A program made the translations under genes and the position numbers. Positions 1 to 26,037 of a stretch of 26,037 nucleotides of DNA are shown in pieces. Where the stretch lies: IMG/VR virus record IMGVR_UViG_3300027996_001047, positions 1 through 26,037 of that record; one strand, written 5' to 3'. How positions within the stretch are numbered: position 1 is the stretch's first letter; each line of letters starts with the position of its first letter. The stretch comes from a virus. The notes below the pieces were generated by a model. That model had not been told where the DNA came from, did not search any database, and worked only from the letters and a program-made list of their open reading frames with translations.

Positions 1-1
1 T

Positions 2-208
2 TCATATCCTAATTTTGGTTCTGCGTGTATTCCACCATCTCTTACAAGAGTGGCACTCTGTACGGTATGGAGCGTCTATGGTTAAGATGACTGTTTGTAA
101 GGGGATTTCAGTACACTTTGTATCATGACACAGTGGGCAGATTGGAATCACCGCTTCTATACAATTTCTTGGAACGTCCAAAAATTGGTAGTCGTTAGTC
201 CCGCCCAT
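2..208 (-). CDS. small zinc-finger-like protein, unknown function
   Basis: A 68-residue protein, complete to a TGA at the window edge. It carries two CxxC pairs (CPLC near residue 24 and CHSC near residue 53), spaced as in a four-cysteine zinc-binding module, and a basic C-terminus. The ATG is preceded by GAGGAG at good distance, so the start is well supported. It overlaps the end of the preceding 58-codon gene by 14 nt and ends the long replication operon as far as this window shows. The metal site is inferred from cysteine spacing only. No family is recognised; nucleic-acid binding is a reasonable guess but not shown. Confidence 0.6.
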   Translation of the reverse strand: MGGTNDYQFLDVPRNCIEAVIPICPLCHDTKCTEIPLQTVILTIDAPYRTECHSCKRWWNTRRTKIRI

Positions 209-371
209 TGTGAATCTCCTCTAAATCCCTATAAACCCTCAGTTGGTCTCTCATCCTAGTAAAACAGTCGTGAACCACCGCCCGACCCTCTTTGTTTATA
301 CACATGCTGAGAACCCTCTTTTCCCATGTATCACAGTCTCTCAGGAAACGTACTTGATCTTCCCAGTCCAT
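195..371 (-). CDS. small acidic/helical protein, unknown function
   Basis: A 58-residue protein beginning MDWEDQVRFL. The frame stays open 14 codons further upstream into the helicase gene, but this ATG, just after the helicase stop and preceded by AAAGGG, is the better start. The sequence is rich in charged residues and predicted helical, with two cysteines and no obvious motif. It lies between the helicase gene and the zinc-finger-like gene in the same operon. Function not recognised. Confidence 0.6.
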   Translation of the reverse strand: MDWEDQVRFLRDCDTWEKRVLSMCINKEGRAVVHDCFTRMRDQLRVYRDLEEIHNGRD

Positions 372-381
372 TATTATCCCT

Positions 382-1818
382 TTAATCGTCTTCTTCGATA
401 GGTTGATTGGCACCCTCTAGAGCACCATTGGGGTTAGTTCTAGCCTCATCTCTAGTACTGATCTCTGTGATTCTAGCGTGAGCACCGTCCATACTAAAGT
501 TGATATAGTTACCGTCCACTAAACCTCCACCATGTCTAGCTTTCTTAACGACAGCCTTATGGGTTCCGCACTGAGGACCATCTTCGGCTATTTCCTCTTG
601 GGACTTTAGCTTAAAGATAGTAAATGAGGTACAAAGCCAGATAATGCGGTCTGACCCAGCAGCAACAGAGGTGTCTTCTCTAGTGATTCCATCTCGATTC
701 AATTGAATAAATGATATACAGGCAAAGTCATACTTAACAGAAAGGTTGTGTAGAGTAGTAATCTGAAACCCTAGGGCCTGATACTCTTGCATATTATTGG
801 AAATACCAGAGGAAGACATGAGTTTGAGATAATCGTATACCACCAAACAGTCGTTAGTACGACCCTCTTCATCCTGTCCAACCTCCCGTAGAATCCAACG
901 TTTGATCGTGTTTACAATCGTCTCAAATGGAGCACCAGCAACACCAACGTAGGTGTATGGTAGAGCCTTGATCTCTTCGAACGCGGCCTTGACAGCGATG
1001 TACTTTTCCTCAGTCTCTGAGAATTTACCCGTGGCAATCTCGTTAATAGGCACACCACTAATATGAGCGGCCAGCCTGTTCATATGGTCCTCTTTACTCA
1101 TCTCGGTGTCCAGCATAATTACTGGAATACCGTTACGAGCGTTGTGGAGTGCCACGTTGTCAGCAAATACAGACTTACCAACGCCGGGACGTGCGGAGAC
1201 GATATCAATACACTTGCGTCTTAGTCCACCTCCGATAACCGCGTCATACCTAGGATATCCAGAGGTCAGACCAATTTGGTCACACTTATTCTCTATCAAG
1301 AATTGTAGGTAGTCATCGGCACCATCGCCAAGCTGTTCGGGTTTTTGACCGTTCTCATCGTCTCGTAAGAACTCCATCAAAGGGTTTTCTACGATGCCGA
1401 TGATATCATCAATGGATTCGTCACCATTGATATCGTCAATACCCCTCTCAATCTTCTTAGCAATACGTTTGGCACTACGAGCAAACTCAAACTTCTTAAT
1501 CTGTGCCGCGAAGAAAAGAACATTGTCCTGCTTAATGGGAAACTCCATCAAGGAACCGATGTATTCCAACTCCTGATCTGTACTGATAACGTCAGATAGG
1601 TTGAGTTGTTGTGCAGCAGATAAGATGGCTGGTACGTCTACAACCGCCTCATTTTGCAGAACCTTCTCGATACATCTATAGATGACCTGATTGTTCTGGT
1701 GGGCAAAGCTACCGTGGTCGATAACGTCGTTTATCTCTACATAGGCATTAAGCCCATAGCTAAAGAGTCCTGCCAAGACGGCCCGTTCAGCACCAACGTC
1801 TGAGAGTTTCTGATCCAT
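382..1818 (-). CDS. dnaB: replicative DNA helicase, DnaB type (superfamily 4)
   Basis: A 478-residue hexameric replicative helicase that unwinds DNA ahead of the phage fork using ATP. The N-terminal ~110 residues resemble the DnaB N-terminal helical domain (GAERAVLAGLF start, as in DnaB 'E..VLG.ll'). The RecA-like motor begins near residue 185 (TSGYPRYDAVIGGGLRR, the usual DnaB 'TG...LD....GG' entry), with Walker A ARPGVGKS near 210, DTEM just after (motif H1a) and Walker B CLVVYDYLKLM near 325. An SFIQLNRDG motif follows, matching the DnaB 'vvvlsQLnR' segment. A TTG two codons upstream is possible, but GGAAGA is correctly spaced for this ATG. The acidic last ~30 residues are probably disordered. 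No primase domain is seen, so primase should be elsewhere. Confidence 0.93.
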   Translation of the reverse strand: MDQKLSDVGAERAVLAGLFSYGLNAYVEINDVIDHGSFAHQNNQVIYRCIEKVLQNEAVVDVPAILSAAQQLNLSDVISTDQELEYIGSLMEFPIKQDNVLFFAAQIKKFEFARSAKRIAKKIERGIDDINGDESIDDIIGIVENPLMEFLRDDENGQKPEQLGDGADDYLQFLIENKCDQIGLTSGYPRYDAVIGGGLRRKCIDIVSARPGVGKSVFADNVALHNARNGIPVIMLDTEMSKEDHMNRLAAHISGVPINEIATGKFSETEEKYIAVKAAFEEIKALPYTYVGVAGAPFETIVNTIKRWILREVGQDEEGRTNDCLVVYDYLKLMSSSGISNNMQEYQALGFQITTLHNLSVKYDFACISFIQLNRDGITREDTSVAAGSDRIIWLCTSFTIFKLKSQEEIAEDGPQCGTHKAVVKKARHGGGLVDGNYINFSMDGAHARITEISTRDEARTNPNGALEGANQPIEEDD

Positions 1819-1824
1819 ACTCAA

Positions 1825-2283
1825 TTATCTTCCTACACAACGACCACAACGGTGAAATGTTCCATACAAAGTACTTACATTTGCCGTGAACATCTTCTTA
1901 CAAACATGACACTCTACATCTACTATCTCTGGGGCTTGTCTAGTACGAGGTGTCCTGCCTATTTCTTCGTACTTAGAGGCGTCAAACTCTTCGTCGCGAC
2001 TTTCTCCCGTATCTGACCACTGATTGGTCTTAGCTTTGACAGGTGTCCTATGACCCTTGGGGTTCTCAATAGGTGTCACAGAGAAATCTTCGTTTACGAC
2101 CGCTTGTCGTGTTTGAGGTTTGTACACTGGTCTCTCGGTCTCGTTTCGCTCCACAGGGTCCACCTCAGGAGCTTGTGTTGACGTAAGTCGTTTGGTGACA
2201 TCTTTCATGATTTCCCCCATGATTTCTTTCTTATCTTCTGGAGATAATGCGTCAAACATCTTTCTTAGAATTTCCGCACTCAT
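1825..2283 (-). CDS. hypothetical protein with C-terminal four-cysteine zinc motif
   Basis: A 152-residue protein. Residues 1-35 are helical (EILRKMFDALSPEDKKEIMGEIMK), the middle ~35-115 is polar, charged and probably disordered, and the end holds CHVC...CGRC, a compact treble-clef or zinc-ribbon pair. Its ATG overlaps the stop of the preceding gene as ATGA, and it ends directly before the helicase start, so the two are probably translationally coupled. A helicase-loading or single-strand-binding accessory role is conceivable from position only. No family recognised. Confidence 0.7.
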   Translation of the reverse strand: MSAEILRKMFDALSPEDKKEIMGEIMKDVTKRLTSTQAPEVDPVERNETERPVYKPQTRQAVVNEDFSVTPIENPKGHRTPVKAKTNQWSDTGESRDEEFDASKYEEIGRTPRTRQAPEIVDVECHVCKKMFTANVSTLYGTFHRCGRCVGR

Positions 2284-2738
2284 TTTCGCCTTCCTTTATC
2301 AATTAGAATATCGGCCTTTCGCCGTATGTTTTGTTCACGGTTTACTAACTTTGCCAATCTGGAGTCCGCGACTTCCTTCCAGTCATAGATTTTGCTGGCT
2401 AGTTCATTCTCCAAGAGAACCCTAGCCACTTTAATCTCATGTTTAGCAATCACTTGGCTATCAAACTCTTGGGCGTAGATGCTGTTAAGAGATGTGCTAC
2501 ACCAACGGGCCACATTTTCCTGACCAGCACGCTCGCTAGCAATGTGGTCGGCATACTGATACAGCATAAAGGCATAATTGAAGCACTCGTCTTGGGTTAA
2601 GGTATCTAGGGTCGCCAGATCAAAGGTTTCCGCCATAGCGAAATCAGCTTTAAACACCGTAGGACTAGCGTTCTTCAGAGTAATATACTCATCAATTCTT
2701 CCGAGAAACTCTTTCAGCCTGTCAGCAGCAGCACTCAA
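2280..2738 (-). CDS. helical protein of the replication operon, unknown function
   Basis: A mostly alpha-helical protein of about 152 residues with no recognised motif. I place the start at a TTG (LSAAADRLKEFLGR) because GGAG lies 8 nt before it; the frame is open to a GTG at 2768, but that codon has no ribosome site. With the TTG start the overlap with the upstream nuclease gene is 17 nt. The C-terminus is basic (REQNIRRKADILIDKGRRK). It sits between the nuclease gene and the zinc-motif gene, and overlaps the latter by 4 nt. Confidence 0.65.
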   Translation of the reverse strand: MSAAADRLKEFLGRIDEYITLKNASPTVFKADFAMAETFDLATLDTLTQDECFNYAFMLYQYADHIASERAGQENVARWCSTSLNSIYAQEFDSQVIAKHEIKVARVLLENELASKIYDWKEVADSRLAKLVNREQNIRRKADILIDKGRRK

Positions 2739-3138
2739 TTTGCTTTCTCCAATATTCTTCAGGGTCACTGTAGTTGAAAACGATTAGCTCAATCTCATTG
2801 ATCTCACACCAGTCAGCCTTATGGCGATCCCTCATCTGAGAGAAAAGAAATCCAGCCTTCGTTTTGTGAAAAAAGGGAACGAACTTGAAGTGCTGTTCTC
2901 CATGAACCTCAATACCTATTTTAGCGTTCGGGACGTAAAAGTCAAGGTATAAAACGGATTTTTTAGCGGGATTAACCGTTCCCGGTAGTTTTACCTCTTC
3001 ATAGACAGAGTAACCCTTGAACTTTTCTCCAAGGATTTCCCTAGCAATACGGTGGTAAGACGAACATCTAGATCTTTGTTTTGAATATTTCTTTAGGTCT
3101 AAAATGTATTCCAGACCATTTAGTCCGGTCACTTTCAT
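2722..3138 (-). CDS. PD-(D/E)XK-fold endonuclease, VSR/DUF559-like
   Basis: A 138-residue protein with the core of a restriction-endonuclease-like fold. LYLDFYVPNAKIGIEVHGEQH (about residues 63-83) supplies the D...E-x-H-G-x-Q-H pattern of VSR/DUF559-type nucleases, where the Asp and Glu bind the catalytic metal. It is followed by RDRHKADWCEINEIELIVFNY, the usual 'K......G..vi.f' helix-strand. Its ATG overlaps the recA stop (CTATGA), so it is coupled to the recombinase and probably works in recombination or repair. A homing or VSR-type mismatch nuclease is an alternative; the small size and lack of a DNA-binding domain argue against a homing enzyme. The C-terminus ends CCC, which is odd. Confidence 0.7.
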   Translation of the reverse strand: MKVTGLNGLEYILDLKKYSKQRSRCSSYHRIAREILGEKFKGYSVYEEVKLPGTVNPAKKSVLYLDFYVPNAKIGIEVHGEQHFKFVPFFHKTKAGFLFSQMRDRHKADWCEINEIELIVFNYSDPEEYWRKQIECCC

Positions 3139-4256
3139 AGTAGAATATCTCTTACTTGTTGAATTAAGAATGCTTGAAGGTCTTCCTGCTCAGTGATAAA
3201 AGATGAAAGATTATCCATACCTTGGAACTTGAACGCTTTGATGACCGCCTCTGCGTCCTCTGGGTCCACCTCATTAGCCTTCAGGTGTTTTTGGATGGTT
3301 GGGTCATCTTTGTTATCGACGAAGCACCCAACGGTATACCAAGCCCCCTTAGCGGATATCAGGGCGAACTGTGTAGCTATGTGACAGATCTCCTGTGCCT
3401 CATCGATTCCAACGCCATATTTAATCCAACTCTCAGCAAGACTGTTGGGTATACCTCCAGCGGCAGAGGTTAGGATTTTCCAGTTGGCAACTTGACCCAC
3501 ATGGTTACCAGACTCTTTTGGTACTTCCCACTTACCACGATGTGTGATCACCATATTTGTATTAACTTGGAACTGTAACATGTTTCCACAGTCGGCCATC
3601 TTCTTTGGGGCGAAGCGGCTACCACCAGTGTTAGCAATATTGTGAGTGATGAAGATAACGATAGACTTCATTCGAGCTACGTCTCCACTCACACGCTTAA
3701 AGAACATAGACAGTAGCCTAGGTAGGGCATTTCTCACACCCGTACGGATCTCACCATCTAATTCGTCTTCCGGCACCATGTTTGAAGCTGAATCGACGAT
3801 ACACACTATACCCGGTTCTTGCTTGATTAGGGTTTCTAGTGTGTTTAGGAATGTCTCAGCAGAGACTCTGGGTTCTTTATCTGTAGCCTGTACAATACTA
3901 ATAGCTCCAATATCCAAACCTTTGATACCAGTGAAGTTCTCTTTGGTTAGTCGACCCTCAGTGTTTAGGTAGAACACTTTCTTCCCGGCTTTCTGTGCCT
4001 TAGCAGCGAAATAAAGGGCTGTTGTTGTCTTGCCAGTTTTTGGATCGCCTGTAATATTAACACATTGTCCCTCTCTGAAGCCGCCTCCTAGGGCGAGATC
4101 TAACGCTGGCGATACACTCAGAACGTCAAATGTCTCCAGTGTTTCCAACACCTTAGTTCCAGACTCAATAATCTGACCGTACTTCTTAGTAATACCATCT
4201 ATCAATACGTCCCCTACCTCTTTGTTATTATCCTTCTTCGCTGCTTTTTTTGCCAT
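3135..4256 (-). CDS. recA: RecA/UvsX-type recombinase
   Basis: A 373-residue strand-exchange ATPase that coats single-stranded DNA and pairs it with homologous duplex. The core includes GGGFREGQCVNITGDPKTGKTT (cut here: Walker A GDPKTGKT, about residue 70), a Walker B strand IVCIVDSAS (about 150), and a segment IFITHNIAN matching the RecA 'iFiNQ' region with H in place of Q. The basic N-terminus (MAKKAAKKDNNKE) is typical of phage RecA/UvsX. A TTG two codons upstream is also in frame, but GAGGA is better spaced for this ATG. It overlaps the preceding gene by 29 nt and the following nuclease by 4 nt. It is closer to phage UvsX-like proteins than to bacterial housekeeping RecA, and the normal C-terminal RecA domain is not obvious. 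Confidence 0.92.
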   Translation of the reverse strand: MAKKAAKKDNNKEVGDVLIDGITKKYGQIIESGTKVLETLETFDVLSVSPALDLALGGGFREGQCVNITGDPKTGKTTTALYFAAKAQKAGKKVFYLNTEGRLTKENFTGIKGLDIGAISIVQATDKEPRVSAETFLNTLETLIKQEPGIVCIVDSASNMVPEDELDGEIRTGVRNALPRLLSMFFKRVSGDVARMKSIVIFITHNIANTGGSRFAPKKMADCGNMLQFQVNTNMVITHRGKWEVPKESGNHVGQVANWKILTSAAGGIPNSLAESWIKYGVGIDEAQEICHIATQFALISAKGAWYTVGCFVDNKDDPTIQKHLKANEVDPEDAEAVIKAFKFQGMDNLSSFITEQEDLQAFLIQQVRDILL

Positions 4257-4692
4257 TCTCAATATTCCTCAACTTTTGTAGGATGTTCTTTTTACCGTAT
4301 GTCTTCTTGCGTACAGTTGGATTCTCCGTGTACACAACTTCTTGTTTTTCTGCCTTACTCTGTTCTTCCGCTATTAGGTGATATTTGCGGATGATTCTCT
4401 CTGCCTGAGGATGGTTGAGAGAGAATATCTTTCGGAATTCATTAGAGGTGATAGCTTTAACAATTCCCGCCTCACTAAATTTCTTGATCAATTTGTTAGC
4501 TACGAATAGCTGTCGTTTGAAGGTCCAGTCCCACGGTTTTTTACTCCAGAACTTATACGGTAGTGAACCCTCATTCTTATTCTCGGCGTTCTTCTTACAC
4601 ATGATTTCAGCCACGTAGGCCGCACAGGTGCAGTGATCGCCTGTTGACTCATGTTTGTACCTGCTCTTGTCTGTTCGTTTTCGTTTTTTCAT
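4228..4692 (-). CDS. basic hypothetical protein
   Basis: A 154-residue, strongly basic protein (MKKRKRTDKSRYKHE start). The central part (LFVANKLIKKFSEAGIVKAI) followed by SNEFRKIFSLNHPQAERIIRKYHL could form a helix-turn-helix or winged-helix region, so DNA binding is possible. CTCAAYVAEIMCKK near the start holds three cysteines. It overlaps both neighbours (44 nt upstream and 29 nt into recA). The start has no clear ribosome site, so coupling to the upstream gene is likely. No family recognised. Confidence 0.65.
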   Translation of the reverse strand: MKKRKRTDKSRYKHESTGDHCTCAAYVAEIMCKKNAENKNEGSLPYKFWSKKPWDWTFKRQLFVANKLIKKFSEAGIVKAITSNEFRKIFSLNHPQAERIIRKYHLIAEEQSKAEKQEVVYTENPTVRKKTYGKKNILQKLRNIENGKKSSEEG

Positions 4693-5095
4693 TGTAGATC
4701 AAAGCCTCGTCGAAACAGTTGTCTAATGTGTCTTCGTACTCTTTTTCCTTGATCAACTCTGGTACAATATACATACGCTTCACCATCTTACCGTCAGATA
4801 AGACCCCAATGGTAAGATAGTGCTTCGTTTCCTGACCCATCGCACCCAAAACCGACCGTACAACATAAATAGCGTCAGCTTCTGCTACATCTATTATAGT
4901 TCGGTTAGAGCGAAATTGCAAGTGCAAATCCTGAATAAAGACGGAATTCTTGTCACAGTACTCCTTTACGTCAAACCACTCTTCGTAATCTTGACAGAAA
5001 AAGTGCTCACCGTCAGTAGTCATCGCCTTAATGAAGACGTACTTAGTGTTACTCTTCTTACTGCGATAGAATTGTGCCCATCTTTGATTATCCAT
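4649..5095 (-). CDS. hypothetical protein, alpha/beta
   Basis: A 148-residue protein starting MDNQRWAQFYRSKKSNTKYVF, with AAGGAAAA upstream of its ATG. It is mixed alpha/beta with several aromatic residues in the first half (EHFFCQDYEEWFDVKEYC) and a charged, basic tail. No motif is recognised. It belongs to the operon of small genes between phoH and recA. Confidence 0.7.
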   Translation of the reverse strand: MDNQRWAQFYRSKKSNTKYVFIKAMTTDGEHFFCQDYEEWFDVKEYCDKNSVFIQDLHLQFRSNRTIIDVAEADAIYVVRSVLGAMGQETKHYLTIGVLSDGKMVKRMYIVPELIKEKEYEDTLDNCFDEALIYNEKTKTNRQEQVQT

Positions 5096-5103
5096 GATTT
5101 TCC

Positions 5104-5418
5104 TTACTTAACAGTAGTAGTACAGCGGCCTGCTCTGGGAGTTTGAGTTGGCTTCTTTCTCATTTCATCAGCCATTTCAGCAGCAGCGGGCGTCATAACA
5201 GTCGCACCACCCTCTTCGTTTCTAGCAAACTGATCAAACACTCGTCCTTTACCCTCACTTTTAGTAGTTACGGTATTATTTTTAGGAAGCGTGCTGATAA
5301 ACTTTTTTACCGCCGTTTGTGCTCGGTCCAAATCCTTACACAGTTCCTTCACTCCCACGTCTACATGGTTCTCAATGTAGAACTTCTCCGCTTTGCTTAG
5401 TGGTCCCTTCTTAGTCAT
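5104..5418 (-). CDS. hypothetical protein with possible N-terminal HTH
   Basis: A 104-residue protein. Residues 6-45 (LSKAEKFYIENHV, then DVGVKELCKDLDRAQTAVKKFI) read like a helix-turn-helix of the sigma-region-4 or homeodomain-like kind, which suggests DNA binding. The rest is polar and probably disordered, ending in a Thr/Arg-rich tail. The ATG follows AAGGGG. It overlaps the preceding gene by 8 nt. A small transcriptional regulator is a guess from the HTH-like pattern. Confidence 0.65.
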   Translation of the reverse strand: MTKKGPLSKAEKFYIENHVDVGVKELCKDLDRAQTAVKKFISTLPKNNTVTTKSEGKGRVFDQFARNEEGGATVMTPAAAEMADEMRKKPTQTPRAGRCTTTVK

Positions 5419-5767
5419 TCAAAAATCCCCTTTGTGCCTTCGTTAAGTAAATAGAATTGTTAGTCTTGAGGTAAGTCAAGTACAAATCGAACGTGCCCTT
5501 GGAAACCCGCTTCATTTTGGTATCAAGATTACGTTGTCTCTTACTGTACGGCCCCATAGGGTCCATCAGCGTTCCCGTGTGTGTCAGGACATAGTAAACC
5601 GTCGAAACGTTGGCTTCTATATTAGAAATCGTTTTAGCGTAATGTGGTACTTTGTGCTTATTTTCTTCTTCTACCAGAGAGCCAGTTCTATCGAAGAGTT
5701 CTTCCTCTCGCGTATCTGAAATAGCAAGGGGTTTGTCAACATAACGCATCTGTCTTTTTTCTGTCAT
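5411..5767 (-). CDS. hypothetical protein
   Basis: A 118-residue hydrophilic protein with no recognised domain. The C-terminal half (KRVSKGTFDLYLTYLKTNNSIYL) is predicted helical. The start overlaps the stop of the zinc-ribbon gene by 4 nt (ATGA), so the two are coupled. Confidence 0.68.
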   Translation of the reverse strand: MTEKRQMRYVDKPLAISDTREEELFDRTGSLVEEENKHKVPHYAKTISNIEANVSTVYYVLTHTGTLMDPMGPYSKRQRNLDTKMKRVSKGTFDLYLTYLKTNNSIYLTKAQRGFLND

Positions 5768-6123
5768 TTTTTACCTTCCATAACATAACGTGTTTTTTGA
5801 TTAGGAGACATTTTGTTGATCTCCTGACTAGTGGCGTCTCCGCCAAATTTGTCCACCCAAGTCTTGGGTTCTTCCGGCGTCTCTTCTTTTTTCTTAGCCG
5901 CCGCTTCCGCAATTTGGGTCTTATAGATCTTAGCGTTTTTATTCGCTAATTGACCAATAGTCTCCACCTTCTTCACTTGGAATCCTAGTCCACCAGAAAT
6001 AACTCTGAACAACGCGGGTTCCCCACACGCTGGACAGAGTTCTAATGGTTTTTCAGTTATCCCCTGTGTCACATCCTCAAGGAAGTGCTCACACTCTGAG
6101 CACTCATAGTCGTAATCTGGCAT
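5764..6123 (-). CDS. FmdB-type zinc-ribbon protein
   Basis: A 119-residue protein. Residues 1-45 match the FmdB/CxxC_CxxC_SSSS zinc ribbon: MPDYDYECSECEHF with CxxC, then LELCPACGEPALFRVISGG with a second CPxCG pair. Four cysteines would bind one zinc. The remainder is a charged helix (AKIYKTQIAEAAAKKKEE) and a polar tail. FmdB-like ribbons occur in many bacteria and phages as small putative regulators without a settled function. It directly follows phoH with no gap. Confidence 0.8.
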   Translation of the reverse strand: MPDYDYECSECEHFLEDVTQGITEKPLELCPACGEPALFRVISGGLGFQVKKVETIGQLANKNAKIYKTQIAEAAAKKKEETPEEPKTWVDKFGGDATSQEINKMSPNQKTRYVMEGKK

Positions 6124-6789
6124 TTAATTCTCCAGTGCTTGAATTACGTTGCCCAGAAGACCGTTACGTTGAATATCGCTATACTGTAACTCACAAATAG
6201 CACACCCCTCAACGTCTTCTAATTTATCCATACAAATAGCTAGCCCGCTTGAGCCATACAGGTCGTTCTGGTTGATATCACCATTTATTAACACTTTGGT
6301 ATTCCTACCCATGCGTGTTATGAACATCTTGATCTGATCTAGTGTACAGTTCTGTGCCTCGTCCAGAATCATAAATGAATCATGAAAAGTTGCTCCACGC
6401 ATCAGTTCCAGAGGGCGATATTGAATAGCACCATTATTGAAATAGTGTCCGTAGTAAGTCTGTGAAAGAAAATATTTGAGGTTCTCTTCCATAGGAAGTA
6501 AATACGGTGCTATCTTCTCGTTCATCTCTCCGGGTAGAGAGCCAATATCTTTGCCTGTAGATACCAATGGGCGAGATACGATTATTTGCTTAGTATCTCC
6601 GCTATGTAATTTGTGAGCAGCCATACCCGAGGCGATGAAAGACTTGCCAGATCCAGAGGGTCCGGAACATATCACGATATCATATTCAGCAATATCACGA
6701 ATGTAGTCTTTTTGATTTTCAGTCTTAGCCTCTAGGGGAGTAACTCTCCATCTTTCCACTTTCGCTTTACCTTTTTTAGCTTTTCTCAT
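6124..6789 (-). CDS. phoH: PhoH-like ATPase
   Basis: A 221-residue PhoH-family P-loop ATPase. It has Walker A GPSGSGKS (residues 43-50), the family motif IIVSRPLVSTGKDIGSLPG, the strand SFMILDEAQN (Walker B with DEAQN), and a C-terminal TKVLINGDINQND matching PhoH 'k.vitGD..QiD'. The length is normal for phage PhoH. The family is related to the helicase module of RNA-processing proteins and is common in phages; its exact phage role is unsettled (RNA metabolism is the usual suggestion). It lies 8 nt after the MazG-like gene. Confidence 0.92.
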   Translation of the reverse strand: MRKAKKGKAKVERWRVTPLEAKTENQKDYIRDIAEYDIVICSGPSGSGKSFIASGMAAHKLHSGDTKQIIVSRPLVSTGKDIGSLPGEMNEKIAPYLLPMEENLKYFLSQTYYGHYFNNGAIQYRPLELMRGATFHDSFMILDEAQNCTLDQIKMFITRMGRNTKVLINGDINQNDLYGSSGLAICMDKLEDVEGCAICELQYSDIQRNGLLGNVIQALEN

Positions 6790-6797
6790 GTGACCCC

Positions 6798-7424
6798 TTA
6801 TAGATCAGATTCTTTGACGAAGATTCCGTCGATCATTTTGCCCTTACGGTCTTTAATGTCGTCCCATGCTTTCTCAAGACAGTCTTCGAGAGAGATATTG
6901 TTTCTCTCAGTAATATTCAGCATGACGACTAACATATCCCCGATATCGTCCCTGATATCCTTACCTTTACACACGCTGTCGGACAACTCACCCAACTCCT
7001 GTGCCAGCTTTAGGGTTTGGTCCTTATCTGTGCTACCATCTATTAGATTTCGGTCGTAGTGCCACCCAATAACATTGTCAATTAACTCTATCAGAGGGTA
7101 CTTGTGAGTAGTACCGTGTGAACACGAATAGAGATTGGGCATCATCTCCGCCACATTGAACACTGGTTTGTCGTGCTCAAGAGCCAACGCTACCCCACAT
7201 GTCATCGGCCAGTCACTAATATCTATTGGAAAGATATCTCCGTTCTTATTGGGTAGACCATCCCTATTCGCAATAACACTGGTAAAGTAGAAATTATCAC
7301 CATTCTCATCTACTCCCGCCTCACATACACCAGACATGGGTATGTCAAAATGACCCCGCCCCATTTCCTGAAGCTGATTCATCATATTCATTCTCGCCGT
7401 CTGATCCGCGTGCTGCTCTGTCAT
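6798..7424 (-). CDS. mazG: MazG-like nucleotide pyrophosphohydrolase with N-terminal extension
   Basis: A 208-residue protein. The C-terminal ~95 residues look like an all-helical MazG/NTP-PPase domain: WHYDRNLIDG entry, LKLAQELGELSDSV with the metal-binding E-x-x-E type pattern, DIRDDIGDMLVVMLNI giving the second acidic pair, and a terminal KIDG-like segment (KMIDGIFVKE). MazG enzymes hydrolyse (d)NTPs to monophosphates; phage versions are linked to nucleotide balance and possibly (p)ppGpp control. The first ~110 residues (DNFYFTSVIANRDGLPNKNG and after) are not recognised and are unusual for the family. Its ATG overlaps the nrdB stop by 4 nt, tying it to deoxynucleotide synthesis. Confidence 0.8.
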   Translation of the reverse strand: MTEQHADQTARMNMMNQLQEMGRGHFDIPMSGVCEAGVDENGDNFYFTSVIANRDGLPNKNGDIFPIDISDWPMTCGVALALEHDKPVFNVAEMMPNLYSCSHGTTHKYPLIELIDNVIGWHYDRNLIDGSTDKDQTLKLAQELGELSDSVCKGKDIRDDIGDMLVVMLNITERNNISLEDCLEKAWDDIKDRKGKMIDGIFVKESDL

Positions 7425-8494
7425 AGTGTCATATCTCCAAAGTCCATGTCTTCCAAATCGTTCTTACTAGCACCAATCTTGTAACTGGTGATCTCGTGTT
7501 CCTGAGGGGCAACTTGCACTGATTCGCTGCTCATCCAGTGCTCAGTCCAACCAGCAATAGGGTTTTTCCCGACATTGTCATAAGGCAACCCAATTGTCTT
7601 TCGGCGTGACATACACAGCCAATCAATATACTGATGTAGGATTACTTCGTTGAGACCAATAATTGAACCGTCCTTGAACAGATATGAGGCCCACTTCTTT
7701 TCTTCTTCAGCGGCACGCTCAAACATCTCAATGGCATCACTCTGGCACTGTTTAGCGGTCTTGATAAAACCCTCACTCTCTTCCTTGTGGAGGATCTTTA
7801 GAATCTCCTGAGTGTTCGCTAGGTGTAGTGCCTCGTCCCTCTTGATCAGCTTGATGATATCAGCATTGCCGACCATCTTCTTGTTCTCCGCGAAAGCAAA
7901 GCTACAAACAAAGCTGACGTAAAACCGTACAGCTTCCAAGATGTTGATACTGATGACCGTCATATAAATCTGACGCCTCAGGTCTGACAGTTTGGTGCTC
8001 TCGCAAGCCATCCCCATCAGGTTATTATAGTCCTGAATAGCACTACTTGCCCGCTGAATTATCTCTTTATCGTCATAAATCCCACTAAAAACCTCTGAAC
8101 TGTCAGCATAGACGTTCTGAATGATGTAGGAATAGCTCTGAGAGTGAATTTTCTCAAAGAATTGCCAAGTCATCAGACAGGCTTCAAGTTCGGTATTTGT
8201 GACGAATTCAAGCAGCGTTGGTACACCACGGCAGATGACGCTGTCCAGCATCGTCTGGTACTTGAGATTGGACGTAAAGATAAACTTTTCGTTATCTGAC
8301 ATTTCCTTGAAATCGCCTCGATCTTTCTTGAGTTCGATTTCTTCGGGTCGCCAGAAGTTCATCATCTGCTTGCTATCCAGTTCTTTGAAGACCGGATACT
8401 TGAGAACATCATAACGTTGGACTCCTAGATCTTTCCCCATAAATAGGGGTTGACTCATAGGGTCCACGTTTTTAAGATTGAAAATTGTTTTCAT
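7421..8494 (-). CDS. nrdB: class Ia ribonucleotide reductase, beta subunit (R2)
   Basis: A 357-residue small subunit that carries the diiron-tyrosyl radical used by NrdA to make deoxynucleotides. Metal ligands are visible: Asp in MLDSVICRG, Glu and His in FFEKIHSQSY, and a later E/H pair in KRDEALHLANTQEI. The radical tyrosine is the Tyr of HSQSYSYI (about residue 121), matching E. coli Tyr122. The ATG is chosen over an in-frame GTG two codons earlier; neither has a strong ribosome site, and the gene overlaps the Tat-like gene by 23 nt, so coupling is likely. It is separated from nrdA by two small genes. Confidence 0.95.
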   Translation of the reverse strand: MKTIFNLKNVDPMSQPLFMGKDLGVQRYDVLKYPVFKELDSKQMMNFWRPEEIELKKDRGDFKEMSDNEKFIFTSNLKYQTMLDSVICRGVPTLLEFVTNTELEACLMTWQFFEKIHSQSYSYIIQNVYADSSEVFSGIYDDKEIIQRASSAIQDYNNLMGMACESTKLSDLRRQIYMTVISINILEAVRFYVSFVCSFAFAENKKMVGNADIIKLIKRDEALHLANTQEILKILHKEESEGFIKTAKQCQSDAIEMFERAAEEEKKWASYLFKDGSIIGLNEVILHQYIDWLCMSRRKTIGLPYDNVGKNPIAGWTEHWMSSESVQVAPQEHEITSYKIGASKNDLEDMDFGDMTL

Positions 8495-9074
8495 TGTCAC
8501 TCACTGTTACTATGTCTGTGATTAAGGCGTCTCGCATGGTTACGCTACCCGTTGCATCATTCGTTGAAAATTTAAGAACAATGTCGTACCGCTTATCCTT
8601 CTGGATATCCATGAGGTTAATTTGATCACCATCGTTTGGGAGGAACATTTCTACGGATTTCATCTCATAGTAACACCTCATAGCACTATCGTCTATTACA
8701 CGGCCTACGACTTCGCCCTCTAAAACATTAGTTTGATCACTAGGTTCCGGCTGAGGCTCAGATACTACATCCCACTTCTTACTTTTCCCCTCAAAGAAAA
8801 CCGTGTTTTCGATGGTGCGTTCTTCGTCTGCATAGAAAGCGAACTCACCCTCTACTATTGGTTCTTCTTCTATATCTATAAAAGGTTCTAACTTTCCACT
8901 TCCTAGTATAGGCTCTAACGTAAAACTGCTAGTCAGTCCAAAATGTGTCAAACCAAAGTGACTTGGCATATGAGCCGCACCCGGCACTATACCAGCTACT
9001 ATAGGCTCAGTAATAGGTAGAAACGCCCCAGCGAATAATCCACCCAACGCTTTGTTAAATGTTCTTCTGTCCAT
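8472..9074 (-). CDS. exported protein with Tat-like signal, unknown function
   Basis: A 200-residue protein. The N-terminus MDRRTFNKALGGLFAGAFLP fits a twin-arginine signal (RR-x-F-x-K, then a weakly hydrophobic Gly/Ala-rich stretch), suggesting export of a folded protein. A Pro/Glu-rich linker follows (EEPIVEGEFAFY, SEPQPEPSDQT). The C-terminal ~90 residues look beta-rich. AGAGG precedes the ATG. It lies between nrdA and nrdB but has no visible link to nucleotide metabolism. Tat leaders are rare in phages; a Sec signal or membrane anchor is the alternative. Confidence 0.7.
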   Translation of the reverse strand: MDRRTFNKALGGLFAGAFLPITEPIVAGIVPGAAHMPSHFGLTHFGLTSSFTLEPILGSGKLEPFIDIEEEPIVEGEFAFYADEERTIENTVFFEGKSKKWDVVSEPQPEPSDQTNVLEGEVVGRVIDDSAMRCYYEMKSVEMFLPNDGDQINLMDIQKDKRYDIVLKFSTNDATGSVTMRDALITDIVTVSDNENNFQS

Positions 9075-9127
9075 TTTTATTTACCTCTCGTAATTCTTTA
9101 AGCTGTTGTAATGTCATGACGGCAACT

Positions 9128-9310
9128 TCAATCTTCTTTGTCTTTGAGTTTCTTAATCTTAAAAACAAGGTAAGTCAACGCTACCGCAGTGGCACAAAAT
9201 AAGAAGGCAAAACTTATTGGGTCGTTCTCTAAGACAACCTTACCTCCTGATGGATGCTCAATAGAAACGTCCTGTACTAATATTAACAGTTTAGAATATA
9301 TATCTCTCAT
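9128..9310 (-). CDS. small single-pass membrane protein
   Basis: About 60 residues with one hydrophobic helix (SFAFLFCATAVALTYLVF) followed by a basic tail (KIKKLKDKED), which predicts N-out/C-in topology. I chose the ATG that overlaps the nrdA stop (ATGA), since GGGAG is spaced for it; an ATG three codons earlier is too close to that site. Function unknown. Confidence 0.65.
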   Translation of the reverse strand: MRDIYSKLLILVQDVSIEHPSGGKVVLENDPISFAFLFCATAVALTYLVFKIKKLKDKED

Positions 9311-11535
9311 ATCGCACATGCTCCCGATTCACAGTTTATCTCCTTCTCGGTGTCACCATCGCCGTCAGGCGTGTTGGCGTAGTAAAAGTTCTTCAACCCC
9401 ATCTTGTAACCATAAAGCTGATCCTTAATAATTACGCTCAGTGGAATGTTCCCATCTGCGTACTGACCGTAGTTGTAGTACAGATTTGTACTCATACTCA
9501 TATCAGTAAACTTCTGGATAACAGCGGCGGTATCTATGACACCCTTGTTGTCTTCCATTTCCCAAGCCATAGTATAGAAATTCTTACGCATATGGTAGTT
9601 TGGCACCAGTTGTTTCAGAATGCCGTTCTTGGCCTTTTTGTGGATCAATAGACTACGTACTGGCTCAAGGCCGTTCGTGCTGTTCTGGATGACGCTGGAC
9701 GACTCACAGGGCATAATGGCAGACATAGTTGAGTGCCTAAGACCCCACTTAGCGATTCTCTCCCTAAGACCCTCCCAATCCATGTTGTAGACTGGCTCAA
9801 CCAACTGGTCTACGGTCTTCTTGTACCAGTCAATAGGTAGTAGTCCCCGAGCATACTTAGTGTCTTGGAACTTCTCACACGGCCCCTTTTCCCTAGCCAA
9901 CTCACAACTTGCGTTTAGGAGATTCCACTGGATCTGCTCCATAGACTCGTGAACAAGTTGGAGGGCAGCTTCCTCACCGTACTTCAGTTTGTTTTTAGCT
10001 AGAAAACCGGCTAGGTTTGTTATGCCAATACCAAGAGATCGTCTGTTTTTAGTAAAGTTCTCACCAGCGAGAACAGGATAATCTTGGTAATCAATAACAG
10101 ATTCCAGAGTTCGTACTGCCATCGTACAAGCATCTTCTACCTCTTTCTCACTGTTGAGTTCAAGTAGGTTTAGTGCTGACAGAATACAGATACCAATTTC
10201 TCCATCGGGGTCATCAATAGCCTTGATGGGTTTTGTAGGCTGGATGATCTCCTGACACAGGTTAGACATATACACTGGCACATCCCAAGAACCATGTTCG
10301 TTGGCAGTATCGATATTCATGCTGTACACACGTCCAGTCTCCAGACGTTCCCTAGCAAAGATCTCAGCTAACTTACGTGCTGGTATCTTCCTCTTAAACT
10401 TGAGAGATCTAGAGTTTTCGTACTTCACGTATAATTTCTCGAACTCTTCGTTGTTACCGAACGCCTCGTACAAACCCTTGGCTTCATGAGGGCTGAACAG
10501 GGTAATATCCTGATTCTCAATCAAACGGTCGTAGAACAGTTTACAAAACTGAACAGAGTAATCTAGCTTACGTACTCTATTATCGTCCGTTCCAGCATTA
10601 TTCTTGAGGACCATTATGTCTTCAACCTCATAATGCCAAAAAGGAAGGTGTACCGTCGCAGAGCCACCACGTAGCCCGTTCTGGGACGTTGACTTGACGC
10701 ACGACTCGAAGTTCTTTAGGTACGGGATCAGGCCCGTGTGGATCACCTCACCGCCTCTGATGGGCGAATTGATGGGACGCATACGCCCAATGTTCAGTCC
10801 AATCCCAGCACGACGTGCAGTATACCGCCCTACAGCGTGAAGACTTCCAAAGATGGCATCTAGATTATCATCGATATCAACCAGCACGCAGGAAGCGAAT
10901 TGACGTATATTAGTTCGAACACCAGCCATAATTGGGGTGGGGAGATTAATCTTGAATGTGGAATAGCAATCATAAGCCCTTTTTACCTCATCTACAGTGT
11001 CAAACAAACACATAGCGATAGCCATATAGGCGAACTGAGGGGTCTCGTAGATCTCACCTGTACTGCGGTTCTTAACGAGATATTTGTCAATCAACTGTTG
11101 TAGGCCAGCGTACGTGAATTGATCGTCGAGACCGTGATTGATGTACTTACCGAATGCGTCTACTTCTGCTCCAGTCCATCTTTCTTGGATAGACGGGTCG
11201 TAGATAGCGTTGTCCACGTTTCTCTGTATGAATACCAAGAAGTCAGTTGGCTGGTTCCCACTACCCCACACTTCTTTGCGTAGCTGCATGTTCAGTAGTC
11301 TAGCGGCGACATACTGATAGTTTGGTGCCGATTTTGAGATAAGATCGTTGGCACTCTTAATGAGGACTTTGTGGATATCCTCTGTTGGTATCCCATCGTA
11401 CAGAGATAGGTTAGCGTTCATCTCAATGTCTGAGAAGCTGACGCCATTGATTCCTTTCGTAGCCCACTCAAGTACTTTGTGGATTTTCTCAACGGAGAAA
11501 TCTTCCTTCTCCCCCGTTCTCTTCTTCACTTGCAT
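9307..11535 (-). CDS. nrdA: class Ia ribonucleotide reductase, alpha subunit (R1)
   Basis: A 742-residue large subunit, close to E. coli length, that reduces ribonucleoside diphosphates. Residues 1-90 form an ATP-cone (MQVKKRTGEKEDFSVEKIHK), so allosteric activity control is likely kept. Catalytic features are visible: Cys216 (QFASCVLVD), the Asn425-Cys427-Glu429 triad (SNLCQEI), Cys450 (IGICILSALN), the radical-transfer tyrosine pair in NLYYNYGQY, and the C-terminal redox tail CESGACAI, almost identical to the bacterial enzyme and able to accept electrons from thioredoxin or glutaredoxin. AAGGAA precedes the ATG. It is the first gene after a near-consensus promoter. Confidence 0.97.
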   Translation of the reverse strand: MQVKKRTGEKEDFSVEKIHKVLEWATKGINGVSFSDIEMNANLSLYDGIPTEDIHKVLIKSANDLISKSAPNYQYVAARLLNMQLRKEVWGSGNQPTDFLVFIQRNVDNAIYDPSIQERWTGAEVDAFGKYINHGLDDQFTYAGLQQLIDKYLVKNRSTGEIYETPQFAYMAIAMCLFDTVDEVKRAYDCYSTFKINLPTPIMAGVRTNIRQFASCVLVDIDDNLDAIFGSLHAVGRYTARRAGIGLNIGRMRPINSPIRGGEVIHTGLIPYLKNFESCVKSTSQNGLRGGSATVHLPFWHYEVEDIMVLKNNAGTDDNRVRKLDYSVQFCKLFYDRLIENQDITLFSPHEAKGLYEAFGNNEEFEKLYVKYENSRSLKFKRKIPARKLAEIFARERLETGRVYSMNIDTANEHGSWDVPVYMSNLCQEIIQPTKPIKAIDDPDGEIGICILSALNLLELNSEKEVEDACTMAVRTLESVIDYQDYPVLAGENFTKNRRSLGIGITNLAGFLAKNKLKYGEEAALQLVHESMEQIQWNLLNASCELAREKGPCEKFQDTKYARGLLPIDWYKKTVDQLVEPVYNMDWEGLRERIAKWGLRHSTMSAIMPCESSSVIQNSTNGLEPVRSLLIHKKAKNGILKQLVPNYHMRKNFYTMAWEMEDNKGVIDTAAVIQKFTDMSMSTNLYYNYGQYADGNIPLSVIIKDQLYGYKMGLKNFYYANTPDGDGDTEKEINCESGACAI

Positions 11536-11581
11536 ACTGGTTCCTTATGGTTAAGATCGACACATCCGGGAGGATCACTCT

Positions 11582-11610
11582 ATTATATCCCGCAGACCCC
11601 GTATTGTCAA
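11582..11610 (-). promoter_or_regulatory. sigma70-type promoter for the nrdA-to-helicase operon
   Basis: On the minus strand TTGACA (11605-11610) and TATAAT (11582-11587) are separated by 17 nt, a perfect consensus match. The expected start near 11575 gives a ~40-nt leader to nrdA. It lies just after the terminator of the upstream unit, and no terminator is seen from here to the left end. Confidence 0.85.
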
Positions 11611-11621
11611 TAAGAAAGTAC

Positions 11622-11661
11622 AAAAAAAGTCCCCTCGCCGCATAAAAGCCGCAAGAGGACT
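11622..11661 (-). terminator. intrinsic terminator of the unit 19888-11681
   Basis: Minus-strand hairpin with an 11-bp stem (AGTCCTCTTGC pairing with GCGAGGGGACT, two or three G-U pairs) followed by seven T. It closes the operon that ends with the 63-residue gene. Confidence 0.88.
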
Positions 11662-11680
11662 ATCAATTTGAATCTACTTC

Positions 11681-11872
11681 TTAGTCGAGAGGTTTGTCAG
11701 GCTGGACAATTGTCACTTCGATTCCCTCTCCAAGCTGTATGGTGGCAATCTTCTTGCCGTCTTCCACTTTAAACTCAACCATATCAATGATGGTTTTAAC
11801 CCTTTCGACTTGTTCTTTTGTTACACCTAGATGTTCAAGGACTGTGTCAACAAGGCGACCTGTTATTGTCAT
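11681..11872 (-). CDS. small hypothetical protein
   Basis: A 63-residue protein, MTITGRLVDTVLEHLGV... The ATG overlaps the stop of the preceding gene (ATGA), and GGGG is spaced for it; the GTG five codons earlier has no separate site. A helix (TKEQVERVKTIIDMV) is followed by two beta strands (KIATIQLG, EVTIVQP). No family recognised. Confidence 0.65.
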   Translation of the reverse strand: MTITGRLVDTVLEHLGVTKEQVERVKTIIDMVEFKVEDGKKIATIQLGEGIEVTIVQPDKPLD

Positions 11873-12345
11873 TGACTTGTACCCCACGAAATAGCGGTTA
11901 GGATCTTCACAAGTCGTTCACGACGGTCACCATCTAATGGTACATTTTCTTTACCGATAGCAGAAATCACTGCTTTATCGATAGCTTCACCTAGATCTGG
12001 GTAGATGCCCTTGATATCTTGACCAGCAAAGTTCATCGCACCAGCCATGATGTTGAATTCACGGAACTGACCAGTGCTCTTTAAGAAGCCGGGGTCAGTC
12101 TCAATAACACTTGCCATCTCAGCGAAGAAGGGTCCGAGTACAGATGAATGCTCTTTGCTAATGTCAATATCTACAACGTTTTTAACCATCTTCTGGTATG
12201 AATCAGACGGTTCGTCTACGACAACTACATCTGGCGTGTTTGGGGTAAAGTCTACGTTATCCTTTACCCACTGAACTGATTGTTCCCCAAAGAGACCTGT
12301 AAGTACTAAAATGAAGGCGGCGATAAGTCTTGTTTTTTTGTTCAT
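11869..12345 (-). CDS. exported or membrane-anchored protein, unknown function
   Basis: A 158-residue protein with an N-terminal signal-anchor (KKTRLIAAFILVLTGLFG) and a soluble, mostly helical remainder. No catalytic motif is seen. The ATG overlaps the preceding stop as ATGA. It is part of a run of small envelope-type proteins behind the holin-like gene, so a role at the cell envelope, possibly in lysis, is inferred from position only. Confidence 0.65.
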   Translation of the reverse strand: MNKKTRLIAAFILVLTGLFGEQSVQWVKDNVDFTPNTPDVVVVDEPSDSYQKMVKNVVDIDISKEHSSVLGPFFAEMASVIETDPGFLKSTGQFREFNIMAGAMNFAGQDIKGIYPDLGEAIDKAVISAIGKENVPLDGDRRERLVKILTAISWGTSQ

Positions 12346-12692
12346 GCCACCTGTCCCCCGTCTTGATCGACAAACTCCGCACTTTGCACTGGTTCATCCA
12401 TGACAACAAATAGTGGGAAGATCTTATCCAACTCAGAGATAGCTTCCGTCAACCCGCGATTAACAAGTTGGTTTCTGAGATCCTCCCAGCATGACACTAC
12501 AGTGCATAGTGAATCTTTAGAGCACACCTCTGGATGGTCATTCTTTTCCGACGTAGGAACAATATCGTCTTCTTTTTTCGCGTCCTTGACCTGCTTTAAG
12601 ATTTTAGGCAAGATACCCCTAATCTGCCCCCAAAATGTACTACCACCCAGTAGTACTCCTAGACCAACTATGATCATCTGAAATGTCGTCAC
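12342..12692 (-). CDS. small membrane protein
   Basis: A 116-residue protein starting at GTG with a strong GGAGG nine to ten nt upstream. The first ~20 residues (FQMIIVGLGVLLGGSTFWG) form a membrane helix, then come a basic segment (RGILPKILKQVKDAKK) and an acidic soluble region with three cysteines. The arrangement would leave most of the protein on one side of the membrane. Function unknown; a spanin-like role is not supported by any motif. Confidence 0.65.
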   Translation of the reverse strand: MTTFQMIIVGLGVLLGGSTFWGQIRGILPKILKQVKDAKKEDDIVPTSEKNDHPEVCSKDSLCTVVSCWEDLRNQLVNRGLTEAISELDKIFPLFVVMDEPVQSAEFVDQDGGQVA

Positions 12693-12705
12693 TACACTGT
12701 CCCTC

Positions 12706-13056
12706 CTATAGGTTTTTCTTAAATGATTTGTGTGAGCTAATAACTTCGCTCAATTCTTTCTCTGATAGTTGACCGGAGACAGTGATTAGAGCATTGTAAG
12801 CAGCCTTCCGTTCGCTACGTAGTAATCTCTTAGCGATAACTCTACGCATGACAAAACGTGCCATGAATCCCGGTCGTTTAATGGAACCCTTAACAGACTC
12901 TTCGCTTCCTCTGCATCGGTAGAGCAAATTAATGAGGGTCATCATGATCTTGAAGATCGTTAGCAGCGTCAGTGGATCAATGCCAAATTTCTTGTTTTCA
13001 GCCTGAGCATAAACTTGTACCCGCTCCGCCAATTCAGTCAACTTGTTGTCATTCAT
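12706..13056 (-). CDS. basic hypothetical protein with possible membrane segment
   Basis: A 116-residue protein. IDPLTLLTIFKIMMTLINLLY (about 26-46) is a possible amphipathic or membrane helix, followed by a very basic region (RFVMRRVIAKRLLRSERK). The ATG overlaps the thioredoxin-like gene by 8 nt, with AAGG about 10 nt upstream. Function unknown. Confidence 0.62.
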   Translation of the reverse strand: MNDNKLTELAERVQVYAQAENKKFGIDPLTLLTIFKIMMTLINLLYRCRGSEESVKGSIKRPGFMARFVMRRVIAKRLLRSERKAAYNALITVSGQLSEKELSEVISSHKSFKKNL

Positions 13057-13738
13057 CAATTTCAGCCTTTAAGATGGAAAGTACTTCTTGGTGTGTCCGA
13101 AAACCCTCAACCCTTTTAACTGGGTTATTCAGGTCGTCGCGACCCACAACTAACATAGTTGGGTAAGCACCAATCTTATAGTACTTGAAGTATTTTGAGT
13201 TGTCCTTATCCTCATCATCTTCATCTATTATATGAAGTGTTATGCCGTTGTCAAGCATAAATTTCTTCAATTCTGAATTTGCCCACGTTTTCTTTTTCAT
13301 ATCTCTACACGGTTGGCACCAACTGGCACCCATATGGTAAACCATAATGTTATTTCGGTCAGCCGCGTCTAGTAGGGCAACTCCTCCGAACCGTCCGTTT
13401 GTTTGGGCGTTTTGAACGTTTTGCTGTGTACACCGTGCGGCTTTTTGACCCTTGATGCAGTTGCAATTTGACTTCTTGCAACCGCACTGGCACTTTTTTA
13501 CGATGGGTTCCGGGGCTTTATTCTTACAAGCTAGACAACCGGGGCACTCCGTCTTGTGACCGTCACCATGAGTGATCCATCCAGTTCCATCACAAAGGTC
13601 GTTTACTGGGGCTTCTGGAGAATCTCCCGAGGTCATGATAGCTTTAGCTAAGTTTACTACCACGTATGGTCTATAAACCCATGATCCTGATGAGGATGAA
13701 GTAAATACTAATAATGTAGCAAAAAGTAAGTTTCTCAT
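13049..13738 (-). CDS. secreted thioredoxin-like protein with cysteine-rich insert
   Basis: A 229-residue protein. Residues 1-18 are a signal peptide. Residues ~48-72 hold a zinc-type pattern (CDGTGW..HGDGHKTECPGCLAC), then a very Cys-rich stretch (KKCQCGCKKSNCNC). From ~118 there is a thioredoxin fold: GASWCQPCRDM carries the WCxxC active site (CQPC) and GAYPTMLVV the cis-proline. It should act outside the cytoplasm on disulfides, perhaps of the neighbouring papain-like protease or of virion or lysis proteins; this link is inferred from adjacency. The zinc-like pattern resembles the C..GTG.....C..C style of DnaJ-type modules. It is not an obvious electron donor for the ribonucleotide reductase because of the signal peptide. 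Confidence 0.8.
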   Translation of the reverse strand: MRNLLFATLLVFTSSSSGSWVYRPYVVVNLAKAIMTSGDSPEAPVNDLCDGTGWITHGDGHKTECPGCLACKNKAPEPIVKKCQCGCKKSNCNCIKGQKAARCTQQNVQNAQTNGRFGGVALLDAADRNNIMVYHMGASWCQPCRDMKKKTWANSELKKFMLDNGITLHIIDEDDEDKDNSKYFKYYKIGAYPTMLVVGRDDLNNPVKRVEGFRTHQEVLSILKAEIDE

Positions 13739-13746
13739 TTTATACC

Positions 13747-14673
13747 CTACAAATATGTTGAAGTGCCGTAGTCTAGTAAATCCCTAGCAGGGAAACCGTC
13801 TACGTTACTGAAGACCCAAGACCCCTGACTAGCCAGCATTCCTCTCGCGTCCTTTTCGCGAATCCAGAAGCTACCATCAGGCTGTCCATGCACCTTAGGA
13901 CCGGAATTCCATCGACCCCAACTGTTTTGTACAAGGAATAGTGTTTCATTGAACCTGTCGTTCGTGTCATCACAAGCAATCCATGCCATAGCGTGTGACC
14001 AGCCACTAGATCTTTTTGCTATGCCCTTGGCGTCTCTCCTAGAAGAAAAACCGTAACCAGAGCATACAGAGAGGGCATACCCGTTAGCGAGGGCGTCTCG
14101 TGCCTCCTGAATGGTCGTAACCATACTAATCGTTTTGACTTGGTGCTTCTTTGCCTCAGTCGTATAGATAGACGCTGGGATGCGTTTTCTTGCACCTAGA
14201 CTTGAATTATAGACAGATAGGTCTATTTTTCCATAGTCTTTTCTTAGTAAGATACCACCCTTAGAATGAACATATTGAGCGGCCCCAGAACAGGTCATAC
14301 CCTGCCCACTATGTCTACGCGATTGATAGATACCTTCTGTAGCACTTCTACATTCAAAAGATTCTGACTCGCCTTTGATATCAATTTCAACAGAACGACT
14401 GATATCTAACGCATTTCTCGTCGCGTGACTTACACAGTCTCCTGTTGTTTGCTGCTCATCTGGCCCGAAGTTAGGGTCAAATCTAAGTAATGACTTAAAG
14501 GGAAGGGAAAGTTTCCCCTCCCCTGAGCCATACAACCCGAAAGCTGCTGCACCAAATAAGGGAGTCTTTAACTTACCAAGTAGCTCTGCAGTCTCTTTAG
14601 GGTCACATACGCTCCCCTCAAAACCATCACGATAAGCGTTTAAGAGAGAGCGTGGTGTATCAAACTCCCTCAT
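13747..14673 (-). CDS. papain-like (C1-type) cysteine peptidase
   Basis: A 308-residue protein with the C1 catalytic set: the Cys in QQTTGDCVSHATRNALD (about residue 94; the upstream Gln can form the oxyanion hole), His in SSGWSHAMAWIACDD, and Asn in VQNSWGRWN, the classic NSWG motif. No signal peptide or propeptide is obvious, though the first ~70 residues could be inhibitory. AAGGAG precedes the ATG. It lies directly after the holin-like gene and before the secreted thioredoxin-like gene. Possible jobs are maturation of virion proteins or attack on host envelope protein; it may equally be an endolysin-associated enzyme. The family call is firm, the role is not. Confidence 0.82.
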   Translation of the reverse strand: MREFDTPRSLLNAYRDGFEGSVCDPKETAELLGKLKTPLFGAAAFGLYGSGEGKLSLPFKSLLRFDPNFGPDEQQTTGDCVSHATRNALDISRSVEIDIKGESESFECRSATEGIYQSRRHSGQGMTCSGAAQYVHSKGGILLRKDYGKIDLSVYNSSLGARKRIPASIYTTEAKKHQVKTISMVTTIQEARDALANGYALSVCSGYGFSSRRDAKGIAKRSSGWSHAMAWIACDDTNDRFNETLFLVQNSWGRWNSGPKVHGQPDGSFWIREKDARGMLASQGSWVFSNVDGFPARDLLDYGTSTYL

Positions 14674-14675
14674 GA

Positions 14676-14891
14676 CTACTCCTTGTCGTCAGTGTTATTT
14701 TTCATCCACTTAACAACGGTGTCAAGAGCTAGAGCAATGATAGGTACTACAAGAGCACCCATATCGCCCAAGTCTAGTTCACCAAGGTTTTGCATTACGT
14801 AAGTTACAGCGGCAGCACCGCCAACAAGTAGTGCGTTTTTACCCAAATTACTTAGGTCGGAAATATTAAGTTTGAACTTCTTAGATCCCAT
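14676..14891 (-). CDS. holin-like small membrane protein
   Basis: A 71-residue protein with two hydrophobic helices (NALLVGGAAAVTYVMQNL and MGALVVPIIALALDTVV) joined by an acidic turn (GELDLGD) and flanked by charged ends (SKKFKLN; KWMKNNTDDKE). Size and topology fit a class II holin, which would permeabilise the inner membrane at lysis. AGGAG precedes the ATG. A generic small membrane protein is the alternative, since holins share no universal motif. Confidence 0.55.
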   Translation of the reverse strand: MGSKKFKLNISDLSNLGKNALLVGGAAAVTYVMQNLGELDLGDMGALVVPIIALALDTVVKWMKNNTDDKE

Positions 14892-14894
14892 TTG

Positions 14895-15473
14895 TTACTC
14901 CTGTATCTTGATGTGAATTAGAAATCCTTCATGTTGACCATCATCTAATCGATAAGGGTGTCCAATGAAGCGAAGTTTCCTTTTATCTACAGATACGGTT
15001 TCGATGTCAATTCTTCTGCTCATCATTAAGCAGGAATTAAGTTCGTCTAAGAAATTCCCTCTTTCTTCGTCGTCTATAACCGTAACCCAGTCTAATCCAC
15101 CGCTAATGTCGCCCTGACCAACAGTTTGTTGGTAGAAATTTTCATTAGCCCAGATTAGATTTCCTTCCCTATCAGTCTCAAAGAGACACATATCCTGATA
15201 ATGCAACGCTATCTTCGAACGTTGATCAATAACTGTTTGGCGTACTTCCATGCGATCACAGGTGTTGGAAAGTTTCAATACCATATCTTTAATAGAACCA
15301 CCTCCGTTGTAACTGACTTCGGATTTGATTTCTAAGATACTATTCTTGATTTCTTTCTGGTCTTTAAACCAAACACGAGTAACTTTGAAGAAACGCCACA
15401 GAAAAATAATAGCAGAGCCAATCGCACCCACCAGAGATGCGATGGCTACAATTTCATCTATGGTGACATTCAT
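14895..15473 (-). CDS. membrane-anchored PAS-domain protein
   Basis: A 192-residue protein: one N-terminal membrane helix (IVAIASLVGAIGSAIIFLW), a basic and then coiled-coil-like region (DQKEIKNSILEIKSEV), and a C-terminal PAS domain from about residue 85. MCLFETDREGNLIWANENFYQ is the PAS 'd..G.i..~N..~' entry, followed by WVTVIDDEERGNFL and a closing strand EGFLIHIKI. No kinase or cyclase output domain follows, so it would sense or bind through the PAS fold alone. It precedes the holin-like gene by 3 nt, which suggests control of lysis timing or an envelope signal; this is inference. AGGAG precedes the ATG. Confidence 0.75.
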   Translation of the reverse strand: MNVTIDEIVAIASLVGAIGSAIIFLWRFFKVTRVWFKDQKEIKNSILEIKSEVSYNGGGSIKDMVLKLSNTCDRMEVRQTVIDQRSKIALHYQDMCLFETDREGNLIWANENFYQQTVGQGDISGGLDWVTVIDDEERGNFLDELNSCLMMSRRIDIETVSVDKRKLRFIGHPYRLDDGQHEGFLIHIKIQE

Positions 15474-15497
15474 AATGACTCCTACGAACGAGCCATC

Positions 15498-16160
15498 TTA
15501 AGATTCATAAGAGTCTTGTGCTTTGTAGTCGTCACTCTGAGGATTTTTGCCACCAAACATATACGTCAACTCACCCGGAATAGCACGAGTTGTGTTTGCG
15601 GCAGCGTCGGCAGAAGCCTCATCTCCAGCACCGCTTGGACGAACAAAGTCAGAAGCAACACCAGTATTACCGCTCTTAGTTACAAACGAGTTGTAACCAG
15701 ACGCAGGTGCTGCCAGAACGTCAATATCGACCGTTCCGTACAGATGAGTACCTGAAGACTGCGTAGTTGATCCTCTAAGAGGGTCAGCACCATGAACATC
15801 AGCAGCACCACCAATTAGTAGTGTGTTAGCTACACCACCCAAGGTAGTTGTTACATTACCACCTTGAACAACCCACTCAGTGCCATTAGCCTGATAACCA
15901 AGCTGAGTAGTACCTTCTGTTATAGCACCGGGAACAGCACCAGAAATACCAACTTTGTCAGTATATTGAGATCCTGTACCATCTTGTGCAATTACCTTAG
16001 AACCATAGCTTTGACCTACGTCGTCAGCCAGTGTGGAAAGAATAAGGTTGTTGTTAATAGGACTGTCTGAGGCGGGAGTTCCACCGTGTACAACAGTTCC
16101 ACCATCACGATTTTCAACGGCTGGCTGGTCGCCAGCACCACTTGGAGCTACAGTAGCCAC
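15498..16160 (-). CDS. Gly/Thr/Ala-rich probable virion protein
   Basis: A 220-residue, low-complexity, Gly/Ala/Thr/Ser-rich protein with no cysteine, predicted beta-rich in the middle (TEWVVQGGNVTTTLGG). A PSGAGD motif occurs near both ends (residues 6-11 and about 177-182), suggesting an internal duplication. The composition is like head-decoration or fibre proteins of phages. GTG is the start, with AGGAG 7 nt upstream; an ATG overlapping it is in another frame and stops after three codons. A possible promoter lies just upstream, at the sigma-like gene's stop, which would fit late expression. A virion role is inferred from composition. Confidence 0.65.
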   Translation of the reverse strand: MATVAPSGAGDQPAVENRDGGTVVHGGTPASDSPINNNLILSTLADDVGQSYGSKVIAQDGTGSQYTDKVGISGAVPGAITEGTTQLGYQANGTEWVVQGGNVTTTLGGVANTLLIGGAADVHGADPLRGSTTQSSGTHLYGTVDIDVLAAPASGYNSFVTKSGNTGVASDFVRPSGAGDEASADAAANTTRAIPGELTYMFGGKNPQSDDYKAQDSYES

Positions 16161-16234
16161 ATTAAATCTCCTGTAAGTAAAAATGAAAAGTTTTAGATTT
16201 GTCCGTGTCCGACTGTAATTCCAATTCCTGTGAT

Positions 16235-16264
16235 ATTATACACTTTTTAAAAGCGAAACTTTCA
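16235..16264 (-). promoter_or_regulatory. possible internal promoter before the virion-like gene
   Basis: TATAAT on the minus strand (16235-16240) overlaps the stop codon of the sigma-like gene. No good -35 hexamer is seen at 16-18 nt (best TGAAAG), so it would depend on another factor, or it may be chance. Confidence 0.25.
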
Positions 16265-16709
16265 GTTTTTCCAGATTTTTCTGAAGTCTAACACGAATAG
16301 TCTCGCCACAAACTTGCCTATCTTCCGCTAATTCCTTGATCGTCATGTTGTTATAGAACCTATCCACTATAAGTGACGGATCTTCACATTTTGCCGAAAT
16401 AGTGTCCAACATGTCAATTTGAGCGACCGGATCGTGTTTATCTTCAACGTTTTCATGAAGAACAGCGGTTTTTTGGGATTTATTGAACTTTCTTTGACTG
16501 AGACACTCGTACACCACACCCGTGTGTAGATAGGAAGTGAATTTGGTCCCATTACGCTTATTGTACCGTTCTGACGCTCTCCATAGTGCGTTTAAAATAC
16601 AACTTTGGATCTCATCCTGTGACAAAACCGTAGCAAAAGATGACGCCGCACTGTATGCGATGTTCATTACGTCTTCATCATTCAGGTACTTCTGGATTTT
16701 CTTTTTCAT
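16236..16709 (-). CDS. sigma-70-like transcription factor
   Basis: A 157-residue protein resembling a compact sigma factor. DEDVMNIAYSAASSFATVLSQDEIQSC, then ALWRASERYNKRNGTKFTSYL look like region 2 (the 'A...~F....G..F.~Y' pattern). Near the end, MTIKELAEDRQVCGETIRVRLQKNLEKLK is a region-4 helix-turn-helix. It would redirect host RNA polymerase to phage promoters, probably late ones. The frame is open 27 codons further upstream, but AAGGAAAA stands before this ATG. It overlaps the preceding gene by 32 nt and precedes the virion-like gene. T4 gp55 is a functional analogue; direct relationship is not shown. Confidence 0.75.
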   Translation of the reverse strand: MKKKIQKYLNDEDVMNIAYSAASSFATVLSQDEIQSCILNALWRASERYNKRNGTKFTSYLHTGVVYECLSQRKFNKSQKTAVLHENVEDKHDPVAQIDMLDTISAKCEDPSLIVDRFYNNMTIKELAEDRQVCGETIRVRLQKNLEKLKVSLLKSV

Positions 16710-17121
16710 GTGTTTTTCCTTTACTTGTAATAGTTTCTTCAATCTCCGCTCTAACTTCACTGAAGTCGAACATTCTTCCAATCCCAACAAAAAACCTATA
16801 TCTACTACAGATTTTTAAAACTTCCACGCCGCTAGTTTCGCTCAGTGTGTCCCTTATTTCCTCCGTTATGTTGAAGTTGGTGTGTCCCATCCAACAGTTA
16901 AAATTTGATGCTATAGAGATATTCTCCATTAGCCGCTCGTTAATAGGAATGAGCATTTGGCCCTCTTTCCTATCTTGTTCATCTTGATAAGGCACGTCTT
17001 CTTCTTCAAAGTCTTCGACCTCTCCCGCTTGTTTGTGCAACATGTCTAACAATGGAGACTCAAGCTGACTTTGTAGTAAATCTTCGTATTTTTGCCAACC
17101 CACTTTGTTATTTGTTTTCAT
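16678..17121 (-). CDS. acidic hypothetical protein
   Basis: A 147-residue acidic protein (EVEDFEEEDVPYQDEQDRKE near 33-52). The second half (ISIASNFNCWMGHTNFNITEEIRDTL, then SGVEVLKICSRYRFFVGIGRMF) is probably a small alpha/beta domain, resembling nothing I can name. AAGGGC precedes the ATG. It overlaps the sigma-like gene by 32 nt, so the products may be made together; an acidic partner of a sigma factor is only a guess. Confidence 0.68.
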   Translation of the reverse strand: MKTNNKVGWQKYEDLLQSQLESPLLDMLHKQAGEVEDFEEEDVPYQDEQDRKEGQMLIPINERLMENISIASNFNCWMGHTNFNITEEIRDTLSETSGVEVLKICSRYRFFVGIGRMFDFSEVRAEIEETITSKGKTHEKENPEVPE

Positions 17122-17131
17122 GGTAGTGCCC

Positions 17132-17620
17132 TTAAAAAAGGTCTGTAGGTTTAATTACTGGAGTATCTCCAGATTTCCTTTTTGTTAAGCCTTCCTCTTC
17201 TCCTTGTATGTATTGATCGCCATCCTCAAGGATAGTCGATTTAAGTATAACTGATTTGACAAATGTACTGAATTCATCCGATTTTGAGTCTCTTTCGAAC
17301 GCCGTTTGCAGGATCTGCATAGATTGGACCTGAAAAGCCGTCGTTGGAATAGAAGCGATTAACAGGGCGAACTTCTTTATGGTTTCCGGAGAATAGTCAT
17401 CCATTCCCACGTCTATGACAATCTCACCGTCTTCGTCAACGCTGTAGCAGACGCACGCAGGGCGACCCTTAGCTCCAGAGGCATCCCTCGACGATTTTGT
17501 CTGCTGTGTTTCTCCATGTGAATTCGCTGGCGGTAGTGATTCCTTCTTCTGAGACGGTTTTGGTGTCAGTAGCCGCAAAGGCCAGCATAGCGTCCGAAAG
17601 ATCGCGGATAGTATTTTCAT
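17132..17620 (-). CDS. hypothetical protein, start uncertain
   Basis: The C-terminal ~110 residues look like a genuine protein: CVCYSVDEDGEIVIDVG, then DDYSPETIKKFALLIASIP and a helical stretch, ending KPTDLF. The 5' part of the frame runs ~150 nt inside the glycosyltransferase gene. I give the MKILSAIF start there because no ATG, GTG or TTG lies near the glycosyltransferase stop except a GTG/ATG pair near 17401-17407, which would cut into the conserved-looking region. None of the choices has a good ribosome site. Function unknown. Confidence 0.5.
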   Translation of the reverse strand: MKILSAIFRTLCWPLRLLTPKPSQKKESLPPANSHGETQQTKSSRDASGAKGRPACVCYSVDEDGEIVIDVGMDDYSPETIKKFALLIASIPTTAFQVQSMQILQTAFERDSKSDEFSTFVKSVILKSTILEDGDQYIQGEEEGLTKRKSGDTPVIKPTDLF

Positions 17621-18533
17621 TGATTTTTGCCCATTTCCCTTGTCCAAAGAACCATTTGTTGTCATATGCCAACTCAGTATCATCGACGTTTATTGCCGTA
17701 CAGTTATCAGCGTTACAAAACTCCGTATGAGCAGAGTAGTTGGTAGCAATTACATGTCTACCTACCGACATCATCTCTAAGAGTTCTAGATTCCAACCCT
17801 CTCCACGAGAGGGGAAGATGCCGCAGTCCGCTCGGGCCATCATATTATACACGCCTTCCTGTGTCTCAGCCCTCGGAATAAGTTCAACTCCGGGGTGATC
17901 GTACAGATGTTCCCACTTCCTATTCTCTGCGGGGTCGTTAAAGGGGTTGTGGCACATCATCCACAGTGCGATGTTGGGATTCTTCTCATAGGCCAGCCTG
18001 AAGGCTTGAATGAGGATATCATGTCCCTTACGCACTTCCCATTTGCCACAGTTGAAGAAAACCGTCTTATCCTTAGGGACTCGGTTGGCAGGCAGGAATA
18101 CAGATGAGTCTACACCTAGGGGCACTACGTGGATTGTATTACCCAGTCCATGATCCTGAATAACACCCTTAGCCCACTCTGAGCATACCATCAGTTCATC
18201 ACAAGACCGTAGCTGGTGTATTTCCTGCTTCGTGAAGGTGTCTAGCTCGAAGATAGGGAACCCTATATGCTTTCCGCGACCAACGTGTTGGGCTAGGTCA
18301 AACTGATGCCACAGACGCACTGAGGCGGCTTCTGGGTTGTACCCGTTTTTGGCTAGGTCAAGAGATCTCTGTACTATTGTATGGTCTTCTTGACAAGAAA
18401 CGCTAATGCTATCCGGGCCAGATATTGGGAATAGTGATACCTCTACGCCACGATTCCAGAGTGCCTTGAGGACATTCATCCCGGCTACGCCATAGCCTAG
18501 GGTGTTGATCGGGGCCGTTAGGTTTAATTCCAT
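17469..18533 (-). CDS. GT-B glycosyltransferase (GT4-like)
   Basis: A 354-residue glycosyltransferase that should move a sugar from an activated donor. The N-terminal half opens with PINTLGYGVAGMNVLKAL (the glycine-rich acceptor-side loop). The middle has HVVPLGVDSSVF, FNCGKWEVRKGHDILIQAF (the GT4 'G.....KG...li.A' block), and the C-terminal half has ADCGIFPSRGEGWNLELLEMMSVG, with the donor-binding E-x7-E pattern, then HVIATNYSAHTEF. Phage enzymes of this type modify DNA bases, the virion or host surface sugars; the dCMP deaminase next door makes a DNA-base role possible but no hydroxymethylase is visible here. It overlaps the deaminase stop by 1 nt (TAATG). Confidence 0.88.
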   Translation of the reverse strand: MELNLTAPINTLGYGVAGMNVLKALWNRGVEVSLFPISGPDSISVSCQEDHTIVQRSLDLAKNGYNPEAASVRLWHQFDLAQHVGRGKHIGFPIFELDTFTKQEIHQLRSCDELMVCSEWAKGVIQDHGLGNTIHVVPLGVDSSVFLPANRVPKDKTVFFNCGKWEVRKGHDILIQAFRLAYEKNPNIALWMMCHNPFNDPAENRKWEHLYDHPGVELIPRAETQEGVYNMMARADCGIFPSRGEGWNLELLEMMSVGRHVIATNYSAHTEFCNADNCTAINVDDTELAYDNKWFFGQGKWAKINENTIRDLSDAMLAFAATDTKTVSEEGITTASEFTWRNTADKIVEGCLWS

Positions 18534-19093
18534 TATTTGACTCCATAGAAATTACGAATGTCCAGATTTTCACCCACATCAACAATATACTGCTTGATAA
18601 CCCTGAGGTCAGAGCCGCGTTGGAGCGTGGTCTCAATCAACGTTTGTGCAAACGCTAAGTCTTCATCCCACTGTTTACCTTTTCCAGTAAATTTGAAGGG
18701 CGTACCCACAATGCGTTTAATGCCGGTTTGAAGGATAGCCGTGGTGCATCCTGTGCATGGAGTGGGGTAGAAGGGCAAATACAACGTGGCACCTTTTAGA
18801 GATACGCCCTTCCGACCAGCATTGTAGATAGCGTTACGTTCTGCGTGCTGCGTAACCGCATATTTTGTGGGCCGTTTGTGTAACTCTGCGTTGTTGTCGT
18901 CAACACCTCTTGGAAACCCGTTCCATCCCACGGAGAGGATATCGTGGTCGTCGTCAACAATAACCGCTCCCAGCTTGGTACTACGGTCTTTGGACTTCTG
19001 AGACACATAGACACACATACCAATGAAGAAGCGATGCCAGTCGTCAGGGTCGCCGCTTTGGTTGTACTTCGGGATCTCATCATATATTCGCAT
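18533..19093 (-). CDS. dcd: deoxycytidylate (dCMP) deaminase
   Basis: A 186-residue zinc deaminase converting dCMP to dUMP for thymidylate synthesis. KLGAVIVDDDHDILSVGWNGFPRG matches the family N-terminal strands; HAERNAI supplies the zinc His and proton-shuttle Glu; PTPCTGCTTAI supplies the two zinc cysteines (PCxxC). The length is normal. The central HKRPTKYAVTQ precedes HAE as in phage and eukaryotic dCMP deaminases. It complements the ribonucleotide reductase and MazG-like genes. The gene symbol follows T4 usage; dcd is also used for the unrelated dCTP deaminase. It overlaps the preceding gene by 14 nt. Confidence 0.93.
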   Translation of the reverse strand: MRIYDEIPKYNQSGDPDDWHRFFIGMCVYVSQKSKDRSTKLGAVIVDDDHDILSVGWNGFPRGVDDNNAELHKRPTKYAVTQHAERNAIYNAGRKGVSLKGATLYLPFYPTPCTGCTTAILQTGIKRIVGTPFKFTGKGKQWDEDLAFAQTLIETTLQRGSDLRVIKQYIVDVGENLDIRNFYGVK

Positions 19094-19277
19094 TAGTTTT
19101 ATCCTTTTCTACATACCACATAATTTCATCCTCAGTAAGATAAAGATCTATGGCAAAATGTTGAAATAAATGTTTTCGGAAACGGCCACGTACTAGGCCA
19201 GCATACTGGAACCTACCTTTTACTGACGGGGTGCTGACAAGGTAAAATGTTCCCTCTTTTAGTTCATTACAACTCAT
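19080..19277 (-). CDS. small hypothetical protein, beta-rich
   Basis: A 65-residue protein, MSCNELKEGTFYLVSTPSVK..., predicted to be mostly beta strands (SH3-like size) with a basic middle (RGRFRKHLFQHF) and an acidic turn. GAAGGG precedes its ATG. No family recognised. Confidence 0.65.
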   Translation of the reverse strand: MSCNELKEGTFYLVSTPSVKGRFQYAGLVRGRFRKHLFQHFAIDLYLTEDEIMWYVEKDKTNANI

Positions 19278-19280
19278 TTA

Positions 19281-19460
19281 TCAACCCTTCCACTTACCAG
19301 TTTCTTCATAAATATCTTTAGGGCAATCGGGTGAACACCCACGATACTTTGTTCCACAGTCTTTAGTGTGATAGTGCCACCAATTTTTAGGGGGCTTATT
19401 GAATTTCCTGCGGAGACATTTAACTATATTCCAGCGGTCTGTGTCAATAACAATTTTCAT
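19281..19460 (-). CDS. small cysteine-containing protein
   Basis: A 59-residue protein, MKIVIDTDRWNIVKCLRRKF then NKPPKNWWHYHTKDCGTKYR, then GCSPDCPKDIYEETGKWKG. Four cysteines, three in the second half (C..... GC..DC), may bind a metal. Its ATG overlaps the preceding stop (TAATG), and it ends 3 nt before the next gene's ATG; this tight packing and its composition argue that it is real. Confidence 0.7.
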   Translation of the reverse strand: MKIVIDTDRWNIVKCLRRKFNKPPKNWWHYHTKDCGTKYRGCSPDCPKDIYEETGKWKG

Positions 19461-19888
19461 TAGAATACCTCCGTTAAAAATTCCTGCACAGTTTTTGTAC
19501 GTGGGTTTTCGGTTAGAAACTTGTTTACCGTTCGTTTCGCTGACCCTCGTCGTTCTCCAAGGCCCACTAGTGCGTCAACACAATCATGATAAGCTGGATG
19601 TTGTTGACGTTCAGGGAGCGGGATGGGTTTAGCCTTAGGTGAGGCGTTCTTACCCTTCTTTTTCTTCTTACCCTTCTTCTTTTTCTTCTTAGCCTTAGGT
19701 AGCTCAACAGCCACTACGGGTGGAGCCTCAGGAGGGTCGTCTATGTACCCAAGATCAAAACGCTCTGGGATCTTGAGTGGTTTCACGCTCTTGTTAGTTA
19801 AACCGTTGAAAAAACAGAGAAACCAGAAGGTTCCTATGACGTAGCTACATAGTTTTACCATCAGGTCTATAGATCTAGGGTCGTCCAT
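19460..19888 (-). CDS. membrane-anchored protein with Lys-rich linker and small helical C-terminal domain
   Basis: A 142-residue protein: a membrane helix near the start (LCSYVIGTFWFLCFFNG), a Pro-rich segment, a run of lysines with glycines (positions ~65-80), and a C-terminal ~45-residue helical domain (DCVDALVGLGERRGSAKRTVNKFL). This last part resembles the UBA-like domain III of RuvA ('dal..LGy....a...v'). GAGGAT precedes the ATG. It is the first gene after the promoter at 19954-19981. The Lys-rich linker could bind nucleic acid close to the membrane. The RuvA resemblance is weak. Confidence 0.65.
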   Translation of the reverse strand: MDDPRSIDLMVKLCSYVIGTFWFLCFFNGLTNKSVKPLKIPERFDLGYIDDPPEAPPVVAVELPKAKKKKKKGKKKKKGKNASPKAKPIPLPERQQHPAYHDCVDALVGLGERRGSAKRTVNKFLTENPRTKTVQEFLTEVF

Positions 19889-19953
19889 TTGGGAAATCCT
19901 CTTTCAGTATACACCTACTTGAATGTTCTTCGATCAATCATCTTCATCCCCTT

Positions 19954-19981
19954 ATTATAGTCTATATCGGCTGATTGTCAA
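19954..19981 (-). promoter_or_regulatory. sigma70-type promoter for the unit 19888-11681
   Basis: Minus-strand TTGACA (19976-19981) and TATAAT (19954-19959), 16-nt spacer, with TAGAC directly before TATAAT as in two other promoters here. It lies between the SSB terminator and the membrane-protein gene. Confidence 0.78.
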
Positions 19982-20003
19982 GGGTTACTTTAGAGTATTT
20001 ACG

Positions 20004-20031
20004 AAAAAACCCCGACAGTTACCCGCCGGGG
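20004..20031 (-). terminator. intrinsic terminator after ssb
   Basis: Minus-strand hairpin CCCCG...CGGGG (12-nt loop) followed by six T, about 56 nt after the ssb stop. Confidence 0.82.
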
Positions 20032-20087
20032 CTTAAATAGTGGTGTCTATCCCCGTACCCATCGCATCATCGAAAGGTGGACCACCA

Positions 20088-20432
20088 TTATCTGTCTGAA
20101 TTTTTATCCCTTGGTATGATCTGTGATGGATCGGGACCGAGGGAGATATCGTCTGCCATAATACAGACGGAACTTTTCTTGTTTTTTTCTTCATCCTCGT
20201 AGTTGTCAATCTTTAGCTTGCCAGTAATAGCCACGCAACGGCCCCTAAGAAGCATAGGATTGAGGTTTTCCGCCATCTTACCAAAACATAAAACATTGAT
20301 AAACAACGTGTCATCGTTACGATGATCATTGACGGCCAGCCTAAACTTAGACATGGACGTTCCCTTTCTCGTTGTGTTAAATTCCGCATCACTAGTTAGC
20401 CGACCCGCTCCGTTCCAACAATTCTGATTCAT
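20088..20432 (-). CDS. ssb: single-stranded DNA-binding protein
   Basis: A 114-residue bacterial-type SSB with an OB fold: MNQNCWNGAGRLTSDAEFNTT (the 'n...l.G.L..dpe.r.t' start), SKFRLAVND, FINVLCFGKMAENLNPML ('d....v.~~gk.Ae.....l.KG'), GRCVAITGKLKIDNYEDE, and a short polar tail. The usual acidic C-terminal tip (DDDIPF) is absent, so it may not recruit host partners through it. The ATG is preceded by TTGGAG; an in-frame TTG four codons earlier is part of that site. It coats single strands during replication and recombination with the helicase and RecA encoded to the left. Confidence 0.9.
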   Translation of the reverse strand: MNQNCWNGAGRLTSDAEFNTTRKGTSMSKFRLAVNDHRNDDTLFINVLCFGKMAENLNPMLLRGRCVAITGKLKIDNYEDEEKNKKSSVCIMADDISLGPDPSQIIPRDKNSDR

Positions 20433-20470
20433 CTGATACTCCAAGATTTACAAATTCGGACTGATAATTA

Positions 20471-20665
20471 TTACGCACTCTCAGGTGCTGCTTCCTGCCC
20501 ATCGATACCCAATGTAGAACGTCCCTGCTTCAAGTAAAGCGATAGTCGTTCAATCTCTGCTACAATGGCTACTCGCTTTTCCTCAAGACCAACGATCTCT
20601 CGTTCAACATTCATAAGGTGAACTTTTGCCATTTCCTCTACTGAGGCCACTTGTTCTTCTGCCAC
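20471..20665 (-). CDS. small coiled-coil protein
   Basis: About 64 residues, a single long coiled coil (AEEQVASVEEMAKVHLMNVE, EIVGLEEKRVAIVAEIERL) with a short polar tail. The frame is open further upstream, but that part overlaps the promoter; a GTG preceded by AGGAG (10-nt spacing) is the likely start. It is co-transcribed with ssb, so an SSB or replication partner is possible. Confidence 0.65.
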   Translation of the reverse strand: MAEEQVASVEEMAKVHLMNVEREIVGLEEKRVAIVAEIERLSLYLKQGRSTLGIDGQEAAPESA

Positions 20666-20707
20666 TTCTCTGTTTCTCCTGTTAAAAGAATTGTATTTGG
20701 TTGTTAT

Positions 20708-20736
20708 ATTATAGTCTACAACCACCTAAAAGACAA
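20708..20736 (-). promoter_or_regulatory. sigma70-type promoter for the coiled-coil/ssb unit
   Basis: Minus-strand TTGTCT (20731-20736) and TATAAT (20708-20713), 17-nt spacer, with GTAGAC directly before TATAAT. It lies just after the terminator of the upstream unit. Confidence 0.75.
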
Positions 20737-20766
20737 ATCGTTTTTGGAATTTTTAGACTATACCAA

Positions 20767-20794
20767 TAAAAAAGACCGGCTCAAAAGCCGGTCT
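20767..20794 (-). terminator. intrinsic terminator of the RNA/tmRNA unit
   Basis: Minus-strand hairpin AGACCGGC TTTTGA GCCGGTCT, a perfect 8-bp stem, followed by a T run. It ends transcription from the promoter at 24248-24276 after the signal-peptide gene. Confidence 0.92.
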
Positions 20795-20810
20795 CAGGTG
20801 TTTAAGCATT

Positions 20811-21200
20811 CTATCTTGAGTAATACTTCAAAGTACGGTATTGGAAAGGTACAATAGCGACCCCTGCTACGGACCTACGCCGTTCCAACTCCCGTTGCTG
20901 TGCCTCAATTTCTTCTTTCTGACGCTGAATGATAGCGTCTTTACAGCGAATCCTCTTAACAGCACAGAGTTCTTCCGACGTTATAAACGCTGGAACCCTA
21001 CGTGTCGTCAACGACGACTTCAGACGAGACTTCATCAGGCAAAACCGATCCTTCAGTTTTACACAAATGGAAGGTCGCTCAACGACGTAAATCGCTGGCA
21101 CTACCGCGTGAACCTCAGTAACACAGGGACCGCCCGCCTGTGCTGAACTCACTGAACCAACTGAGGCTACTAGAGTAGCAAACAAAACAAGACCTCTCAT
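20811..21200 (-). CDS. secreted protein with coiled-coil C-terminus
   Basis: A 129-residue protein with a clear Sec signal peptide (MRGLVLFATLVASVGSVSSA, cleavage after AQA). The mature part has a Cys-containing beta-like region (GGPCVTEVHAVVPAIYVVE), basic helices, and a coiled coil (IIQRQKEEIEAQQRELERRR) near the end. AAAGGAA precedes this ATG; an upstream in-frame start has none. It lies between the tmRNA and the terminator. A periplasmic or surface role is expected; the function is unknown. Confidence 0.75.
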   Translation of the reverse strand: MRGLVLFATLVASVGSVSSAQAGGPCVTEVHAVVPAIYVVERPSICVKLKDRFCLMKSRLKSSLTTRRVPAFITSEELCAVKRIRCKDAIIQRQKEEIEAQQRELERRRSVAGVAIVPFQYRTLKYYSR

Positions 21201-21230
21201 ACTTAATTCCTTTCTAAAAGATCTAAAGTT

Positions 21231-21252
21231 AAGTCTCAACCATTAGAGACTT
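21231..21252 (-). other. hairpin between tmRNA and secreted-protein gene
   Basis: AAGTCTC TAATGGTT GAGACTT on the minus strand, a 7-bp stem about 70 nt beyond the tmRNA end. No T run follows, so processing or mRNA-stability structure is more likely than termination. Confidence 0.4.
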
Positions 21253-21320
21253 TCAATCGCTTTTCCGCCGCTTCCATTATTAGGTACACAAAAACTGATG
21301 GAGACCGTGGGAAAAAGAAT

Positions 21321-21594
21321 TGGAGGCGGCGGAAGTCGAATCCGCGTGTTGTATAGGTTTCAAAATCAACAGTTTTTACATGTTTAGTGCCTAAGGCACG
21401 GTTCTTGCTGTTAGCGATAGTTCCCGAAGGATCTCTCTGTGATTGAGTGATGAGGCTCACAGAAGCCCCACAGCTTACGCTGCAAGTGCAAAAGAGTTTA
21501 CAGTTATCGTTTGGTGTGGTTTTTAGCTAGCCTCCACGCCACCTAGCACATGTTGTTGAAGTCTCCGTCTACCAATCAATTCCAGTACGCCCCC
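21321..21594 (-). ncRNA. ssrA: transfer-messenger RNA (tmRNA)
   Basis: A 274-nt phage tmRNA, short for the family (usually about 350 nt). The 5' end GGGGGCG pairs with CGCCTCC at the 3' end through seven pairs, with the G3.U70 wobble that alanyl-tRNA synthetase reads. A T arm with loop TTCGACT on a GCGGA/TCCGC stem precedes the 3' acceptor strand, and a D-like region GGAATTGATTGG follows the 5' strand. The tag reading frame ends in codons for SFALAA and TAA (21475-21477); GTA at 21499-21501 is the best resume codon, giving VNSFALAA. Downstream sequence folds into further hairpins. CCA is not encoded. It would rescue stalled ribosomes and mark the products for ClpXP-type proteases. Confidence 0.92.
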
Positions 21595-21603
21595 GTATTG
21601 TAA

Positions 21604-21620
21604 AACCATTCAGAATGGTT
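21604..21620 (-). other. hairpin between the tRNA-like RNA and tmRNA
   Basis: AACCATT CTG AATGGTT, a perfect 7-bp stem with a 3-nt loop followed by TTTTAC on the minus strand, 9 nt before the tmRNA 5' end. It could be a weak terminator or a processing signal that frees the tmRNA 5' end. Confidence 0.45.
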
Positions 21621-21622
21621 AG

Positions 21623-21731
21623 TGTGATTGACAGGAGTCGAACCTGCATAAACCGACCTGACACCCAATTTATGGGAAATAATACGAGAGTCAGGGTGAG
21701 TCGCCAATTGTCTCATTACGGCCACAATCAC
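21623..21731 (-). ncRNA. tRNA-like RNA with enlarged anticodon region
   Basis: Acceptor strands GTGATTG and CAATCAC pair perfectly, a short D stem GCC/GGC encloses a loop with GG, and the T arm GCAGG TTCGACT CCTGT is canonical. Between D and T arms there are ~55 nt instead of the ~22 of a normal tRNA. They contain CCTGAC...GTCAGG closing a region with a smaller CCCA...TGGG hairpin (inner loop could present AAA, but no normal 5-bp/7-nt anticodon arm is found). It may be a tRNA mimic, a tRNA with an insertion or a decayed tRNA. It is followed by the tmRNA. Confidence 0.6.
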
Positions 21732-22048
21732 AAAAAAACAGCAATCGAACAGGGCTTCTCACCCCTACATCATACCTAGCTTCACTGGGATTTAACCCTC
21801 CACCGGCTAATTCAATTACCGCCTCCGTAGTTTTATAGGCAGTCAGCCTACTTCAATCATCGGGATTTAGAGGAACACCCGACTAGCCAGCGACAACTGG
21901 CGTGGCAACAAAAGGAAGTACAGTTTCCTGTAATCAGGCTACGTCGTGTTTTTATCACCAGTACCTCGCTCGCATATGGGAACGTCTGGTGTTTATTTCA
22001 CGATAGCTACGGTATTTAGCCCCAGGAATACATTAACCTTCCAATCTC
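21732..22048 (-). ncRNA. dense structured non-coding region, unassigned
   Basis: About 317 nt between the 585-residue gene and the tRNA-like RNA with no supported ORF. Minus-strand hairpins include GTATT/AATAC (22012-22031 area), ACCAG/CTGGT, GCCAG TTGTCG CTGGC, TCGGG/CCCGA, TAGGC TGACT GCCTA and AGGG/CCCT. Two loops carry TTCCT...CTAAAT, distantly like the TTCCTAT motif of the array upstream. It ends with seven T directly before the tRNA-like RNA, as element E ends in eight T before element D. No match to a known class that I can name; degenerate tRNAs or one folded RNA are both possible. Confidence 0.5.
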
Positions 22049-23806
22049 CTACTTGAATAGCTTAGTAAAGCTATCCTTTGTCAACTTATCCACAGAGAAG
22101 TCTAGGACTTCATCCTCTGGATCGATTTCAGTAACAACTTCCGCACCCAGTGTTTGTAGCAACAGTCCGAAGTCAAACACGCTCTTGTATTGTTCGTACA
22201 GAGCCTGCACTCCCAATGTGTTTCTACCTCCGACCCTTGCGTGACCAGCACCAAAGTTCAGAAGAACAAAAGACTGAGTATCGTTCGATTCAGGCAAAAA
22301 CATCCCAAGGATCATTTGCTTCTGAACCGCTTCAGTCCGTACTTCCATCGTAACCTTATTGGGGTCCATCAGGAACTTCTTGTCAACACTGTCTCCAGCA
22401 CCAACAATGATCTTGTATCCGGATGTATCAGACCCTGAGTATACGTTATTATGTACAAGCCAAGGCTGATTAGTCCCACTCTTACAGTGTAGGTATTCCA
22501 CAGCCCCGCTAGGAGCGTTAGTAATGTCCCCACTGTAAGTAAGTAACCCCGTAGAGTACCCAGCGTTCCAACCAATCTTTTCACCAGTAATAGCACTGGC
22601 AGAGAGGTCAAGGTCACGAGCACCCCAAGCATTTTCCCAGTAGATCCCAACGCATAGCTTTTCTCCGAAAAACTTGCTGCCCGTAGGAATATTCCCCACA
22701 AACATCTTTTCAGAGGTAGGCACAGCGTATGATACATCCTCTGGAAGGAAAACCTTAGTCCCTAACAGATTCCAACGCTTAGTAGCGTAGTCAGACAGGA
22801 AATTAAAGTTCTGCACCATGTCCAAGACCTTAGGTGCATTACCTTCCTTAACCCAACTCTTACCATTACGAATACGGTAATTGAATACAGTTTGACCCTG
22901 CATACGATTGAAAACCGCAGTCATAGCTTTGAACACAGCGAAGGGCGTAGCGTTGTCCAACCAGTGAAGGTCACAAGTAGTCAACACACGACTTGTCACT
23001 TCATTCAAAGCGTTCTGTGGAACAGGCTTATGACGAGTCTTAGACAGCTTTGAGATCTTATTGATGACAGCAGGGCATCGACCCTTGAATGCCAAAAACA
23101 GTGGCTTAAAGCGATTGAAGATGGTCGCCAGACGGTCCACTCCATGAGCACGGAACTGAACAGATGGGTTAAAAGACGATTCCTTGATAGCAGCAATAGC
23201 CTTGTCATTCTTGATCAACAGGGTTTCCCCAGTCGCACGGTAGATGACGTAACGGAAGAACTCCATTGTATCGTCAGGAATAACGCCATACGCATCAGCA
23301 ATCTTGATGATCGCTTCTTTGTTCTTAACGCCTTCCTTTCCGGTAAATGAGTAGTTCAATTCGTCATGTAGAATAGATAGCAAACTGTCAACGGTTTCTT
23401 CAGTCAGGGCGATACCTGAGCGAAGCATGTCCAAACAGCGTTCTGTCATTTCTTCCACGGTCAAACCACGAACAACCTTGAACGTCAACTTAACGTCAGG
23501 CACTTCCAGAACTTCGTCTGGGATGTACATTTCGTCTTCAAAGTTGCTACCGTAAGTAGATGCGTAGTGACGGATCTGCTCCATAGCAAGTTCAAAACGA
23601 GATGAGTTGCGTACCCTCGCGAAACTCTTATGGAAACCCTTGTTCAGGTCATTCCCGTCCAACTTGTTCTGACCATAGAACGCAACGATGCGATCCTTAG
23701 CCCAAGCAGCGTCTGGAGTAACAACAAACCCTTGGTCTGACACGAATGGGTCAACCGACTTGCTTGGCTTGGCTACAACAGCGTTAAACAATTCCAGAGT
23801 TTTCAT
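22049..23806 (-). CDS. 585-residue protein of unknown function linked to the RNA array
   Basis: The largest unassigned protein here. Residues ~35-345 are mostly helical, with conserved-looking blocks FHKSFARVRNSSRFELAMEQ, IRHYASTYG, EDEMYIPDEVLEVPD and NKISKLSKTRHKPVPQNALN. Residues ~365-520 are beta-rich; ARDLDLSASAITGEKIGW... followed by YSGDITNAPSGAVEYLH recalls the pattern of TerD-type domains (LDxS, then GD-x-T), a weak resemblance. I sense a family also present in bacterial chromosomes but cannot name it. GGAAGG precedes the ATG. The five RNA elements lie directly in its leader and more structured RNA follows it, so an RNA-binding role is the leading hypothesis. No TROVE or vWA signature can be pointed to. 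Confidence 0.7.
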   Translation of the reverse strand: MKTLELFNAVVAKPSKSVDPFVSDQGFVVTPDAAWAKDRIVAFYGQNKLDGNDLNKGFHKSFARVRNSSRFELAMEQIRHYASTYGSNFEDEMYIPDEVLEVPDVKLTFKVVRGLTVEEMTERCLDMLRSGIALTEETVDSLLSILHDELNYSFTGKEGVKNKEAIIKIADAYGVIPDDTMEFFRYVIYRATGETLLIKNDKAIAAIKESSFNPSVQFRAHGVDRLATIFNRFKPLFLAFKGRCPAVINKISKLSKTRHKPVPQNALNEVTSRVLTTCDLHWLDNATPFAVFKAMTAVFNRMQGQTVFNYRIRNGKSWVKEGNAPKVLDMVQNFNFLSDYATKRWNLLGTKVFLPEDVSYAVPTSEKMFVGNIPTGSKFFGEKLCVGIYWENAWGARDLDLSASAITGEKIGWNAGYSTGLLTYSGDITNAPSGAVEYLHCKSGTNQPWLVHNNVYSGSDTSGYKIIVGAGDSVDKKFLMDPNKVTMEVRTEAVQKQMILGMFLPESNDTQSFVLLNFGAGHARVGGRNTLGVQALYEQYKSVFDFGLLLQTLGAEVVTEIDPEDEVLDFSVDKLTKDSFTKLFK

Positions 23807-23827
23807 AGCTAACGTCCTTCCTAAAAA

Positions 23828-23913
23828 ATAAGTGGAGAGTAGATTTTTTGGAGCCGCCTTGCCACCGAAGTGGCCCTAGCGGCAGAGGTTTAATAGGAAC
23901 TCTCTATACCTAT
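23828..23913 (-). ncRNA. array RNA element A
   Basis: An 86-nt element on the minus strand. Terminal helix ATAGGT/ACTTAT, then ATAG opposite CC, a 4-bp helix AGAG/CTCT, then TTCCTAT opposite CTA. Inside is a long arm GCCGC...GCGGC capped by GCCAC TTCG GTGGC (a cUUCGg tetraloop, which fixes the RNA strand as minus). It ends 22 nt before the start codon of the 585-residue gene, so it is either a released small RNA or part of that gene's 5' leader. Confidence 0.7.
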
Positions 23914-23921
23914 GTTTTAAC

Positions 23922-23968
23922 TGGGCGAAGAGTAAGTTTCAATTTTTTATAGGAACTCTTTATGCCCA
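23922..23968 (-). ncRNA. array RNA element B (minimal hairpin)
   Basis: A 47-nt hairpin: TGGGC/GCCCA outer helix, ATAA opposite TC, AGAG/CTCT inner helix, then TTCCTATAAAAA and GAAACTTA closing the loop. It is nearly identical in its loop to element E, while both helices differ with compensation. Confidence 0.7.
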
Positions 23969-23982
23969 TGATTTGTATCACT

Positions 23983-24068
23983 GTGGTGGAAAGTATAGGA
24001 TTTGAACCTAAACCCCCGAAAGGGTTTACCATGCTACCGAAGTAGCGGATAGGAACTTTCTGTACCAC
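23983..24068 (-). ncRNA. array RNA element C, with T-loop-like arm
   Basis: An 86-nt element, same length as A. Terminal helix GTGGT/ACCAC, ACAG opposite CC, AAAG/CTTT, TTCCTAT opposite ATA. Inside are three arms: GCTAC TTCG GTAGC, a second arm TAAACCC/GGGTTTA, and TAGG TTCAAAT CCTA, whose loop is a canonical T-loop. The 3' strand could also be read as an acceptor ending ACCA, but D arm and variable-loop sizes do not fit a tRNA. A tRNA-like small RNA is the better description. Confidence 0.7.
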
Positions 24069-24071
24069 TAA

Positions 24072-24184
24072 TGCAAGCGGCAGGATTCGAACCTGCATCT
24101 AACAGTTTAAAATTTGTTAGGAACTTGATTTTAACCGTAGTTGACAAGTAACATCTGGTGCTCTGCCAATTGAGCTACGCTTGC
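24072..24184 (-). ncRNA. array RNA element D: tRNA body with the array motif in place of the anticodon arm
   Basis: A 113-nt RNA. Acceptor GCAAGCG/CGCTTGC, TA, D arm GCTC AATTGGCA GAGC and T arm GCAGG TTCGAAT CCTGC are all perfect for a tRNA. The ~62 nt between D and T arms replace the usual ~22 and contain the array motif in permuted order: TTA, CTTG, TC, AAC, tetraloop TACG, GTT, AAAAT, CAAG, TTCCTA. A flanking CTAACA/TGTTAG stem with an ATTTTAA loop could alternatively be a poor Lys(UUU) anticodon arm with a 10-nt loop. It may be a tRNA mimic rather than an amino-acid carrier. CCA is not encoded. Confidence 0.72.
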
Positions 24185-24241
24185 AAAAAAAAGACGAGGG
24201 GTAAGTTTCATAAATTGATTTTTATAGGAACCCCTGTTGTC
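24185..24241 (-). ncRNA. array RNA element E with its own U-tract
   Basis: Hairpin GAC/GTC, AACA opposite TC, GGGG/CCCC, then TTCCTATAAAAA ... GAAACTTA, followed by eight T that abut the 5' end of element D. The promoter's expected start falls at the first stem base (~24241), so promoter, hairpin and T tract can make a small RNA of about 55 nt, with read-through needed for the rest of the array. Confidence 0.7.
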
Positions 24242-24247
24242 TCATAT

Positions 24248-24276
24248 ATTATAGTCTACTGGACCCTGTTTGTCAA
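24248..24276 (-). promoter_or_regulatory. sigma70-type promoter of the RNA array and 585-residue gene
   Basis: Minus-strand TTGACA (24271-24276) and TATAAT (24248-24253) with a 17-nt spacer, a perfect consensus, and GTAGAC directly before TATAAT. The next good terminator is at 20767-20794. Confidence 0.87.
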
Positions 24277-24287
24277 GGTCTTTTTGA

Positions 24288-24590
24288 CTATTTTTTCACT
24301 TTCAATTTCAATTTTAGATCTGCGTCCACACGTTTTGCCTGAATGGACTCTTTGAGTAATCTAAGTGTTTTCTTGCTATCTGTACTTAGTTTGTGACAGC
24401 CGCCTTCTTCATCCCACCAGAAGTTTACCAATGATTTCTCACTATGACCACAGCTTATCCAGAACTCTTTTGAGGGGTTGCCTTCTATATACTGCTGAAA
24501 GACCGTCCCATATGGAGAGTCCAACATTTCAGACAGCTTCATAAGTGGCTCACTAGGTTTATCGGCTTCTGAGACTGTGATCTTGATCAT
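24288..24590 (-). CDS. hypothetical protein
   Basis: A 100-residue protein. The first ~60 residues are mixed (TVFQQYIEGNPSKEFWISCGH, then NFWWDEEGG), the end is a basic helix (KLKLKVKK). The ATG overlaps the lipoprotein stop by 1 nt (TAATG), so the two genes are coupled. No family recognised. Confidence 0.68.
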   Translation of the reverse strand: MIKITVSEADKPSEPLMKLSEMLDSPYGTVFQQYIEGNPSKEFWISCGHSEKSLVNFWWDEEGGCHKLSTDSKKTLRLLKESIQAKRVDADLKLKLKVKK

Positions 24591-24865
24591 TATTTGTCCT
24601 TTTTCTGAAAATTAGCACAATGTTCGCAAGCACCGTAGTGTTCCATATCTGACCCGTAGCCGTTATACCACAGTACGTATTGGCATTTGCCCACCTTAAC
24701 GATATGAAGATCGTTTTGTATTTCCATCTTCAGTCGTTTTTGCCTACTTTGCTGGTAGTTAGAATCCGGATGTGAGTCCGGTAAACAACCAACTATACAA
24801 AGTAACGCCAACATAGGAGGTACTAAACACATAGCTGTAAGATCTTTAACTACTGACGATTTCAT
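24590..24865 (-). CDS. small lipoprotein
   Basis: A 91-residue protein with a basic start, a hydrophobic stretch (MCLVPPMLALLCIVGC) and a lipobox (IVGC), so Cys27 is the likely lipidated residue and the mature protein is ~65 residues. It ends with a Cys/His cluster (HYGACEHCANF) that may bind metal. Small phage lipoproteins often block superinfection, as T5 Llp does, but nothing in the sequence proves this. AAAAAGGAAG precedes the ATG. Confidence 0.7.
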   Translation of the reverse strand: MKSSVVKDLTAMCLVPPMLALLCIVGCLPDSHPDSNYQQSRQKRLKMEIQNDLHIVKVGKCQYVLWYNGYGSDMEHYGACEHCANFQKKDK

Positions 24866-24961
24866 TATTCTTCCTTTTTAAAACCCCGGTCGCGAGTTTA
24901 CAGATCAATTCCTGCCACGTTCAGACCCCGGTTTTCCTTTCAATCATTCCTAAGAGGTAAT

Positions 24962-25034
24962 TGGAAACAACAGGGATCGAACCTGCAACCTTCGCCTTGC
25001 AAGGGCGGTGCTCTCCCAGTTGAGCTATGTCCCC
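24962..25034 (-). tRNA. tRNA-Ala(TGC)
   Basis: 73 nt. Acceptor GGGGACA/TGTTTCC with two G.U pairs, D arm GCTC AACTGGGA GAGC, anticodon loop CTTGCAA (anticodon TGC), T arm GCAGG TTCGATC CCTGT. The G3.U70 identity pair for alanine is present. Discriminator A; CCA not encoded. Confidence 0.95.
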
Positions 25035-25062
25035 ATTATACAGTACATTCACCGTATGTCAA
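25035..25062 (-). promoter_or_regulatory. promoter-like sequence abutting tRNA-Ala
   Basis: Minus-strand TTGACA (25057-25062) and TATAAT (25035-25040), 16-nt spacer. The -10 box ends exactly where the tRNA begins, so a start six to eight nt downstream would fall inside the acceptor strand. It could serve the lipoprotein gene rather than the tRNA. Confidence 0.6.
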
Positions 25063-25067
25063 CTCTT

Positions 25068-25295
25068 TTATTCGCTTTCTTCCCACTCGAAGTACCTATC
25101 CATAAACTTGTCATAGATATTTGCGTACTTAATGTCATCACAGATTAATCTGTATAATCTCTTAGGGAAGATCCTGAACCCGTCACGGTCAAAGATCTTC
25201 GTTGAATACTCCCAGCTTTTCTCTCCGTAGGACACCCGTATTTTACAGGCATTCTTTAAGAGGGTTACCGTGTATTCCTCTATATTACTCTTCAT
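25068..25295 (-). CDS. small hypothetical protein
   Basis: A 75-residue protein (MKSNIEEYTVTLLKNACKIR...), rich in aromatic and charged residues, with C-terminal YFEWEESE. GGGAA stands before this ATG; an in-frame upstream start lies inside the Pth2-like gene. It overlaps that gene by 11 nt. No family recognised. Confidence 0.68.
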   Translation of the reverse strand: MKSNIEEYTVTLLKNACKIRVSYGEKSWEYSTKIFDRDGFRIFPKRLYRLICDDIKYANIYDKFMDRYFEWEESE

Positions 25296-25542
25296 AGAAA
25301 ATTCCCAAAACCGTTTCAGTATTAGGGTCCACCTCGGTATACCCAAGATCAACCTGAACGTGATCCGCCGACTCCTTCATCATTTCAAAATTACTGTTAC
25401 TAGACTTGAGCACAATAATTTTGTCGGGAAGATCGAAGTTCTCATACTTCATAGCCATATTAGCTACACAATGGCCCACCTGAGCGGCCAGTTTGCCCTC
25501 AGACATTTTCAGGTTTCTACGATAATATACTTTGATGTTCAT
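25285..25542 (-). CDS. Pth2-like peptidyl-tRNA hydrolase, short form
   Basis: An 85-residue protein resembling the PTH2 family (usual core ~115 residues), which frees peptides from peptidyl-tRNA dropped by ribosomes. KVYYRRNLKMSEGKLAAQVGH matches the family N-terminus ('vvr.DLkM.kGK.aAQ.~HA', catalytic His included); KIIVLKSSNSNFEMM matches the central strand ('kivlkv.......l'); DLGYTEVDPNTETVLGI matches the C-terminal 'D.GrT.i.pgt.TvlgI'. The region between helix 1 and the central strand is shortened. GGGG is ~11 nt before the ATG. It lies among tRNA genes and near a tmRNA. Confidence 0.75.
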   Translation of the reverse strand: MNIKVYYRRNLKMSEGKLAAQVGHCVANMAMKYENFDLPDKIIVLKSSNSNFEMMKESADHVQVDLGYTEVDPNTETVLGIFYEE

Positions 25543-25591
25543 TAAAGATCATCCCCTTTCCTCTTTGGTGAAAATCCTAAATTATTCTCAA

Positions 25592-25665
25592 CGACTCCAG
25601 CGGGACTCGAACCCGCAATCACCGGATCGACAGTCCGGGGCATTAACCAATTATGCTATGAAGCC
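25592..25665 (-). tRNA. tRNA-Asp(GTC)
   Basis: 74 nt. Acceptor GGCTTCA/TGGAGTC with wobble pairs, D arm GCAT...ATGC, anticodon arm CCGGA CTGTCGA TCCGG (anticodon GTC), T arm GCGGG TTCGAGT CCCGC. Discriminator G, as expected for Asp. Confidence 0.95.
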
Positions 25666-25669
25666 CTGG

Positions 25670-25742
25670 GGCGACTAGAGGGAATCGAACCCATCATTTG
25701 CGGGATCACAACCCGCCGCTTTAACCATTAAGCTATAATCGC
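25670..25742 (-). tRNA. tRNA-His(GTG)
   Basis: 73 nt. Acceptor GCGATTA/TAGTCGC, D arm GCTT...AAGC, anticodon arm GCGGG TTGTGAT CCCGC (anticodon GTG), T loop TTCGATT. Discriminator C fits histidine identity. The T stem ATGGG/CCCTC has two mismatches at its base, and the base before G1 is T, so G-1 would have to be added or made by processing. Confidence 0.9.
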
Positions 25743-25744
25743 AG

Positions 25745-25816
25745 TGCGACTGCCGAGCCACGATCTCGGACGATCAGCTTGGAAGGCTGACATGCTGCCA
25801 ATTACATCACAGACGC
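25745..25816 (-). tRNA. tRNA-Gly(TCC), unusual T loop
   Basis: 72 nt. Acceptor GCGTCTG/CAGTCGC with one T-T mismatch, D arm ATGT...GCAT, anticodon arm TCAGC CTTCCAA GCTGA (anticodon TCC), T stem CCGAG/CTCGG. The T loop is ATCGTGG instead of TTCRANN. It lies 2 nt from tRNA-His. Confidence 0.85.
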
Positions 25817-25835
25817 AAACGATGCAATTTATATC

Positions 25836-25851
25836 CCCCGGCATCTCGGGG
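25836..25851 (-). other. hairpin between tRNA-Leu and tRNA-Gly
   Basis: CCCCG AGATGC CGGGG on the minus strand, 5-bp GC stem, no T run after it. Probably a processing or spacing structure in the tRNA transcript. Confidence 0.4.
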
Positions 25852-25860
25852 TTCTAGATA

Positions 25861-25935
25861 TAGTGCCGGTGGGAGTCGAACCCACACCTGTAGGACGCTT
25901 AAAATCCTCGCCTCTGCCAGTTGGGCTACGACACC
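25861..25935 (-). tRNA. tRNA-Leu(TAA)-type anticodon, short variable loop
   Basis: 75 nt. Acceptor GGTGTCG/CGGCACT (G1.U72 wobble), D arm GCC...GGC with TGGCA, anticodon arm AGGAT TTTAAGC GTCCT giving anticodon TAA, T arm GTGGG TTCGACT CCCAC. Only about six nt separate the anticodon and T stems, whereas bacterial leucine tRNAs have a long variable arm. Confidence 0.85.
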
Positions 25936-26037
25936 TCAACGTGTTTCTTTAGCACGTTCATGAGTGCTTCCTGTCTGTCTCTGGAACTCTCTGGATCTTC
26001 CATACACTGTTCAACGTATGTATCCTTGTAGAGATCA
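25926..26037 (-). CDS. C-terminal end of an unknown gene (runs off the window)
   Basis: An open frame of 36 codons enters from the right edge and stops at TAG (25926-25928) inside tRNA-Leu: DLYKDTYVEQCMEDPESSRD then RQEALMNVLKKHVEVS. The sequence is charged and helical. The stop lies in the tRNA's first 10 nt, so mRNA and tRNA overlap. Too little is visible for a function. Confidence 0.5.
   Translation of the reverse strand, partial: DLYKDTYVEQCMEDPESSRDRQEALMNVLKKHVEVS

Follow-up and report, generated by a model that had tools for sequence, protein, structure and literature searches.

A one-piece tmRNA gene before ssb in an uncultured phage: probable re-linearisation, at that place, of a permuted ancestor

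Permutation of the tmRNA gene is usually viewed as rare and as a hallmark of three main bacterial clades. The locus described here raises the question of how a tmRNA gene in one piece came to lie in a phage whose sister phages carry the permuted, two-piece gene at the same place. The window, i.e., the whole stretch of DNA analysed, is an IMG/VR virus record of 26,037 bases, for which an initial annotation proposed a phage-encoded, shortened tmRNA and overlooked the main point, the permuted gene of the sister phages. Phage tmRNAs are already known; what is new is the gene layout, one-piece within a two-piece clade. We propose that the window RNA is probably a functional phage tmRNA (ssrA) whose one-piece order arose by re-linearising a permuted gene already present at this position before ssb.

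The minus strand of the window holds a one-piece tmRNA from G1 at 21,594 to the discriminator A at 21,321. The coordinates first proposed (21,321–21,594) were exact and had been given without a strand; the tmRNA and the neighbouring genes share the minus strand. The Infernal search recommended in the initial annotation gave a match to RF00023 at 21,594–21,318 (−), with 52.2 bits for a cut-off of 47 and an E value of 4.5e-18 (1.1e-21 over the whole record), spanning model positions 1–374 in the standard 5′-to-3′ order. The permuted model RF04321 reached 18.6 bits on the window, below its cut-off of 47, in agreement with the standard order. ARAGORN, recommended as well, did not call the gene, showing that this program can miss a gene of this kind. 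By folding energy alone the RNA does not stand out (z −1.49; 17 of 200 shuffles are equally stable). Nevertheless, we regard the RNA as more than a chance match because the same kind of RNA occurs in separately assembled relatives, with G3.U70 kept while other acceptor pairs covary. That it is encoded by a phage, as proposed, agrees with the nature of the record and with its genes for a DnaB-like helicase, a UvsX-like recombinase, PhoH, NrdA, NrdB and dCMP deaminase; the NrdA protein reaches no more than about 55% identity with those of cyanophages.

Most elements of a tmRNA can be assigned along the molecule (all coordinates on the minus strand). From RF00023 and the sequence, the acceptor stem joins GGGGGCG (21,588–21,594) to CGCCUCC, which together with the discriminator A occupies 21,321–21,328 and whose U70 pairs with G3; the seven pairs hold in an alignment of three copies, and CCA is not encoded at the 3′ end. 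RF00023 also defines the T arm, GCGGA-UUCGACU-UCCGC (21,329–21,345), which like the G3.U70 pair had been read correctly at the outset, and a D-loop region, UACUGGAAUUGA (21,576–21,587), without a D stem. Folding and alignments of the copies delimit the two strands of P2, UCAACA-ACAUGU at 21,548–21,559 and ACAUGU...UGUUGA at 21,366–21,383. Between them, the sequence contains an H-type pseudoknot, PK1 (21,516–21,547; S1 GCUAG/CUAGC, S2 GUGG/CCAC), which precedes the tag reading frame and its stop, VNSFALAA* with resume codon GUA (21,475–21,501), assigned from the sequence and codon conservation. The stop codon falls within a hairpin found by folding, P5 (CAGC-GUAA-GCUG; 21,471–21,482), followed by a second H-type pseudoknot, PK2 (21,437–21,469; S1 GGGGC/GCCUC, S2 CUGUGA/UCACAG), and by a hairpin, GUGCC-UUA-GGCAC (21,387–21,399), placed 3 nt before the P2 3′ strand, as is typical of the acceptor pieces of permuted tmRNAs. 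The several downstream hairpins noticed initially are therefore present, and they include a pseudoknot, PK2. Only PK1 and PK2 were recognised as pseudoknots, with hairpins in place of PK3 and PK4; since four pseudoknots are typical but not universal, their number was not used to exclude a tmRNA. The RNA is compact, at 274 nt; rather than shortened, it is best taken as having the compact layout found in permuted tmRNAs too.

Comparison with the two nearest copies, L089 and L091, revealed two double compensatory changes in PK2: in stem 2, G135-C156 is replaced by A-U and A138-U153 by G-C. In stem 1, a G.U pair is replaced by A-U. All 53 pairs are preserved in the three RNAs. In controls, 55 of 500 shuffles reached two double changes and none of six slid versions showed any. 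PK1 is invariant in these copies, hence there is no covariation signal for it; by eye, L084, L090 and L185 each form two crossing helices at the equivalent position. When six copies were aligned with MAFFT, 25 of the 52 predicted pairs, including pairs from the acceptor, P2 and the T stem, contained a change on both sides, in an alignment that is loose at mid-length and that displaces the acceptor of L086 and L084 by one column, so that their pairing was read by eye. The 7-bp acceptor with G3.U70 is retained in both the three-copy and the six-copy alignments. T-loops that depart from UUCRA (AGCGAAA, AGCCAUA, AGCAUUA, GGCAGUA and similar) were seen in L086, L090 and L187 and in the permuted genes of L096, L214, L218, L219 and L227; the T-loop of the alpha_tmRNA model is GGCgGUA.

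The complete tag with a stop codon that had been proposed, GUA AAC UCU UUU GCA CUU GCA GCG UAA, was borne out. The resume codon GUA is at the right position, as it aligns with GCA in L084, L086 and L090, with GUC in L186 and in the permuted L213 and others, and with GGC in L097 and L222. The longer tag considered initially, TITVNSFALAA, is unlikely, and the tag most probably begins at GUA, because related tmRNAs carry GCA, GCU, GUC or GGC at that place. The second Val codon, GUC, appears in the permuted L213, L217, L220, L223, L224 and L225 and in the one-piece L186; as read from these sequences, Val resume codons are not unique to the window tmRNA, and several phage lineages appear to keep short tags that start at such a codon.

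A degenerate pattern of the tag region retrieved 11 stretches from viral contigs. Six of them (L084, L086, L089, L090, L091 and L093) are full tmRNAs over the RF00023 cut-off and L092, apparently a truncated copy, shares the tag of L086; the remaining four gave no match to the tmRNA model. With L187, the full-length relatives come from seven separate assemblies, some nearly identical to one another; the window RNA differs from L089 in 9 of 277 nt and from L091 in 8 of 277. The tag in L084, L086, L090, L093 and L187 is AKSFAVAA, with GCA replacing the GUA of the window, and these copies differ by synonymous codons; the stop also varies between UAA and UAG. The exact tag-region pattern had a single match among 84,980 species genomes, in Pedobacter, which we took as chance since it lies inside an apparent protein gene where no tmRNA was called; the search thus returned no host tmRNA identical to that of the window; such an identity would, by the initial annotation, have implied recent capture or contamination. 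Recent capture from a host was discarded on account of the lack of a matching bacterial tag region in those genomes and of the permuted genes in sister phages. Misassembly was discarded as well, because the window, L089 and L091 share the same one-piece gene and a related gene exists in L090, L093 and L187. Blastn comparisons of the region with 50,697 phage records, and of the permuted tmRNA from L228 with phages and plasmids, gave no matches.

Upstream of the tmRNA lies a gene for a 585-aa protein (22,049–23,806, −), whose structure model (pLDDT 85) has a TerD-like C-terminal half (3ibz, Z 10.9) and a helical N-terminal half with no clear structural match; Ro60/TROVE was absent among the structural matches listed, which indicates nothing either way. 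This protein has 38 relatives in viral contigs, some of them in tRNA arrays, and one other single-protein search there gave no match. L089 lacks positions 22,115–24,224 of the window, and with them the greater part of both the 585-aa gene and an array of small RNAs, yet retains the tmRNA, and for this reason we dropped the idea of a functional link between the tmRNA and the 585-aa protein. The array, at 23,832–24,244 (−), upstream of the 585-aa gene, comprises four to five small structured RNAs with the consensus GRC-AAA-NNNN-GUUCCUAU-loop-UUAC-N'N'N'N'-C-GYC. Counted up to 700 nt upstream of the 585-aa gene, its core motif occurs 37 times in the window and 12 relatives taken together. In 22 short copies 98.9% of cells were paired, and there were 50 double changes, a level that none of 500 shuffles attained; no Rfam name was obtained at E ≤ 1. 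We take the arrangement to be reminiscent of Ro60-Y RNA pairs. A tRNA-like RNA with an enlarged anticodon loop at 24,072–24,184 (−; RF00005, 51.4 bits) contains one GUUCCUA element; a second one, discerned by eye and missed by ARAGORN and Rfam, is at about 21,620–21,735 (−), just before the tmRNA. The tRNA cluster adjoins a gene for a PTH2-like peptidyl-tRNA hydrolase (25,285–25,542, −; Pfam PF01981, E 1.6e-08). An inverted copy of the tmRNA 3′ end (21,321–21,334), 93% identical over 14 nt, is located 44 nt downstream, at 21,263–21,276, in a segment absent from L089 and L091. Separately, L091 shows no match to window positions 9,074–11,562 over the NrdA gene, and its NrdB matches.

The distribution of gene layouts was examined with a 308-aa protein (13,747–14,673) that has no match in the 50,697 phage records and 366 relatives in viral contigs. 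Eighty of the 366 were taken as loci and 56 of these were searched whole, i.e., the 50 of the layout count plus six earlier ones. Among the 50, RF04321 was over its cut-off in 22 and RF00023 in three, so that most tmRNAs in this uncultured phage clade are of the permuted two-piece form. The initial statement that phage tmRNAs are uncommon thus holds across phages (402 of 18,146 genomes, as given in PMC9004378) but not in the window's own clade, with 25 of 50 over the cut-off. In L014, whose 585-aa neighbour is 66% identical to that of the window, a permuted tmRNA directly follows this neighbour gene, and RF04321 confirmed it, with 80.3 bits in G001 and G002. The G3.U70 pair is present in 26 of 26 parsed permuted genes, partly by construction because the parser required GGG and favoured U; L210 and L232 were not parsed, and L210 was set by hand. 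The permuted halves from L214, L219 and L227 are just 5 nt apart, and processing of their precursors should be unusual.

A tree of six proteins from 32 phages of known layout (24 permuted and eight one-piece rows; 12 of the 32 with less than half of the columns filled) placed the one-piece genes at four separate places among the permuted ones, and strongly supported branches require all four layout changes. The window, L105 and L106 fall inside a group of six, with support 100/100, together with the permuted L118, L119 and L131. A single clade of all one-piece phages was rejected (p = 3.5e-64), and joining the window trio to the L120 trio was rejected more weakly (p = 0.026). The tree from the 308-aa protein alone again required four changes, two of them forced. 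There is thus good support for a changed layout in the carrier phages, for which re-linearisation in place is the likeliest reading, though not the sole one.

The place itself can be compared by means of the genes that follow the tmRNA on the same strand: a 142-aa ORF (20,811–21,239, −) and two synteny anchors, an 84-aa ORF (o84; 20,471–20,725, −) and the ssb gene (20,088–20,444, −). The starts of o84 and ssb lie 593 and 874 nt after the tmRNA in the window and 517 and 798 nt in L105 and L106; after the permuted tmRNA, the distances are 520 and 1124 nt in L118/L119 and 487 and 725 nt in L131. The distance from tmRNA to ssb differs from that of the window in the one-piece L124 and L155, and in the permuted L107, L111 and L117 ssb is more than 10 kb distant; ssb was not found in the one-piece L150, L120 and L121 or in the permuted L144, L167, L173 and L182.

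The RNA may also bear marks of its descent. The alpha and cyano permuted models have a hairpin immediately before the P2 3′ strand that is absent from RF00023. We scored it by a rule (stem of at least 4, end within 6 nt, score of at least 10) that was fixed after the hairpin had been noticed in several sequences. Of 26 permuted phage tmRNAs 21 have it, as do all seven related one-piece RNAs from phages (window, L089, L090, L086, L084, L185 and L186), against none of 20 bacterial one-piece tmRNAs (three more had no anchor). Over all phage one-piece RNAs the count is 8 of 11, with the addition of the AT-rich L053, where a chance occurrence has a rate of 0.42; L052, L057 and Phass-1 lack the hairpin. 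L053 aside, the chance rate per sequence is about 0.03 to 0.27. A comparison of 6/6 with 0/20 gives p = 4e-6 for related sequences that are not independent. In global comparisons, the halves of the window RNA reached best scores of 47 and 58 with permuted phage RNAs versus 31 and 43 with 23 bacterial one-piece tmRNAs, which are E. coli and Bacteroidota only (25 fetched, minus three near contig ends, plus E. coli). Additionally, the 3′ half of the one-piece L186 is 90% identical to that of the permuted L220, and its tag has the same amino acids as that of the permuted L213. In an RNA tree that included E. coli and five Bacteroidota, one well-supported group comprised 24 permuted and 11 one-piece phage RNAs, with both kinds interleaved; L096, L098, L100, L057 and Phass-1 had been left out because their rows are long or odd. 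A clade of all permuted RNAs was not rejected (AU p = 0.222). No clear leftover tmRNA half was seen beside the window gene (one of 16 comparisons at p 0.02, none lower).

Re-linearisation is our preferred reading; in its widest form, to which we give an about even chance, the tmRNA of this clade went from permuted to one-piece up to four times and in the window's lineage the change occurred in place, leaving the permuted-type hairpin as a scar. Alternatively, the resident permuted gene could have been swapped by recombination at the same place for the one-piece tmRNA of another phage or a bacterium. Adjacent segments are indeed gained and lost between near relatives, as with 22,115–24,224 in L089, L124 and L155 have their one-piece genes at other distances from ssb than the window does, and the AU test does not decide between trees of the RNAs; nonetheless, we found no closer one-piece donor, L089 and L091 aside the nearest RNAs are permuted phage RNAs, and the window RNA itself has the permuted-type hairpin, so we consider such a replacement rather unlikely. 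It is highly improbable, in turn, that the clade started from one-piece genes and that these became permuted repeatedly. An unrooted count of changes cannot separate gain from loss, and permutation did arise in three main bacterial clades (PMC11915505), but permuted rows outnumber one-piece rows by 24 to 8, in our reading of the tree the nine-row group with the window would take three changes from a one-piece ancestor versus two from a permuted one, and the hairpin is typical of permuted RNAs.

A further possibility concerns function, namely that the RNA is a decoy or a dead tmRNA that does not tag, like the RNA of mycobacteriophage DS6A with only the tRNA domain. The covariance score is just 5 bits above the cut-off and ARAGORN misses the gene; conversely, the tag frame is complete, the AKSFAVAA copies differ synonymously and the stems show compensatory changes, which makes this the least probable of the readings considered. 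Judging from the sequences, G3.U70, the tag and the compensatory changes point to an RNA that is charged and translated. Under re-linearisation, a permuted two-piece gene would formerly have occupied the same place before ssb, and the one-piece order would have been restored, apparently in situ, in the common ancestor that the window shares with its two nearest relatives. The host alanyl-tRNA synthetase would charge the product via G3.U70, and host SmpB and EF-Tu would bring it to stalled ribosomes. SmpB was found in one of 48 records (G015) and in neither the window nor 35 other records of the 308-aa clade, many of which are fragments; accordingly, the SmpB of the host probably serves the window tmRNA. 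Translation would then resume at GUA, adding the tag (A)VNSFALAA, the tagged protein would pass to host proteases and the ribosome would be freed. We infer that the tmRNA may in this way free ribosomes during infection, a role suggested for the tmRNAs of other phages (PMC7162821; PMC9004378).

These results suggest that the layout of the tmRNA gene can flip during phage evolution. A clade with repeated changes of layout, and with both kinds at one place, is a natural system to study how permuted RNA genes originate and are undone; it also allows asking about the costs and gains of the one-piece and two-piece forms, and about the reason for which phages retain a ribosome-rescue RNA without its SmpB partner. 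Elsewhere, to our knowledge, a reversal of gene permutation is known only from a jakobid mitochondrion, and among titles and abstract openings, mainly in the open literature, we found no report of reversion or re-permutation in a phage.

Among known systems, the tmRNAs of the Bxz1 group and of Bacillus phage G have the standard gene order. The Mycobacterium phage Bxz1 group and Bacillus phage G, included in a list of phages with ssrA (PMC4131195), resemble the window in encoding a complete tmRNA; that of the window differs in its 274 nt, its two recognisable pseudoknots versus the usual four ('typically four' in PMC11915505), its 8-aa tag, where the commonest tag has 10 aa (PMC11915505), and its permuted sisters at the same place. 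Methylophage Melnitz and the SAR11 phages are likewise aquatic phages with a tmRNA, and the permuted form is common in their group, with 17 of 47 Melnitz-like contigs (PMC9004378); theirs is the permuted two-piece gene, whereas that of the window is one-piece, and a glutamine riboswitch, a further point of contrast, had no match in the window at Rfam cut-offs. Mycobacteriophage DS6A also has a reduced tmRNA, which is without a tag (PMC11915505; PMC4131195), unlike that of the window. Finally, in a survey of 97,179 tmRNAs, 79 of them from phages, with three main permuted clades, the mitochondrial tmRNA of Jakoba libera was described as 're-permuted' (PMC11915505), and as in the window a permuted gene is apparently back in the standard order; that case concerns an organelle, whereas here the carrier is a phage and there are four separate occurrences in one clade.

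What the first reader, a model, noticed from the sequence alone, without database searches (positions are those of the whole stretch)
22049..24241. Possible Ro/Y-RNA-like ribonucleoprotein system: 585-residue protein plus RNA array
Bacterial Ro (Rsr) proteins are encoded beside their Y RNAs, which pair a bulged terminal stem with a tRNA-like module. Here RNAs with that plan lie immediately 5' of a large, partly helical protein on the same strand and promoter. The protein is close to Ro length (~530) but I see no TROVE or metal-site signature; it may be an unrelated protein filling the same niche.
Basis: inference. Interest (0 to 1): 0.8.

Follow-up and report, generated by a model that had tools for sequence, protein, structure and literature searches.

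The report
Tandem tRNA-mimic RNAs with repair-linked protein
A phage, and many Bacteroidota bacteria, carry an apparently undescribed RNA-protein system in which a row of small structured RNAs, some built on a tRNA body, sits beside a gene for an uncharacterised protein and, in the bacteria, beside RNA-repair enzymes, so it may be an independent counterpart of the Ro/Y-RNA particles.

Summary
On the minus strand, four copies of a covarying RNA hairpin (outer helix, AWA bulge, inner helix, UUCCU...WUA) and one tRNA body carrying the same stem in its anticodon loop lie between a 12/12 sigma-70 consensus and a 585-residue gene. Relatives of the protein occur in other phages, about half with tRNA genes nearby, and in Bacteroidota chromosomes. 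The RNA motif accompanies 13 of 13 distinct full phage relatives and 80 of 80 bacterial loci. A scan by RNA pattern alone reached 31 contigs; 26 hold the protein. In bacteria the usual order is rtcB, RNA array, gene, with RlaP nearby and a divergent WYL regulator: RtcB in 62 of 67 full-flank loci, though 59 of the 80 loci are Chryseobacterium. This is the niche of Ro, Y RNA and RtcB, yet the protein is not detectably TROVE: a helical N-half of unresolved fold plus a TerD-fold C-half. Best reading: an RNP that works like Ro/Y RNA, built from different parts, probably serving tRNA repair. RNA expression, binding and function are untested; Burroughs & Aravind 2016, the likeliest prior mention, could not be read.

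The parts
24248..24276 (-). sigma-70 type promoter TTGACA-N17-TATAAT before the array
   Evidence: 12 of 12 consensus matches; consensus match only, no transcript data
24191..24243 (-). RNA motif copy 1 (outer GAGAC/GTCTT, bulge AAC, inner AGGGG/CCCCT, UUCCU, UUA)
   Evidence: strict scan; R1 57.7 bits (this copy is in the model)
24072..24184 (-). tRNA-body hybrid: acceptor, D arm, T arm of a tRNA with the motif stem in the anticodon-arm position (circular permutation of the other copies)
   Evidence: Rfam tRNA 51.4 bits with a 49-nt insert; permuted-motif scan at 24119-24151; covariation of 24 hybrids
23983..24068 (-). RNA motif copy 2, 54-nt module with two hairpins and a T-arm-like end
   Evidence: strict scan; R1 28.3 bits, not in the model; module read by eye
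23922..23968 (-). RNA motif copy 3, short loop
   Evidence: strict scan; R1 56.1 bits (in the model)
23828..23913 (-). RNA motif copy 4, gene-proximal, ends 21 nt before the ATG
   Evidence: strict scan; R1 35.5 bits, not in the model
22049..23806 (-). 585-aa protein of the system
   Evidence: open frame; relatives; no Pfam, PHROG, NCBIfam or PADLOC family
22757..23806 (-). helical N-half, residues about 1-350
   Evidence: AlphaFold2 models, pLDDT 81-82, residues 86-107 under 50; no PDB fold above Z 5.3
22199..22750 (-). TerD-fold C-half, residues 353-536, with invariant D398, D400, S425-G426-D427, T429, E437
   Evidence: 3ibz Z 12.6, rmsd 4.1, 142 aligned; 2kxt Z 10.5, rmsd 3.0, 140 aligned; invariant columns
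21318..21594 (-). tmRNA gene downstream, possibly the same transcription unit
   Evidence: Rfam RF00023 52.2 bits; co-transcription inferred
20772..20795 (-). intrinsic terminator, possible end of the unit
   Evidence: 10-pair stem then T run; consensus only

Best explanation
A protein (helical N-half plus TerD-fold C-half) and an array of small RNAs form a ribonucleoprotein that works like Ro (Rsr) with Y RNA but is made of different parts. The protein is inferred to bind the conserved bulged helix that every RNA shares; the variable end of each RNA is an effector module, in some a T-arm/elbow mimic, in others a whole tRNA body. By tRNA mimicry the RNAs would gather tRNA-handling enzymes (RtcB ligase, RlaP nucleotidyltransferase) or compete for anticodon nucleases, so that cut tRNAs are repaired or spared. 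Phages carry it, often near tRNA genes, plausibly against host anticodon nucleases. Shown here: the RNA family and its structure, its link to the protein, the tRNA parts, and the RtcB/RlaP/WYL neighbourhood in bacteria. Inferred: RNA-protein binding, that the copies are separate RNAs, and the role in tRNA repair.
For: RNA motif beside or near the gene in 13 of 13 distinct full phage relatives and 80 of 80 bacterial loci (79 of 80 under a stricter rule, 203 of 207 copies within 700 nt 5', 2 of 207 on the other strand). Reverse test: an RNA-only pattern hit 31 viral contigs; the protein lies in 26 (23 in the stretch held; 3 elsewhere in the record). Covariation of the motif and of hybrids (97.5% of 672 cells paired, 19 of 28 pairs change on both sides, 0 of 500 shuffles). 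T-arm hairpins 18 of 302 against 0.18; hybrids in 52 of 80 bacterial loci. RtcB on the same strand in 62 of 67 full-flank loci, mostly 180-760 nt upstream; RlaP 51 of 67; divergent WYL 59 of 67. Distal copies (G010, Phass-1, G018) and copies 3' of the gene (L013, L015, L017) argue for separate RNAs. TROVE genes lie in the same island in L131 and L152.
Against: No RNA expression or binding data. 59 of 80 bacterial loci are Chryseobacterium; RtcB is near in 59 of 59 of these but 11 of 21 others. RtcB is in only 3 of 18 phage records, so in phages the partner must usually be another enzyme. Only 15 of 31 phage stretches scanned have any tRNA gene by ARAGORN. Most modules are short loops of 10-29 nt with no tRNA feature. 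Distant relatives Weasels2 (L004) and LR745208 (L005), alike only in part of the C-terminal region, lack the motif.
Confidence: 0.72

Rival explanations
1. Cis-acting leader: the motifs are protein-binding sites in the gene's own 5' UTR through which the protein regulates its own synthesis; the arrays are repeated operator hairpins.
For: The motif is directly 5' of the gene in 80 of 80 bacterial loci, and in the window the last copy ends 21 nt before the ATG. This may be true of the last copy in addition to the main reading.
Against: tRNA bodies and T arms inside the elements; copies 3' of the gene (L013, L015, L017) and 20 to 145 kb away (G018, G010), there between tRNA genes (L030, L034).
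Confidence: 0.13
2. The protein is a very diverged TROVE/Ro60 and the RNAs are diverged Y RNAs.
For: Same genomic niche, same overall plan (helical half plus a possibly metal-binding half); another phage protein near abundant RNAs was matched to Rsr by HHpred by its authors (PMC12282133, passages read).
Against: hhalign against 13 Bacteroidota TROVE proteins gives 0.3% and 0.5%; C-half is TerD, not vWA; 3 of 296 Bacteroidota genomes hold both genes as separate loci.
Confidence: 0.08
3. Decoy only: the tRNA-like RNAs soak up anticodon nucleases or tRNA-binding effectors, and the protein merely stabilises them.
For: Hybrids have a tRNA body whose anticodon loop is replaced; several phage copies lie in tRNA clusters; competitive inhibition is offered as a possibility for YrlA (PMC7790460, passages read).
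Against: RtcB and RlaP neighbours fit repair better; most copies have no tRNA part.
Confidence: 0.1
4. DNA-level repeats (recombination or integration sites), not RNA.
For: Tandem short inverted repeats, in places beside tRNA genes.
Against: Compensatory changes in every helix; copies in one array differ in helix sequence; 205 of 207 bacterial copies are on the gene's strand.
Confidence: 0.02

Closest known systems
Bacterial Ro60 (Rsr, TROVE) with Y RNA / YrlA, and the rsr-yrlBA-rtcBA operon
   Same: Protein gene beside small RNAs that join a bulged terminal helix to a tRNA-like module; RtcB neighbour; divergent regulator (RtcR in Salmonella, WYL here).
   Different: No detectable TROVE homology; TerD C-half in place of vWA; a conserved RNA helix of its own (UUCCU...WUA, AWA bulge); arrays of several RNAs; tRNA bodies in both circular permutations; RlaP partner.
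TerD / tellurite-resistance proteins
   Same: C-half has the TerD fold (3ibz Z 12.6).
   Different: No Pfam TerD match; fused to a helical half; RNA-repair genes rather than ter genes next to it.
SPFH/Band-7 with a tRNA-like RNA in RNA-repair systems (Burroughs and Aravind 2016; recalled from its abstract, the paper is not held)
   Same: Scaffold protein with a cognate tRNA-like RNA next to RNA-repair enzymes.
   Different: No Band-7 match in the Pfam scans of this family; whether that paper already mentions the present protein could not be checked.

Membership tests
Ro60/Rsr (TROVE proteins) | TROVE domain by sequence profile | tested here: not met
   No PF05731 hit in scans of P0001 and relatives; hhalign against 13 TROVE proteins 0.3% and 0.5%
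Ro60/Rsr (TROVE proteins) | HEAT-ring fold of the TROVE domain | tested here: inconclusive
   N-half model alone, best Z 5.3, scraps of helical-repeat proteins only
Ro60/Rsr (TROVE proteins) | C-terminal vWA domain | tested here: not met
   The C-half matches TerD (three chains titled TerD at Z 10.5-12.6)
Ro60/Rsr (TROVE proteins) | gene beside its small RNAs, with RtcB in repair operons | tested here: met
Y RNA / YrlA | match to a described RNA family | tested here: not met
   Rfam 15 gives only tRNA and tmRNA above threshold in the window and 8 bacterial loci
Y RNA / YrlA | terminal bulged helix plus tRNA-like module | tested here: met
   the tRNA part holds for a minority of copies
Y RNA / YrlA | bound by the neighbouring protein in cells | not testable with these tools
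   needs pull-down
TerD family | TerD fold | tested here: met
TerD family | calcium binding | not testable with these tools
   invariant acidic residues only; the site assignment is inference

The most novel reading that the evidence does not exclude
An RNA-repair ribonucleoprotein that arose independently of Ro/Y RNA: a TerD-fold scaffold protein with a family of tether RNAs that exist in nature in two circular permutations of one architecture (tRNA body open at its acceptor with the protein-binding stem closed, or stem open with the acceptor closed), phage lineages being the more diverse and Bacteroidota chromosomes holding a set nested among them. It would put tRNA mimicry at the centre of two unrelated RNA-repair scaffolds.
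Probability: 0.55. Interest if true: 0.95.

Novelty: new variant of a known kind. Interest (0 to 1): 0.9.

Why it matters
What Ro and Y RNAs do beside RtcB in bacteria is an open question. A second, apparently unrelated system of the same plan in culturable Chryseobacterium and Flavobacterium gives an independent handle: what the two share (bulged helix, tRNA elbow, RtcB neighbour) is likely to be what matters. It adds an RNA family absent from Rfam and a protein family absent from Pfam, NCBIfam and PHROGs, and suggests that phages carry RNP-based tRNA protection, in some cases together with tRNA genes.

Tried and rejected
Profile searches of the protein against Pfam, PHROGs, NCBIfam, PADLOC and the PDB sequences found no family. 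N-half fold searches gave only weak helical matches; Ro was not in the lists, which does not exclude it. A single-sequence scan of viral contigs found nothing; the alignment scan worked. L046, with two motif copies 1.9 kb apart, was tested for a recoded gene (TAG=Q, table 4) without success; the copies there lie between tRNA genes. Listeria phage P100, a possible carrier of the Rsr-like protein of PMC12282133, was probed over 25-60 kb with profiles of this family and of TROVE: nothing. Pfam TROVE in 20 phage records: 0 of 20.

Dropped before counting: L006 (the window itself), L016, L018, L020, L022, L023, L028, L031, L032, L043, L050 (same contigs as other loci), L035 and L037 (near-copies of L034's array; dropped only), L052-L074 (sub-stretches). 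Seven of the 31 contigs were already known from the protein search. The five without the protein (L035, L036, L037, L046, L047) are contigs of 291, 17, 50, 65 and 5 kb, so absence there is not shown. In one search the L111 hit at 5783-5890 is probably spurious. One search also lists long-range pairings between neighbouring copies, which removes.

Literature: nine searches. None of the listings joins this protein, TerD and RtcB, apart from PMC7824862, whose passages treat them separately. PMC7159879 (passages) and PMC7765460 (passages) add nothing on this protein. Burroughs and Aravind 2016 and two papers of the Wolin group are not held, so prior mention is not excluded.

Full report
What is there. 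On the minus strand of the window a 12/12 sigma-70 consensus (24276-24248) is followed by four copies of one RNA motif, a tRNA-body hybrid, and the 585-residue gene. Downstream on the same strand lie a tmRNA (21318-21594) and a terminator-like hairpin (20795-20772). The motif reads: outer helix of 3-12 pairs, AWA bulge opposite a single C, inner helix of 5 pairs, UUCCU, a variable module, WUA.

Chance and structure. A strict scan finds 48 copies in the window and the first 16 related loci against 1.2 in shuffles. In 24 short copies 95.4% of 240 cells pair and all ten pairs show changes on both sides. The scan demanded most of those pairs; the fifth inner pair (23 of 24) and the second outermost pair (23 of 24) were not demanded and carry the same signal. 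Rfam knows none of it: only tRNA and tmRNA reach threshold.

The link. Among distinct phage relatives with the whole gene the motif is beside or near it in 13 of 13, including S-CRM01, S-CBWM1 and Phass-1; in Phass-1 the array lies about 1.3 kb downstream of the gene, and in S-CBWM1 one of its two copies is 2.5 kb upstream. A search of bacterial genomes with the protein alignment gave 125 relatives, of which the best 80 were kept, all Bacteroidota by title. All 80 have the motif just 5' of the gene (79 of 80 by a stricter rule), and the covariance model confirms the 40 of 80 loci given to it. Searched the other way, an RNA pattern alone reached 31 viral contigs, of which 26 hold the protein. 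Genome-wide in 25 phage records, 24 hold copies; most copies adjoin the gene, but G010, G018 and Phass-1 have distal ones, and some sit between tRNA genes (L030, L034, L046).

tRNA parts. Of 302 copies, 18 carry a canonical T-arm hairpin in the module (shuffle mean 0.18, maximum 1). In four phage copies (L001, L010 twice, L013) the module is a circularly permuted tRNA: T arm, capped acceptor, D arm (sequences, arms read by eye). The opposite permutation, a tRNA open at its acceptor with the motif stem grown from the anticodon arm, is in the window, in L026 and in 52 of 80 bacterial loci, usually first in the array. In 24 of these hybrids 97.5% of 672 cells pair, 19 of 28 pairs change on both sides, and a short anticodon stem survives. 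That the two layouts are permutations of one architecture is my reading of the alignments.

The protein. Two AlphaFold2 models (pLDDT 81 and 82) give a helical N-half and a beta C-half. The C-half is TerD (Z 12.6, rmsd 4.1, 142 residues to 3ibz). The N-half has no convincing match (best Z 5.3). Against a profile of 13 Bacteroidota TROVE proteins, one of which was checked and matches PDB TROVE and Ro chains, the family scores 0.3-0.5%. In a sample of 296 Bacteroidota genomes this protein is in 6 and TROVE in 24, three genomes having both. In two of the 80 loci a TROVE gene lies in the same island (L131, L152).

Neighbours. In 67 bacterial loci with full flanks, RtcB is on the same strand in 62, mostly ending 180-760 nt before the gene, so that the array lies between the two; RlaP is present in 51, and a WYL regulator on the opposite strand in 59 (families named, counts). 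Sampling is skewed: Chryseobacterium 59 of 59, other genera 11 of 21. Some loci also carry arrays of ordinary tRNA genes (L075, L114, L149, L153). RtcB is found in only 3 of 18 phage records, and only 15 of 31 phage stretches have a tRNA gene by ARAGORN (L022 repeats L017).

History. A tree of 52 proteins places all bacterial rows inside one part of a wider phage diversity, with at least two changes of label forced by well-supported branches; the root is a midpoint and several phage branches are long, so direction is suggestive only.

How it may work. Salmonella keeps Ro (Rsr), Y RNAs and RtcB in one operon with a divergent regulator, and in Deinococcus the Y RNA tethers Rsr to PNPase (PMC7790460, passages read). 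The present system has the same layout with a different protein and different RNAs. I infer that the protein holds the bulged helix and that the tRNA-like modules gather tRNA-handling enzymes, so that cleaved tRNAs are repaired, or nucleases are distracted. Phage carriage, in some cases inside tRNA clusters, fits defence of tRNAs against anticodon nucleases. None of these functional steps was tested.

Verdict.

Noticed in passing
window 21318-21594 (-): tmRNA gene (Rfam 52.2 bits, missed by ARAGORN); one frame reads a tag ending ALAA before a stop (by eye).
   Followed up: partly
window 21623-21731 (-): Another tRNA-like stretch with matching acceptor ends and a T arm but an enlarged middle, between the gene and the tmRNA; read by eye, it lacks UUCCU.
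   Followed up: no
window 25062-25035 (-): A second 12/12 sigma-70 consensus, directly before tRNA-Ala.
   Followed up: no
window 9307-11535 (-): Ribonucleotide reductase large subunit; nearest phage records are T4-like cyanophages at about 55% identity, while the array protein is closest to Bacteroidota chromosomal copies.
   Followed up: partly
L131 12800-13747, L152 11531-12916: TROVE (Ro) genes in the same RNA-repair island as this system.
   Followed up: partly
L075 3003-4694, L149 915-3259, L114 8439-9104, L153 10222-10802: Arrays of ordinary tRNA genes within the bacterial islands, recalling phage tRNA clusters.
   Followed up: no
L004 1714-3789: Rhodococcus phage Weasels2 protein (phrog_33734, unknown function) in a tRNA cluster is alike mainly in the C-half and lacks the RNA motif; an RtcB-like frame lies in the surrounding locus L020.
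   Followed up: partly
BFVD A0A8S5LVH0, H6SUA9, A0A291I9M6: Large uncharacterised phage proteins (one from Campylobacter virus IBB35, one from Lactobacillus phage LpeD) match most of the model by fold, E 1e-13 to 1e-19; whether they have RNA arrays was not checked.
   Followed up: no

Follow-up and report, generated by a model that had tools for sequence, protein, structure and literature searches.

A two-bulge RNA motif beside a TerD-fusion protein gene in phages and Bacteroidota: candidate Y-RNA-like partners in RNA repair

The RNA array and its neighbouring gene

The window analysed here is the whole of a 26,037-nt stretch, positions 1 to 26,037 of the IMG/VR virus record IMGVR_UViG_3300027996_001047. 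Its minus strand holds a tRNA/tmRNA region, and on the same strand, at 23828-24242, five copies of one RNA motif lie upstream of a gene for a 585-residue protein. Judged by this protein, the closest named relatives are the cyanophages S-CRM01 and S-CBWM1 and the gut phage Phass-1. The features are listed below.

22049..23806, minus strand: gene of the 585-residue protein, a putative RNA binder with an N-terminal helical and a C-terminal TerD-fold domain
22202..22684, minus strand: TerD-like domain (about residues 375-535), VIA-align Z 8.4-10.3 against 3ibz, 2qz7 and 2kxt
23830..23911, minus strand: element A, leader copy with the outer helix AGGU/ACUU; covariance model 37.9 bits
23923..23967, minus strand: element B, short hairpin copy; covariance model 52.5 bits
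23984..24067, minus strand: element C, enclosing three hairpins, the last of them T-arm-like (UAGG-UUCAAAU-CCUA); covariance model 32.1 bits
24072..24184, minus strand: element D, tRNA-like RNA (acceptor, D and T arms) with the motif replacing the anticodon loop; Rfam tRNA 51.4 bits
24120..24148, minus strand: motif core in D, circularly permuted, CUUG-UC-AAC[UACG]GUU-AAAAU-CAAG-UUCC
24192..24242, minus strand: element E, short hairpin GAC-AACA-GGGG-UUCC-UA ... UA-CCCC-UC-GUC; covariance model 54 bits

A tmRNA gene (21318-21594, minus strand) is located downstream of the 585-residue gene, and a small protein matching the peptidyl-tRNA hydrolase PTH2 is encoded within the tRNA array (25285-25542, minus strand).

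Elements A, B, C and E consist of an outer helix, four A-rich nucleotides opposite YC, a 4-bp helix, a UUCC bulge and a UA/UA closure, and the motif encloses a loop. A strict motif scan of both window strands returned E, C, B and A as the sole matches with this closure. The initial annotation had described the inner part as TTCCTAT opposite TA; these elements are there, but they fit better as a UUCC bulge that leads into a U-A and then an A-U pair. It had also counted five tandem copies, and all five do lie on the minus strand; element D, however, is circularly permuted and sits inside a tRNA-like gene, and its arrangement is not the same. In D the tip AAC-UACG-GUU is on the outer-helix side, and the other side of the motif opens into the anticodon arm of the tRNA-like gene, with a 49-nt insert relative to the Rfam tRNA model. 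ARAGORN did not detect a tRNA-like gene at 24072-24184. That annotation noted neither the permutation and tRNA embedding of D nor the leader position of A; it also lacked the relatives on chromosomes, the neighbouring RtcB and RlaP genes and the resemblance to Y RNAs.

The 585-residue protein was modelled with AlphaFold2 at a pLDDT of 87.7. Its C-terminal domain has the TerD fold in this model (aligned over 135-139 residues), and no TerD match by sequence was found in Pfam. Foldseek against the PDB gave no significant match for the full-length model or for the N-terminal 370 residues. VIA-align placed three Ro60 structures against the N-terminal domain at Z 3.2-3.4, amid many unrelated rows; in one of these weak rows a Ro60 chain aligned over 227 residues at 6.0 A. 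The likeness of the modelled N-terminal domain to the Ro60 fold is suggestive at best. TROVE homology by sequence was considered and rejected, as five profile comparisons (hhalign) each returned a probability of 0.2-0.5%; the Pfam scan of the window for TROVE (PF05731) had no match to the protein. There is no vWA domain in the 585 residues, the C-terminal fold being TerD instead. PADLOC and NCBIfam offered no name for the protein, though the literature on RNA-repair operons may already mention it.

A single-protein query returned no relatives of the protein, and an alignment query returned 38 loci. Chromosomal relatives in Bacteroidota share 53-59% identity with the window copy, and 80 loci of 167 were kept for the Bacteroidota set. 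In an even sample of 395 Bacteroidota genomes, 7 encoded the TerD-fusion protein and 28 a canonical TROVE protein, the two coexisting in 3 of the 7. An in-frame stop was seen in the TerD-fusion gene of loci L063 and L096 (at 6001).

Covariation and distribution of the motif

Across 56 homologous short copies, 96.8% of paired cells were standard pairs, compared with 75% in shuffles and 33-49% in slid controls. Changes on both sides of a pair numbered 140 against 37 in shuffles and were found at 8 of 8 helix pairs, giving a covariation score of 0.71 (shuffles 0.25, slid controls at most 0.21). The loop positions A5, UUCC, U, A and C were invariant. The initial annotation had taken covarying helices around constant loops to indicate a selected RNA structure, and the both-side changes in these copies support it.

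A covariance model was run on both sets of loci. It gave 95 matches in phage loci, each of them next to the gene and on its strand. The 80 Bacteroidota loci gave 229 matches, all upstream on the gene strand except for one marginal match (E 0.9), and copies were present upstream of the gene in every one of the 80. In nine whole genomes no copy was found outside the locus at comparable scores. A single-copy model match inside the membrane-protein gene of L168 was judged to be due to chance.

The motif is directly upstream of the gene, on the gene strand, in most phage loci; the named phages and about 30 IMG/VR loci have one to five copies at the corresponding place ahead of the homologous gene. 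In Phass-1, exceptionally, the element cluster is downstream of the gene, S-CRM01 has one copy downstream, and two loci (L036, L030) have copies 1-7 kb upstream. The pairing of motif and gene is conserved from the cyanophages S-CRM01 and S-CBWM1 and the gut phage Phass-1 through to Bacteroidota chromosomes. In Phass-1 a tmRNA directly follows the element cluster (L006 11461-11899). S-CRM01 is an isolated, cultivable cyanophage with six unannotated copies (L004 7515-7966, 9827-9876), including a permuted tRNA matching YrlA.

No Rfam 15 family matched the motif itself, and the earlier statement that it belongs to no named class stands. The suggestion that it is probably a protein-binding site also gains from these results: covarying helices, constant loops and close linkage to one protein gene are what the sequences offer in favour of a putative site of this kind.

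tRNA-like modules, leader copies and the RNA-repair neighbourhood

A scan for composites found 63 with a complete tRNA body (acceptor, D and T arms) in which the motif replaces the anticodon loop, and their acceptor and T-stem pairs covary. A further form includes a T-arm, a short tetraloop-capped acceptor hairpin and a D-loop-like stretch that contains GG (e.g. L045 5770-5847). Arrays usually include a copy with a tRNA-like domain in normal or permuted order; many copies are without such a module, and most tRNA-like copies are unpermuted. At L101, upstream of 6001, one composite carries an extra T-loop insertion, which is unusual for a functional tRNA.

Several phage copies enclose the whole tRNA body in permuted order. 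Three permuted phage copies match Rfam YrlA (RF02553) at 33-36 bits (best 36.2), and the match of the S-CRM01 copy, whose permuted acceptor is closed by a UUCG loop, spans the full model. For comparison, the genuine YrlA that accompanies a TROVE gene in a Chitinophagales genome scored 34.4 bits to RF02553. The gathering score of 69 bits was reached by none of the copies; that the YrlA matches are limited to permuted copies and are all under this score counts against a Y-RNA-like reading.

The last copy before the gene differs from the others. Its outer helix is AGGU/ACUU, a sequence rare among the remaining copies, in 76 of the 80 Bacteroidota loci. The distance between this last copy and the start codon has a median of 19 nt and is 11-40 nt in 76 of the 80 loci. 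Copy A of the window has the AGGU/ACUU helix too and ends 23 nt before the start codon. The leader position and the distinct outer helix fit autoregulation by the protein, and we infer that the leader copy probably lets the protein regulate its own synthesis.

In Bacteroidota the gene lies among RNA-repair genes. Of 67 full-length loci, 62 encode RtcB on the gene's strand no more than 6 kb away, and 51 encode RlaP; in phage loci RtcB was not seen and RlaP was found in three. A common operator was noted across TROVE loci L125-L149 and TerD-fusion loci L045-L124. A palindrome, T[AG]CGCA-N7-[TC]GCG[CT]A, is present ahead of rtcB in 48 of the 80 loci, at a typical distance of 43-56 nt, and ahead of the RNA array in 18 of the 80. 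Of 30 Bacteroidota TROVE loci, 17 have the identical palindrome ahead of the canonical TROVE gene. Shuffling 4000 upstream regions produced a single match. In 65 of 80 loci a gene for a WYL-domain regulator lies in the vicinity, close to rtcB. A known parallel of this setting is rsr-yrlBA-rtcBA of Salmonella (PMC7790460), and a Listeria phage has an Rsr-like gene with abundant nearby RNAs (PMC12282133). In two Chryseobacterium genomes a Flavo-1 RNA (RF01705) is located directly downstream of the canonical TROVE gene (L126 2494-2581; L127 2397-2472, minus strand), and Flavo-1 RNA may be connected with Ro60.

Interpretation and comparison with known systems

We consider it likely that the TerD-fusion protein binds the elements as Y-RNA-like RNAs of an RNA-repair particle, one of them a leader copy for autoregulation; binding and function are predicted. 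The RNA structure, its linkage to the gene, the tRNA-like modules, the repair neighbourhood and the common operator all emerged from computation. From them we infer direct binding and tethering, autoregulation, and a part in repairing or protecting tRNAs. The RNAs would carry a common two-bulge site (outer helix, A-rich/YC loop, 4-bp helix, UUCC bulge) for the protein encoded downstream, and the binding stem would hold the protein as in bacterial Y RNAs. Joined to this stem would be a variable module, either a plain loop, a miniature unit of T-arm, acceptor and D-loop, or an entire tRNA body in which the binding stem stands where the anticodon loop would be. Such a module may engage tRNA-handling enzymes, or an effector nuclease or ligase. 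The Bacteroidota particle would belong to the RtcB/RlaP RNA-repair regulon, with an operator in common with canonical Ro60 (TROVE) genes, phages would carry the pair of RNA and protein, and autoregulation would be the task of the last copy, which lies some 20 nt ahead of the start codon. Anticodon nucleases cut, and RtcB rejoins, at the position where the motif sits, which makes a predicted role in recognising or shielding broken tRNAs attractive.

Several other explanations were weighed against this reading. Dispersed DNA repeats or insertion sites lacking an RNA function, a possibility raised in the initial annotation, would account for copies in tandem, but this is practically ruled out by compensatory changes in both helices and by the single locus per genome. 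It is highly improbable that the motif is a small self-cleaving ribozyme processing the transcript between tRNAs: it is compact, has invariant loop nucleotides and is situated in tRNA arrays, but it matched no Rfam 15 ribozyme family, and a binding site better fits the linkage to one protein gene and the occurrence in tRNA bodies and permuted forms. The array could instead be only a cis-acting leader, a set of repeated 5' UTR sites through which the protein represses its own mRNA. Every copy is on the gene strand, and the position and distinct outer helix of the last copy in Bacteroidota would be expected. We regard this as unlikely, however, as it accounts neither for tRNA bodies whose acceptor, D and T arms are conserved nor for the permuted forms and the YrlA match; the downstream copy in S-CRM01, the downstream cluster in Phass-1 and the copies 1-7 kb upstream in L036 and L030 also speak against it.

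The composites might also be real split or permuted tRNA genes, with a new type of tRNA intron that the adjacent protein or some other nuclease would cut, RtcB then joining the halves into functional tRNAs. The insertion is indeed located in the anticodon arm and RtcB is nearby. We searched 60 distinct composites for a junction restoring a canonical anticodon arm. Joining restored one in L057 and L063 (both Gln UUG) and L095 (CAU), and by inspection also in L085 and L119 (both CAU) and L040 (Asn GUU, with an encoded G73-CCA); the arm in the first five of these loci counts against a pure mimic, which would need none. For 43 of the 60, however, no junction yielded a canonical arm, and five composites are too short for any anticodon loop, which makes splicing of the composites less likely; several of the 17 that passed look accidental. 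The junction position varies between copies, most element copies contain no tRNA, and the permuted acceptor of S-CRM01 is sealed by UUCG. Functional tRNAs from such genes are quite unlikely. We hold it to be very unlikely that the composites are tRNA genes with a new anticodon-arm intron removed by the TerD-fusion particle, with RtcB rejoining, so that in bacteria and phages alike the tRNAs are spliced or deliberately broken and mended and the Y-RNA-like copies are relics or regulators.

Phages carry the RNA/protein pair, and one putative binding motif recurs in bare hairpins, small tRNA-like units, permuted tRNAs and full tRNA bodies. If the elements are Y-RNA-like RNAs of a repair particle, as we favour, ordinary laboratory bacteria would allow direct tests of whether Y RNAs originated from tRNAs and of how such particles relate to the RtcB repair of broken tRNAs.

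Among known systems, permuted and intron-containing tRNA genes with the BHB motif likewise have a 4-bp central helix between two bulges at the anticodon, but the bulge-like strands and their sizes both differ, and most copies here are without an anticodon loop. TerD domain proteins share the C-terminal fold, which is here fused to a 370-residue helical domain. YrlA consists of a basal stem with D, T and acceptor arms (PMC8394870). Like YrlA and the rsr-yrlBA-rtcBA system, the present RNAs have a stem with an internal loop, here putatively protein-binding, and are encoded beside a (putative) RNA-binding protein and RtcB. A tRNA-like module of D, T and acceptor arms in which the stem replaces the anticodon arm is shared as well (D of the window and 63 relatives), and permuted copies match the YrlA model. 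They differ from YrlA in that the partner is not TROVE by sequence and ends in a TerD fold, many copies are without the module and most tRNA-like copies are unpermuted. The stem motif with UUCC bulge and ANAN/YC was not found beside the three Bacteroidota TROVE loci tested. As with Ro60/Rsr, the gene stands beside Y-like RNAs, has the same operator in the Bacteroidota RNA-repair regulon and encodes a large helical N-terminal domain; in contrast to Ro60/Rsr, the protein matches no TROVE profile and has TerD instead of vWA. The RNAs are Y-RNA-like in their proposed way of working, yet with a partner that is not TROVE by sequence they fall outside the Y RNAs.

Ro60/Y-RNA particles are found in animals and bacteria and are linked to RNA quality control, stress and autoimmunity. 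The system described here, parallel to Ro60 in its repair neighbourhood and operator but built on another protein, looks like a second, unnamed counterpart of these particles.
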